Below are positions 1-46,461 of a stretch of DNA of 46,461 nucleotides, one piece after another (within the stretch, counting starts at the first letter, position 1; each line of letters opens with the position of its first letter). The translations under genes and the position numbers were made by a program. Under the pieces are notes generated by a model that searched no databases, was not told the DNA's origin, and saw only the letters and a program-made list of their open reading frames with translations. The stretch is from contig JADFSR010000033.1 in the NCBI GenBank assembly GCA_022560615.1, forward strand, positions 1 through 46,461, written 5' to 3'. This stretch comes from Gemmatimonadota bacterium (GTDB taxonomy: Bacteria > Gemmatimonadota > Gemmatimonadetes > Longimicrobiales > Gaopeijiaceae).

Positions 1-53
1 CGGTGCTCGTCGACCGTATTCAGCTCGGGGATGTCTGCGAGCATCAGTCCGGC

Positions 54-293
54 TCAGGGAGTGGGTTGGTGCGCTGGGTTCCGTGCTTCTCCATCAGTCG
101 ATAGAGCGTCGTCCGGTCTACACCGGCGTTCCGAGCCGCGCTGGAGATGTTGCCGCGCGTCCCTAATGGCATGCTCCAAGTACGCCCGCTCGGGATCCGC
201 GAGAACCAGCTCGCGAGCCTCGTGGTAGCCTTTGCTCAAGTGGAGCGACATTCGGACGGATGCATCCTCAGGTGTGGCGCCCGGCAAGCCCAT
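54..293 (-). pseudogene. Broken Fis-type HTH regulator fragment
   Basis: Read on the minus strand from the ATG at 293, the protein contains LSKGYHEARELVLADPERAYLEHAIRD in overlapping pieces, the helical lead-in typical of the C-terminal Fis-type DNA-binding domain of NtrC-family regulators. The frame then degrades. Shifting frame near 155-165 restores a convincing helix-turn-helix: RGNISSAARNAGV followed by DRTTLYRLMEKHG, ending at a stop near 54. An in-frame TGA lies just upstream of the ATG, so no receiver or AAA+ domain is attached. The likely reading is a remnant of a sigma-54-type response regulator with one indel; a sequencing error or a small stand-alone Fis-like protein are alternatives. 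Confidence 0.5.
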
Positions 294-568
294 GTGCTTT
301 GTCGACCCTCATAAAGCGCAAGCGCGGTGCCAAACGGAGCTAGATTCTACAACCCCATATGTTGGAGCGACTTACGGTAAGGAAGTGCGCCGGTATAAGG
401 CCGAAAGGAGGCGGACAGCTTGGCGGCATCGGACGAATTGACCGGACAGACTGTCCGCGTCGGGATGGGCGCGCCAGTCTGACGCGTCGTTTCACGACGC
501 GTATTTGGTCTACCCGCCGCCCTTCCGTTCGATGTGCTTCGGGAGCGTGAGAGCCCTCTCAACGGTGG
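294..568. other. Intergenic stretch with two small palindromes
   Basis: I see no convincing gene here. There are two perfect inverted repeats: CGGACAG-A-CTGTCCG at 443-457, operator-like and next to a TTGACC hexamer at 438-443, and ACGCGTCGT-TTC-ACGACGCGT at 482-502, a 9-bp hairpin. The second lies downstream of the minus-strand CDGSH gene but has no T-run, so it is at best a factor-dependent terminator or processing site. Confidence 0.4.
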
Positions 569-1255
569 TCAGCCGCCAGCCGAGTCGCTCGGTGAAAAGC
601 TCTTGTCGTACCCCATCTCGTGCTTGAATCCCATGTACCAGTGCGACCCGTCGCAGAACGGTTTATTGCGGGATCCGCCGCAGCGGCAAAGAGTCTGGCG
701 CTCACGGAAATCGTACTCCTCGCCATCGCCCGCCACCACCAACACAGCGCGTACGATGTAGGGCGCGTCCCTCGCCACAGTGACACTGGGCCCCTGAGGG
801 CTCTCCACGGGCTCGGCGGAGTCCGTCAGCGAGTAGCTCAGAGCGCCTGACGGACACGCGCTCACCACACGGATGATCTCCTCCGCCTGCGCACCGTTTA
901 CATCGATCCACGGCTCTACGCCGGACCTGAACACTTCGCTCAGATTGTCCCCGCACAGGCCGGCGTGAGAGCAGCGGCTGCGGTCGTCGTGAATCGTGAC
1001 GCTCTCGCCCACGTAGCTCTCCGCCCGGTCCGCCGCGGTGTCTTTGCTGGCAAATTCCTGACCGTTGAAGTTGTTGCTATTGTGGGTCCCATCACAAAAC
1101 GGCTTGTTTTTCGATCCCCCACAGCGGCAGAGGGAGTAGGCCGCGGGTGCCTCGATCCCGGTGCCCTCGTGATCAATGAGGGGCACCCCTCCTTCCACCC
1201 GGTACGGACCGCCGGTCAGCACCCTAATTTTCTGCTCGTTCGTCCCGTCAGGCAT
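569..1255 (-). CDS. CDGSH iron-sulfur protein with ferredoxin-like middle domain
   Basis: A 228-residue cytosolic protein with two CDGSH-type iron-sulfur motifs. One is near the N-terminus (CRCGGSKNKPFCDGTH, about residue 43) and the other near the C-terminus (CRCGGSRNKPFCDGSH, about residue 198). Each supplies the three Cys and one His that bind a 2Fe-2S cluster in the family. Between them lies a divergent ferredoxin-like segment (CSHAGLCGDN, then SACPSGALSY), matching the DUF1271/Fer4_19 type. The start MPDGTNEQKI is followed directly by domain sequence. No signal peptide is visible. The architecture CDGSH-Fer4_19-CDGSH occurs in other bacteria; electron transfer or redox sensing is the probable role but is not established. 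It stands alone, divided from the MFS gene by about 130 bases. Confidence 0.85.
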   Translation of the reverse strand: MPDGTNEQKIRVLTGGPYRVEGGVPLIDHEGTGIEAPAAYSLCRCGGSKNKPFCDGTHNSNNFNGQEFASKDTAADRAESYVGESVTIHDDRSRCSHAGLCGDNLSEVFRSGVEPWIDVNGAQAEEIIRVVSACPSGALSYSLTDSAEPVESPQGPSVTVARDAPYIVRAVLVVAGDGEEYDFRERQTLCRCGGSRNKPFCDGSHWYMGFKHEMGYDKSFSPSDSAGG

Positions 1256-1384
1256 CTGCTGCTCCCGTTCGAAAGGGCTTCGAATCGCATCTCGGTCTCC
1301 GTCACCACCCAGGGGTCAGGACACTAGATCCTCGCCTATCCGGTGTAAAGTTGGTGGTGGTGTCTGCTGATTTCGATCCACTCA

Positions 1385-2587
1385 TCATGGCGCCCGCGCT
1401 CGCGATGCCGGTCGATAGGCACCTAACGCGAGCCGCCTGTGGGCCGGAAGGAAGACGCGGGCTATCCAGGCTGAGCCGACCAGTAGGAGCGCTATGATCA
1501 ATATCGTGGTGCGAAAGTCCAGAAGATCCGTCAGCAGTCCAGCGAACAACGCGCCAACGGCGTATCCAAGGTCACGCCACAGGCGGTAGCGGCCGATGGC
1601 GCTCGCCCGCGTCTGCGGGCTGACGAGGTCACCCACCTGAGCAATGAGGGTCGGGTAGACCGCGGCCGTGCCAATACCCAGCGCGACAGCCGAAGCCGCC
1701 CAGGGGATGAATCCACTCAGGCTCGCGAACCCGACCAGCGCCACTGCTTGAAGCAGCAGCCCTCCCACGATCAGGGGGCGGCGTCCGATCAAGTCTGACA
1801 GCGTGCCCGTGCCGAGTTGCGTGAGCCCCCAAACCGCCGGGTATAGCGCGGCCAGCCATGCGATCTGTCTCAAATCGAGTCCCTGCCGGGCAAAAAAGAC
1901 AGGTAGGAGTCCCCAAGCCACGCCCTCTTTGAGGTTGGTGAGCAACCCCGCTTGGTTAGCGGCGAAGAGGGGTTTGTGGGTCCGGCTTCCGTGCCCTATT
2001 CCCGCTGCCCAACCGGACGCGAGTTCAGGCGCCCCGCGCGCCGCGTTCGTTTTCACGATCTCTCTTTCGAGCTCGACGTAGTGTTCGGTATCGCGAACCC
2101 CGAAGAACGTCACCGCCAACCCGAGCAGCGCCGCGCCCAGGGCGATCAGATATGGAGCGGGTCGCGGCCCGTACGCGTCCGCGAGATACCCGGCCCCGAG
2201 GGCCGCAGCGGCAACCGCCAGGTACCCAGCACATTCGTTCAAGCCCATCGCCAACCCGCGCCGCCTCGGTCCCACGAGATCGATTGTCATGATCTGTGTG
2301 GTCGACCATGCGAGTCCCTGGTTCATGCCGAGTAGCAGGTTGGCGAACACAATCCAACCCCACGATGGCGCCCACATGAGAAGGAGCGGCACCGGAATAC
2401 CAAATCCCCAGGCGGCCAGTAGTATGCGCCTGCGTCCGATCTGCCCTGCAAGATCGCCCGCGAGAAAGTTCGCCACGGCCTTGGCAAGGCCAAAAGCGAT
2501 CAGAAAGCTGATCGCAGCGGTCGCGGACGTGAGCCCGAATTCTGCCGCGGCGAGAAGCGGAAGGACGGACCGTTCGACGCCAACCAC
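1385..2587 (-). CDS. MFS transporter
   Basis: At least 400 residues of a 12-helix major facilitator superfamily carrier. The loop between helices 2 and 3 carries the family signature in the form AGDLAGQIGRRR, and the second half has a matching GTLSDLIGRRPLIVGG motif. The tail is short and basic. The GTG at 2587 is probably not the true start: the open frame continues upstream through ALLLVTVAFIGAVV, which is needed to make helix 1, back to about 2670. A strong AAGGAGGT on the minus strand at 2675-2682 has no in-frame ATG, GTG or TTG at a normal distance. Substrate unknown. The lactate permease gene upstream on the same strand ends about 130 bases before that ribosome-binding site. Confidence 0.85.
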   Translation of the reverse strand: MVGVERSVLPLLAAAEFGLTSATAAISFLIAFGLAKAVANFLAGDLAGQIGRRRILLAAWGFGIPVPLLLMWAPSWGWIVFANLLLGMNQGLAWSTTQIMTIDLVGPRRRGLAMGLNECAGYLAVAAAALGAGYLADAYGPRPAPYLIALGAALLGLAVTFFGVRDTEHYVELEREIVKTNAARGAPELASGWAAGIGHGSRTHKPLFAANQAGLLTNLKEGVAWGLLPVFFARQGLDLRQIAWLAALYPAVWGLTQLGTGTLSDLIGRRPLIVGGLLLQAVALVGFASLSGFIPWAASAVALGIGTAAVYPTLIAQVGDLVSPQTRASAIGRYRLWRDLGYAVGALFAGLLTDLLDFRTTILIIALLLVGSAWIARVFLPAHRRLALGAYRPASRARAP

Positions 2588-2818
2588 GGCCCCGATGAAC
2601 GCTACAGTGACAAGAAGTAGAGCGACCTGGGCCCCATTCTCGCGCAGACCAAGGCGCGTATCCGGGATTCGTACACCTCCTTGCGAGGCAAATCGGCTGT
2701 TATGTAGGCTTGAAGAGTAAGCCCCGCAAGACTTCGCCGAGTTGCTCTCGAGACGAAAGCCACGAAGCTAGATCAGGAGCCATGCACCAAGCCCCGCCCC
2801 GCCCCACCGGAGTGGATG

Positions 2819-4519
2819 TCAGCCAGACCCCATCAAGGGGTCGCTCACGCCGAGCCAGTGTACGGCGATGAGCCCCAGGACGCCGACCACCAGCAAATAG
2901 TAGATGGTGGGCAGCACGGTCTTGCGGAGCGTCGCTCCTTCCTTTCCTAGTAGGCCAACGGTCGCCGAGGCCGCCACGACGTTGTGGATCGCGATCATGT
3001 TGCCCGCTGCTGCGCCGACGGCCTGCAACGAAACGATCATCACGGTCGACATCGCCAGACGCTCCGCCACGCCGTACTGGAAAGCGGAGAACATCAGGTT
3101 GCTGACGGTATTCGAGCCGGCGATGAAGGCGCCGAGCGCTCCGGTGAAACCGGCGAAGAATGGCCAGACTTGACCCACGTTGCCCGCGACCCAATCCGCC
3201 ATGGCGAGCGGCATCGAGAGCATGTCGGCACCGTTCACGTCGGAATTGATGTAGACCCGGACCATCGGAACCGTGAACACGAGCACGATGCCCGCGCCCA
3301 GAAGCACCTTGCTCGACGAGCGCACCGCGTCGACGACGTCGCTACCCTTCATCCTGTGCAGCAGCGCGGTGATTGCCACGACGACGAGCAGAACGAAGCC
3401 AGGCAGATACAGCGGAGTCGTGGTCGCGGTGATGCCCGACCCGAGGATATTCGCCCACTCGACGTCGACCGCGCGTAGCCACTCACCTATGGGCAACGCA
3501 GGCAGTCGGGTCAGCACGAGCAGCCCCCCGAGGATCGCATAGGGCGCCCACGCCACGACCGCGGGGATGTTCTCGCCCTCAGGCACGTCGGCGAGCTCCT
3601 CTTCGAGGCCGCTGACCCACTCGTCTTCCCAGGACGCTCGGTCGGGGAAGTCCCATGTGTCCTGCGGCAACAACCAACCCTTGCGGGCGATGGTCACCAC
3701 GATCGCCAGGCCGACCGGCGCCCCGAGCAGAGAGGGAAACTCGGGTCCCAAGAAGGTGCCGAAGAGCACGTAGGGCACCGTGAACGCGAGCCCTCCCAGC
3801 AGCGTGAAAGGCAGAATCGACAGGCCTTCGGACCACGATTTGTTCTTGCCGAAGAAGCGCGTCATCATGACGACCATCCAGGTCGGCATGAGCACTCCCG
3901 CCGTCGCGTGCAACAACACCGATTTTGCCGTGACGGCCCTGAGAAAGTCGGTCATGGTCATGCCGACCGCGGCTAGGTCGGCAGAGAACGCCTCCCCGCC
4001 CAGACCGCCTTGCACGCCTACCAGGATCGGAGTGCCGACGGCGCCGAACGTGACCGCCGTGCTCTGCACCATCATGCCGAGCATCACGGCTGTGGCCGCT
4101 GGGAAGCCGAGTGCGACGAGCAGGGGAGCCGCCACCGCTGCCGGGGTGCCGAAGCCGGCCGCGCCCTCGATGAACGAGCCGAAGAGCCACGCAACGATCA
4201 CGACCTGGACCCGCCGGTCGTCGCTTATGCCGTGGAAGCTTCGGCGGATTGCGCCGACGCCCCCGGATCGCTCGAGGGTGTGCAGCAGCAGGATGGCGCC
4301 GAAGATGATGAAGAGCAGGTCGAAGCTCAGGAAGAGGCCTTGGATCGACGCCGCGATGACCCGCGACGGCACCATCTGCCACGCCCAAAGCGCTACGGCC
4401 ACCGCAGCGACATACGCGGCGGGCATGGCCTTCTTGGCGGGCACGCGGAATCCGACGAGCAGGACCCCACCCAGGGCGATCGGAAAGAGCGCGAGTGCCG
4501 CCTGAAGGCCGGAGCTCAC
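2819..4519 (-). CDS. lldP: L-lactate permease family transporter
   Basis: A 566-residue inner-membrane protein matching the lactate permease family (LldP/GlcA, PF02652) in length and sequence. Recognisable blocks include [22 protein letters not shown], read in two pieces, [37 protein letters not shown], and near the C-terminus [18 protein letters not shown] with [21 protein letters not shown]. Family members import lactate or glycolate with protons. The start is GTG at 4519, ten bases after the DUF2461 stop, with GAAGGG as ribosome-binding site. That site lies inside a 16-bp perfect palindrome. The two genes are very likely co-transcribed. Exact substrate (lactate versus glycolate) cannot be told from sequence. 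Confidence 0.9.
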
Positions 4520-4523
4520 GTGC

Positions 4524-4539
4524 GCCCTTCTAGAAGGGC
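4524..4539. promoter_or_regulatory. 16-bp palindrome over lactate permease RBS
   Basis: GCCCTTCTAGAAGGGC is a perfect palindrome. Read on the minus strand it covers the TAG stop of the DUF2461 gene and the GAAGGG that precedes the GTG of the permease. In RNA it could pair within itself or between transcripts and limit access to the ribosome-binding site, with translation of the upstream gene opening it. That role is inferred; chance is possible for a site this short. Confidence 0.35.
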
Positions 4540-5207
4540 ACTCCGAGTGCGCCGCACAGGAAACGCATGAAGGGCGTAGCGGTCTTGAATACCTTGGCGA
4601 GTTCCTTCGGCAGATCGGCGCTCGTTGCGAACGATCGCGACAGGCGCTTCACACCGATGAAGTCCTTCCATTTCAGATCCTCGATGAGCGGATGCTCGGG
4701 GTCGAAACCATTGGGAGGGCGACTCAACCGATCCCCTTCGAGCTCCACGGTATCCCTGAATTTCTTGCCGCGCGAGGCCCTCTTCCACGCTGCGGGCTCT
4801 GCGACGATGTGCTCGCGGATCGCGCGCAGCGCCTTCGACTCGGGGTGCCAGATCCCCATGCCCGCGAAGATGGAGCCGGGCTCGAGGTGCAGGTAGTACC
4901 CGGGGGCGTGTGCGTTCTTGCTCTGCTCGTGCCGGAAGTGGATACCGGCGTGCGTCTTGTAGGGGCTCTTGTCTTTCGAAAACCTCACGTCCCGGTAGAT
5001 GCGGAAGAGCGAGCGGGGCGTCGCCATGAAGTGCGGACTGAGCTTCTCCAGGTGGGCGGCGAAGTCCTCGATGAAACCGAGCGAGGCGTCTTTGACGTCG
5101 GCGTCGTATCGATGTTTGTTCTCGGCGAACCACTCGCGGTCGTTGTTGTCCGCCAGCTCCGACAAGAACTGGAAAGTGTTTCGCGTGAAGTACTGCCTAC
5201 CGGCCAC
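4530..5207 (-). CDS. DUF2461 family protein
   Basis: A 225-residue protein matching DUF2461 (TIGR02453) from end to end. The opening block [22 protein letters not shown], read in pieces, the middle [21 protein letters not shown] and the [16 protein letters not shown] block are characteristic. The family is found in bacteria and fungi and its biochemical function is unknown. There is no signal peptide or membrane segment. The start is GTG at 5207 with AAGGAGG a few bases upstream. It is the first gene of a probable DUF2461-lactate permease unit; nothing in the context suggests why the two are linked. Confidence 0.88.
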
Positions 5208-5375
5208 CGTGATCCTCCTTCCGGTCGAGATTTTGGTTCAAGATGTGACCCCGCCCGGCGAGGCACCACCGAGCTCTTTTCGTAAGCGTGGGCGACCCAG
5301 GTCGCGCTCCGCCGATGCCGGGCCCAAGTTCCACCACTGCCGCGCTGCTAGAAGAACACACACCTGGAGGTTTCC

Positions 5376-5828
5376 ATGACCTGCTTCACTCGTTGCAACC
5401 GGCTGGGATTGGCCGCAGTGGTTTGCTCAGTGGTGATCGCCTCGGCTGCATGCGCCGCGGGTGGGCGTTCGATCGGCCGCGACCCCTTCCAGGGTTCGTC
5501 TGCGGGCTCACGATCGGGCGATCGCGCGAGCGAGATTCGCATTCGGGTCCGAAACTCCAACTTCAACCAGGGCACCGTCTACGCCGTCAGGCTAGGGAGT
5601 CGGAGGCGTCTGGGTCGGGTTCAGGGCGCGAGCGACGGAGAGTTCAGGATGCCGTTGGTAAACTCGGATCAGATCCACTTCGAGGTCGATCTTCTCGCGG
5701 GCCAGCGCTGTGTGACCAGAACCGTCTTCGTCGAGCCGGGACAGACTTTGCTGCTCGTCATCGACTCGACGAGCCGGCCCAGGAGCAATGGCGTCAATAG
5801 CATGTGCGACGTGCAGCGTGCCCGCTGA
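5376..5828 (+). CDS. Secreted protein of unknown function
   Basis: A 150-residue protein with an N-terminal hydrophobic signal (LGLAAVVCSVVIASAACAAGG). The C-A-A-G after the hydrophobic stretch resembles a lipobox, so it may be a lipoprotein. The mature part is a small beta-rich domain (EIRIRVRNSNFNQGTVYAVR ... TRTVFVEPGQTLLLVID), with the look of a compact beta-sandwich. I recognise no named family. The ATG is preceded by GGAGG at good spacing. It is divergent from the DUF2461 gene, and the 168-base gap between them should hold both promoters. Confidence 0.7.
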   Translation: MTCFTRCNRLGLAAVVCSVVIASAACAAGGRSIGRDPFQGSSAGSRSGDRASEIRIRVRNSNFNQGTVYAVRLGSRRRLGRVQGASDGEFRMPLVNSDQIHFEVDLLAGQRCVTRTVFVEPGQTLLLVIDSTSRPRSNGVNSMCDVQRAR

Positions 5829-5832
5829 GGGT

Positions 5833-6486
5833 TCATGGGTAGAGCCGCGCCGTGTCCCAACCGCCCTCAGACCGCGTGAACACGAGGCGGTCGTGCAAGC
5901 GGTCGGCGCGCCCCTGCCAGAATTCGATCCGGTCCGGGTTTAGCCGGTATCCTCCCCAGAACGACGGCAGCGGGACGTCGTCTCCAGGGAACCTCTCCTG
6001 GACCTCGCGGAAGCGCGTCTCCAGCTCCTCGCGCCCACTCAGGGGCTCACTCTGCTTCGACGCCCACGCGCCGAGGCGAGTCCGTTTCGGACGGGAAGCG
6101 AAGTAGTCGGCGTTCTCTTCTTCAGAGACACGTTCCACGGTCCCCGCCACTCGTGCCTGGCGGTGCAGGACGGCCCAGTGGAAGCACAGCGCGGCGTAAG
6201 GGTTGGCGTCCAACTCGGTGGCCTTCGGGCTGCCGTAGTTGGTGTAGAATACGAACCCGCGCTCGTCCACGTCCTTGAGCAAGACCATGCGCACAGAGGG
6301 CCTGCCGTCCTTCGTCGCCGTGGCGAGCGCGACCGATTCCGGTAGCAGGATGCCGGACTCCTCAGCGGCATGAAACCACTGACCGAACAGCTCGATCGGG
6401 TCCATGTCCGAAGCGGCTTCCGGAAGGCCGCTCGCGACGCCTTTCCCGAGCGTCAGAACGGTCTTGATCGACGATTTGAGTGACAT
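5833..6486 (-). CDS. pdxH: Pyridoxamine 5'-phosphate oxidase
   Basis: Oxidises pyridoxamine or pyridoxine 5'-phosphate to pyridoxal 5'-phosphate with FMN, the last step of PLP supply. The 217-residue protein carries the expected blocks: MVLLKDVDERGFVFYTNYGS (FMN and phosphate binding), the SRPKRTRLGAWASKQSEPLS region, FWGGYRLNPDRIEFWQGRADRLHDR, and the C-terminal ARLYP that closes the family. I chose the ATG at 6486 (MSLKSSIKTV); an upstream ATG at 6519 would add eleven residues without family similarity. It is divergent from the copper operon and convergent with the small secreted protein, ending four bases after it. Confidence 0.93.
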   Translation of the reverse strand: MSLKSSIKTVLTLGKGVASGLPEAASDMDPIELFGQWFHAAEESGILLPESVALATATKDGRPSVRMVLLKDVDERGFVFYTNYGSPKATELDANPYAALCFHWAVLHRQARVAGTVERVSEEENADYFASRPKRTRLGAWASKQSEPLSGREELETRFREVQERFPGDDVPLPSFWGGYRLNPDRIEFWQGRADRLHDRLVFTRSEGGWDTARLYP

Positions 6487-6563
6487 GGCGGGAAGGTGCC
6501 CGGTCGGGTGGCACGCCACAAGGACTGATTGACATGCTTTCAGTCACGGCTACCTTTCATGAC

Positions 6564-6584
6564 ATCCCCCCCCAGGGGGGTAGG
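6564..6584. promoter_or_regulatory. Predicted CsoR operator
   Basis: The sequence CCCCCCCCAGGGGGGTAGGG is a C-run/G-run inverted repeat 30-50 bases upstream of the csoR start. CsoR-family repressors bind operators made of TA-flanked C and G tracts, and csoR genes are normally self-regulated. Binding here would repress csoR-copZ-copA until Cu(I) is present. The match is by pattern; the neighbouring pdxH start at 6486 means the site could also touch pdxH expression. Confidence 0.6.
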
Positions 6585-6615
6585 GTCAGCTCCGAGTTCA
6601 GCAGGGAGTCTTCGC

Positions 6616-6894
6616 ATGAGCGATGAGAGACAGGTCGACATCCTACGGCGGCTCAAGAGCGTCGAGGGCCACGTGAGAGGTGTCGAGCGCATGGTCGAGG
6701 AGGGCGTGTACTGCATTGATGTCGTGAATCAAGTACTCGCCATCCAGCGGGCTCTGAAGAAGGTCAGCGGCCTCCTACTCGACCATCATCTCCATCACTG
6801 CGTGACGAGGGCGATCCAGGGTACAGACGACGCGGAAAAGGAGCAGGTACTCGGTGAGCTGATTCAAGTGTTCGAGGCGACCGGCAAGGCGTGA
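6616..6894 (+). CDS. csoR: CsoR-family copper-sensing repressor
   Basis: A 92-residue all-helical repressor of the CsoR/RcnR (DUF156) family. The Cu(I)-binding triad is present with exact spacing: Cys33 (VYCIDVV), His58 and Cys62 (HHLHHC). The N-terminal RRLKSVEGHVRGVERMVEEG helix is the family DNA-binding/dimer helix. The ATG at 6616 gives the usual CsoR length; an in-frame ATG at 6529 would add a non-conserved leader running through the operator. It opens the copper operon, 22 bases ahead of the chaperone gene. Confidence 0.92.
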   Translation: MSDERQVDILRRLKSVEGHVRGVERMVEEGVYCIDVVNQVLAIQRALKKVSGLLLDHHLHHCVTRAIQGTDDAEKEQVLGELIQVFEATGKA

Positions 6895-6916
6895 ACCGAC
6901 CTTCTGAGGAGAAAAA

Positions 6917-7126
6917 ATGACTAGCAAGACCGTGAACGTGCCCAACATCAGCTGTGGGCACTGCGTGACGACCATCGAGCGCGAGGTCTCGGAAATGGAT
7001 GGCGTCTCCGACGTGAAGGCCGAGCAGACCTCGAGGAACGTGACGATCACGTGGGACCCGGAGACGACGGACTGGGTCGTGATCGAAGATCTGATGACAG
7101 AGATCGACTACCCTCCCCTCGCCTAG
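6917..7126 (+). CDS. copZ: Copper chaperone, heavy-metal-associated domain
   Basis: A 69-residue single HMA domain with the metal-binding loop [14 protein letters not shown] near residue 12, the CxxC pair being Cys-Gly-His-Cys. The ferredoxin-like beta-alpha-beta-beta-alpha-beta pattern is complete. CopZ proteins carry Cu(I) in the cytosol and hand it to the CopA ATPase. A GAGGAG sits upstream of the ATG. The gene lies between csoR and copA, with only 10 bases before copA, so the three are almost certainly one transcript under CsoR control. Confidence 0.9.
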
Positions 7127-7136
7127 AAGGCGCACG

Positions 7137-9392
7137 ATGACGCCTGAAGCCGTGAAGGAGCGTGAGGTCGTCCTGCCCATCACGGGCATGACCTGCGCGA
7201 ACTGTGCGGCGACCGTAGAGCGCGCGCTGCGAAAGACCGAAGGGGTGACGGAGGTATCGGTCAACTACGCGACCGAGCGGGCAACTGTGCACGTTGACTC
7301 GTCGACGCTCGGTGTGGACGAGCTGGCAGCAGCCGTCGAGCGCGTCGGCTACGGCGTGGTTCAGGCTGACGAGTCGGATCTCGACGACGCGGAGGCCGAG
7401 GCCCGGTACGCCGAACTGCGCAAGCAGACACGCATGTTTTGGACCGGAGTTGTGTTCGCCGGCCCCCTCTTCGCACTCAGCATGGCCCGGGACTTCTCGT
7501 GGCTCGGCGCCTGGGCGCACGCGACGTGGGTGAACTGGCTCATGTTCGCCCTCGCGGCGCCGGTGCAGTTCTACGTGGGCTGGGACTATTACGTCGGAAG
7601 CTGGAAATCGCTACGGAACGGATCGGCGAACATGGACGTGCTGGTCGCTCTGGGCTCGTCCGTCGCGTTCGCCTACTCCGTTGTCGTGGCATTCGCGCTC
7701 AGCGTCGGAAGCGTCGGCTTCGGCGAGCACGTCTACTTCGAGACCGCCGCGCTCATCATCACGCTCATCAAGCTCGGCAAGCTGCTCGAGGTCCGCGCAA
7801 AGGGAGAGACGGGCGAGGCGATACGAGAGCTCATGAGTCTTCGGCCCGACACGGCACGCGTCGTCCGGGGCGACGAAGAGCGGGACATCCCGCTGGACCA
7901 GGTCGAAGTGGGTGACGTCGTGGTGGTCCGGCCCGGAGAGCGGGTACCGGTGGACGGTGTGCTGCTCGACGGGCGGTCGTCCGTGGATGAGAGCATGCTC
8001 ACCGGAGAGAGCATGCCCGTCGACAAGGAGCCGGGGGACGAGGTGATCGGGGCGACCATGAACCGTTCGGGGTCGTTTCGCTTCCGCGCGACGAAGGTCG
8101 GGGCCGAGACCGCGCTCGCTCAGGTGATCCGCCTGGTGCGCGAGGCTCAGGGTAGCAAGGCGCCAATCCAGAGACTCGCGGACCAGGTTGCGGGCATCTT
8201 CGTGCCCGTGGTGATCGCGCTAGCGTTAGCCACCTTCTTGCTATGGTGGTTGGTCGTAGGAGCCGGCTTTACGGATGCGTTGATCCGCCTCGTGGCGGTG
8301 CTCGTGATCGCGTGCCCCTGTGCGCTCGGGCTCGCCACGCCGACAGCGGTGATGGTCGGGACGGGGCGCGGCGCCCGACTGGGCATCCTCTTTAGGAGCT
8401 CGGAAGCGCTCGAGCGAGCCAAGCAGGTGAGTGTTGTCGTGCTCGACAAGACCGGCACGATCACTCGTGGCGAGCCGGTCGTGCGCGACGTTGCTGCGGT
8501 CGATGGCGACGAGGCGAGACTATTGCGCCTTGCCGCCTCCGCGGAGATGAGAAGCGAACACCCTCTGGCGGAGGCCGTCCTCGTCGAGGCGAGGCGTCGG
8601 GATCTGACGCTCTCGGAGCCTGAGCGGTTCGAGGCGCTGGCGGGCCGAGGTGTGACGGCATCGGTCGATGGCGCTGGTATCCTGGTCGGGACCCGATCCT
8701 TCCTGGAGGAGCACGGCGTCGAGACGTCCTCCTTGGCCGACGCGGCGGCGCGCATCGAGTCCGACGCGCAAACGCCGCTCTGGATCGCCACGGACGAGAG
8801 AGTGCTCGGCCTGATCGCGGTCGCCGACTCCGTCAAAGAGGGCTCCAGGGACGCAGTGCGCGAGCTCCAGGATGCCGGCCTCCGTGTGGTGATGTTGACC
8901 GGAGACCGGAAGGCGACGGCTCGAGCCATCGCCGAAGAGGTCGGAATCACCGACGTGCGCGCCGAGCTCCTTCCAGAGCACAAAGTCGGGGCGATCCGGG
9001 AGCTGCAGGAGAACGCCGTGGTGGCGATGGTCGGTGACGGCATCAATGACGCGCCGGCGCTCGCGCAGGCCGACGTGGGAATCGCGATCGGGACGGGCAC
9101 CGACGTCGCGATGGAAACCGCGGACGTCATCCTCATGCGAGGGGACCTGAGGTCCGTACCGGTGGCCTTCGCGCTGAGCCGGGCGACGATGCGTACGATC
9201 GAACAGAATCTGTTTTGGGCGTTCTTCTACAACGTGATCCTGATCCCGGTGGCGGCCGGGGCACTCTACTCGCTGGCGTTCCTGCCGATGATGCTACGAG
9301 CCCTCCACCCGATTCTGGCGGCGTTCGCGATGGCGTTCAGTTCGGTCAGCGTCGTCATGAACAGTCTGCGGCTGCGCCGGGCACGACTTTAG
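7137..9392 (+). CDS. copA: Copper-exporting P1B-type ATPase
   Basis: A 751-residue heavy-metal P-type ATPase. In order: one N-terminal HMA domain ([15 protein letters not shown], about residues 17-32), eight predicted membrane helices, the actuator motif TGES, the ion-binding CPC motif at Cys393-Pro-Cys395, the phosphorylated Asp437 in [10 protein letters not shown], the P1B-specific SEHPLAEAV, and the hinge [10 protein letters not shown]. The C-terminal membrane segments contain the N and MxxSS-type signature ([16 protein letters not shown]) expected of Cu(I) pumps. It exports Cu(I) from the cytosol. Gene order with CsoR and CopZ supports copper rather than zinc or cadmium. Confidence 0.96.
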
Positions 9393-9433
9393 GAGGGGGA
9401 AACCCTGGACCGGTGCGCGCCGTAGGAGTCGGC

Positions 9434-9496
9434 ATGATTACGATCCTCAAACGACTCGTCCGGCTCGTACTCAGCTGGATTATCGGGAAGCTCTAA
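9434..9496 (+). CDS. Candidate 20-residue membrane peptide after copA
   Basis: An ATG at 9434 opens a 20-codon frame, MITILKRLVRLVLSWIIGKL, ended by TAA. It is preceded by TAGGAG seven bases upstream, a good ribosome-binding site. The peptide is amphipathic to hydrophobic with four basic residues and no acidic ones, the profile of a membrane-associated micro-protein. It begins 41 bases after the copA stop and is likely on the copper-induced transcript. No function can be assigned; it could be a chance frame, although composition and ribosome-binding site argue otherwise. Confidence 0.45.
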   Translation: MITILKRLVRLVLSWIIGKL

Positions 9497-9499
9497 CGG

Positions 9500-10264
9500 T
9501 CAAAGGCTCACTCGGAGCACGACGGAGAATTTCTGGTCGTTGGGCTCGGCCCCGGGTGGGGGAATCTCGTCGTGCAGATACTCGTGCTGGATTGCTAGCG
9601 ACAGAGTCGACGTGAGACGCGTCGAGACGGAGTTGCTCATCTCGACGACGTAGTCTCCGAACCCGTTGATCTGCGGTTGCCAGAACGTGACGTGCTGGAA
9701 GGTCGCGCCGGACGCGAACGCGTGATCGAACTTGAACCGGGCGCTCCAGCGCAGCTTGGTCTGCGTCTCCTCTTCCGTCGAGCCGGCTTCGAGTCGGAAG
9801 TCCTCGTAGTCGAGGATGCCGGCAAGGCTGAACGACGCCTTGCTCCTGGCTTGCGCGCCGCGGAAGAAGGTCCACTTCGCGCCGACACCGCCGGTGGCCT
9901 TTAAGTCGAGCTTCCGAATCCGGTCTCGACTCGCCGTTACGTAGGTGAAGGGCGAGAAGTCCGAAACGGGCTTCCAGTCGAACTTGATGGTACTTCGACG
10001 GTCGTCCGCGATCACGCGGTCCTCGCTCTTCCCGTAGCGCACCAAGGCGGAGATCTCGAACTCGTAAACGTCTGTCTGGATTCGGGTTAATGATCCTCCT
10101 GTGCGAAGAATCCCGAAAGAACTGTTGCCAGAGGAACCGTTGAAGCCGAACTCGAGTTGGGAGCGCCAGAGGTTGGGAGCGTCCTGGGCGTCGGCAGGCG
10201 ACGCGGCGGCTCCGAAAAGGATGCCCAATACAATCGAGAACCGGCGAAGTGTGTTGGGAGGCAT
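9500..10264 (-). CDS. DUF481 family outer-membrane protein
   Basis: A 254-residue protein with a signal peptide (FSIVLGILFGAAASPADAQ) and a mature part made of amphipathic beta strands, including GFNGSSGNSSFGILRTGGSL, GVGAKWTFFR, and the closing FSVVLRVSL that ends in a hydrophobic residue as outer-membrane barrels do. This fits DUF481 (YdiY-like) salt-induced outer-membrane proteins. I use the ATG at 10264 (MPPNTLRR); the upstream open frame has no protein-like composition. It is convergent with the copper operon, with only three bases between it and the micro-ORF. Confidence 0.75.
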   Translation of the reverse strand: MPPNTLRRFSIVLGILFGAAASPADAQDAPNLWRSQLEFGFNGSSGNSSFGILRTGGSLTRIQTDVYEFEISALVRYGKSEDRVIADDRRSTIKFDWKPVSDFSPFTYVTASRDRIRKLDLKATGGVGAKWTFFRGAQARSKASFSLAGILDYEDFRLEAGSTEEETQTKLRWSARFKFDHAFASGATFQHVTFWQPQINGFGDYVVEMSNSVSTRLTSTLSLAIQHEYLHDEIPPPGAEPNDQKFSVVLRVSL

Positions 10265-10460
10265 GGCTTTTGTGGGGCCGAAACGTGTGTGATCAATCTC
10301 GCAAGGTCTGCGTCCGGGGCCGCTGCGGCAAGCGTGGCGGTGCCCCGGTCCCCTCGGTTCTACGCTGAACTTCTGACTCCGGACCCTAGCCGAGTGCATC
10401 CACAGGAGCGATTCTACTGCTCCCGTTGAGTTTGAGGCCGTCTGGCCATCCGTCACAGGC
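10265..10460. other. Intergenic region upstream of the DUF481 gene
   Basis: This should contain the minus-strand promoter of the DUF481 gene. I see no gene and no clear promoter boxes. It abuts the inverted-repeat element that starts at 10463. Confidence 0.4.
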
Positions 10461-10462
10461 CT

Positions 10463-10828
10463 AGAAGGGTGATCGGAAAGGGGGGTGGGCCGCGCACATG
10501 GTGCTTGCGCGCGTTCAGGCAAGGAACGACGAGGAGTCGTAGCCGAGCGGGCACCGCCGCCGAAGGCGGTGGTCCGACGAGGAGAGACGATGGATCAACC
10601 GCGCAACCGCCATGTGCCCAACAACAGGATGAAATGAACATACGAGTGTGTGGGTTGCGGTGGCACGGCCCCATCTCCGTCGTTGGAGCTCCTCGACGTA
10701 GCGACGGCTATGCCTTCGAAGCTCCGCGACCCGCGCCATGCGCGGGTGCCCCCTGGGGCCGTGGCACCCGGGGACCCGTGCGTAAGCACGGGTGGCGGCC
10801 CGCCCCCCTTTCCGATCACCCTTCTGGT
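10463..10828. mobile_element. 366-bp element with 31-bp terminal inverted repeats
   Basis: The left end (10463-10493) and the right end (10798-10828, reverse strand) match at 30 of 31 positions; the shared core is AGAAGGGTGATCGGAAAGG followed by a G-rich stretch and GGGCCGC. Homology between the arms continues weakly for another 25 bases. Inside are several hairpins: CACCGCC/GGCGGTG near 10544-10563, CCCGCGC/GCGCGGG near 10731-10747, and ACCCGTGC-GTAA-GCACGGGT at 10774-10793. No frame looks like a real protein, and no target duplication is obvious. It fits a MITE-like non-autonomous element or a structured-RNA cassette. The arms are palindromic, so the ends read alike on both strands. Confidence 0.65.
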
Positions 10829-10861
10829 CGACGTCCGCTGCGCATCGCTAGGAGCGTTCCG

Positions 10862-12565
10862 ATGGTATCATTTCCGCACCCCCGCAACCTATTCCTTCTC
10901 GCGGCGCTGACGATCTCGGTCGCTGCGTGCGACTCGGGTCCGGCCCCCGAGGCCGCCGATCTCGTGCTGCTCGATGGCAAGATCGTCACCGTGGACGAGG
11001 CGATGCCCGAAGTCCAGGCGCTGGCCGCGCGCGACGGGCGGATCGTGGCGATCGGATCCGATGCCGAGATGGACGACTACATCGGTGACGACACCGAGGT
11101 TATCGAGCTCGATGGCAAACTCGCGATTCCAGGATTCATCGAGGGCCACGGTCACTACATGGGTGTCGGGCGCTCGACGCTGCAGCTCAATCTCATGGAA
11201 GTCGCCAATTGGGATGAAGTTGTCGCGATCGTGGAAGCGGCGGTCGCCGAGGCCGTGCCCGGGGAGGTGATCACGGGCCGTGGATGGCACCAGGAGAAGT
11301 GGGACCGGAGGCCCGAGCCGAACGTCGACGGCCTCCCGTTCCATACATCGCTGAGCGCCGTGTCGCCGGACAACCCCGTGATCCTCACGCACGCCAGCGG
11401 CCACGCGACGTACGCCAACGCCAAGGCGATGGAGCTGTCCGGGATCGATCGGAACACCGCGGACCCGGACGGTGGAGAGATCGTCCGTGATGCCGGTGGC
11501 AACGCTATTGGCGCGTTCCGGGAGACCGCGTCGGAGCTGCTCGGACCGGCCCGCCGCGGAGGCGCCGCGCCGGACGCGCGCCGCGTGGCCCTTCTCGCGC
11601 AGGAAGAGGCGTTCTCCAAAGGGATCACGTCCTTCCAGGACGCCGGCTCCGGCTTTGGAACCATCGATCTTTGGAAGGGGATGGTGGATGACGGTAGTCT
11701 GAAGATCCGCCTCTGGGTGATGATTCGGGCCGGGAACCAGTCCTTAGGCGAGAATCTCGCTGCGTATCGCATGGTCGGGTACGGAGAACGCCTCACCGTG
11801 CGCGCGATCAAGAAGTCGATCGACGGCGCGCTCGGTTCGCACGGCGCGTGGCTGCTCGAGCCGTACGACGATTTGCCGACGAGCACCGGACTCAATACGA
11901 CCACGCCGGAGAACATCAGAGAGACCGCCCGCCTGGCGATGCAGCACGGGTATCAGCTCAACGTGCACGCGATCGGGGATCGGGGGAACCGTGAGACGCT
12001 CGACATCTTCGAGGAGGCGTATGCCGCCCAGGGCGACGGCGACTATCGCTGGCGCGTAGAGCACGCTCAGCACTTGCACCCCGACGACATCCCGCGCTTC
12101 GGTGCCCTCGGAGTGATCGCATCGATGCAGGGGGTGCACGCGACATCAGACGGGCCCTGGGTCGAGTCAAGGCTCGGAAGCCAGCGCACGCGGGAGGGTG
12201 CGTACGTCTGGCAGAAGCTCATGGAGAGCGGTGCGCTCATCGTGAACGGCACCGACGCGCCGGTCGAAGACGTGGACCCGATCGCGAGCTACTACGCCAC
12301 TGTTTCCCGGAAGATGAACAACGGGGGTGTCTTCTTCGCGGACCAGCGCATGAGCCGCCTCGAAGCTCTGGAGTCCTATACGATCAACGCGGCGTACGGA
12401 GCGTTCGAGGAGGACATCAAGGGTTCGCTCACCCTGGGCAAGTTCGCCGATATCACCGTTCTGTCGCAGGATGTAATGACAATCGATGAGGACGCGATCC
12501 CGAACACCGAAATAGTGTATACCATCGTAGGTGGAGAGGTGGTCTATCGAGGGGGGGGAGAGTAA
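10862..12565 (+). CDS. Exported amidohydrolase, YtcJ-like
   Basis: A 567-residue metal-dependent amidohydrolase (Amidohydro_3 type). The N-terminus is a lipoprotein signal (FLLAALTISVAACDSG, lipobox with Cys about residue 22), so it is probably anchored outside the cytoplasm. Metal-site motifs are visible: EGHGHYMG near residue 97, LNVHAIGDRGNRETL, RVEHAQHLHPDD and NGTDAPVEDVDP. The C-terminal GKFADITVLSQD is the beta-sandwich return seen in the superfamily. I chose the ATG at 10862 because AGGAG lies just upstream and a signal peptide follows; longer frames run through the inverted-repeat element. The substrate is unknown. Family members act on N-acyl or formamide bonds. Confidence 0.85.
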   Translation: MVSFPHPRNLFLLAALTISVAACDSGPAPEAADLVLLDGKIVTVDEAMPEVQALAARDGRIVAIGSDAEMDDYIGDDTEVIELDGKLAIPGFIEGHGHYMGVGRSTLQLNLMEVANWDEVVAIVEAAVAEAVPGEVITGRGWHQEKWDRRPEPNVDGLPFHTSLSAVSPDNPVILTHASGHATYANAKAMELSGIDRNTADPDGGEIVRDAGGNAIGAFRETASELLGPARRGGAAPDARRVALLAQEEAFSKGITSFQDAGSGFGTIDLWKGMVDDGSLKIRLWVMIRAGNQSLGENLAAYRMVGYGERLTVRAIKKSIDGALGSHGAWLLEPYDDLPTSTGLNTTTPENIRETARLAMQHGYQLNVHAIGDRGNRETLDIFEEAYAAQGDGDYRWRVEHAQHLHPDDIPRFGALGVIASMQGVHATSDGPWVESRLGSQRTREGAYVWQKLMESGALIVNGTDAPVEDVDPIASYYATVSRKMNNGGVFFADQRMSRLEALESYTINAAYGAFEEDIKGSLTLGKFADITVLSQDVMTIDEDAIPNTEIVYTIVGGEVVYRGGGE

Positions 12566-12569
12566 TTCC

Positions 12570-13127
12570 ATGCAGCCCGATCAGGCAGCGAAAGACGATC
12601 AGGTGGTCACCGGCGTGCTGCCGGACATCCTTGCTGTCATCGAGAGCGCCAAGGCTCGGGGTGGTATCGAGGCACTCAGGAAGTTCATCGCCAAGACGCT
12701 ACCCGAGTCCGAAGAGTCCGAGGTCGCGGAGGCTGCCGACGTCGCGCTTGAGATCATCGAGTCGATCCCGATTTTCCTGGCCCGCGCGCGTCAGGAGGCC
12801 CAGACTCGGGGGCTCGGGTCGGTCGTGAACCCGCTGCTGGATCACGCCGAGAAATACTATCTGCAACCGATGGATCTGCTTCCGGAGATGACGCTGGGTC
12901 TCGCCGGCTTGCTCGACGACTCGTACCTGGTCATCCGGATTCTGGGGAACCTCGAGAAGGGGCCGGAGGCGTTCCTCGACTGGGACCTAGACTACCCGGC
13001 TCGTTTCCTCCGGAGGCTCGTCGGACCCGGCCTGGCTCAGAGGCTCGACGCGATCGCGATCCAGGCGATGCAGGATGTGTCGGCCGGTCTATCAGACATG
13101 TGGTCACGAATGAGCCATCCGGCTTGA
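12570..13127 (+). CDS. Hypothetical protein with DUF1232-like segment
   Basis: A 185-residue acidic, mostly helical protein starting four bases after the amidohydrolase stop (ATG at 12570, G-rich ribosome-binding site). Around residues 90-130 it contains YYLQPMDLLPEM, GLAGLLDDSYLVIRIL, which resembles the DUF1232/YkvA motif (D-x-IP-D ... LDD). No signal peptide is apparent. The first half (ILAVIESAKARGGIEALRKF) is a helical region I do not recognise. Function unknown. It is probably co-transcribed with the amidohydrolase. Confidence 0.65.
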   Translation: MQPDQAAKDDQVVTGVLPDILAVIESAKARGGIEALRKFIAKTLPESEESEVAEAADVALEIIESIPIFLARARQEAQTRGLGSVVNPLLDHAEKYYLQPMDLLPEMTLGLAGLLDDSYLVIRILGNLEKGPEAFLDWDLDYPARFLRRLVGPGLAQRLDAIAIQAMQDVSAGLSDMWSRMSHPA

Positions 13128-13175
13128 GATGCATCCAGGGCGGCGCCTCTCAAGCCGGACCGAGCGGGCGGTCGC

Positions 13176-13538
13176 CTAAAGGCCGAGCCAGGTCGTTGAC
13201 TGACCCACGTTGATGGCGAGGTGTTCGCCGTCGGTGCCCGGGGCGGCACCGTGCCAGTGCTCCTCACCGGGATCGATGGCGACGACGTCTCCGGGCTTGA
13301 GCAGTGCCTCGTCTCCGTCGCGGTTCGCGACGACGCATCGACCGCTCAGGCCGAAGAGTAGCTGAACGTCGTCGTGCGTGTGCCAGTGGGTTCGCGCGCC
13401 TTCGTCGAACGTGACCCGGTAGAGACGTACCGGAAGATCGTCGTCCGGGCCGAGCAAACGCTGCATCTGGGCCGGCAGCACGAAGTTCGAGGGGTCCGCG
13501 GGGCTCGGGGGCCGGCTACTCTGAGCGATCGCTCTCAT
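13176..13538 (-). CDS. Small cupin-domain protein
   Basis: A 120-residue single-domain cupin. The metal-binding motif is present as THWHTHDDVQLLFGLSGRC followed by LKPGDVVAIDPGEEHWHGA, giving the usual His-His-(Glu/Gln)-His pattern with Gln in place of Glu. No signal peptide. The ATG at 13538 (MRAIAQSSR) is preceded by GGAAGGA. It follows the selenocysteine methyltransferase gene by 53 bases on the same strand and is probably in its operon. Small cupins of this type include chelate-metal enzymes and sensors; a specific role cannot be assigned. Confidence 0.82.
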   Translation of the reverse strand: MRAIAQSSRPPSPADPSNFVLPAQMQRLLGPDDDLPVRLYRVTFDEGARTHWHTHDDVQLLFGLSGRCVVANRDGDEALLKPGDVVAIDPGEEHWHGAAPGTDGEHLAINVGQSTTWLGL

Positions 13539-13591
13539 TCGATTCCTTCCGGTGTGGTGTGACTCCCCACGCGTCCCTACCTCCCTCCACC

Positions 13592-14383
13592 TCAGTCGCC
13601 GCTGGGTTTCTCCGCCGTCATCATCACTGCTTTGACCCCATACGCTTCCGCCGAGTTCTGCGTCGCCGTCTTGCGGAACCGAAAGTTCGGTACGACCGCC
13701 GAACGAACGCGCTGGAACCCAGACTCTTCGAGCAGCCTGAACATCTCTCCTTCCAGGAGAGCGCCTCCGATTCACGCCGCCCACAGCTTGGGGTCGTTCA
13801 CGATCGAGGGGGACAGCTGCTTCGCGCTCACGATGTCCGTGATCGAGATCCGCCCGCCCGGCTTGAGGACCCGAAACATCTCTTCGACCACTTTCCGCTT
13901 CTGGAATGACAGATTGATGACGCCGTTGGAGATGACCACGTCGACGGACTCGTCCGTCAGCGGGATGCTCTCCATGCGGCCTTCATGGCACTCCATCTCC
14001 AAGCCGGTCGCCGCGGCGTGGGCCTGTGCCTTCAAGCACATCGAGGGATTGAGATCGACGCCAATGACTTTGCCGGTGGGGCCCGTGCTGCGCGCGGCGA
14101 TGATCGCGTCGAGTCCCGCGCCGCTACCCAAGTCGAGCACGGTCTCCCCGGGCTGCACGTTGCTACGCAAATGGGGATTGCCGACGCCAGCAAAGGACGC
14201 GACGGCTCCCTCGGGCGCTTCGTCGAGCGAGTGCGCGTCGTACGCGAACATCTCCGCGGCCTGGCGCCCGTGGAAGAAGTGGAATTCGCCCTCTGGATTG
14301 TCCGCGACGTCCTGGTACATGCGGATGATTTCGTCCTTGAGAACGCTCTCCAGTTCCGCTTGCGCCTCGACGCTGCCTGTCAT
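13592..14383 (-). CDS. Selenocysteine-containing SAM methyltransferase, UbiE/ArsM-like
   Basis: A class I SAM-dependent methyltransferase of 263 residues if the in-frame TGA at 13772-13774 is read as selenocysteine (residue 204). Residues 85-95 hold the SAM loop VLDLGSGAGLD; GVDLNPS, the VDVVISNGVINLS block and FRVLKPGGRISITDIV follow, as in UbiE and arsenite methyltransferases. Just before the TGA is NDPKLWAA and just after it IGGALLEGEMFRLLEESGF. Relatives have LWxxC(I/V)xGAL there, so the TGA replaces a conserved Cys that binds As(III) in ArsM. The frame then stays open to a TGA at 13592. The Cys of prokaryotic ArsM in SNCVIN is Gly here (SNGVIN), so the substrate may not be arsenite. It lies 62 bases downstream of the M14 gene. 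Confidence 0.85.
13745..13761 (-). promoter_or_regulatory. Predicted bacterial SECIS hairpin of the methyltransferase
   Basis: On the minus strand, immediately after the TGA, CTCTCCT pairs perfectly with AGGAGAG around a GGA loop (7 bp). Seventeen nucleotides separate the TGA from the first loop G. Bacterial SECIS elements lie just inside the coding region, with a G at the start of a small apical loop about 16-37 nucleotides from the UGA, so both position and shape fit. This is a pattern match, not a folding calculation. Confidence 0.7.
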
Positions 14384-14445
14384 GCCAAGCTCCCGCTACA
14401 TGGTGGTTGGAAGAGACCGATACCCCCTGGGTTTCGCCAGGGCCG

Positions 14446-17139
14446 TCAGTTCCCGTTCCCGTCTCCCTCCCCCTCGTCTTCGTCTTTCTGGTCGGGCTTC
14501 TCCCAGAAGCCCTCGGTACCCGTCGTCTCGGCCGCCAGAGCGCCATGGAAGAGCACCGCGTTGAAGAGGACCCGGAAGGTGCCGCGCGGCTGGCCGCGCC
14601 ACTGAGGCCGGAAGCCCAGCAAGATCACATGGCCTCCGCCGAGCCGGACGTCCACTGCGGCGGCCTGACCCTGCAGGTGCTCCTCGCCGAGCAGATAACC
14701 GGAGAGCAGCGGGGAGCCGTCGGGCCCGTACGACGCGATCACAGCACCCTCGAAGCCTTCTTCAGTCGTGAAGACGGGACTGCGGTCGAAAAAGATCTTG
14801 CCGCGTTCCGGCATGCCGGCCATGACGGGATGACCCGTGTCGATACGGACCTCGAAGATGGAGCCGGCCGAGAAAAACTCGCCGCGGTCGAGGCCACCCA
14901 CGACGTTGCTCACCGGCAGGTGAAACTCGTCGATGCACAGGTCGCTCGCCGCGCTCATGCACACCAACGTGCCTCCCGCGCGCACGAACGTGTCGAGTGC
15001 TCGCACGCCCTCCTGACCGAGCCCGCCGACGTACCGGGGTGGGGCCGACCCCTTTGCGAAGCCGTCCATCAGCCCACCCGGCCGCTCCGAAGGCAGCACG
15101 ATCACGTCGTAGCGATCTCGCAGGTCGCCCGCGTACACGTCTGCGTTGCGGACGTTGACGAAGGAGAAACCATGCTCTTCGAAGAGCCAGCGCGTCCAGC
15201 CCTCGTCCATGCTGGGGGACCACGGCCGGTAGAGGCCGATCCGTGCCTGTGGGAGTGGCGTCCCGCTGTCGGATCCGCGTGTCGCCTGCAGAGCGAGGTC
15301 GCGCACCAGTCGGTCCACGTCGCTTCCGCTGAGGCCGGAGACCGCATAGCGAGCGTCTGCGAAGCGGACCGTCGCTCCTGCCTGCCATGCTTCGTTCAAC
15401 GCGCGAAAGCTGTTGTTCTGGGCGGGATCGAGCAGTAGCGCCGAGCCCGAGCCTGTGACTCGTCCGGGGCTCGGCCGGATTGCGGCGGCGACCGCATCGG
15501 TGTCGAAACCGACTCCGGAGATGGCGTCGAACGCCGCAGCGTCGACGACTTCCGCGTCCCACGCGGTCGGTTCGGCGGAGAGCGGCTGCATCGCCGCGCG
15601 CACGTCCTCGCCGAGGGGCTGCGTCGCCTCGATGACGTCGACGTCCATCAGGTAGGCAAGCGTCCAACCTGCCGCGTCGTACGGTTGCTCGGGCGGGCCC
15701 TCCGGATACTCGCGCAGGTCCGGATAGCTCTGCACCTCCATGACCTGGCGCGCGAGCTCGCCGAACTCCTGGTCGAGCGGTAGCACCCACGTGCCGGCAG
15801 GGTGCGTGATCCCTTCGTGCGTCACGTCGGAAGTCAGCTCGTAGACCCGTAGCCCGTTGAACGCAAGGCGGCGCAGGAGGTCCACGGGCCCCACGGGGTC
15901 GCGCTGCGACTTGGGGACGAAGTACGCGAACGGTGGCGAAGTCGTGTACTTCCGGATGACGTCGCGACCCGACTGGTACCGGTTGAACAGGAGGTCCTCG
16001 CGGTACTTGGCGGCGTAATCCAGAACCGCCAGCGATGCCACTCGCATGTAGTCGACGGCGTCGCCCAAGCGCCACCACCCGCCTTTCCACGGGCTCGGAT
16101 AGAGCGATTCCGCCCTGAGACCGCGCCGGTTCGCCGGGAAGTCGGAGAGCGTGTAGAAGCGCGGCGTCGCGTAGCGCCAGAGCGCGGTCTCCGTCCAGAA
16201 CGCCGCCTGGTTCTGCATCATCGGCATGTAGTCGACGTAGCCGGGATACCAGGCGTCGAAGCCGGTACCCATGTGCACGGCGCCGGGCATGCCGCGGGAC
16301 TCGAGCATCTGCGCGATCGTCATGCCGAGGGTGTTCACGGTACGCGACATGAGCGGTGGAGCGAAACGGGCGATCGGCTCCGCGAACGGCGGTAACCAGA
16401 TGCGCGTCGGAAACGGCGAGCTCTGGTGATGCACGTAGATGATCTGCGGATCCCACTCTTGCCACGTCCGCGCGATCACACGCGACTCCACCATGTTCAG
16501 CATGTAGGCGTCGCGGTTGTTGTCGTGCCCTACGTATTTCTGGTACAGCCAAGGCATGGGCGCGACTTCGTACTGCGTGCCGACGTTCGAGGAGTACCAG
16601 TCGGCGATCATCGTTTGGCCATCTGGGTTGAGTGACGGCCACAGAACCGTGATCACGTTTTCGCGGATCGCAGCGACGCGAGCGTCCTCGCTCGTGACCA
16701 GCTCGTATGCGAGCTGGATCGTATGCTGCGCGCCCGCGACCTCCGAAGCGTGCAGTCCGCCGTTGATGTCGACGATCGCTTTCCCGCGCACCGCGAGTGC
16801 CCGCGCCGCCTCGTCGGTCAGCTCACCCGGGTGCGCGAGTTGGTCCGCGATCGCCCGGTAGCGCTCGACCTCCCTGAGGTTCTCAGGACTCGAGATCAAC
16901 GCGATCCACCAGTCCCTCCCCTCCGACGTACGCCCGGTGCGCACCATGGTGATGCGATCCGAGGCCGCTGCCAGCCGTTGGAAGTAGTCTATGGACTGCT
17001 CGTAGGTCGCGAGGCGGAAGTCGGCGCCCGGCGCGAAGCCCAGCACGGACTCGGGGGAGGGAGCTTGGGCGGTCCCGGGAACCGCGAAGACAGCGATGGC
17101 CCCCGCGGCGATGAGGGGCGACCGCCAGAAGCTTCTCAC
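14446..17139 (-). CDS. Exported M14-family zinc carboxypeptidase
   Basis: An 897-residue secreted peptidase. A signal peptide (LIAAGAIAVFAVPGTAQA) leads into an M14 catalytic domain: zinc ligands in NGGLHASEVAG (HxxE, about residue 132) and the later His in IIYVHHQSSPF. The distal half contains a glutamine-amidotransferase-like fold with GGLGQEGVRALDTFVRAGGTLV, which is usual for the long M14 proteins of soil and marine bacteria. The tail is acidic and glycine-rich. The start is GTG at 17139, overlapping the TGA of the S9 peptidase as GTGA, so translation is coupled. It presumably trims peptides in the periplasm after S9 cleavage. Confidence 0.88.
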   Translation of the reverse strand: MRSFWRSPLIAAGAIAVFAVPGTAQAPSPESVLGFAPGADFRLATYEQSIDYFQRLAAASDRITMVRTGRTSEGRDWWIALISSPENLREVERYRAIADQLAHPGELTDEAARALAVRGKAIVDINGGLHASEVAGAQHTIQLAYELVTSEDARVAAIRENVITVLWPSLNPDGQTMIADWYSSNVGTQYEVAPMPWLYQKYVGHDNNRDAYMLNMVESRVIARTWQEWDPQIIYVHHQSSPFPTRIWLPPFAEPIARFAPPLMSRTVNTLGMTIAQMLESRGMPGAVHMGTGFDAWYPGYVDYMPMMQNQAAFWTETALWRYATPRFYTLSDFPANRRGLRAESLYPSPWKGGWWRLGDAVDYMRVASLAVLDYAAKYREDLLFNRYQSGRDVIRKYTTSPPFAYFVPKSQRDPVGPVDLLRRLAFNGLRVYELTSDVTHEGITHPAGTWVLPLDQEFGELARQVMEVQSYPDLREYPEGPPEQPYDAAGWTLAYLMDVDVIEATQPLGEDVRAAMQPLSAEPTAWDAEVVDAAAFDAISGVGFDTDAVAAAIRPSPGRVTGSGSALLLDPAQNNSFRALNEAWQAGATVRFADARYAVSGLSGSDVDRLVRDLALQATRGSDSGTPLPQARIGLYRPWSPSMDEGWTRWLFEEHGFSFVNVRNADVYAGDLRDRYDVIVLPSERPGGLMDGFAKGSAPPRYVGGLGQEGVRALDTFVRAGGTLVCMSAASDLCIDEFHLPVSNVVGGLDRGEFFSAGSIFEVRIDTGHPVMAGMPERGKIFFDRSPVFTTEEGFEGAVIASYGPDGSPLLSGYLLGEEHLQGQAAAVDVRLGGGHVILLGFRPQWRGQPRGTFRVLFNAVLFHGALAAETTGTEGFWEKPDQKDEDEGEGDGNGN

Positions 17140-20009
17140 TGGGTGTGCCGCTTTGGCCCCTTTGGCCCCTGTGGCCCCTGTGGCCCCTGTCGCTCGTGTG
17201 GCCCCTGTGGCTCCTGTGGCTCACTGATGATGCGGGTGCTGTCCGACCGGAAGATTCGAGGCGCGAACTCCCTCATGCGCCGCTCCTTGTCCAGATACGG
17301 TACGCCGTCGGTCATCCAACCCGCGGCGGGCTCACCCTTGAGGTGGTGTTCGAAGAACTGGCGCAGTCGGTGCTGGAAGTCGACGCGATTCTGGAGCTTG
17401 CGCAGACCGTGCCCCTCGTCGGGATAGGAGAGCCAGATGATCGGCTTCCCGAGGAAGCGAAGCGCATTGTACCACTCGAGCCCCTGTTCCCAATTCACGG
17501 TCGGGTCCGCCTCGCCGTGCAGGTAGAGGACCGGCGTGTCCATGCTCTGGACGCCGGAGATCGGGGACTGATCCCAGTACCGCTGGAAGTCGTCGTACGG
17601 GTTCGTCGCGTACCGGCCCTGACCGTAGATGTCGTACGAATGGTTGTTCCGACCGCTACCCACGAAGAGTTGGTTGAACTCGCTCACGAGGTTGATCGGG
17701 GCCGCTCCGTGTGCGATCGCCGAAAACATCTCTGACCGGGTCGCGATGTAGGCGCTGCCTCCCCCGCTGTACGAATGACCGCTGAGGCCCAGGGCGTCGG
17801 GGTCCGCGTACCCCATCTCGATCACCTTCCGCACTGCCGCCTCGACCGACTCGAGCATGTCGCTGTGAGAGCTGCCGATCCGGAAGTGCACGTCCGGCTG
17901 CATGACGAGATACCCGTTGCTCACGTAGCCCGCGAAGTTCGGCGAATGTCGGAAGGTGGGCGTTGGGTACAGGTGCAGATCCTGGGAGTACTTCTCGTAG
18001 AAACGCACGAGCATCGGCAGCTTTTGGCCCGGTTCGTAGTCGTCCGGGATGGCGAGCGTACCCTGAAGTGGCACGCCGTCGTCGTTCGTGTAGTCGAACA
18101 GGATGCGATGACCCCACAGGAACTCGTCCTGCTGCGGGTTCGCGTCCGTGACCCGCGTCCGGTCCGCGAAATCGTTTCCGCTCACGTACAGGTCCGGATA
18201 CTCCTGGAAGGTCTGGGCTGTGAACAGATACCGTTCGGCGTCAGCGGCCTTTCTCGGCGTATCGAAGCGGCGGTCCTCCCACGTAAGCTGCTCGAGGTCG
18301 TCGCCGTCCAACTCGAAGAAGCCTTCTTTCTTCGTCCACTGCCCATACGCGTCGATCAACAGCGGCTCGCCGAGGTCGATCGTACGGGCATCGGGATCGG
18401 TGCGGATGTAGCGGAGTCGCATTTCGTCCGCGGCTCCGCGGCCGCCCGTCAGGTTCGTCGCGCTGCTTCCGTCGAGCGGCTGGAGCCAGATGTCGTAGCG
18501 ATCATACAGCACGACTCCGTCACCGTCCGCGGTCCAGCCGGCGACACCGTGCGGAGGCTTTTCCCCGAAACGGTCGTACTCCTGGTTGGTGAAGTCCACC
18601 GGAGCGGAACCGGTGAGGTTCACGTGTTCGTCGTCCACGATCCGGTAGTCCCAAAAGTCGCCGTCCTTCCAGTAGAGATAGTGCCTGCTATCCGGGGACA
18701 GCCCGAGCGTGCGTAGCTGGCCCTCGAGGACGGTCACTCGCTCCCCCGTCCGCAGATCCAGGCGGTAGAGGTCGGCCAGCTCGGGCCGCCAATCGGAGAT
18801 GTACGCGGTCTCGTCCCGACCGATCGCCCAACGCCCGTCCCGCGTGATCTCCACGGTGCGCATGCGCTCATCGGCGAGCGGGACGACTGTACCGCGCTCC
18901 AAGTTCACCGCCGCGACGTACGTCCGGTCCCGGTCCCGCGATGCAGCCTGCTCCTGTTGGGACTGAATCCGGTCGTCGGCCCAGTGCCAGATGTTGACGT
19001 CCGCCAACGGCAGGTCGTCTTCCGGCCAGTCCTCCAGTTCGTCGTCCTGTCGCTTGGTCGCGACGAAGAGCATGGTGGCGTCTTCGTTCCAGACGAGGCT
19101 GCCCTTCTCACTCAAGACTACTCCGTCGCCGAGGCCGCCATTGCCCGTCGCGTCGATATCGATCCGCGTTGGCGGGCGGTTCGCCACGTGCCTGAACGCG
19201 ATCAGTACATTCTCGCGCTCGACCTTCTGCTCCGGCTTTTCGCCGCGGAGGACGGCGAGCGCGTCACCCTCCTCGGACCACGTCAGCCGGGCGTACCGCT
19301 CCTTGGCGTTGTCGAGTCCCCTACGGGAGCCCGTGGCGAGATCGACCAGGTACAGACCATTCCCGTCCTTGTCCTCAGCGTCCACGGTGAAGGCGAGGTG
19401 AGTCCCGCCATCGTTGAACTCGGCTTCTCCGACGCTGCCGATCAGCTCCTCGAATCCTTCGCGAAGGTTGCGGAGGATGAGGTCGGTGCCGTCGTGCTCC
19501 GCCTCTTCGTTCGTCTTCCTCTTCTTCACAAAGAAGTGGCTCGAGCCTTCGGAGAAGCCGAAGGAGGAAGCGTCGTCCCAGGTGAAGCTTGCGCCCGTCG
19601 CGAGCTCGAGCAGGCCGGCCTGCCGCGTTACGGTTTCTCCCTCACGGAGCAACTTCTCCGCTTCGAGAAACGGCGGCGCAATGAAGTACGCGATCCACGC
19701 CCCGTCGTCCGACAACTCCGGGTCTGACGCCGACGCGATCACGTGCGCGGCATCCGAGTCGAGCGCCTCGACGTGCAGCGTGTCGTCGCCCCGCACGCGC
19801 GAGTACGCCCACGCGACCCACCGGCCGTCGTCCGAGATCTTCGAACCCGAGATCGTACGCCACTGCGCGTAGTCGGCGATCTCCAGCGTTCTTTTCTCCG
19901 TGGCGGACTGTGCCTGAACGGAAACCGGCACCATGAATGGTGCCAGAGCGACCAAGATAACGGCTGACAGGGAGGGCAGCCGGCGGCGGCGCGGTGCGCG
20001 AGAGAGCAT
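17136..20009 (-). CDS. Exported S9-family peptidase with collagen-like tail
   Basis: A 957-residue prolyl-oligopeptidase-type serine peptidase. A signal peptide (LPSLSAVILVALAPFMVPVSVQAQ, in pieces) precedes a long beta-propeller-like N-terminal region. The C-terminal alpha/beta-hydrolase domain has the nucleophile motif GHSYSGGG about 213 residues from the end, the acid in GEADPTVNW and the catalytic His in YPDEGHGL. After the domain comes an unusual Gly-Pro tail (EPQGPHERQGPQGPQGPKGPK) coded by a 9-bp tandem repeat. The ATG at 20009 has GAGG upstream; an ATG at 20048 in frame is an alternative. It is coupled to the M14 gene. Confidence 0.9.
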   Translation of the reverse strand: MLSRAPRRRRLPSLSAVILVALAPFMVPVSVQAQSATEKRTLEIADYAQWRTISGSKISDDGRWVAWAYSRVRGDDTLHVEALDSDAAHVIASASDPELSDDGAWIAYFIAPPFLEAEKLLREGETVTRQAGLLELATGASFTWDDASSFGFSEGSSHFFVKKRKTNEEAEHDGTDLILRNLREGFEELIGSVGEAEFNDGGTHLAFTVDAEDKDGNGLYLVDLATGSRRGLDNAKERYARLTWSEEGDALAVLRGEKPEQKVERENVLIAFRHVANRPPTRIDIDATGNGGLGDGVVLSEKGSLVWNEDATMLFVATKRQDDELEDWPEDDLPLADVNIWHWADDRIQSQQEQAASRDRDRTYVAAVNLERGTVVPLADERMRTVEITRDGRWAIGRDETAYISDWRPELADLYRLDLRTGERVTVLEGQLRTLGLSPDSRHYLYWKDGDFWDYRIVDDEHVNLTGSAPVDFTNQEYDRFGEKPPHGVAGWTADGDGVVLYDRYDIWLQPLDGSSATNLTGGRGAADEMRLRYIRTDPDARTIDLGEPLLIDAYGQWTKKEGFFELDGDDLEQLTWEDRRFDTPRKAADAERYLFTAQTFQEYPDLYVSGNDFADRTRVTDANPQQDEFLWGHRILFDYTNDDGVPLQGTLAIPDDYEPGQKLPMLVRFYEKYSQDLHLYPTPTFRHSPNFAGYVSNGYLVMQPDVHFRIGSSHSDMLESVEAAVRKVIEMGYADPDALGLSGHSYSGGGSAYIATRSEMFSAIAHGAAPINLVSEFNQLFVGSGRNNHSYDIYGQGRYATNPYDDFQRYWDQSPISGVQSMDTPVLYLHGEADPTVNWEQGLEWYNALRFLGKPIIWLSYPDEGHGLRKLQNRVDFQHRLRQFFEHHLKGEPAAGWMTDGVPYLDKERRMREFAPRIFRSDSTRIISEPQEPQGPHERQGPQGPQGPKGPKRHTQ
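17151..17221. repeat. 9-bp tandem repeat in the S9 peptidase tail
   Basis: Imperfect copies of GGCCCCTGT, about seven units, occupy the last codons of the S9 gene just before the overlapping M14 start. On the coding strand they encode Gly-Pro-Gln/Lys triplets. Length changes by slippage would keep both frames, because the unit is a multiple of three. Confidence 0.75.
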
Positions 20010-20252
20010 GGAACGCCTCACGGAGAAGATGATGAACCGGGCGAACACCCCGCTCGCGATCCTGCTGTCGACCGGGGGCGTCGGCTACCCTAGCGGCCGC
20101 TTGGAAGGAAGGCCAGAGGTCCCCTAGTGCCCCTGTGCTCCGCGGCGCTAGACTTCTGAATGCCTCGACCGCTCTTGCTTGTCCACCTCGTTGTACTCGT
20201 GTCCGTGAATCAGGTGATTTGCGGCTGACAATTACAGATCGGAGAGATCCCG

Positions 20253-21329
20253 ATGCTTGCCGTTCATCTTGCCCGTGCCCGACTCGGGGCCGCGGCACTC
20301 TTGGTGCTACTGGGCGCCGCGTGCGGCCTACCGCAGCGCAGCGATGTATATCGTCTTTCCGCACCCTACAACTTCGCCTTCTATGACACGCATGAGTTGG
20401 CCGCGCGCTCGTTCTACGCGGCCCACTTCGCCCACTTCGGAGCGTACGAGCTACTCATGGATCCGGGTGCGGACATCGGTGCAAGGATGTCGGAGTTCGA
20501 AGCACAAGTCCGTGCGTACGTGGCCGACCCGCCGAAATTCGAACCGCCCGCCGACATCGTCGCTCCCACTTGGAGCAGGATGGCGTTCGAGACCGGCCAG
20601 TCCATGGATTGGACGCACATGCTGCACTCGCAGCTCTATGACATCCTCACCGACGACCGAATAGCGGAAAAGCGAGCGGCCGGTGAGCGTGCGGTCACTT
20701 ATTACCTATCAGAGCCCAACGCTGCTTTTTCGACCAGAGGATACGGTCACCGCTGGATGGAAGGTGGCGGTGAATGGGCGGGAGCGTTCAGGCGAACGTA
20801 CCCCGGCGTCAACGGAATCCTCTGGGCCTACCACTGGCATCACGCAGCGGTGTACGAGGCCCTCATGGAGTCGGACCCGGCTCGGCGCCGAACTGAGCTC
20901 GACCGGGTGATTCGCATCTTCACCGACTCCGTGCTCGTCGACCTGCCGGACGTTATGCCGCTCATGGCGGAGGTGGCGCCCGAGTTCTCTGAGATGTTTC
21001 CAGCAGCTGCGCACATCTTCGACAACCTTCACATGATGCATGATGTCGTAAACGACATCATGGCCGACGCTTCTTACGCGTTGGACCAGAAGGCCGCAGA
21101 GATCAGGCGACTGCGCGAGTTGATGGTCTACGCTGGTCAGGACACTGTCGTGGCGCCCCCCATGCCCATGCGTGACGGCCACTCGATGAGCGGTGGCGCG
21201 ATGCGCGTACCCACCCAGCTGCCCTCGGGGGAGTGGCTTCCGCAGGGTCACCCGGACGCTCGCATGGCGTCGATGCAGGAGTTCATGCAGCCGCTGCCGG
21301 CGAGTGGGTCCGGGTCGGGAGGTGCGTGA
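20253..21329 (+). CDS. Histidine-rich lipoprotein of unknown function
   Basis: A 358-residue protein with a lipoprotein signal (LGAAALLVLLGAACGLPQRS, Cys as lipobox). The mature part is helical and rich in His, Met and Trp, for example FYAAHFAHFGAYELLMDP, MDWTHMLHSQLYDIL, GILWAYHWHHAAVYEALM and FDNLHMMHDVVNDIM. This pattern suggests a metal- or haem-associated helical bundle, but I recognise no family. The ATG at 20253 has GGAGAG upstream. Its TGA overlaps the ATG of the next gene. It is divergent from the S9 gene, and the 243-base gap should hold both promoters. Confidence 0.65.
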   Translation: MLAVHLARARLGAAALLVLLGAACGLPQRSDVYRLSAPYNFAFYDTHELAARSFYAAHFAHFGAYELLMDPGADIGARMSEFEAQVRAYVADPPKFEPPADIVAPTWSRMAFETGQSMDWTHMLHSQLYDILTDDRIAEKRAAGERAVTYYLSEPNAAFSTRGYGHRWMEGGGEWAGAFRRTYPGVNGILWAYHWHHAAVYEALMESDPARRRTELDRVIRIFTDSVLVDLPDVMPLMAEVAPEFSEMFPAAAHIFDNLHMMHDVVNDIMADASYALDQKAAEIRRLRELMVYAGQDTVVAPPMPMRDGHSMSGGAMRVPTQLPSGEWLPQGHPDARMASMQEFMQPLPASGSGSGGA

Positions 21330-22138
21330 TGAAACGGCCGGCCTACGTCCTCTCCGTTAGCCTCGTCCTTGCAGCCCAGCCACACGTGGGCTGGGCCCAG
21401 GAGGATTTTCGCGCCGCCGACCTCGACCGTCCCATACGGGTCGAGGACGCCTATCCGATCAAGTTCCGCGAGTGGGAGTTCGAGATCGGGTCCCGAGGCA
21501 CCCTGGAAGAAGGATCTCGTGGTCTGCACGGGATCTTGGAGGTGAAGACCGGGGTGTTTCGGAACACACAGTTCGGGATCGAGGTCGAGAGTGCGGTCCG
21601 CACCCTCGGGTCAGGCGCGGATACTGGTCTCGAATCCGCTTCTGCACACCTGCTCTACGGCATTCGGCGAGAGACCGTCTCGCTGCCGGCGATGGCGATC
21701 CGGCTGGAGGGAGCCACGCCCGGTACGGGCGCGATCGGTCACGAAGATGCGCAGTTCGGCTTCAAGGGGATCGTAACCCGGTCTTTCGGTCGGTTACGTC
21801 TACACGGCAACGGCGGATACACTGTGGCCAGTCGGGCCGATGGCGGGGACTTCTGGCGGGTCGGTCTAGGAAGCGACTATCCGATCGGACTCTTCAGCCG
21901 CGCGGTGCTCGCCGACGTCTATGTCGAGATCCCCACGTCACAGGCTCGGTCACGTGTTTGGGTCGAAGTCGGTACCCGCGTCCAGGTGAGCAACTGGAGC
22001 GTTCTGGACCTGGGCCTGTCGACGCGCTTGGATGAGTGGGACGCCGGCAACGCGAACGTCGAGCTGGTAGTCGGCTTCTCGAGAGTGTTCGGGATCCAGG
22101 GGAACGTCGGTCCGTATCCGAATCCGACGATACGGTGA
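21329..22138 (+). CDS. Outer-membrane beta-barrel protein
   Basis: A 269-residue protein with a signal peptide (VLSVSLVLAAQPHVGWAQ) and repeated amphipathic strands ending in VELVVGFSRVFG. It resembles transporter-like outer-membrane barrels that sit next to periplasmic redox or metal proteins (for example EFEIGSRGTL, FGIEVESAVRTLG, HEDAQFGFKGIV). The ATG overlaps the stop of the preceding lipoprotein gene (TGATG) and has GGGAGG upstream, so the two are translationally coupled and probably work together at the envelope. No specific substrate can be assigned. Confidence 0.65.
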   Translation: MKRPAYVLSVSLVLAAQPHVGWAQEDFRAADLDRPIRVEDAYPIKFREWEFEIGSRGTLEEGSRGLHGILEVKTGVFRNTQFGIEVESAVRTLGSGADTGLESASAHLLYGIRRETVSLPAMAIRLEGATPGTGAIGHEDAQFGFKGIVTRSFGRLRLHGNGGYTVASRADGGDFWRVGLGSDYPIGLFSRAVLADVYVEIPTSQARSRVWVEVGTRVQVSNWSVLDLGLSTRLDEWDAGNANVELVVGFSRVFGIQGNVGPYPNPTIR

Positions 22139-22178
22139 TGGGGATGGACGGGATGGCCTTGCTGAACTGAACTAGGAG

Positions 22179-22640
22179 ATGGTCATGAGGATCACACGCT
22201 GTGCCCTGGCAGTGCTGGCGATCGTGGCGCTTGGCCATGCGGCTCCCCCGCTGCAGGCGCAGGACACTCGAGCGGTAACCGAAGTGATCGAGGCGTTCCA
22301 CGCAGCGCTGGTCGCGGGTGACTCGACCAAGGCGTTGTCCCTACTCGCCGACGACGTCGTGATTCTCGAGAGCGGCGGGGTGGAGGACAAGAACCAATAC
22401 CGGAACGGTCACATCTCGGGTGACATGCGCTTTTCGCAAGCGGTTCCGCGGGAGCGTGGCGAGATCGACGTTCGCGTCGTCGGCGATGTCGCCTGGGCGT
22501 CGTCGACCAGCGTCAGCCAGGGCCGCATGGGCGATCGGGAGATCAATTCTCAGGGAGCCGAGCTGGTGGTTCTGGCCAGGGATGGAGCGTCGTGGAAGAT
22601 CACGGCAATCCATTGGTCGTCCAGGACGCGTCGCGAATAG
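22179..22640 (+). CDS. Secreted SnoaL/DUF4440-like protein
   Basis: A 153-residue protein with a signal peptide (CALAVLAIVALGHAAPPLQAQ) followed by an NTF2-like cone fold of the DUF4440/SnoaL type: AVTEVIEAFHAALVAGDSTKALSLLADDVVILESGG, in pieces, at the front, and a closing GASWKITAIHWSSR. Such domains bind or turn over small molecules, with no fixed reaction. The start could be either ATG at 22179 or 22185. It is the third gene of a likely lipoprotein-barrel-DUF4440 unit, 40 bases after the barrel gene. Confidence 0.75.
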   Translation: MVMRITRCALAVLAIVALGHAAPPLQAQDTRAVTEVIEAFHAALVAGDSTKALSLLADDVVILESGGVEDKNQYRNGHISGDMRFSQAVPRERGEIDVRVVGDVAWASSTSVSQGRMGDREINSQGAELVVLARDGASWKITAIHWSSRTRRE

Positions 22641-22668
22641 GTGCGGGCATCATGGGCGTGGGGGTTCT

Positions 22669-23124
22669 CTAACTACTACCTACCTGGGAGAGCGCCTGCT
22701 CAGGCGAGTTCACGTCGACTCTCGCCTCGAGTACGTCCGCGTCCTCCGCGATGACCTCGAGCGTTTCGTCGTGGAACGTCACGATCCAGTGCGCGGTCTC
22801 ACCCGCGGTAGCCTCGTCCGAGTCCTCGACGACGTGGAACGAGTACGGCTCGAGGCCGGCATCGTGGAGCGGATGCTCGTGGAGTCGCTCGTCTCCCGGA
22901 GGCCCGAGCGTCAGCGACTCGACGCCCGTGAACCTCAGGACCGCGCAGTACTCGTCGAAGCCCGGATGATTCGGACTGGCGTCCGATCCCCACCCGGGGA
23001 AGTCCGCGTTGTTGCATCGATACGCGACCCAAGCGGTCCCACGGTCTTCGTACACCGCAGGCTCGGGTGAGCCCACGTCCATGGCAGGTGGGTCGGGCCA
23101 GTCCTCGATTCGCGGTTCTGCCAC
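22669..23124 (-). CDS. Hypothetical acidic protein
   Basis: A 151-residue acidic protein, probably starting at the GTG at 23124 (VAEPRIEDWPDPP), 13 bases after the aminotransferase stop on the same strand. It contains AWVAYRCNNADFPGWGS, HPGFDEYCAVLRFTGV and AHWIVTFHDETLEVIAED. The last looks like a beta strand pair; no signal peptide is visible. I recognise no family. The ribosome-binding site is weak, consistent with translational coupling to the upstream aminotransferase. Upstream in-frame sequence is arginine-rich and looks non-coding. Confidence 0.55.
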   Translation of the reverse strand: MAEPRIEDWPDPPAMDVGSPEPAVYEDRGTAWVAYRCNNADFPGWGSDASPNHPGFDEYCAVLRFTGVESLTLGPPGDERLHEHPLHDAGLEPYSFHVVEDSDEATAGETAHWIVTFHDETLEVIAEDADVLEARVDVNSPEQALSQVGSS

Positions 23125-23137
23125 AGCGGGAGGTCTG

Positions 23138-24280
23138 CTAGACCCAGCCCTTCGCCCGGAACCCCTTGAGCGTCTCCGCCCAACGGTCCTGCTCCTCCGG
23201 CAGGCCGAACGAGATCCTGCTCCACTCGAGCATGGGCGGGAACGGGCGACCCACACGAACCCCGGCGTCGGCCATCCGGCTGATATACGTGTCGAGGTCC
23301 CCGTTGATGCGGTGCATGGTGAAGTTCGCGTCGCTAGGCAGGCACTCGAGCCCGAGCTCGTCGCACGTGGCTTGCACGATCTTCTTGGACGCTTCGTTGA
23401 GCTCCAGACTGCGCGCCGTGTGGGCTTCGTCCCTCAAAGACGCGATGCCTGCCGCGGTCGCGAGCACGTTCGGACTGTTCTTTGCTACGAACTCCGTCAG
23501 GCGGGTGATCGTGTCCGGGTGTGCCACGGCGTACCCGACGCGCAGGCCGGCCATCCCGAAGATCTTCGAGAAGGTGCGGACGACGATCACGTTGGGGTGT
23601 GTGTCGATCCACTTGAGTGCTGACCAATAGGAGGGGTTGTCGACGTAGTCGAAATAAGCCTCGTCCATCAAGAACATCGTCGTCTTGGGCGCGTCGGCGA
23701 TCCACGCGTCGATATCGCGCGACGCAGTGATCGTCCCTGTCGGGTTGTTCGGGTTGCAGAAGTACACGATCGACGGCCGGCGAGACCCCTCGGCATGCTC
23801 TCGCATGCGACCGACGTCGTGCTCGTGGCTACCGGTCAGGGGTACCGCGACGAGGTTGAACGACAGCGGGCGCTGATAGCGGGGCACGTCCTCGAACGTC
23901 GGCTCCGCGATTACGAGCGGAACGTTCGGCCCCTGGTACGCTTGCACCGCCATCTGGAGGATCTCGGTCGAGCCCGATCCCAGCACGAGGTTTTCTTCCT
24001 TCACGTCCATGTACTTCGCCAGCTCTTGCAACAGCGCAGGGGTATAGTCGGAAGGGTACCGATTCGCGTGCGGGATCGCGTCGATGACCGCCTGCCGGGC
24101 GGACTCGGAGAGGCCGAGCGCGTTCTCATTAGAGCTGAGCTTTACCGACCCGTCGGGTAGCGTCTTGCCGGGGCCCCAGCCGGGGGTGTGTTCCAGTAGG
24201 GCCGTGAGGGAGGCGGCGGTGCCGCTGACGCCGACGAGTCCGGCTGCCATGCCTGTGCCTACGAAGCCTCGACGATCCAT
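23138..24280 (-). CDS. Tat-exported HisC-like aminotransferase
   Basis: A 380-residue fold-type I PLP enzyme closest in look to histidinol-phosphate aminotransferases. Motifs: SSNENALGLSESARQAV near residue 50, NPNNPTGT (PLP-binding Asn), MDEAYFDYVD (Asp-x-x-Tyr) and the Schiff-base lysine in RTFSKIFGMAGLRVGYA. Unusually, the N-terminus MDRRGFVGTGMAAGLVGVS is a twin-arginine signal, so the enzyme is probably exported folded with PLP. The ATG at 24280 has AGGAGG upstream. It is divergent from the M24 peptidase. A biosynthetic histidine role seems unlikely for an exported enzyme; action on amino acids released by the exported peptidases is a guess. Confidence 0.85.
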   Translation of the reverse strand: MDRRGFVGTGMAAGLVGVSGTAASLTALLEHTPGWGPGKTLPDGSVKLSSNENALGLSESARQAVIDAIPHANRYPSDYTPALLQELAKYMDVKEENLVLGSGSTEILQMAVQAYQGPNVPLVIAEPTFEDVPRYQRPLSFNLVAVPLTGSHEHDVGRMREHAEGSRRPSIVYFCNPNNPTGTITASRDIDAWIADAPKTTMFLMDEAYFDYVDNPSYWSALKWIDTHPNVIVVRTFSKIFGMAGLRVGYAVAHPDTITRLTEFVAKNSPNVLATAAGIASLRDEAHTARSLELNEASKKIVQATCDELGLECLPSDANFTMHRINGDLDTYISRMADAGVRVGRPFPPMLEWSRISFGLPEEQDRWAETLKGFRAKGWV

Positions 24281-24398
24281 GGGTCCCTCCTGCGTGTGGT
24301 TGCGCTTCGGCAATTTGCGAGAGGATGGGGGGGACCGAAAGGGTTCGTCCCCTGTAGGATGTGCTTCAACCGGAGCCGGACACTACGAACGGATCGAC

Positions 24399-25814
24399 AT
24401 GCGACGTCTCGCCACGACTACGCTTTTCCTCGGTACGATCACGCTGCCGGCTACGCTGTCGGCGCAAGAGTTCGACGCCCCCGTCCGTTACGACCAGGAC
24501 TACCTGAGCGCCGACTTTCATCGCGGTCGCCGTGCCGCAGTGATGGCGCAGCTCCCAGGCAACTCGCTCGTCGTGCTCTTCGGGGCGCCCGTGCGGAATC
24601 GCAACGGCGACATGAACTACGAGTACCGTCAGTCGAGCGATTTCCTCTACCTCACCGGAAGCGAGGAGCCTGGCTCTGCGTTGATCATGGCACCGGGGGG
24701 GCTGGAAGTGGACGGCCAGCGCGTGCACGAGATCCTGTTCGTGCCGCCGCGCGATCCCGCACGCGAGGTATGGGATGGACGCCGATTCGGTGCAGAACGA
24801 GCTATGCAGCGGCTCGGAGTGCAGCTCGCGCTCGATGCGACGCGCTTCGGCGAGGTCTTGGTGCCTTTGCTGCGGACTGGGCAGCACCGTGTTTACCACC
24901 TCGCTTTCCCCGACGGGGTCCCTGAACGATCGCCGCTGCATGACCAGCTAGCCGCGTTCATCGACAACGTGGACCCAGAGGCGCTAGCCGGGGGCGGTAC
25001 CGGTGATGCCAAGCCGCTCCGAGGACTCCTGGACGAACTGCGTGCGATCAAGTCCGCTGAGGAGATGACCGCGCTACGGCGCGCGATCGACATCACCGTC
25101 GAGGCGCACCGCGAGGTCATGCAGCAGGTGAAGGCAGGGTGGGCCGAGTACGAGATCGAGGCGCTCGTCGAATACACGTTCAAACGCAACGGCTCCGAGC
25201 AGCCCGGCTTCAACAGCATCATCGGCAGCGGCGAGAACTCGACCATCTTGCACTACATGACGAACCGGCGGGTCACCGAGGCGGGTGATGTGGTCGTCAT
25301 CGATATCGGAGCTGAAGTCCACGGTTACTCGGCCGACATCACACGCACGATTCCAGTGAGCGGCACCTATTCACCCGAGCAGCGCACGATCTACGAGCTC
25401 GTCTACCGCGCTCAGGAAGCCGGCATCCAAGCAACACGGGCCGGCAACGCGTTCTTGGCCTCGAACAGGGAGGCATCGCGCGTGCTGGCAGAAGGGCTGG
25501 CGGAGCTCGGACTGATCTCGAGCGCCGCCGACCAGCGCGGGTTGCGTCGCTTCTTCACGCACGGGACCAGCCACTACCTCGGACTCGACGTTCACGACGT
25601 GGGTAGCTACGGACCGCTCCGCCCCGGCGAGGTCGTCACGATCGAACCGGGCATCTACATCCCTGCCGCCGAGGACATCGACCCGAAGTGGTGGAACATC
25701 GGCATTCGCATCGAAGACGATGTGCTCGTCACCGATGGGGATCCGGTGATCTTGTCGGCGGCGGCGCCTCGGCAGATCGATGAGGTTGAGGCTCTCATGC
25801 GGACGATTTCCTAG
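24399..25814 (+). CDS. Exported M24 (Xaa-Pro) aminopeptidase
   Basis: A 471-residue metallopeptidase with a signal peptide (LATTTLFLGTITLPATLSAQ). The N-terminal creatinase-like domain (YDQDYLSADFHRGRR ... YEYRQSSDFLYLTG) is of the AMP_N type found in PepP. The catalytic pita-bread domain carries the dinuclear metal ligands: Asp in VVIDIGAEVHGYSADITRT, His in GTSHYLGLDVHDVG, Glu in VVTIEPGIYIP and in GIRIEDDVLV. It removes N-terminal residues ahead of proline in the periplasm, which complements the S9 and M14 peptidases nearby. I start at the ATG at 24399 because a signal peptide follows; longer frames overlap the divergent gene. Confidence 0.92.
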   Translation: MRRLATTTLFLGTITLPATLSAQEFDAPVRYDQDYLSADFHRGRRAAVMAQLPGNSLVVLFGAPVRNRNGDMNYEYRQSSDFLYLTGSEEPGSALIMAPGGLEVDGQRVHEILFVPPRDPAREVWDGRRFGAERAMQRLGVQLALDATRFGEVLVPLLRTGQHRVYHLAFPDGVPERSPLHDQLAAFIDNVDPEALAGGGTGDAKPLRGLLDELRAIKSAEEMTALRRAIDITVEAHREVMQQVKAGWAEYEIEALVEYTFKRNGSEQPGFNSIIGSGENSTILHYMTNRRVTEAGDVVVIDIGAEVHGYSADITRTIPVSGTYSPEQRTIYELVYRAQEAGIQATRAGNAFLASNREASRVLAEGLAELGLISSAADQRGLRRFFTHGTSHYLGLDVHDVGSYGPLRPGEVVTIEPGIYIPAAEDIDPKWWNIGIRIEDDVLVTDGDPVILSAAAPRQIDEVEALMRTIS

Positions 25815-25838
25815 AAACCGCTTTTTGGTGGTTCCTGC

Positions 25839-25961
25839 GGCCGCACGCCGGGGGCTTCGCGCTCGGCTCCGGCTACGGTCGCGACTGGTCGGACAGGTGC
25901 GGGACCTTGGTTGCGTCGCGTCCGTAGAGTCGCCTCGCTGCGAAGCCCCCGGCGCGCGGCC
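25839..25961. repeat. 123-bp imperfect palindrome between convergent genes
   Basis: The outer arms, 25839-25860 and 25940-25961, pair over 22 bases with one mismatch, including CGCCGGGGGCTTCGC against GCGAAGCCCCCGGCG. An inner pair, CTACGGTCGCGAC with GTCGCGTCCGTAG, extends the stem after a short bulge. The whole can fold as one long hairpin in either strand. It sits between two convergent genes. It could be a bidirectional terminator, but there is no T-run at the base on the plus side, and its size fits a dispersed palindromic repeat better. Confidence 0.6.
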
Positions 25962-25999
25962 TCCGGCGCGTTGGCGCGGGTCCCAGGATTCGTCTTTTT

Positions 26000-27040
26000 C
26001 TACACGTTGAAGCGGACGTGCATGATATCTCCGTCCGACACGACGTACTCCTTGCCCTCCACCTGGAGCTTGCCGGCGTCCTTCACGGCGGCCTCCGAGC
26101 CGTACTCCATGAACAGCTCGTATGGCGTGACCTCGGCGCGTATGAAGCCACGCTCCAGGTCGGAGTGGATCTTCCCGGCGGCAGGGCGCGCTTTCGTGCC
26201 GCGTCGGATCGTCCAGGCGCGGACCTCGTCCTCGCTGACCGTGAAGAAGGAGATGAGGTCGAGCAGGCCGTAGGCGGCACGGATGAAGCGCGCGATCGCG
26301 GACTCGGAAAGCCCCAGATCGGAAAGGAAGTGGGCCTGGTCTTCGCCATCCATGCTCGCGATATCCGCTTCGACACTTGCGGAAAGAGTCAGCCCAGCCG
26401 CCTGCAACTCCTCGATGCGTTTGGCCAGATCTTCGGGCATCGGCTCGGCGGCTCGGTCTTCGGCGCGGTTCAGCGTGATCAGCAGAGGGCGGTCGGACAG
26501 CAGCCCGAAGCCTTTGAGATACTTCCGGTCGAGCTCGGCCTCCGGGATCGACCGGAGCGCTCGCTCGCTCTCGAGCGCGGACAGCATGATCTCGAACGCA
26601 GCGATCTCGAGCTGATCAATTCGCTCTTTGCGGGCGCGATCCAGCCGTTTCTCGACGATCTCGTGGTCGGCGAAAATGCATTCCGAGTGGAAAGCCTCGA
26701 GATCGCCGAGCGGGTCGGGCTCGTCCTCCAGCGCCGGGTTGTCGAAGTCGCGCAGCACGAGGCACAGCGCTTCCTGATCACGGATCTGCTGGAGGCCTCG
26801 CGGCGAGAGTCCCCTCTTGGCCGCACCGTGTTCGCCCGGCACGTCGCAGAAGCTCATCTCCGCGAACGTGGTCTTCCTCGGCGAGAAGATCTGCGAGAGC
26901 CGGTCGATGCGCTCGTCCGGCACGCGAACCATGCCGAGGCGGACTCCGCCACCATGTCCGACCGGGACATCTTGCCCCGTCATCGTATTGAAAACAGTGG
27001 TCTTCCCCGAACCGGCGAAGCCGACGAGACCGATCTTCAT
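26000..27040 (-). CDS. ychF: Divergent YchF/OLA1-family GTPase
   Basis: A 346-residue P-loop NTPase with the YchF layout: N-terminal G domain, helical insert (DHEIVEKRLDRARKER), and a C-terminal TGS-like DUF933 domain (ISFFTVSEDEVRAWTIRRGTKA ... GDIMHVRFNV, in pieces). YchF proteins bind ribosomes and hydrolyse ATP or GTP. This one departs from the usual sequence: the P-loop is GFAGSGKTT instead of GLPNVGKS, and the switch motif is DVPGEHGAAKRG instead of DIAGLVKGA. The N-R-A-E of the G4 position is kept. I start at the ATG at 27040, where the P-loop begins. It may be a second, specialised paralogue. Confidence 0.85.
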   Translation of the reverse strand: MKIGLVGFAGSGKTTVFNTMTGQDVPVGHGGGVRLGMVRVPDERIDRLSQIFSPRKTTFAEMSFCDVPGEHGAAKRGLSPRGLQQIRDQEALCLVLRDFDNPALEDEPDPLGDLEAFHSECIFADHEIVEKRLDRARKERIDQLEIAAFEIMLSALESERALRSIPEAELDRKYLKGFGLLSDRPLLITLNRAEDRAAEPMPEDLAKRIEELQAAGLTLSASVEADIASMDGEDQAHFLSDLGLSESAIARFIRAAYGLLDLISFFTVSEDEVRAWTIRRGTKARPAAGKIHSDLERGFIRAEVTPYELFMEYGSEAAVKDAGKLQVEGKEYVVSDGDIMHVRFNV

Positions 27041-27239
27041 GCGATGTGCCTGCGGAGTGCGGTGTTTCGGGCACATGCGCGTCCGCGCCCGAGCGGCTTA
27101 GAGTCTAACCAAGTCACTTGGGCGCGCGCAGGGGCGATTGCGGACCGATCGCGCCATGGCGCGGCCTCTCCCCCCCCGCGGTTGCGACGATCACGTCTCC
27201 GGAGTCGTGTTGCCTGTACGTTTGTCTTGGGAATGATGT

Positions 27240-27270
27240 AATGATGGTATATCATGATGTCATGACATCA
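27240..27270. promoter_or_regulatory. Predicted autoregulatory operator of the toxin-antitoxin pair
   Basis: TGATGTCATGACATCA at 27255-27270 is a perfect 16-bp palindrome that spans the antitoxin ATG. Directly upstream is ATGAT-GGTAT-ATCAT at 27241-27255, another inverted repeat. Ribbon-helix-helix antitoxins normally bind such sites to repress their own operon. There is no clear ribosome-binding site before 27262, which suggests a leaderless or very short-leader mRNA. Confidence 0.55.
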
Positions 27271-27519
27271 CTCATCCGGATTCAGGTCCAGGTCACGGCG
27301 CCGCAGGCCGACTTCCTCAGGGCGCTCGGCGCGGAAGAAGGGCGGTCGCTGGCAGACCTCGTGCGCGAAGCGGTCGACGGCCTGATTCAGGAATACCAGG
27401 GAATCGACCCGGAGACCCGCCGGGCGAGCGCGCTCGGCGTCGTGGGGCACTTTCGCTCCGGCCTTTGCGACGTAGCCGCGGAGCACGATCGGTATCTGGG
27501 AGACGCGTTCGAGGCATGA
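27262..27519 (+). CDS. Ribbon-helix-helix antitoxin
   Basis: An 85-residue protein with a ribbon-helix-helix type N-terminus (LIRIQVQVTAPQADFLRALGAEEGRSLADLVREAVDGLI, in pieces), the DNA-binding and dimer part of many VapB-like antitoxins. The C-terminal tail (HFRSGLCDVAAEHDRYLGDAFEA) is where such antitoxins wrap their toxin. The start at 27262 is preferred because the motif follows directly; ATGs at 27241 and 27244 are alternatives. Its TGA overlaps the toxin ATG (ATGA). A palindromic operator covers the start. Confidence 0.82.
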   Translation: MTSLIRIQVQVTAPQADFLRALGAEEGRSLADLVREAVDGLIQEYQGIDPETRRASALGVVGHFRSGLCDVAAEHDRYLGDAFEA

Positions 27520-27920
27520 AGGTGTTCGTCGATACCTCGGCTTTCTTCGCGATCCTCGATGCGGACGATGCGATGCACGCGACCGCGGCCGCGTACCTCA
27601 CCAGCGCACTGGAGTCTCGCACGCGATTGATCACGAGCAACTACGTGGTCGTCGAAACGTCCGCGCTGACTCGGAGCCGCCTCGGCGCTGAGGCGTTTCG
27701 CGCGTTCACCGAGAAGCTGCTACCCGTCGCGAAGATCGAGTGGGTCACGCCCCAGCAGCACTCAGCGGCGACGTCGGCCGCCCTATTGGTAGGGAACGCC
27801 GGACCCAGCCTGGTGGACTGCACCAGCTTCGAGGTGATGCGCGCACTCGGGATCGGGACCGCGTTCGCGCACCATCGGCACTTCTCACAAGCCGGATTCG
27901 AGTCCGCAAAGGTGGGCTGA
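27516..27920 (+). CDS. PIN-domain (VapC-like) toxin
   Basis: A 134-residue PIN-domain protein, the RNase toxin of a VapBC-type pair. Catalytic acids are visible at Asp6 (VFVDTSAFFA), Glu47 (YVVVETSAL) and Asp101 (SLVDCTSFEVMRALGI). The fourth acidic position, usually Asp in a sequence like FTxDRHFxQAGF, is His-His here (FAHHRHFSQAGF, residues 117-128). That may weaken metal binding, or Asp101 and neighbours may suffice. ATG overlaps the antitoxin stop, so the two are coupled. Confidence 0.87.
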   Translation: MKVFVDTSAFFAILDADDAMHATAAAYLTSALESRTRLITSNYVVVETSALTRSRLGAEAFRAFTEKLLPVAKIEWVTPQQHSAATSAALLVGNAGPSLVDCTSFEVMRALGIGTAFAHHRHFSQAGFESAKVG

Positions 27921-27981
27921 GGGGAATCGAGCTCCGCTGATCGTCGTTCTCGCTGTCGGCTCGACGGTCCCGGAGGCCCGG

Positions 27982-29238
27982 TCAGCGTATCTCCGTATCG
28001 ACCTCGGTCTCCCCCTCGGAGCGTGCGATGATGGCCGCGCCGCACGAATCGCTGAACACGTTGACCGCGGTCCGGTACATGTCGAGCGGCCGATCAATGG
28101 CGAGCATCATGCCGACGATCACGTTCACCTCTGGGCCGGCAAGGCCGATGGCCTCGAGCACGATGAAGATGACGACCAGGCCCGCAGAGGGGACTGCGGC
28201 CGCTCCGATCGAGGCGAGCAGCGCGGTGAGGACGACGACGGCCTGGATCCCGATGGACAGGTCGGCCCCGAGCACCTGCGCGATGAAGAGCACACCAGCG
28301 CACTCGAAGACCGCGGTGCCGTCCATGTTGACGGTCGCACCCATGGGGAGCACGAACGACGCGACCTTATTCGACACCCCGACCTTCTCCTCTACGACGC
28401 TCATCGTAACCGGCAGCGTGGCGCCCGACGAGCTCGTCGAGAACGCCACCAGGAGTGGCTCGCGCATGTTGGCGAAGTGGATCAGCGGCCGGATCCGCCC
28501 GAGGAGGAGCAACAGGAGCGGCAAGGTCACGAAGAGATGGAGCGTGAGGCCGGAAAAGATCGTGATCGCGTAGAGGGCGAGCGTCTGGAACGACTCGAAG
28601 CCGGTGGTCCCGACCATCTTGGTGATCAGCGCGAACACGCCGATCGGCAGGAACTTTATGATCCCCGACGTGAGCGCCATCATCACGTGGAAGAGCGCGT
28701 CGAAGGTGTCGGTGAGGAGCACGCGCATCTTGTCGGGCAGCGTTGTGATCGAGGCGCCGAAGACGATGCAGAAGAAGATGATCGCGAGCATGTCGCCGGC
28801 CGCCGCCGCCTGGACGAAGTTCTCCGGCACGATGTCGAGGAGAAGCTCGACCGGAGACCCCGGCGTCTGGAGCTCCGCGAGCTCCCCCGACGCGGCGTCG
28901 ACCATGTTCGCGCCGACGCCGGGCCTGATGAGGTTGACCATCAGGAGGCCGACCATCGCCGCGAGGAAGCTCGACAGGACGTAGTAGCCCATCGTCTTGC
29001 TGAAGAGACGGCCGATCGCCTTGCCCCCGCCCACCGACGCCACGCCCGAGATGATCGAGGTGAGCACGAGCGGCACGATGATCATCCGCAGGAGCTTCAT
29101 GAATAGGTCGCCGATCCAACCGAGCCGAGCGGCGGCGGGTTCGCCGAAGACCGCTCCGGTCACGGCGCCGAGAGCCATGGCCAACAAGACCTGCCAGTGA
29201 AGTTGGCGGTACCAGGGGAGGTTCGGATCGTGTTTCAT
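27982..29238 (-). CDS. Dicarboxylate/amino acid:cation symporter
   Basis: A 418-residue inner-membrane protein of the DAACS (GltP/DctA) family. Typical blocks are PWYRQLHWQVLLAMALGAVTG at the start, LRMIIVPLVLTSIISGVAS, the serine-rich re-entrant loop AFSTSSSGATLPVTM, the VNMDGTAVFECAGVLFIAQ motif (NMDGT) and the second loop region AVPSAGLVVIFIVLEAIGL. It takes up glutamate, aspartate or C4-dicarboxylates with protons or sodium. Helix VIII carries MLAIDRPLDMYRTAVNVFSD, where family members have Asp-x-x-x-Asp and Asn at the substrate site. Fits the theme of scavenging peptide products; substrate choice is not certain. Confidence 0.93.
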   Translation of the reverse strand: MKHDPNLPWYRQLHWQVLLAMALGAVTGAVFGEPAAARLGWIGDLFMKLLRMIIVPLVLTSIISGVASVGGGKAIGRLFSKTMGYYVLSSFLAAMVGLLMVNLIRPGVGANMVDAASGELAELQTPGSPVELLLDIVPENFVQAAAAGDMLAIIFFCIVFGASITTLPDKMRVLLTDTFDALFHVMMALTSGIIKFLPIGVFALITKMVGTTGFESFQTLALYAITIFSGLTLHLFVTLPLLLLLLGRIRPLIHFANMREPLLVAFSTSSSGATLPVTMSVVEEKVGVSNKVASFVLPMGATVNMDGTAVFECAGVLFIAQVLGADLSIGIQAVVVLTALLASIGAAAVPSAGLVVIFIVLEAIGLAGPEVNVIVGMMLAIDRPLDMYRTAVNVFSDSCGAAIIARSEGETEVDTEIR

Positions 29239-29306
29239 GGGGCCGAGCTTACGGGCCGTCTCCGCCGAGGCGCAAGGTCGGCCCCGCGGTCACCGGCCCC
29301 GCGGTC

Positions 29307-31403
29307 TCAGCGGGTGACGAGAACCTCGGCGCGCTCGATGACGTCGCCTTCCAGGATCGCATCGACCAAGTCCATGCTACTTACGACGATCCCAAAGACG
29401 GTGTAGTCGTGGTCGAGGCGCACATTGTCGACGAGGTTGATGAAGATCTGCGCGTCCCCCGTGTCATGGCCGCGCGTCGACAGCCCGACTGTGCCGCGCC
29501 AGTGCGGAAACACGCCGACCTCGTCCCGTGAATACAGTCCGTCACCCGAGTACTCGTTCGCCCCCGGGCTACCCCCCTGGAGCACGAAATTCGGTGCCCA
29601 GCGGTGGAAGGTGAGTCCGTCGAAATAGCCCTCGCGCGCGAGGCGAACGAATCGGTACGAGTTCGTCAGCGCGATGAGGGGAAGCGGCTGTATGGAGATC
29701 GTTCCGCCCTTCTGCATATGAAGCAGAACGGTCGCCCTGCCCAAGGCCGGCACGTCGGCTACTCGGGGAAGGGAGCTCCTCGGAAGCGCTTGCGGGTCCG
29801 CCGCGTGAGGCCGCCCTGTCCAGAGCTCCAGCACTTCGGCTACCTGCTCGGCGATCACAGCGTCGTAGTCGGACAGGAACGGCGTGAGCCGTTCGGCGAG
29901 CGCGCCGCTTCCCAGCTCGGCGACGCGCGTCAGCAGCGCGCCTCGCGGGTCCCGCCACGTCTCTCTGCGAGCTCGGGAGATCCGCTCGAACGCCGTCAAC
30001 GCAGCCGAGGCGACGGGGAAGCCCAGCTCCGATCCCTCGAGCAGGCGCGCTGCGGTCATCAACAGCTGCGGGTCGTCGGACGCCAGCTGGCTCACCAGTA
30101 GTTGGTCGATGTCGTTGGCGTCGTCCTGCGCCAACAACTGAAGTGCGGCAGTGCGCACGTTGGCCACGGGGTCCCCCACCAGCTCGAGTACGACGTCGGT
30201 CTGGCCCAGGACCGAAGCCGCGCGGGCGCCGTAGACGCGAACGAAAGGGTTCGGGTGGCTCACGTAGACGGGGACCAGCCGGGACGCGAAGTCCGGCGCG
30301 AACCGAGCGAGGGAGACCAGCGCGTGCGCGCCCATCTGCCAGTTGACACGCGTCTCGGGACCGACGGACGACGCGGTCCCCAATAGGATCTCCGTCTGAG
30401 CGTCCGGGTCGGTGCACGGTTCGGCAAGCGCGTCGAGCGCGAGCAGCCGTATCGCCTGGCTTTCGTCGCGTGTCGCCACCGCGAGCAGCCTCCCGCATAC
30501 GACCTCGTCCCGCGCTTCGCGAGCGAGCTGCTGGACGGTGAAGATCCGAACTCCGACGGACTCGTCAAGGAGGCCGCGGCGGATGAATTCCGAGCGCGCC
30601 GCAGCCACGACGGCACTGAGGTATCGGGCAGCCACGATGCGCACGCGCGCGTCGGGATCCCTCAGTCCACCTTCGACGAGCTCGACGGTGATCGCTCCGG
30701 CTTGCCCCATAGCGGATAGTGCGAGCAACCGCACCTGGGCCGACTGGGGGCCATACTGCTGCCGCACACGGTCGAAGAAGACCAGGTTCGACAAGCGACC
30801 TTCGGCGCGCCCGCCAATGGAGGTCCCGGGGGCGTTGCGCACCATCGCCTCGAGGCCGAGCGCCACACCCACCAGCGTGGAAGGATGGGCGTCCTCACCG
30901 CCCACGGTGCTCAGGTCGAGGATCGCCTCGATGGCTCGCGCCCGGTCGCTTCCCTCGATCTGCAGTCGCCCGAGCGAACGCGCGTATACGCCCCGGACGT
31001 TGGCTTCGGTCTCCGAAGCGAGATGGCCGAGCAGCAGGTCGAGGGCGGTGGCGCCGTCGGCGCGATGAACAGCCTGAGCGAGAGCGTTGACCGCTTGCCC
31101 ACGCACTTCAGCTACGGGATCCGCCAGGTGCCTGGCGATCTCCTCGACGAGCTCAGGATTTTCGAGCCGCCCGAGTGCCCGCACCGCGGTCTGACGCAGG
31201 TAGTCGTGACTAGTCGCGGTCGCAGCGATGAGCTCGGCGAGATCGTCTCCCCCGGTGGGTCTGGCATCCTCCAGCGCGATGATCCGGAGGTACTGCACTG
31301 CCGTGCGGTCCGGTCGTCCCGCGTCCGGGGGGGTACAGCCGCCGGCGCTGAGCAGGGCTACACAGACGAGTGCCGACAGCCTAGGAGGGCAGAGAGGTGT
31401 CAT
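29307..31403 (-). CDS. HEAT-repeat lipoprotein with C-terminal cyclophilin
   Basis: A 698-residue protein in two parts. After a lipoprotein signal (LSALVCVALLSAGGCTPPDAG) come about 500 residues of HEAT-like repeats (RQTAVRALGRLENPELVEEIA, DPVAEVRGQAVNALAQAV and so on). The last 170 residues are a cyclophilin-type peptidyl-prolyl isomerase: YFDGLTFHRWAPNFVLQGGSP, FPHWRGTVGLSTRG, DAQIFINLVDN, DHDYTVFGIV. The catalytic Arg of the FHRxxxxFxxQGG motif is present (His-Arg-Trp-Ala-Pro-Asn-Phe). It is probably an envelope folding factor with a repeat scaffold. Nine bases separate it from the PaaX-type gene stop. Confidence 0.88.
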   Translation of the reverse strand: MTPLCPPRLSALVCVALLSAGGCTPPDAGRPDRTAVQYLRIIALEDARPTGGDDLAELIAATATSHDYLRQTAVRALGRLENPELVEEIARHLADPVAEVRGQAVNALAQAVHRADGATALDLLLGHLASETEANVRGVYARSLGRLQIEGSDRARAIEAILDLSTVGGEDAHPSTLVGVALGLEAMVRNAPGTSIGGRAEGRLSNLVFFDRVRQQYGPQSAQVRLLALSAMGQAGAITVELVEGGLRDPDARVRIVAARYLSAVVAAARSEFIRRGLLDESVGVRIFTVQQLAREARDEVVCGRLLAVATRDESQAIRLLALDALAEPCTDPDAQTEILLGTASSVGPETRVNWQMGAHALVSLARFAPDFASRLVPVYVSHPNPFVRVYGARAASVLGQTDVVLELVGDPVANVRTAALQLLAQDDANDIDQLLVSQLASDDPQLLMTAARLLEGSELGFPVASAALTAFERISRARRETWRDPRGALLTRVAELGSGALAERLTPFLSDYDAVIAEQVAEVLELWTGRPHAADPQALPRSSLPRVADVPALGRATVLLHMQKGGTISIQPLPLIALTNSYRFVRLAREGYFDGLTFHRWAPNFVLQGGSPGANEYSGDGLYSRDEVGVFPHWRGTVGLSTRGHDTGDAQIFINLVDNVRLDHDYTVFGIVVSSMDLVDAILEGDVIERAEVLVTR

Positions 31404-31412
31404 CGATATCCG

Positions 31413-32267
31413 CTACCTCCCCGCCGCTGCGGGAACCGAAGGAGCGGCGGCCAAAATCCCGTCCACGTATTCGTCTGCCGGACCCTTGAGCACGTTGTGC
31501 AACGAGTGAAACAGTTGAGTAGCAGCTCCACCGTGCCACCCTTCGGGCAGCAAGGTCCGCGGCAGGTACGGATCCTCGAGAGGGAAGGCCCGGAACTCGT
31601 GCAGGAGGTCGAAGCGCAACGTGAAGCACTCCTCCGCGGTTACGTCGCCCGACGACACGCCGGTCTCGCACCGATCGAGCTCCGCACGCCACCGCTCCGT
31701 GAACTCCACGTAGCGCGCGTTCACGCCAGGAAGGTCCCAGCAGCGATCGACCAGCGCCTGCGGCTCGTGACCACCGACGCGCTGCGCGCGGAAACACTCG
31801 AGGTGCTGTTCGATGCCCAACTGCTCGGCGAGCGCTTGAACCTCCTGCTCGACGTCGTGGGGCGAGATCCAGAGCCCGTTGCCGAGGGACCCGAATCCGA
31901 GCCAGGCGAGACGGTCGCGCAGCCGATCTCTCAGGTGCCGGACGTCCTCCGGAATCGAGTAGGCCAACAGAAACCAGGATCCGTCCCAGGGTCCGTCCCA
32001 CGACGGGTGGAAGATGCGGTCCTCGCCTTCCTCCAAGAGCCGGCGTCCCATGGGCGCGAGGTCGTAGAACGAATTCCGGCCCATGCGTCGTCCGTCGAGC
32101 CAGCCTTTTCGCGCCATGCGCGAGAGCACCGTGCGGACCGCGCCCTCCGAGAGGCCGAATGGCTGAAGCAGAGAGATGAGGCTGCCGACCCAAATCGGCT
32201 CGTCGCGGTGCAGGAGGTACTCACCATAGAGCGTGAATACGAGACCTTGAGGACGCTGGGCTGACAT
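31413..32267 (-). CDS. PaaX-family transcriptional regulator
   Basis: A 284-residue regulator of the PaaX type. The N-terminal winged helix (VFTLYGEYLLHRDEPIWVGSLISLL, FGLSEGAVRTVLSRMARKGWLDGRRMGRNSFYDLAP, in pieces) is the characteristic DNA-binding part. The central SWFLLAYSIPEDVRHLRDRLRDRLAWLGFGSLGNGLWISP and the C-terminal FHSLHNVLKGPADEYVDGIL complete the family. PaaX represses phenylacetate degradation and is inactivated by phenylacetyl-CoA. No paa genes are in this window, so the target here is unknown. It lies 18 bases after the MBL gene and just before the HEAT-cyclophilin gene. Confidence 0.9.
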   Translation of the reverse strand: MSAQRPQGLVFTLYGEYLLHRDEPIWVGSLISLLQPFGLSEGAVRTVLSRMARKGWLDGRRMGRNSFYDLAPMGRRLLEEGEDRIFHPSWDGPWDGSWFLLAYSIPEDVRHLRDRLRDRLAWLGFGSLGNGLWISPHDVEQEVQALAEQLGIEQHLECFRAQRVGGHEPQALVDRCWDLPGVNARYVEFTERWRAELDRCETGVSSGDVTAEECFTLRFDLLHEFRAFPLEDPYLPRTLLPEGWHGGAATQLFHSLHNVLKGPADEYVDGILAAAPSVPAAAGR

Positions 32268-32285
32268 GACTTCTGGGCCCGGCCG

Positions 32286-33149
32286 CTATAGGCCCGCGCC
32301 GGCAACCCACCGATAGACCGCCCGCACATTCATCGGGAACCAGTCTTCGTAGCGATCCCAGTCAGAGTATTGATCGAGCCGGATACGCTGAGCGGCTTGG
32401 TCTTCCGTGAGCCCGTCCGCGACCGCTCCGCGGACCGCCGTCGTGAGGTCGTCGTAGTAGGCGATCTGTCGATGGATCGCCGCTCGGTCACCCGGCGGTC
32501 CGTGCCCGAAGATCATCGTCTCGAACGGGATATCGAGTAGTCCTGAAACCGCATCGAAGAACTCCGGGAATTGCCACCCCGGCAGCTCTTGATACCCCAT
32601 TCTGTCGAGCGAGACGAAGTCGACGGCGAACGCCACGCCCACGTCGGGAATGAACGGCACGGCCATGTTGTCGGTATGGCTCGGCCCTAGATAGTAGAGC
32701 TCGATCCACCTGCCACCGATCTCGAAGCGAAGCTTGTTGGAGAACGTCACGTTCGGCTCGGGCTGATCGGCGCTCCCACGCGCCCGAATGGGGGCGAGGG
32801 CGTTCTCGTGCGCGATGATGGGAACGTTCTGCTGACCCATGGCGTCCATGAGGGCATTGGCGCCGGTCGAATGGTCTGCATCACTGTGACTGTACACGAT
32901 GCCCACCAAGGGAGAGCCGGGCGCGATTCGCTGAATCTCCGACGCGAATACCCTCGCGGCGTCGACGTTGATCGGGTCGAAGGCGACTACGCCTTCGTCG
33001 GTGGTGACGAACATCCCGTTGTGGCCGATCCACCTGAACTGGTAGACGCCGTCGGCGATCTGTGTGGTCTCGTAGTCCTGGGCGCAGAGTGGCGCGCTCG
33101 TCAGAGCGGCTGCGATTCCGACGGCCAACGCGACTCGTTTTCCTCTCAT
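32286..33149 (-). CDS. Exported MBL-fold hydrolase
   Basis: A 287-residue protein with a signal peptide (VALAVGIAAALTSAPLCAQ) and a metallo-beta-lactamase fold: NGMFVTTDEGVVAFDPINVDAA, VGIVYSHSDADHSTGANALM, LYYLGPSHTDNMAVPFIP, VAFAVDFVSLDRMG and IFGHGPPGDRAAIHRQI. The metal motif reads H-S-D-A-D-H, so the second His of HxHxDH is Asp. Later ligands (His of GPSHTDN, Asp of AVDFV, His of FGHGPP) are present. The substrate is unknown. The first gene of a probable MBL-PaaX-HEAT/cyclophilin unit. Confidence 0.87.
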   Translation of the reverse strand: MRGKRVALAVGIAAALTSAPLCAQDYETTQIADGVYQFRWIGHNGMFVTTDEGVVAFDPINVDAARVFASEIQRIAPGSPLVGIVYSHSDADHSTGANALMDAMGQQNVPIIAHENALAPIRARGSADQPEPNVTFSNKLRFEIGGRWIELYYLGPSHTDNMAVPFIPDVGVAFAVDFVSLDRMGYQELPGWQFPEFFDAVSGLLDIPFETMIFGHGPPGDRAAIHRQIAYYDDLTTAVRGAVADGLTEDQAAQRIRLDQYSDWDRYEDWFPMNVRAVYRWVAGAGL

Positions 33150-33293
33150 GTCATGGCTCTCTCTCGCATGGGGCCCTCACAAGCTACAAGTCGCGGTGCT
33201 TGACCGCTCGTCCGTCTTCTTCGCGCAAGTCGGCGATCACACTCCCAGCACAACGGCGCAGTCACGCTCTAAGTAGCCTTGCCGAAAGGAGCA

Positions 33294-33455
33294 CGATTCC
33301 GGGGTCGATACTGCGCCGGCGGTGGAAGGCGATCCGGTCCCCGCGCGGTGACCAGTTTCCTGCCCAGCACGCATCCGAAAACAGGACCGGCCCGCTCCAT
33401 TTGCCCCCGACGCGGTCACGCGACGTGATCCACGCGCCGGCGTCGCCAAGGCGGA
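33294..33455 (-). pseudogene. Possible relic of a PD40/TolB-like propeller protein
   Basis: On the minus strand a short reading frame translates as FGGTLRLGDAGAWITSRDRV, GGKWSGPVLFSDACWAGNWSP and RGDRIAFHRR. The last part matches the PD40 beta-propeller signature (W-S-P-x-G-x-x-I-A-F). There is no start codon or complete domain, so at most it is the tail of a decayed gene. Chance is possible; I rate it low. Confidence 0.3.
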
Positions 33456-33562
33456 GCGTGCCCCCGAACCCGGGGCGCTGCGATGGTCGAGCGTGACAGT
33501 GCTCTTTCCGAGACCCGGGTCCCAGTCAAGGATCGTCAGGACGTGGCAGCGACGTCCTGCTT

Positions 33563-33588
33563 CATTAGCAAGCGATCGCTTGCTAATG
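33563..33588. promoter_or_regulatory. 26-bp perfect palindrome, likely operator
   Basis: The sequence from 33563 to 33588 equals its own reverse complement; its right half is TCGCTTGCTAATG. It is AT-richer than its surroundings and lies about 140 bases before the DUF1592 start, as expected for a dimeric repressor site (TetR-like length). No TetR gene is in the window. A recombination or crossover site is an alternative. Confidence 0.55.
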
Positions 33589-33726
33589 TGAACAAGGAGG
33601 CGAGCGCCGCTCGACCGCTTCGGCGCTCGAATTTCTCAACGTTTCGGCATCGCAGCTTCTCCTTGCACCGAAGCCGAGAAGCCGCATACTATAAAACTGT
33701 GCGTTTCTCATGGGAGTTCGGTCCGG

Positions 33727-36150
33727 ATGAAATCGATCGTCATCAGCTCCGGCGTGTTGGGCATGACACTCGTGCTCGCGGGCGAATCTCTCGACCTGCC
33801 GACCTACGACGTGACGGTTGTTCCCGATCCGCACGAGGCTCTCGCCACGCCGGAAGTCGATCCCAACGAAATCGTGGCCAGCACCTGCGTCCGATGCCAC
33901 TCGGACGCGCGCCTCCGCGGCAATCTGTCCCTGGAGGATTTCGACATCGCGACCGCCCCGGAGAACGCGGAAGTGGTCGAGCGCATGATCCGCAAGCTTC
34001 GGGCCGGCATGATGCCTCCGCCGGGTGTGAGGGCGCCCGAGGGGGACACACTGCTACAGCTCGTCGAGGTGCTCGAGAGCACGCTCGACTCCGCGGCACG
34101 GCGGAGCCCGAACCCTGGGCGTCGGACCTTCCAGCGCCTGAACCGTCGCGAGTTCGAGTACGCCATACTCGACCTCCTCGATCTGAGCATCGACGCGGGA
34201 GACTGGCTCCCGCTCGACCAGATGAGCGCAAACTTCGACAACATCGCCGACGTACAGTCCCTCTCCCCGATGCTGCTGGAGGCCTACCTCAACGCAGCTG
34301 CCGACATCAGCCGCATGGCGGTGGGCGACCGAAACGCATCAGCGGTCAACGTGAACTACAGGCAGTCGATTTATCAGTCGCAGCACCCTTGGGACCGCGT
34401 GGAGGGCGCGCCGTACGGCACGCGGGGCGGGCTCGTCGTCGAGCACGTCTTCCCGGCAGATGGCACGTATCAGTTCGGTATGACCTTCAACAGCGGGCGG
34501 GGGACGCGCTTCGAAGACATCGACGTGTCGGTGGATGGCGAGCGCGTGGCGCTTGTGGCCTACACGCGATCCGGTGAGGCCGCGGATGGACGGGGCGGCG
34601 GGGCACTTTGGACGGACCCCGTATTCGTGCGCGCGGGTCAGCACAAGGTCTCGGCTGCGTTCATCCGACGCTTCGACGGTCCGTACGAAGATCTCATTCG
34701 TCCGCACGGCTGGTCGCTCGCCGGCGGTGGTTCGGGCGGAGACGGGATCACTACACTGCCGCACCTCCAGGATCTGATCGTCGGTGGACCTGTCGAGGCG
34801 ACGGGGATCTCGAACAGTCCGTCTCGGGACAAGATCTTCACCTGCCGGCCTACGTCGCCTTCCGAGGAGCAGCCGTGCGCCCGTGAGACCATCCAGCGGC
34901 TCGCCTCCACAGCGTACCGCCGGCCCGTGGACGACGATGAAGTGGACGGCATGATGCGCTTCTACCTCAGCGGACATGAGGCTGGCGGTTTCGAGCAAGG
35001 CATTCGCAGCGTGCTCGAGGCGATTCTGGCCTCTCCGTTCTTCGTCCTCCGCCTCGAGCGGGAGCCTGAGGGTCTCGCCCCGGGTGCGTCGTACGAGATC
35101 GCGGATCTCGACCTCGCGTCGCGTCTCTCGTTCTTCCTGTGGGGCACCCCGCCGGACGACGAGCTGATTCGAATCGCCGAGGCCGGCAACCTCAACGATG
35201 CCCAGGTGCTCGAGCGCCAGACCCGTCGGATGCTGGCGGATCCTCGCTCCGAGGCGCTCGGCACGCGATTCGCGGCTCAGTGGTTGCGTCTCCAGGACCT
35301 GTACAAGGTTCGTCCGGACCCGAACTTCTTCCCGAACTTCGACGAGACGCTCGCCGACGCAATGCGCCGCGAGACCGAGATGTTCTTCAACCATCTCGTC
35401 CGGGAAAACCGGGACGCATTAGAGCTGTTAAACGGGCACTACACTTTTGTGAACGAGCGGCTCGCGACGCACTACGGGATGAAGGGCATCGCCGGCCGCC
35501 ACTTCCGGCAGGTCGCTTATACGGACGACGTTCGAAGCGGGCTCCTGGGGCAGGGGAGTGTGCTCGTACTGACGTCGTTCGCCAACCGGACCTCTCCGGT
35601 GCTGCGCGGCAAGTGGGTCATGGAGGTCCTGATGGGGATGCCTCCTCCGCCCCCGCCGCCTGGAATTCCGGACCTGGAGGAGACCGCGGGCACGCAGGAC
35701 GGCGTGCGTCTCACGACCCGGGAGCGCATGGAGCTGCACCGCGCGAACCCGACGTGCAACTCCTGCCATCGGTTCATGGATCCGATCGGCCTCGCTCTCG
35801 ACAACTTCGACGTGACGGGGCAGTGGCGTGTCCGTGAAAACGGGATGGTACTCGACACCCGAGGCGAGTTTTACGATGGCACACCGATCGCGACGCCAAA
35901 GCAGCTCGCCGATGCTCTATTGCAGAGGCCAATACCGCTGATGCGGAATCTGACCGAGAACCTTATGGCGTACGCGATCGCCCGTCGGGTGGAGTACTAC
36001 GATCAGCCGTCGATCCGAGAAATCGTGACCGAAGCGGAAGACGACGGCAAATATCGTATGGCCGACCTCATCATAGGAGTCGTGCAAAGCGATGCGTTCC
36101 GTATGAAGCGTACCGCCAACAGTGCGGTGTTTGAGGATGCAAGGAACTGA
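33727..36150 (+). CDS. DUF1592/DUF1588-family cytochrome-like protein
   Basis: An 807-residue exported protein of the multi-DUF planctomycete-cytochrome type. It carries a c-type haem motif CVRCH (about residue 55), then DUF1587 (RRTFQRLNRREFEYAILDLL), a carbohydrate-binding-like stretch, DUF1595 (RLASTAYRRPVDDDEVDGMM), DUF1592 (SYEIADLDLASRLSFFLWGTPPDDEL), DUF1588 (TSPVLRGKWVMEVLMGMPPPPPPPG) and DUF1585 (PTCNSCHRFMDPIGLALDNFD) with a second CxxCH. The N-terminus looks like a signal peptide without a strong cleavage site. Always found with a DUF1552 partner, here 37 bases downstream. The function of these systems is not known. Confidence 0.88.
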   Translation: MKSIVISSGVLGMTLVLAGESLDLPTYDVTVVPDPHEALATPEVDPNEIVASTCVRCHSDARLRGNLSLEDFDIATAPENAEVVERMIRKLRAGMMPPPGVRAPEGDTLLQLVEVLESTLDSAARRSPNPGRRTFQRLNRREFEYAILDLLDLSIDAGDWLPLDQMSANFDNIADVQSLSPMLLEAYLNAAADISRMAVGDRNASAVNVNYRQSIYQSQHPWDRVEGAPYGTRGGLVVEHVFPADGTYQFGMTFNSGRGTRFEDIDVSVDGERVALVAYTRSGEAADGRGGGALWTDPVFVRAGQHKVSAAFIRRFDGPYEDLIRPHGWSLAGGGSGGDGITTLPHLQDLIVGGPVEATGISNSPSRDKIFTCRPTSPSEEQPCARETIQRLASTAYRRPVDDDEVDGMMRFYLSGHEAGGFEQGIRSVLEAILASPFFVLRLEREPEGLAPGASYEIADLDLASRLSFFLWGTPPDDELIRIAEAGNLNDAQVLERQTRRMLADPRSEALGTRFAAQWLRLQDLYKVRPDPNFFPNFDETLADAMRRETEMFFNHLVRENRDALELLNGHYTFVNERLATHYGMKGIAGRHFRQVAYTDDVRSGLLGQGSVLVLTSFANRTSPVLRGKWVMEVLMGMPPPPPPPGIPDLEETAGTQDGVRLTTRERMELHRANPTCNSCHRFMDPIGLALDNFDVTGQWRVRENGMVLDTRGEFYDGTPIATPKQLADALLQRPIPLMRNLTENLMAYAIARRVEYYDQPSIREIVTEAEDDGKYRMADLIIGVVQSDAFRMKRTANSAVFEDARN

Positions 36151-36187
36151 ACGTCCACAACTCACACACGTGAGGAGTTAGGAGACG

Positions 36188-37612
36188 ATGGAGTTCATCA
36201 CCGGGAAACACATCGGACGTAGGACATTCCTGAAGGGGCTCGGCGCCACCGTCGGCTTGCCCTATTTGGACGCGATGGTCCCCGCCGGGCGCCTGAGCGG
36301 CGCCGTGGCGCGAGTGGCGGAGGAGAAGACGCCGCTGATCGTGATCGAGGAGGTCCACGGACTCGCGGGCTGCAACAATTGGGGTGCGACGCAGTTCCTT
36401 TACGCGCCCGAGACGATCGGCAAGGACTTCGAGCTGTCTGACATCAACGCGCTCGCGCCGCTCCGTGAGTATCAGGACTACCTCACCATCGTCAGCAATA
36501 CGGATTGCCGGATGGCAGAGGCCTTTACGACGCCGGAGATCGGGGGTGACCACTTCCGCTCGAGCGCGGTCTTCCTGACGCAGTCCCATCCGAAGCAGAC
36601 GCAGGGATCCGATCTCTTCGTCGGCACGTCGCTGGACCAAATCCACGCAAGGCGCTTTGGCCAAGATACGCCGCTCCCGTCTATGCAGTTCACCATTCCG
36701 AACATCGACCAGGCCGGTGGCTGCACGTACAACTACTCGTGCGCGTACACGGATTCGATCAGCTGGGCTTCTCCCAGTGAGCCGATGCCGATGATCCGTG
36801 ATCCGCGGGTGGCGTTCGACATGCTGTTCGGCGCCGGCGGTACGCGCGAAGAGCGGGCGGTACGGCGCGAATCCCGGGCGAGCATCCTCGATTGGATTAC
36901 CGGCGAGGTTGCCGCGATCCGTCGCGAGCTCGGCTCGGAGGACCGTCAGCGCATGGAGCAGTACCTCGACAACGTCCGAGAGATCGAGCGTCGCATCCAG
37001 ATGGTCGAGGCACACAACTCCACGGGTGAAGAACGCGCGATTCCGGAGGCACCCGCAGGCGTGCCGGACTCGTACACCGAGCACATGCACCTGATGTTCG
37101 ACCTCCAGGTACTCGCCATCCAGACGGACATGACGCGGGTCATCTCTTTCAAGACCGGTCGCGATGCGGAGAGCCGGGTCTTCCCGGAGAGCGGCTCCGA
37201 TCGTCCCTTCCACCCCGCGTCGCATCACGGCGGACGCGAGGAGGGGGTCCTCGAGTTCAACAAGATCTGCCAGTTTCGCGTGAGCATGCTCCCGTACCTG
37301 CTGGACAGGCTCCAGAACACGATGGACGGTGACAAGAACCTGCTCGAGCGATCGATCGTGATGTTCGGTTCGCCGATGGCCGATTCGAACATCCACAACC
37401 ACCGTCGCTGCCCGCTCATCTTCCTGGGTAAGGGCAACGGAATTCTCGAGGGCAACCTCCACCTGAAGGCCACGGACGGGACCCCGATGGCCAATGCGAT
37501 GCTCCGCATGATGCAGGACCTGGGGCACACGGACATGGAGGGCTTCGGGGATAGCACCGGAAGCATGTCGCTCACGTCGCCGGGTCGCGCAACCGCGCAG
37601 GAGCTCCACTAG
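36188..37612 (+). CDS. DUF1552-family exported protein
   Basis: A 474-residue protein with a twin-arginine signal (GRRTFLKGLGATVGLPYLDA). The rest matches DUF1552: DHFRSSAVFLTQSHPKQTQG, SLDQIHARRFGQDTPLPSMQ, YNYSCAYTDSISWASPSEPMP, PRVAFDMLFGAGG and DITRVISFKTGRDAES-like text near the end. These proteins pair with DUF1592 partners in many soil and marine bacteria. They are thought to be exported redox-associated proteins but no activity is established. ATG at 36188 has AGGAG upstream (TTAGGAGACG). Confidence 0.88.
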   Translation: MEFITGKHIGRRTFLKGLGATVGLPYLDAMVPAGRLSGAVARVAEEKTPLIVIEEVHGLAGCNNWGATQFLYAPETIGKDFELSDINALAPLREYQDYLTIVSNTDCRMAEAFTTPEIGGDHFRSSAVFLTQSHPKQTQGSDLFVGTSLDQIHARRFGQDTPLPSMQFTIPNIDQAGGCTYNYSCAYTDSISWASPSEPMPMIRDPRVAFDMLFGAGGTREERAVRRESRASILDWITGEVAAIRRELGSEDRQRMEQYLDNVREIERRIQMVEAHNSTGEERAIPEAPAGVPDSYTEHMHLMFDLQVLAIQTDMTRVISFKTGRDAESRVFPESGSDRPFHPASHHGGREEGVLEFNKICQFRVSMLPYLLDRLQNTMDGDKNLLERSIVMFGSPMADSNIHNHRRCPLIFLGKGNGILEGNLHLKATDGTPMANAMLRMMQDLGHTDMEGFGDSTGSMSLTSPGRATAQELH

Positions 37613-37668
37613 GACGAGGCCTTTCTCGGCGGGAACCGAACGCCCAAACCGCACGCGAGGGATTTAGG

Positions 37669-39669
37669 ATGAAAGCAGGTCTACGCTCCAACGTTCTAGG
37701 TGGTCTTTGTCTCGCTGTCCTAATCGGCGCCGGCGCGCCCGACGCTCCGGTGGCGGACGCTCCGGTGGCGGACGCGGCGATGAGGGGAGATGTCGACGCG
37801 GTGCGTCAGCTTCTCCGGGAAGGTGCGGACGTCAACGCGGCGCAAGGCGACGGCATGAGCGCGCTGCACTGGGCTGCGGAGCGTGGCGACGCCGAGCTCA
37901 CCGAGATGCTGCTCTATGCGGGTGCCATCATCGATGTGGTTACTCGTATCGGCGAGTATACCCCGCTCCACATCGCGAGCAGAAATGGGCAGCTGGAGGT
38001 AGTCTCCGCGCTGCTCGCCGCCGGCGCCGACGTCGGCGCCAGGACGGATCCGGGCGGTACCACGGCGTTGCACTTGGCCGCCACTGCCGGTGACGCGTCT
38101 GTCATCGACCTACTCGTCGAGGCTGGAGCCGATGTCAACGGGCGTGAGGCCGAGTGGCAGCAGACGCCTCTGATCTTTGCGGCCGCCCGGAATCGCGTAG
38201 ACGCGATCCATGCGCTTCTGGAAGCGGGCGCGGATCCGAACCTCGCCGCCGAGTCCTTCGATCTGAGCGCTCAGCGCCCGATCGACCGCGCCGCGAACCA
38301 AAGGAATGCGGATGTGCTCGCAGCGTTCACCAATGACGGCGCATGGGCGCCCACATCGGCTCAGATCCAGGCGGCCGTGCGCGCGGCGCGCCAGGTGTAC
38401 GAGGCGGGCATCGACGAGGATGCGGAAGAGGAAGAGGAGGACGAGGACTCACGCCGCCGTGGGCCCCCGAATATCGTCAGCAAGGGGGGACTCACGCCGC
38501 TTCTGCACGCCACGCGTCAAGGCCATCTCGAGTCGATAGCCGCGCTCTTGGACGGTGGGGCCAACATCGATCAGGTGGGAGGAGGAGACGGCACATCGCC
38601 CCTTCTAATTGCGACGATCAACGGTCAGTTCGACGCGGCGATGCTCCTCTTGGAGCGGGGCGCGGACCCGAACGTCGCGTCGTCCCTCAACGGCGTCTCG
38701 CCGCTGTGGGCGACCGTAAACTCCGAGTGGCAGCCCCGCACGCGCTTCCCGCAGCCGCAGGAGCGCGGGCAGCAGCAAAACGGCTACCTCGAGACGATGG
38801 AGGCTCTGCTCTCATCAGGAGCGGACGCGAACCACCGGATTACGATGCACCCCTGGTACATGGTGTACAGCGGGTGCGGGAATGGCAACTGTGGGCTGAT
38901 CGACACCAACGGTGCGACCGCCTTCCTCCGTTCTGCCTACGCGACGGATGTAAACGCGATGAAGCTCCTGTACCGCTGGGGTGCCAATCCATTCCTCACG
39001 ACGAAGGCACCGGAGCGGCGGCCTAGCAGGAGTGCGCGCGCGCGTCAGCAAGCCATCAGTCAGATCGCCGATGCGGACGAGTTCGCAGAGCTGTCCGACT
39101 CGACGAAGGCCTCTGTGCTTCGCTCCGTCTGGAACGAGCTTCCGGACTCCGTGAAGGAAGATCTGCCCGAGTTCACCGTCACCGACACGCCTGATGCGGT
39201 TCGCGAGGATGTTCTGGCCCACGCTCAGCGACAGGACTCGGTCAAGGCGGCCGAGCCGGATCCTTCGGGTCTGCCCCCGGTTCCGGTCGGTGGCCCGGGC
39301 GTTTGGGCGATCCACGCCGCTTCCGGAGTGGGATACGGCGAGGGCTTCGCCGGTAACGCGCACCGACATGTCGACAACGGGTGGCTTTCCTCGGTGAAGT
39401 TCCTGGTCGAGGAGGTGGGTATGGACGTGGACGCCCGAGATCACAACGGTTACACCGCGATGCACCACGCGGCGGCTCGCGGCGACAACGAGATGATCCT
39501 GTACCTAGTGGAAAAGGGAGGCGACGTCACGGTCGTCAGTCGACGGGGGCAATCGACCGCGGACATGGCCAACGCGCCGGTGTCCAGGCTGTCGCCGTTT
39601 CCCGAAACGATCGCTCTGCTCGTCAGCCTCGGTGCTGTGAACAACGACAACTGTGTGAGCTGCCAGTAG
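37669..39669 (+). CDS. Exported ankyrin-repeat protein
   Basis: A 666-residue protein with a signal peptide (LGGLCLAVLIGAGAPDAP) and many ankyrin repeats, the first run of about six at residues 25-230 (MSALHWAAERGDAELTEML, YTPLHIASRNGQLEVVSALL, TTALHLAATAGDASVIDLL). An acidic low-complexity break (DEDAEEEEEDEDSRRRG) separates it from further repeats, and it closes with CVSCQ. A 15-bp direct duplication (GCTCCGGTGGCGGAC) at 37743-37772 encodes an APVAD repeat after the signal. Third gene of the DUF1592-DUF1552-ankyrin unit, 56 bases after DUF1552; presumably a protein-binding partner of that pair. Confidence 0.88.
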   Translation: MKAGLRSNVLGGLCLAVLIGAGAPDAPVADAPVADAAMRGDVDAVRQLLREGADVNAAQGDGMSALHWAAERGDAELTEMLLYAGAIIDVVTRIGEYTPLHIASRNGQLEVVSALLAAGADVGARTDPGGTTALHLAATAGDASVIDLLVEAGADVNGREAEWQQTPLIFAAARNRVDAIHALLEAGADPNLAAESFDLSAQRPIDRAANQRNADVLAAFTNDGAWAPTSAQIQAAVRAARQVYEAGIDEDAEEEEEDEDSRRRGPPNIVSKGGLTPLLHATRQGHLESIAALLDGGANIDQVGGGDGTSPLLIATINGQFDAAMLLLERGADPNVASSLNGVSPLWATVNSEWQPRTRFPQPQERGQQQNGYLETMEALLSSGADANHRITMHPWYMVYSGCGNGNCGLIDTNGATAFLRSAYATDVNAMKLLYRWGANPFLTTKAPERRPSRSARARQQAISQIADADEFAELSDSTKASVLRSVWNELPDSVKEDLPEFTVTDTPDAVREDVLAHAQRQDSVKAAEPDPSGLPPVPVGGPGVWAIHAASGVGYGEGFAGNAHRHVDNGWLSSVKFLVEEVGMDVDARDHNGYTAMHHAAARGDNEMILYLVEKGGDVTVVSRRGQSTADMANAPVSRLSPFPETIALLVSLGAVNNDNCVSCQ

Positions 39670-39725
39670 CGCGGATCTAGGTCAGAGGTCGAGGGAACTG
39701 TTAAGCATCGATCACGTCCTCTGCC

Positions 39726-40838
39726 TCACCTTCCCGTCCGACCGCCGTTGAGCGTGAACTTCTGCGCCCGGAACCCGGCCTGGACACTGTCACCGGCAGC
39801 GGCATCGACGATCCAGGGGCCTGCCGCCTCGGCCACGAAGATGTTGCCCTGCGGGTCGACGGTCAGGTTGTGCGGCCGACCGAGCTGTCCGGTGCCCGTT
39901 CCTGGACCCCCGAACTCGTCGACCTTCTCCAGATCAGAGCGCCGCAGCACGACGATCATGTGCGAGCCACCGTCGGCCACGTACAGGTACGTCTGGGCTT
40001 CGTCCGGCGAGAAGCCGACCGAGAAAGCGGCCTCGCGGGCACAGCCGGGTGTCGGTGGCTCACTCCTGGGCGGGCACATGGGCCGTAGGACCTTCTCCAT
40101 CACGAACTCGCCGCTCTGGAGGAAGACCTGGATGCGGTTGTTGGCCCGGTCTGCTACATAGATGTGGCCGTCCCGCGAGCCGGCGATGCCGTGCGGCGTC
40201 CGGAGCTGCCGTGACGGTTCCGAGGACGCGGGGTCTGGGCGGTACTCGTCATCCGGCATCTCGCCGTACGCTCCCCAATGGCGGAGGTACTCACCCGATT
40301 CGCCGTCGAAGACGATGACGCGCCGGTTACCGTAGCCATCCGCCACGAAAACCTCATTGTCGACCGGGTCGACCCAGATCTCGGCGGGTCGTCCCATCAA
40401 CTCCGTGTCGTTGCTGCCACCGGTCTCGTCGAAGCGGCCAATGGTTAGGACGTGCTCACCGTCACGCGTGAACTTGAGCGTCAGGTTGCTCTCGCGGGCG
40501 TTGGTCCACACGAAGTCGTTGTGGTCGATGAACAGACCGTGCACCACGCTCCAGTTCTCGTCGGGGCCGCGGGCGCTCCAGCTCTGTACCATGTTGCCAT
40601 CCGGATCCCACTCGGCGATCACGCTGCGGCTCGACGTCCACACATGCCCCCTGGAGTCCGCAGCGATCCCGATGACCTGGCCCCACTCGAAGTCGGCTGG
40701 CAGGATGGGCCAGTCCGCGTCGGCCTGGAACGTCGGCACGGCGAGCGGGGGCTCGGTGGCCTCCGGGCCGGCGCAGGCTGCGCCGAAGAGGAGGAGAATC
40801 ACAGCGGAGCCAGTCGCAAGCTTCTTGGGCGCGATCAT
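39726..40838 (-). CDS. NHL-repeat lipoprotein
   Basis: A 370-residue lipoprotein (signal AVILLLFGAACAGPEA) with a six-bladed NHL-type propeller: GQVIGIAADSRGHVWTSSRS, VVHGLFIDHNDFVWTNAR, GRPAEIWVDPVDNEVFVADG, RTPHGIAGSRDGHIYVADRANNRIQVF (in pieces), and GRPHNLTVDPQGNIFVAE. This resembles peptidylglycine alpha-amidating lyase-like proteins of bacteria, but the catalytic role is not shown. Mature protein is probably outside the cytoplasm. It is convergent with the ankyrin gene. Confidence 0.8.
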   Translation of the reverse strand: MIAPKKLATGSAVILLLFGAACAGPEATEPPLAVPTFQADADWPILPADFEWGQVIGIAADSRGHVWTSSRSVIAEWDPDGNMVQSWSARGPDENWSVVHGLFIDHNDFVWTNARESNLTLKFTRDGEHVLTIGRFDETGGSNDTELMGRPAEIWVDPVDNEVFVADGYGNRRVIVFDGESGEYLRHWGAYGEMPDDEYRPDPASSEPSRQLRTPHGIAGSRDGHIYVADRANNRIQVFLQSGEFVMEKVLRPMCPPRSEPPTPGCAREAAFSVGFSPDEAQTYLYVADGGSHMIVVLRRSDLEKVDEFGGPGTGTGQLGRPHNLTVDPQGNIFVAEAAGPWIVDAAAGDSVQAGFRAQKFTLNGGRTGR

Positions 40839-41317
40839 CGATCATCACTCCTCGTTACTGGGACGCACGGGTCTACTGACGACTCGCGGCATGTCAACGT
40901 AGGAGGGCGGATCCGGCGCTGTCCATCGCGGCCCCTTGCCGACGCGCCCCGGGGGCGAAGCTCGTTGTTTCGCGTCGAGGGCGTGATGCATAACGTGGGA
41001 GGAGCAGATACCCCCAAGGGAGAGCCCGATGCGCCGAGTCCTTTGTGCCGTCTTTGCGACTGCCCTTATCGTAGCGTGCGCGCCCGATATCACCTCGTCG
41101 GTCGCCGATCCGAACCCGGAGGCGTAGTTCGCAGCTGCTGCGAGCGGCCGCGGGGGTGTGAGGGCGTCATTCGTCTGCGAGCTTCGGAGAATTATTTGGT
41201 CGACTGGGGTTGCTCGAAGGTGATTCAACCACCGTATCGGGGCTGAAGGCTATGTAGATAGGGAGGAGCGAGGTGACGACGTGCGAGGGCGGGCCGGAGT
41301 AGGGGAAGGAGCGGACG
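40839..41317. other. Intergenic region with the mini-lipoprotein
   Basis: Holds the promoter of the NHL gene on the minus strand and the mini-lipoprotein at 41029-41127. From 41128 to 41312 I see nothing protein-like. A direct repeat of GGACGTCAGYGGGACGG occurs at 41313-41329 and 41342-41358, 29 bases apart, at the edge of the transposase fragment. Confidence 0.45.
41029..41127 (+). CDS. Candidate 32-residue mini-lipoprotein
   Basis: ATG at 41029 opens a 32-codon frame, MRRVLCAVFATALIVACAPD followed by ITSSVADPNPEA, ended by TAG. The first half is a textbook lipoprotein signal with a lipobox (LIVAC). GGGAGAG lies upstream. The mature part would be only about 15 residues. It may be a real entericidin-like mini-lipoprotein or the surviving 5' end of a larger gene; the sequence after the stop shows no continuing domain. 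Confidence 0.45.
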   Translation: MRRVLCAVFATALIVACAPDITSSVADPNPEA

Positions 41318-41367
41318 TCAGCGGGACGGTGGTGGATGCGAGGACGTCAGTGGGACGGGGGCATACT

Positions 41368-41503
41368 CATCGGTGCCCCGCGAGGTGAGGGAAACGATGT
41401 CGCCGGGAGCGTAGAGCCGTTCCAGCGCGAAGGGTGGACAAGCACAGTAACGGAGCAGCCGCTCTACACCCGCCCGGTCCTCACCGTGGATACGGACAGA
41501 GGG
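41368..41503 (-). pseudogene. IS91-family transposase fragment
   Basis: Minus-strand residues SVRIHGEDRAGVERLLRYCA and [21 protein letters not shown] closely parallel [20 protein letters not shown] and [21 protein letters not shown] of the larger fragment at 41943-42690. This block belongs to the Y2 (IS91/IS801-type) transposase family. Only about 45 residues survive, flanked by unrelated sequence, so it is a second, decayed copy and not a continuation of the other. Confidence 0.75.
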
Positions 41504-41622
41504 GCAACTGGTTGTCGAGGGAAACATTTCTATGCCTGTCCCCCTTTGCATCGCCGCGCTGGACTCGCCATGGTACACTCTCAACAGTGACCGCTGAAAA
41601 TTCCACGCACCCAGGAGACGCT

Positions 41623-41868
41623 ATGAAAGTCGAGATCCGTTATTGCTCCGCTTGAGGCTATCAGAAGAGAGCCACGAGTCTCGCGGCAACCATTCAAGAA
41701 CAGTTGGACATTGAAGCTGTGCTCGAGGTCGGTGAGGGCGGTCAGTTCGACGTGCTTGCGGACGGCAAGGTTATCGCTTCGCGTGGGGGGAACGTGTTCG
41801 CCCGCATCCTGGGCGGCGGCTGGCCGAAGCCTGACGAGGTTGTTGCCGCACTCAGTGCGCATCGTTGA
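41623..41868 (+). CDS. SelW-like (Rdx family) selenoprotein
   Basis: An 81-residue protein if the in-frame TGA at 41653-41655 is read as selenocysteine. It begins MKVEIRYCSA-Sec-GYQKRA, giving the CxxU redox motif (Cys8, Sec11) of SelW, then LAATIQEQLDIEAVLEVGEG, GQFDVLADGKVIASRGGN and WPKPDEVVAALSAHR. The GxFDVxxDGKxIxSR strand and the closing helix are family features. AGGAG lies six bases before the ATG. The TGA is followed by SECIS-like hairpins. Members are thioredoxin-fold oxidoreductases of unknown substrate. The gene sits between two IS91 transposase fragments, so it may have been acquired or flanked by transposition. The alternative is a Cys-to-stop mutated pseudogene, but the remaining 70 codons are intact. 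Confidence 0.85.
41667..41687 (+). promoter_or_regulatory. Predicted SECIS element of selW
   Basis: Two overlapping hairpins follow the TGA. GAGA (41667-41670) pairs with TCTC (41679-41682), loop opening with G, 15 nucleotides after the TGA. Alternatively GCC-a-CGA (41671-41677) pairs with TCG-c-GGC (41681-41687) around a GTC loop, 22 nucleotides after the TGA. Both have a G first in the loop and lie at or near the distance used by bacterial SelB. The second is the more stable. No folding programme was run. Confidence 0.55.
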
Positions 41869-41942
41869 CAGCTCCGCATTCTTGTGTTGATCACGACTCT
41901 TGCTGATTGCAATTGTTCAAGAAACTGTCCAGCATGGTTATC

Positions 41943-42690
41943 TCACTGCAGGAGGATGCTTGAAACGACCGGTGGGTCAGTGAGGAAAGCGAGAATCTTC
42001 ATCTGGCCGCCGCAACCGGTACAGATGAGCGGCAACACGCCGTAACCGCGAGCGAGAAGGACCGCCCAGCGGATGCGGGCCCGATTCGCAGGTCGGGCCG
42101 GACGGTCGCCGCCTGACGCATGGTGCATCGAGAGGGGGTCGGTGGCCTCAGGCTGCGGGGCCTCGACGTGAGGTCTGTCGATCGCTACGACTGCAGCCCG
42201 GAGCTTCGCGTTTGGGGCAAGAACGCCGTGGTAGCGATGTCTGTGTAGACGCGGTGGGGGAATGAGGCGCACGAGCCGCTCCAGCAGTTCAAGCGGAGTG
42301 AGTCTGAGCTCAGTGCAACCGTCGGGTGCGGGCTTTGCAAGCCGATAGACGAGGCGTGCCCCGGTTGACGAGAGCGAAGCGATTCCTGCGGGTGCATGAA
42401 GTCGCTCGAGCGCAAAGGGCGGACGCGCACCGTAGCGGAGCAGCCGCTCGATGCCTGCCCGGTCCTCTCCTTCGATACGCACAGAGGTGTCGATGCTGAA
42501 TCCGCCCGAGCCTCGCCATTCGAGCATGCCGCTGGCGTCGGCTTCATCCAGAATTCCATGGCTGCGGAAGCAGCGAAGCACACGCCGTTGCACGACACGC
42601 TGAAGCTCAAGCCAGTGGGCCACAGTAAGCTGGCTGGCCGCATGGAACTGGGCACCTCGGTCGTCGGCTCTGGAGAACACGCCATGGGCT
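41943..42690 (-). pseudogene. IS91-family transposase, 5'-truncated
   Basis: The carboxy half of a Y2 (IS91/IS801-like) transposase: [79 protein letters not shown] and a zinc-like [19 protein letters not shown] tail. The catalytic N-terminal half with the HUH motif and tyrosines is missing; the frame is cut by a stop just upstream of 42690. It is an immobile remnant. The SelW gene lies just downstream and a second fragment beyond it. Confidence 0.85.
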
Positions 42691-42934
42691 CAGCAGCAAA
42701 AACGGAGCCAAATGAAGTTCACGATCCGCGCCAACGTGGATCTCAACTCGCTCCTTTTCCAAAACGCCGAAGAGGCGGCCCGGGAGTCTCCGCAGCGAGG
42801 CAGGACACTGTGTGGGTGCCCAAACGGAGTCCGGACCGCCCCTTTGTCTTTGGGGGATGAGTGGGGGATTATTCGGCGGCGATTCGGGGACGATTCCCGG
42901 TCCGGCTCTAGCGGACGGCGACCCCGGTTTTAGC
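42691..42934. other. Gap between transposase remnant and ADOP permease
   Basis: I see no convincing gene. It contains the decayed upstream part of the IS91 remnant and a GC-rich inverted sequence near the permease 3' end. A plus-strand frame from 42712 has no protein-like pattern. Confidence 0.4.
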
Positions 42935-45403
42935 CTACTCCGCTCTCAGCGCGATAACAGGATCCACACGAGTCGCCCGCCGGACAGGGGCCCAGCAGGC
43001 CAACATCGCGACCGCGAAGAACCCTAGGGCAACCGTCACGTAAACTGGCACCTCCAGCGGTGACACGCCGACCAGAAGACTCTGCATGAGCCGGGTCGCC
43101 CACAAACTTGCGATCAATCCGAGTGTGGTGCCCGCTACAGTGAGCGTCACAGCTTGCTTGAGGATTAGACGGAGGACACTACTCGGTTGCCCACCCAAGG
43201 CCATCCGGACCCCGATTTCGCCCATGCGCTGCTTCACGATATGCGACAAGACGCCATAGATGCCGGTACCCGCGAGCACCATCGCGACGAGCCCAAACGC
43301 GCTGATCAACACCAACGCAAAGCGGGTCTCCGTCATGGCTTCCGCGACCCGAGACTCCATGGTGCGCACATCCGAGATCGGCAACCGCGGATCTAAGACG
43401 CTGAGCGCTCGCCGCACCTGCGGCAGCAACGAGGTCGGGTCGTCTATACCGGTGCGCACGACGTAGGTCATTCGAGGGGAAGAGCCCCCGTAGCCGTGCG
43501 TAAAATAGACGGTTTCTTTGCTGTCCACGGCGAGCGATGGGCCGCGTTGATGCTCCACGACGCCGATGATCTCGACCTCTTGGGGGTCGGGTGTGGTCGC
43601 GCGGATCAACATGCGCTTACCCACAGCATCTCCTGCCGGGGCGATGATCGCCGCGAGCAATTCGTCGACGACCACGACCGCGGAGCTGTCGGCAAAGTGT
43701 TCGGGAGAGAACGAGCGTCCTGCGACCAACTGTGTGCGCATGGCCTCGAAGTAGCCTGATCTTACCATACGATAGGTCGCCTGACCGTAAAGGCTTTCGT
43801 CCGTTAGAGCCTCGAGCGGACCATACCGCCCTCCAACGCCGTTGTCCTGAAGGGGAATCCTGGTGCTAGAGGACAGCTGTTCAACACCGGGAAGCGCAGC
43901 GAGCGCAGCGTCGAATTCGTCGAAGAAGATTCTTCGTTCGGCACGAGGATATTCACTAGCCGGCAGGCCGATTCTGAAGGTCAGAACGTTGGTCGCATCA
44001 AATCCGGGATCGACACGCTGAAGCTCAACGAAGCTCCGGACCATTAACCCAGCACCGATCAACAGGACCATGGACATCGCGATCTCGAGCACCACGACTC
44101 CGTTTCGAAATCGGAGCTGCCCTGAACGCGAAGACGATCGGCCTCGGTCCTTCAAACAATCGGTCAGACGTGGATTGGACACCTGTAGCGCGGGTACCAG
44201 CCCGAAGAGCAATGCCGCGAGCATCGATGCCCCCGCCGCGAACCCAAGAACGGTTAGATCGATCCCTACCGAATCCATGCGCGGCAAGTGGGCGGGCCGT
44301 AGCGTCTGCAAGATTTTGTTTCCGCCCACGGCAAGCAGCAACCCAAGAGCGCCTCCCGTGAACGCGATGACGCCGCTGTCGATCATCAGCTGTCGGATCA
44401 CCCTGCCGCGACTTCCACCCAAGGCCGCTCGTACCGCGAACTCACGTTCCCGACTGCTGGCCCGGACCAGGAAGAGATTTGATACATTGGCACACGCAAT
44501 CAACAGGACGAAGACCACAGCGCCGAACAACGGAAGGAGAACGGGCCGCACTTCGGCCGTCAGCTCCGTTAGCATGAGCGTCACGTCGAGCTGCCATCCG
44601 GCGGTCTCCATCAGCGCCGAAGATTCACGCATACGGATCGAGTACCCGTCCATCTCGGACTGGGCCTGGGCCAAGCTGACCCCTTCATTCAAGCGTCCGA
44701 CCACCACCCAGAGCCCAGTCCGGCGGGCGGGCCAGGCGTCGACATCGATTTGTGACGCCATCCAGACATCAACCTGAGGTGTGAGACCGGCCAGACCGAA
44801 GTGAAGACGGACCTGAGGCGGCATGACCCCGACCACCATCGCCGTATTGCTGTCGATCTCGATGGTGCGACCGACGATCTGTCGGTCGCCTCCATACCGG
44901 CGCTGCCACAACTCATGACTGAGTATGACGGTGGAGGGGGGTATCTCGCCGGGATTGGCATCGGGACTGACCGGGTCCGAGTCCTCTAGGACGAAGCCGC
45001 GTCCTATCAAGGGCACAATGCCCAGCACGTTCAGGAAGTTGTGCGTCGTGAGAGCGATGTCGACGACCTCGGGGTCGCCGTCGCCGCCCGTGAGTGTTTG
45101 AGCACGGGTAACCACGCCGGCGAGGTCCTCGAACAGCGTCGACTGCTCCTGCATGTCTCGGAGGTCGAGTGGCGAGATGTTGAAGTGGGGCTGGTTTCGG
45201 TTGGTGAGGTTGGCCCAGATCACGGCGAGTCGATCTGACTCTTCGTAAGGAAGGGGCTCGAAGAGCACACTCTGGACCACGCTGAAAATGGCTGTGGTCG
45301 CACCGATACCGAGTGCAATCGTACCGACTGTGATCGCCGTGAAGCCAGGTTGGCGGAGGAGGCTTCGGACTGTGTATCGGAGGTCTCGCATGAGTTCGCC
45401 CAA
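42935..45403 (-). CDS. ADOP-family ABC transporter permease
   Basis: An 822-residue protein matching the FtsX/MacB-type permeases with two FtsX domains known as ADOP. The N-terminus MRDLRYTVRSLLRQPGFTAI and GTIALGIGATTAIFSVVQSV is the signature; the first core has FGAVVFVLLIACANVSNLFL and VRAALGGSRGRVIRQLM, and the second repeats the pattern with ISAFGLVAMVLAGTGIYGVL and GEIGVRMALGGQPSSVLRLI. Start could be Met1 or Met5 of MGELMRDLRY. No ATPase gene lies beside it, as is usual for ADOP. Expansion of such genes is typical of Acidobacteria and Gemmatimonadota. Transported substrate unknown. Confidence 0.93.
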   Translation of the reverse strand: MGELMRDLRYTVRSLLRQPGFTAITVGTIALGIGATTAIFSVVQSVLFEPLPYEESDRLAVIWANLTNRNQPHFNISPLDLRDMQEQSTLFEDLAGVVTRAQTLTGGDGDPEVVDIALTTHNFLNVLGIVPLIGRGFVLEDSDPVSPDANPGEIPPSTVILSHELWQRRYGGDRQIVGRTIEIDSNTAMVVGVMPPQVRLHFGLAGLTPQVDVWMASQIDVDAWPARRTGLWVVVGRLNEGVSLAQAQSEMDGYSIRMRESSALMETAGWQLDVTLMLTELTAEVRPVLLPLFGAVVFVLLIACANVSNLFLVRASSREREFAVRAALGGSRGRVIRQLMIDSGVIAFTGGALGLLLAVGGNKILQTLRPAHLPRMDSVGIDLTVLGFAAGASMLAALLFGLVPALQVSNPRLTDCLKDRGRSSSRSGQLRFRNGVVVLEIAMSMVLLIGAGLMVRSFVELQRVDPGFDATNVLTFRIGLPASEYPRAERRIFFDEFDAALAALPGVEQLSSSTRIPLQDNGVGGRYGPLEALTDESLYGQATYRMVRSGYFEAMRTQLVAGRSFSPEHFADSSAVVVVDELLAAIIAPAGDAVGKRMLIRATTPDPQEVEIIGVVEHQRGPSLAVDSKETVYFTHGYGGSSPRMTYVVRTGIDDPTSLLPQVRRALSVLDPRLPISDVRTMESRVAEAMTETRFALVLISAFGLVAMVLAGTGIYGVLSHIVKQRMGEIGVRMALGGQPSSVLRLILKQAVTLTVAGTTLGLIASLWATRLMQSLLVGVSPLEVPVYVTVALGFFAVAMLACWAPVRRATRVDPVIALRAE

Positions 45404-45745
45404 GGTATCGCTCCGGCAGTTCTAGGGTCCATTGAAGGGGTGGACTTACGTCGCCCCACTGGGGCGCGCAAGGTGCGACCCAGCGGGTTCCCATGGGTTG
45501 CCCGGGGCCGCTAGGCCTAAAATAAGCGAGTTGGGCAAGAACGCCTGCGGGTTGTGCGGTGGGCGCTATAGCAGCTTAGAAGCGTGCATGAAATGGCGGA
45601 TCTCTGTCGCTCGGGCAGGGTGGCGGTAGCGCAACGCCTGAGTGGAGAGATGTTTTAGGGGTTCAGGGCGCAGAGATCCCTGGACCGCGCCGTAGCGGCC
45701 CGTACAAGCGTGTAAGCGGTCTGGGACCCTGGGAGACCGCGGTGA
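45404..45745. other. Intergenic region next to the IS1380-like element
   Basis: Probably contains the right end of the IS1380-like element and the permease promoter. Short inverted runs such as GGTCT...AGACC at 45719-45739 are visible, but I cannot define the element boundary without its other end. No gene seen. Confidence 0.4.
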
Positions 45746-46461
45746 CTACCCGAAGCCAGTGCGCTCGATGGTGCGCCAGGCACTGAAGAAGCGGTCCAGA
45801 GTGGGTTGGTAGCCAAGGAGCCGGATCGTGATGCTGCGCGCTCGCCGCGTCACACGGCAGGGTATGAGGATGACGCTGTGGATGAAGCGGCGGAACTCCA
45901 TGCCCAGATATTCCTTCCGATCCCGCTTCAGGTGCATCATCATCGCGAACCACGACTTGATGTTCCAAGCCAAGGCCGCGATGACCATGTAGGCCCAGTT
46001 GCTCACCAGGTCGTAGAGCGGCACCCGCAGCGCGTTGACGCCATTCTTGAGCTGCTCGATGACGTTCTCCTGGTCGCAGCGCTCGTTCGCACACCGGACC
46101 ACTTCCGCGGCGCTGAGATCTGTGCGGGTCGTGATGTAGAAGAAGTAGCGGATCTCATCGATCAGGACGTGCTCGCCCTTCATCTTGCTGATGTTCTTGC
46201 GCAGAGCCACCACCCGATACGGCTGGCCGCACTTGCCCGGCTGGTAGTCGAACTCCGCCACGTCCTCGTAGTTCAGCTCCAAGTTGACGTAGCCCCGCTC
46301 CCGGACGATGCGCTCCTTCTCGTCGGCCTGGAAACGCTGCCGCGTCTGGTCGGTTAACGGCACGTGCTTCGGCTCTCGTTCCATACGCTGCCAGCTGTCT
46401 TCATCCAGAGCCTCGGCGCGGCTTACCAGGGCCGCATTGGCGTCCATGCCGAAGATGAAAT
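45746..46461 (-). CDS. IS1380-like transposase, 5' end outside the window
   Basis: C-terminal 238 residues of a DDE transposase of the IS1380 type. The frame is open to the window edge (reading FIFGMDANAALVSRAEALDE), so the apparent Met at 46447 is internal. Typical blocks are CGQPYRVVALRKNISKMKGE, YFFYITTRTDLSAAEVVRCA, NERCDQENVIEQLKNGVNAL (the last, E-N-V-I-E-Q-L-K-N-G, is the catalytic C-terminal region) and DLVSNWAYMVIAALAWNIKS. The stop is TAG at 45746. The copy looks intact at this end. Confidence 0.88.
   Translation of the reverse strand, partial: FIFGMDANAALVSRAEALDEDSWQRMEREPKHVPLTDQTRQRFQADEKERIVRERGYVNLELNYEDVAEFDYQPGKCGQPYRVVALRKNISKMKGEHVLIDEIRYFFYITTRTDLSAAEVVRCANERCDQENVIEQLKNGVNALRVPLYDLVSNWAYMVIAALAWNIKSWFAMMMHLKRDRKEYLGMEFRRFIHSVILIPCRVTRRARSITIRLLGYQPTLDRFFSAWRTIERTGFG

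Follow-up and report, generated by a model that had tools for sequence, protein, structure and literature searches.

A predicted single-domain, single-selenocysteine ArsM-like methyltransferase in Gemmatimonadota

The window analysed here, a stretch of 46,461 nucleotides from a Gemmatimonadota genome, carries on its minus strand a reading frame for an ArsM-like SAM methyltransferase that is interrupted by an in-frame TGA. The frame starts with an ATG at 14383, meets the TGA at codon 204 (13774-13772) and then stays open for 59 codons up to a second TGA at 13594-13592, giving a read-through frame of 263 residues, as the first-pass annotation of this DNA had described. That annotation also expected standard gene calling to return a truncated 203-residue protein, and a plain ORF caller did so, stopping at the codon-204 TGA with a product of 203 aa (13772-14383). 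The features of the locus are as follows.

13592..14383, minus strand: full predicted selenoprotein gene, ArsM-like SAM methyltransferase, 263 residues with Sec204; terminator TGA at 13594-13592
13772..13774, minus strand: in-frame TGA, codon 204, predicted Sec204; aligned to CmArsM Cys224 and human AS3MT Cys206 (structures 5eg5/5evj)
13745..13761, minus strand: putative bacterial SECIS hairpin; stem of 7 bp, loop GGA, UGA-to-loop distance 17 nt
13595..13771, minus strand: conserved C-terminal part past the Sec codon, 59 codons, open across homologues
13922..13924, minus strand: Gly154, where CmArsM has the As(III)-binding Cys174 (alignment)
14183..14185, minus strand: Val67, where CmArsM has Cys72 (alignment)
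14264..14284, minus strand: FHFFHGR motif, residues 34-40; bacterial ArsM has a Cys-rich segment, CCxxxCC, at the same place
14036..14038, minus strand: Cys116, kept in the core clade alone; its loss coincides with that of Cys132
13988..13990, minus strand: Cys132, partner of Cys116 by co-conservation

The read-through protein matched Pfam Methyltransf_31 (E 7e-30), which identifies it as a SAM methyltransferase, while its best NCBIfam match was PRK11873 (NF008823, ArsM) at 212.2 bits, under the 263-bit cut-off. The AF2 model was confident (pLDDT 93.9) and found its top fold matches in CmArsM, CrArsM and human AS3MT; ArsM and AS3MT were also the nearest solved structures by sequence. Alignment with phmmer placed codon 204 on Cys224 of CmArsM, a catalytic residue that binds As, Gly154 on Cys174 and Val67 on Cys72. 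The TGA therefore stands in the column of the family's conserved Cys, as had been proposed from the sequence, within a UxxG motif that reads U204-I-G-G here. Two longer paralogues in the source genome have Cys at this column.

We next compared the TGA codon across relatives. Scanning species genomes for clade members yielded 44 loci, mostly from Gemmatimonadota MAGs and 62-84% identical, and all 44 have TGA at column 204. A separate search of 395 phylum genomes recovered 41 copies covering the column (in 40 genomes, with 53-84% identity to the query), again with TGA in 41/41; 2 further copies end before the Sec column. Neither TGC nor TGT takes its place in these independent assemblies, and given their agreement an assembly error at the codon was rejected. 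Across homologues, the 59 codons after the TGA contain no in-frame stop, compared with 127 and 15 stops when the other two frames are read. Synonymous changes make up a similar share of the codon differences on the two sides (0.53 after the TGA, 0.59 before). The terminators past this extension vary among the clade loci, with TGA, TAG or TAA found near the same place. An alignment of homologues, suggested at first pass as a check for Cys/Sec exchange, showed either Sec or Cys at the column in every relative; Cys is found in L097, L099, L100, L105, L117 and L118 and in the ArsM structures. Genome-wide reassignment of TGA to Trp or Gly was also considered and rejected, because the gene itself ends in TGA, relatives have Cys at the column and the genome carries Sec machinery.

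Downstream of the TGA, the earlier claim of a perfect 7-bp hairpin with a GGA loop at the spacing of a bacterial SECIS was found as stated (CUCUCCU-GGA-AGGAGAG, 13761-13745, minus strand), with 10 nt from the TGA to the stem and 17 nt to the loop. The bSECIS model quoted in PMC13188914 asks for a loop of 3-9 nt, a stem of 4-16 bp, a G in the first two loop positions, a distance of 16-37 nt from the UGA and an MFE of <= -7.5 kcal/mol. Folding the region, another suggested check, gave an MFE of -11 kcal/mol, and with its GGA loop, 7 bp and 17 nt the hairpin fits this published model. By itself the hairpin is not significant (fold z-score only -1.57); a perfect 7-bp hairpin at the same spacing occurs by chance at ~1% of random anchors in the window, and an Rfam scan of the region gave chance matches only, with no bacterial SECIS family among them.

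The hairpin was compared across 58 distinct Sec sequences, with shuffles and slid positions as controls. The SECIS stem is paired in 97.5% of cells, and two-sided changes occupy 30 cells, against 8.0 +/- 6.1 in the shuffles and 0 or 1 in the slid controls. Two of the seven pairs covary (C-G to G-C, and U-A to C-G), and one covariation couples a Leu/Pro replacement with a silent GAA/GAG change. Codons 208-213, where the hairpin lies, show the strongest synonymous lock in the gene, and the highest-ranking ten-codon windows fall in this stretch; the frozen synonymous sites are codons 208 (GCT, 42/43), 209 (CTC, 43/43), 212 (GGA, 43/43) and 213 (GAG, 42/43). The hairpin evidence, weak alone, thus becomes strong by comparison because of the clade-wide TGA, the synonymous lock and the covariation.

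The source genome carries Sec machinery, with tRNA-Sec at 66 bits, SelB at 333 bits, SelA at 541 bits and SelD at 386 bits. Its SelD gene (L112, G000:C1:137397-138323) contains a single in-frame TGA and probably encodes a selenoprotein in turn; selenoprotein SelD is a known form of SelD. In a phylum set of 249 genomes, 26 have a TGA clade member. Of these, 24 contain tRNA-Sec and the remaining two (G153, G170) have SelB; the base rate of tRNA-Sec in the set is 182/249. The association of the TGA clade with tRNA-Sec has a p value of 0.012 on tRNA-Sec alone and 0.0002 with the two SelB genomes added to the positives, two different criteria that make the comparison indicative only. SelB was absent from all three Cys-form genomes examined (G202, G205 and G137, with relatives L097, L099 and L100, Cys forms that are ~42% identical), of which G202 and G205 have tRNA-Sec scores that are only borderline (48 bits). 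In G155 (91% complete), which holds a distant Sec relative, neither tRNA-Sec nor SelB was found; incompleteness or mis-binning may account for this.

On these comparative grounds, we consider it almost certain that UGA204 is read as Sec through SelB, tRNA-Sec and the downstream hairpin, which would make the gene a selenoprotein gene. The clade-wide TGA, the SECIS and the Sec machinery lend strong support to the first-pass proposal of a selenoenzyme with Sec at the catalytic Cys of ArsM, and none of the three outcomes named there as refuting it was seen. That the TGA is an ordinary stop ending a 203-residue protein, or else a sequencing error or the mark of a pseudogene, can hardly be right: standard ORF calling does end at this codon, but the TGA is common to independent assemblies, coding constraint continues downstream of it, the SECIS is conserved and covarying, and the genome carries the Sec machinery.

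Among the distant relatives, the motif LWxGUIAGAL marks a second Sec clade and LWAECIVGA a Cys clade. In the tree, the Sec clades and the Cys clade lie together, apart from ArsM proper (support 100/99). The second Sec clade and the Cys clade are sisters (99/92), an exact placing that is uncertain given long branches. With this topology, at least 2 Sec/Cys changes are needed. The second Sec-bearing ArsM-like clade is 40-46% identical (L096, L098, L101-L104, L115, L116, L119 and L120) and has a matching SECIS (CUCUGC-UGGA-GCAGAG); within it, G250:C153 has two copies ~3.3 kb apart. A further locus, L114 (G250:C269), shows an apparent in-frame deletion of approximately residues 23-111 with the Sec codon and SECIS kept, in a 10.3 Mb bin that is probably mixed.

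Inspection of the active site revealed that the column of codon 204 is the only one of the ArsM cysteine positions to be retained. The second ArsM Cys, in SNCVIN, had been noted as Gly, and the alignment confirms Gly154, preceded by Asn153, at the position of Cys174. At the N terminus, FHFxHGR stands where bacterial ArsM has a Cys-rich segment (L105, L117 and L118, for example, have CCxxSCC). In human AS3MT, activity on arsenite and methylarsenite depends on both Cys156 and Cys206, equivalent to CmArsM 174 and 224, C156S and C206S being inactive on either substrate, while dimethylarsenite binds a single cysteine (PMC3877260). In mouse AS3MT, according to PMC4211708, Fomenko et al. identified Cys157 and Cys207 as the active-site pair. 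Without Cys72, Cys174 and the N-terminal Cys cluster, the aligned protein cannot build the classical As(III) site of two or three thiolates; with Sec at 206, Gly at 156 and both AS3MT cysteines needed, the classical reaction is not expected. Classical arsenite chemistry is thus unlikely, and the earlier argument to that effect, which rested on the Gly at SNCVIN, is strengthened by the loss of Cys72 and the N-terminal cluster and by the inactivity of AS3MT C156S.

Outside these positions, Cys116 and Cys132 are both conserved in the core clade, and both are missing from L057/L089, L062, L090 and L092, which suggests that they are a structural pair. A disulfide-type partnership of either with Sec was rejected as a general rule, as Sec-bearing relatives lack both.

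Neighbourhood clustering of the 44 clade loci revealed no conserved partner gene; most loci have neither an ars operon nor a conserved neighbour. The commonest neighbour cluster (12/44 loci) is a generic Ser/Thr kinase family by sequence. In the window, a cupin gene is found downstream and peptidases upstream, with no conserved neighbour, and a gene for a heavy-metal P1-type ATPase (HMA + E1-E2 ATPase, 7137-9389) lies ~4 kb away on the other strand. In 4 Gemmatimonadota loci, a rhodanese/metallo-beta-lactamase fusion directly follows the methyltransferase (L050:6228-7379, L051:6737-7891, L067:205-1359 and L068:154-1338), and a major-facilitator transporter gene was identified after the fusion in L051 and L067. 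The rhodanese-fusion context points mildly to sulfur or persulfide chemistry.

The best explanation, to which we give a probability of about 0.6, is a Sec methyltransferase of the ArsM/AS3MT fold in which one selenolate binds or activates a soft, singly coordinated substrate. As in the first-pass annotation, we infer that the enzyme may act on a metalloid or soft substrate. UGA204 would be decoded as Sec via SelB, tRNA-Sec and the hairpin that follows; a single low-pKa Sec204 selenolate beside the SAM methyl group would then bind or activate a soft single-ligand substrate, with an already methylated arsenical or a chalcogen or thiol species as candidates; and the substrate would then be methylated and released. 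From general selenium chemistry, Sec instead of Cys would offer tight, reversible binding and resistance to over-oxidation. More tentatively, this branch of the ArsM superfamily might have dropped the multi-thiolate As site altogether, so that a one-selenolate site would methylate a substrate new to the superfamily (a chalcogen, a persulfide-derived thiol or an organometal); Sec would then be the only soft ligand that the enzyme requires, and Cys would occur only in lineages without SelB. We regard this further step as possible but somewhat doubtful.

A true arsenite methyltransferase, in which Sec and external thiols (glutathione or similar) would stand in for the lost cysteines and the substrate would still be As(III) or methyl-As(III), is unlikely. 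Such an enzyme would fit with ArsM and AS3MT as the nearest solved structures by sequence and fold and with PRK11873 as the best NCBIfam match (212 bits), but that score is under the cut-off of 263, Val67 and Gly154 have replaced Cys72 and Cys174, AS3MT C156S is inactive on iAs and MMA (PMC3877260), and the source genome already has an ArsM-like paralogue (L018) with the LGCGNP and SNC cysteines. It also seems decidedly improbable that Sec204 is redox-active or regulatory, acting in a selenenylsulfide switch and not as a substrate ligand: the conservation of C116 and C132 in the core clade would suit such a role, but both are missing from the Sec-bearing L090 and L092 and from the 40-46% clade, leaving no conserved resolving Cys across the group. 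A methyl relay, with Sec204 methylated by SAM and then passing the methyl group on, would exploit a selenolate that is presumably a strong nucleophile at a position adjoining the SAM site of the ArsM fold, but we know of no precedent in ArsM and consider it very improbable.

The one-selenolate methyltransferase that we favour shares its SAM methyltransferase fold with ArsM/AS3MT (PRK11873, NF008823; CmArsM 4fr0, 6cx6), with the Cys224/Cys206 column now Sec. Unlike those proteins, which keep Cys72, Cys174 and the N-terminal Cys cluster, it falls under the curated cut-off and retains only the Cys224 column. PMC13188914, citing Fomenko et al. 2007, counts a Sec arsenite methyltransferase with a UxxG motif (WP_011987699.1) among the known selenoproteins; compared by description only, this enzyme likewise has Sec in the UxxG of an ArsM-like protein. 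Three predicted families, attributed in PMC13188914 to Haft and Tolstoy 2025, also have UxxG in an ArsM-like domain: NF047649 (methyltransferase/UXPK-star double selenoprotein), NF041536 (ArsM/DUF2284) and NF041537 (ArsM/AhpD). Their domain matches with the present protein run over most of its length, but scores fall well under the respective cut-offs (185 vs 460, 189 vs 575 and 207 vs 510 bits). As described there, proteins of these families contain 2-3 Sec, and two of the families also have a named second domain, whereas here there is one domain and one Sec; scores and descriptions are what set them apart. Because Sec-bearing ArsM-like UxxG proteins are already known, we regard the present protein as a variant, single-domain and single-Sec, and not as a new kind. 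We found no description of this family in Gemmatimonadota in the open literature, and what is new here is the single-domain, single-Sec ArsM-like form spread across this phylum.

These findings have two implications. Gene calling without UGA decoding cuts the frame short, and each NCBIfam ArsM-type model that matched here stayed under its cut-off, so the gene has probably been overlooked across Gemmatimonadota. Selenoproteins of known function are mostly redox enzymes. A conserved, predicted Sec in a methyltransferase without the partner cysteines of ArsM would offer a clean natural test of the role of Sec in methyl transfer to soft elements.
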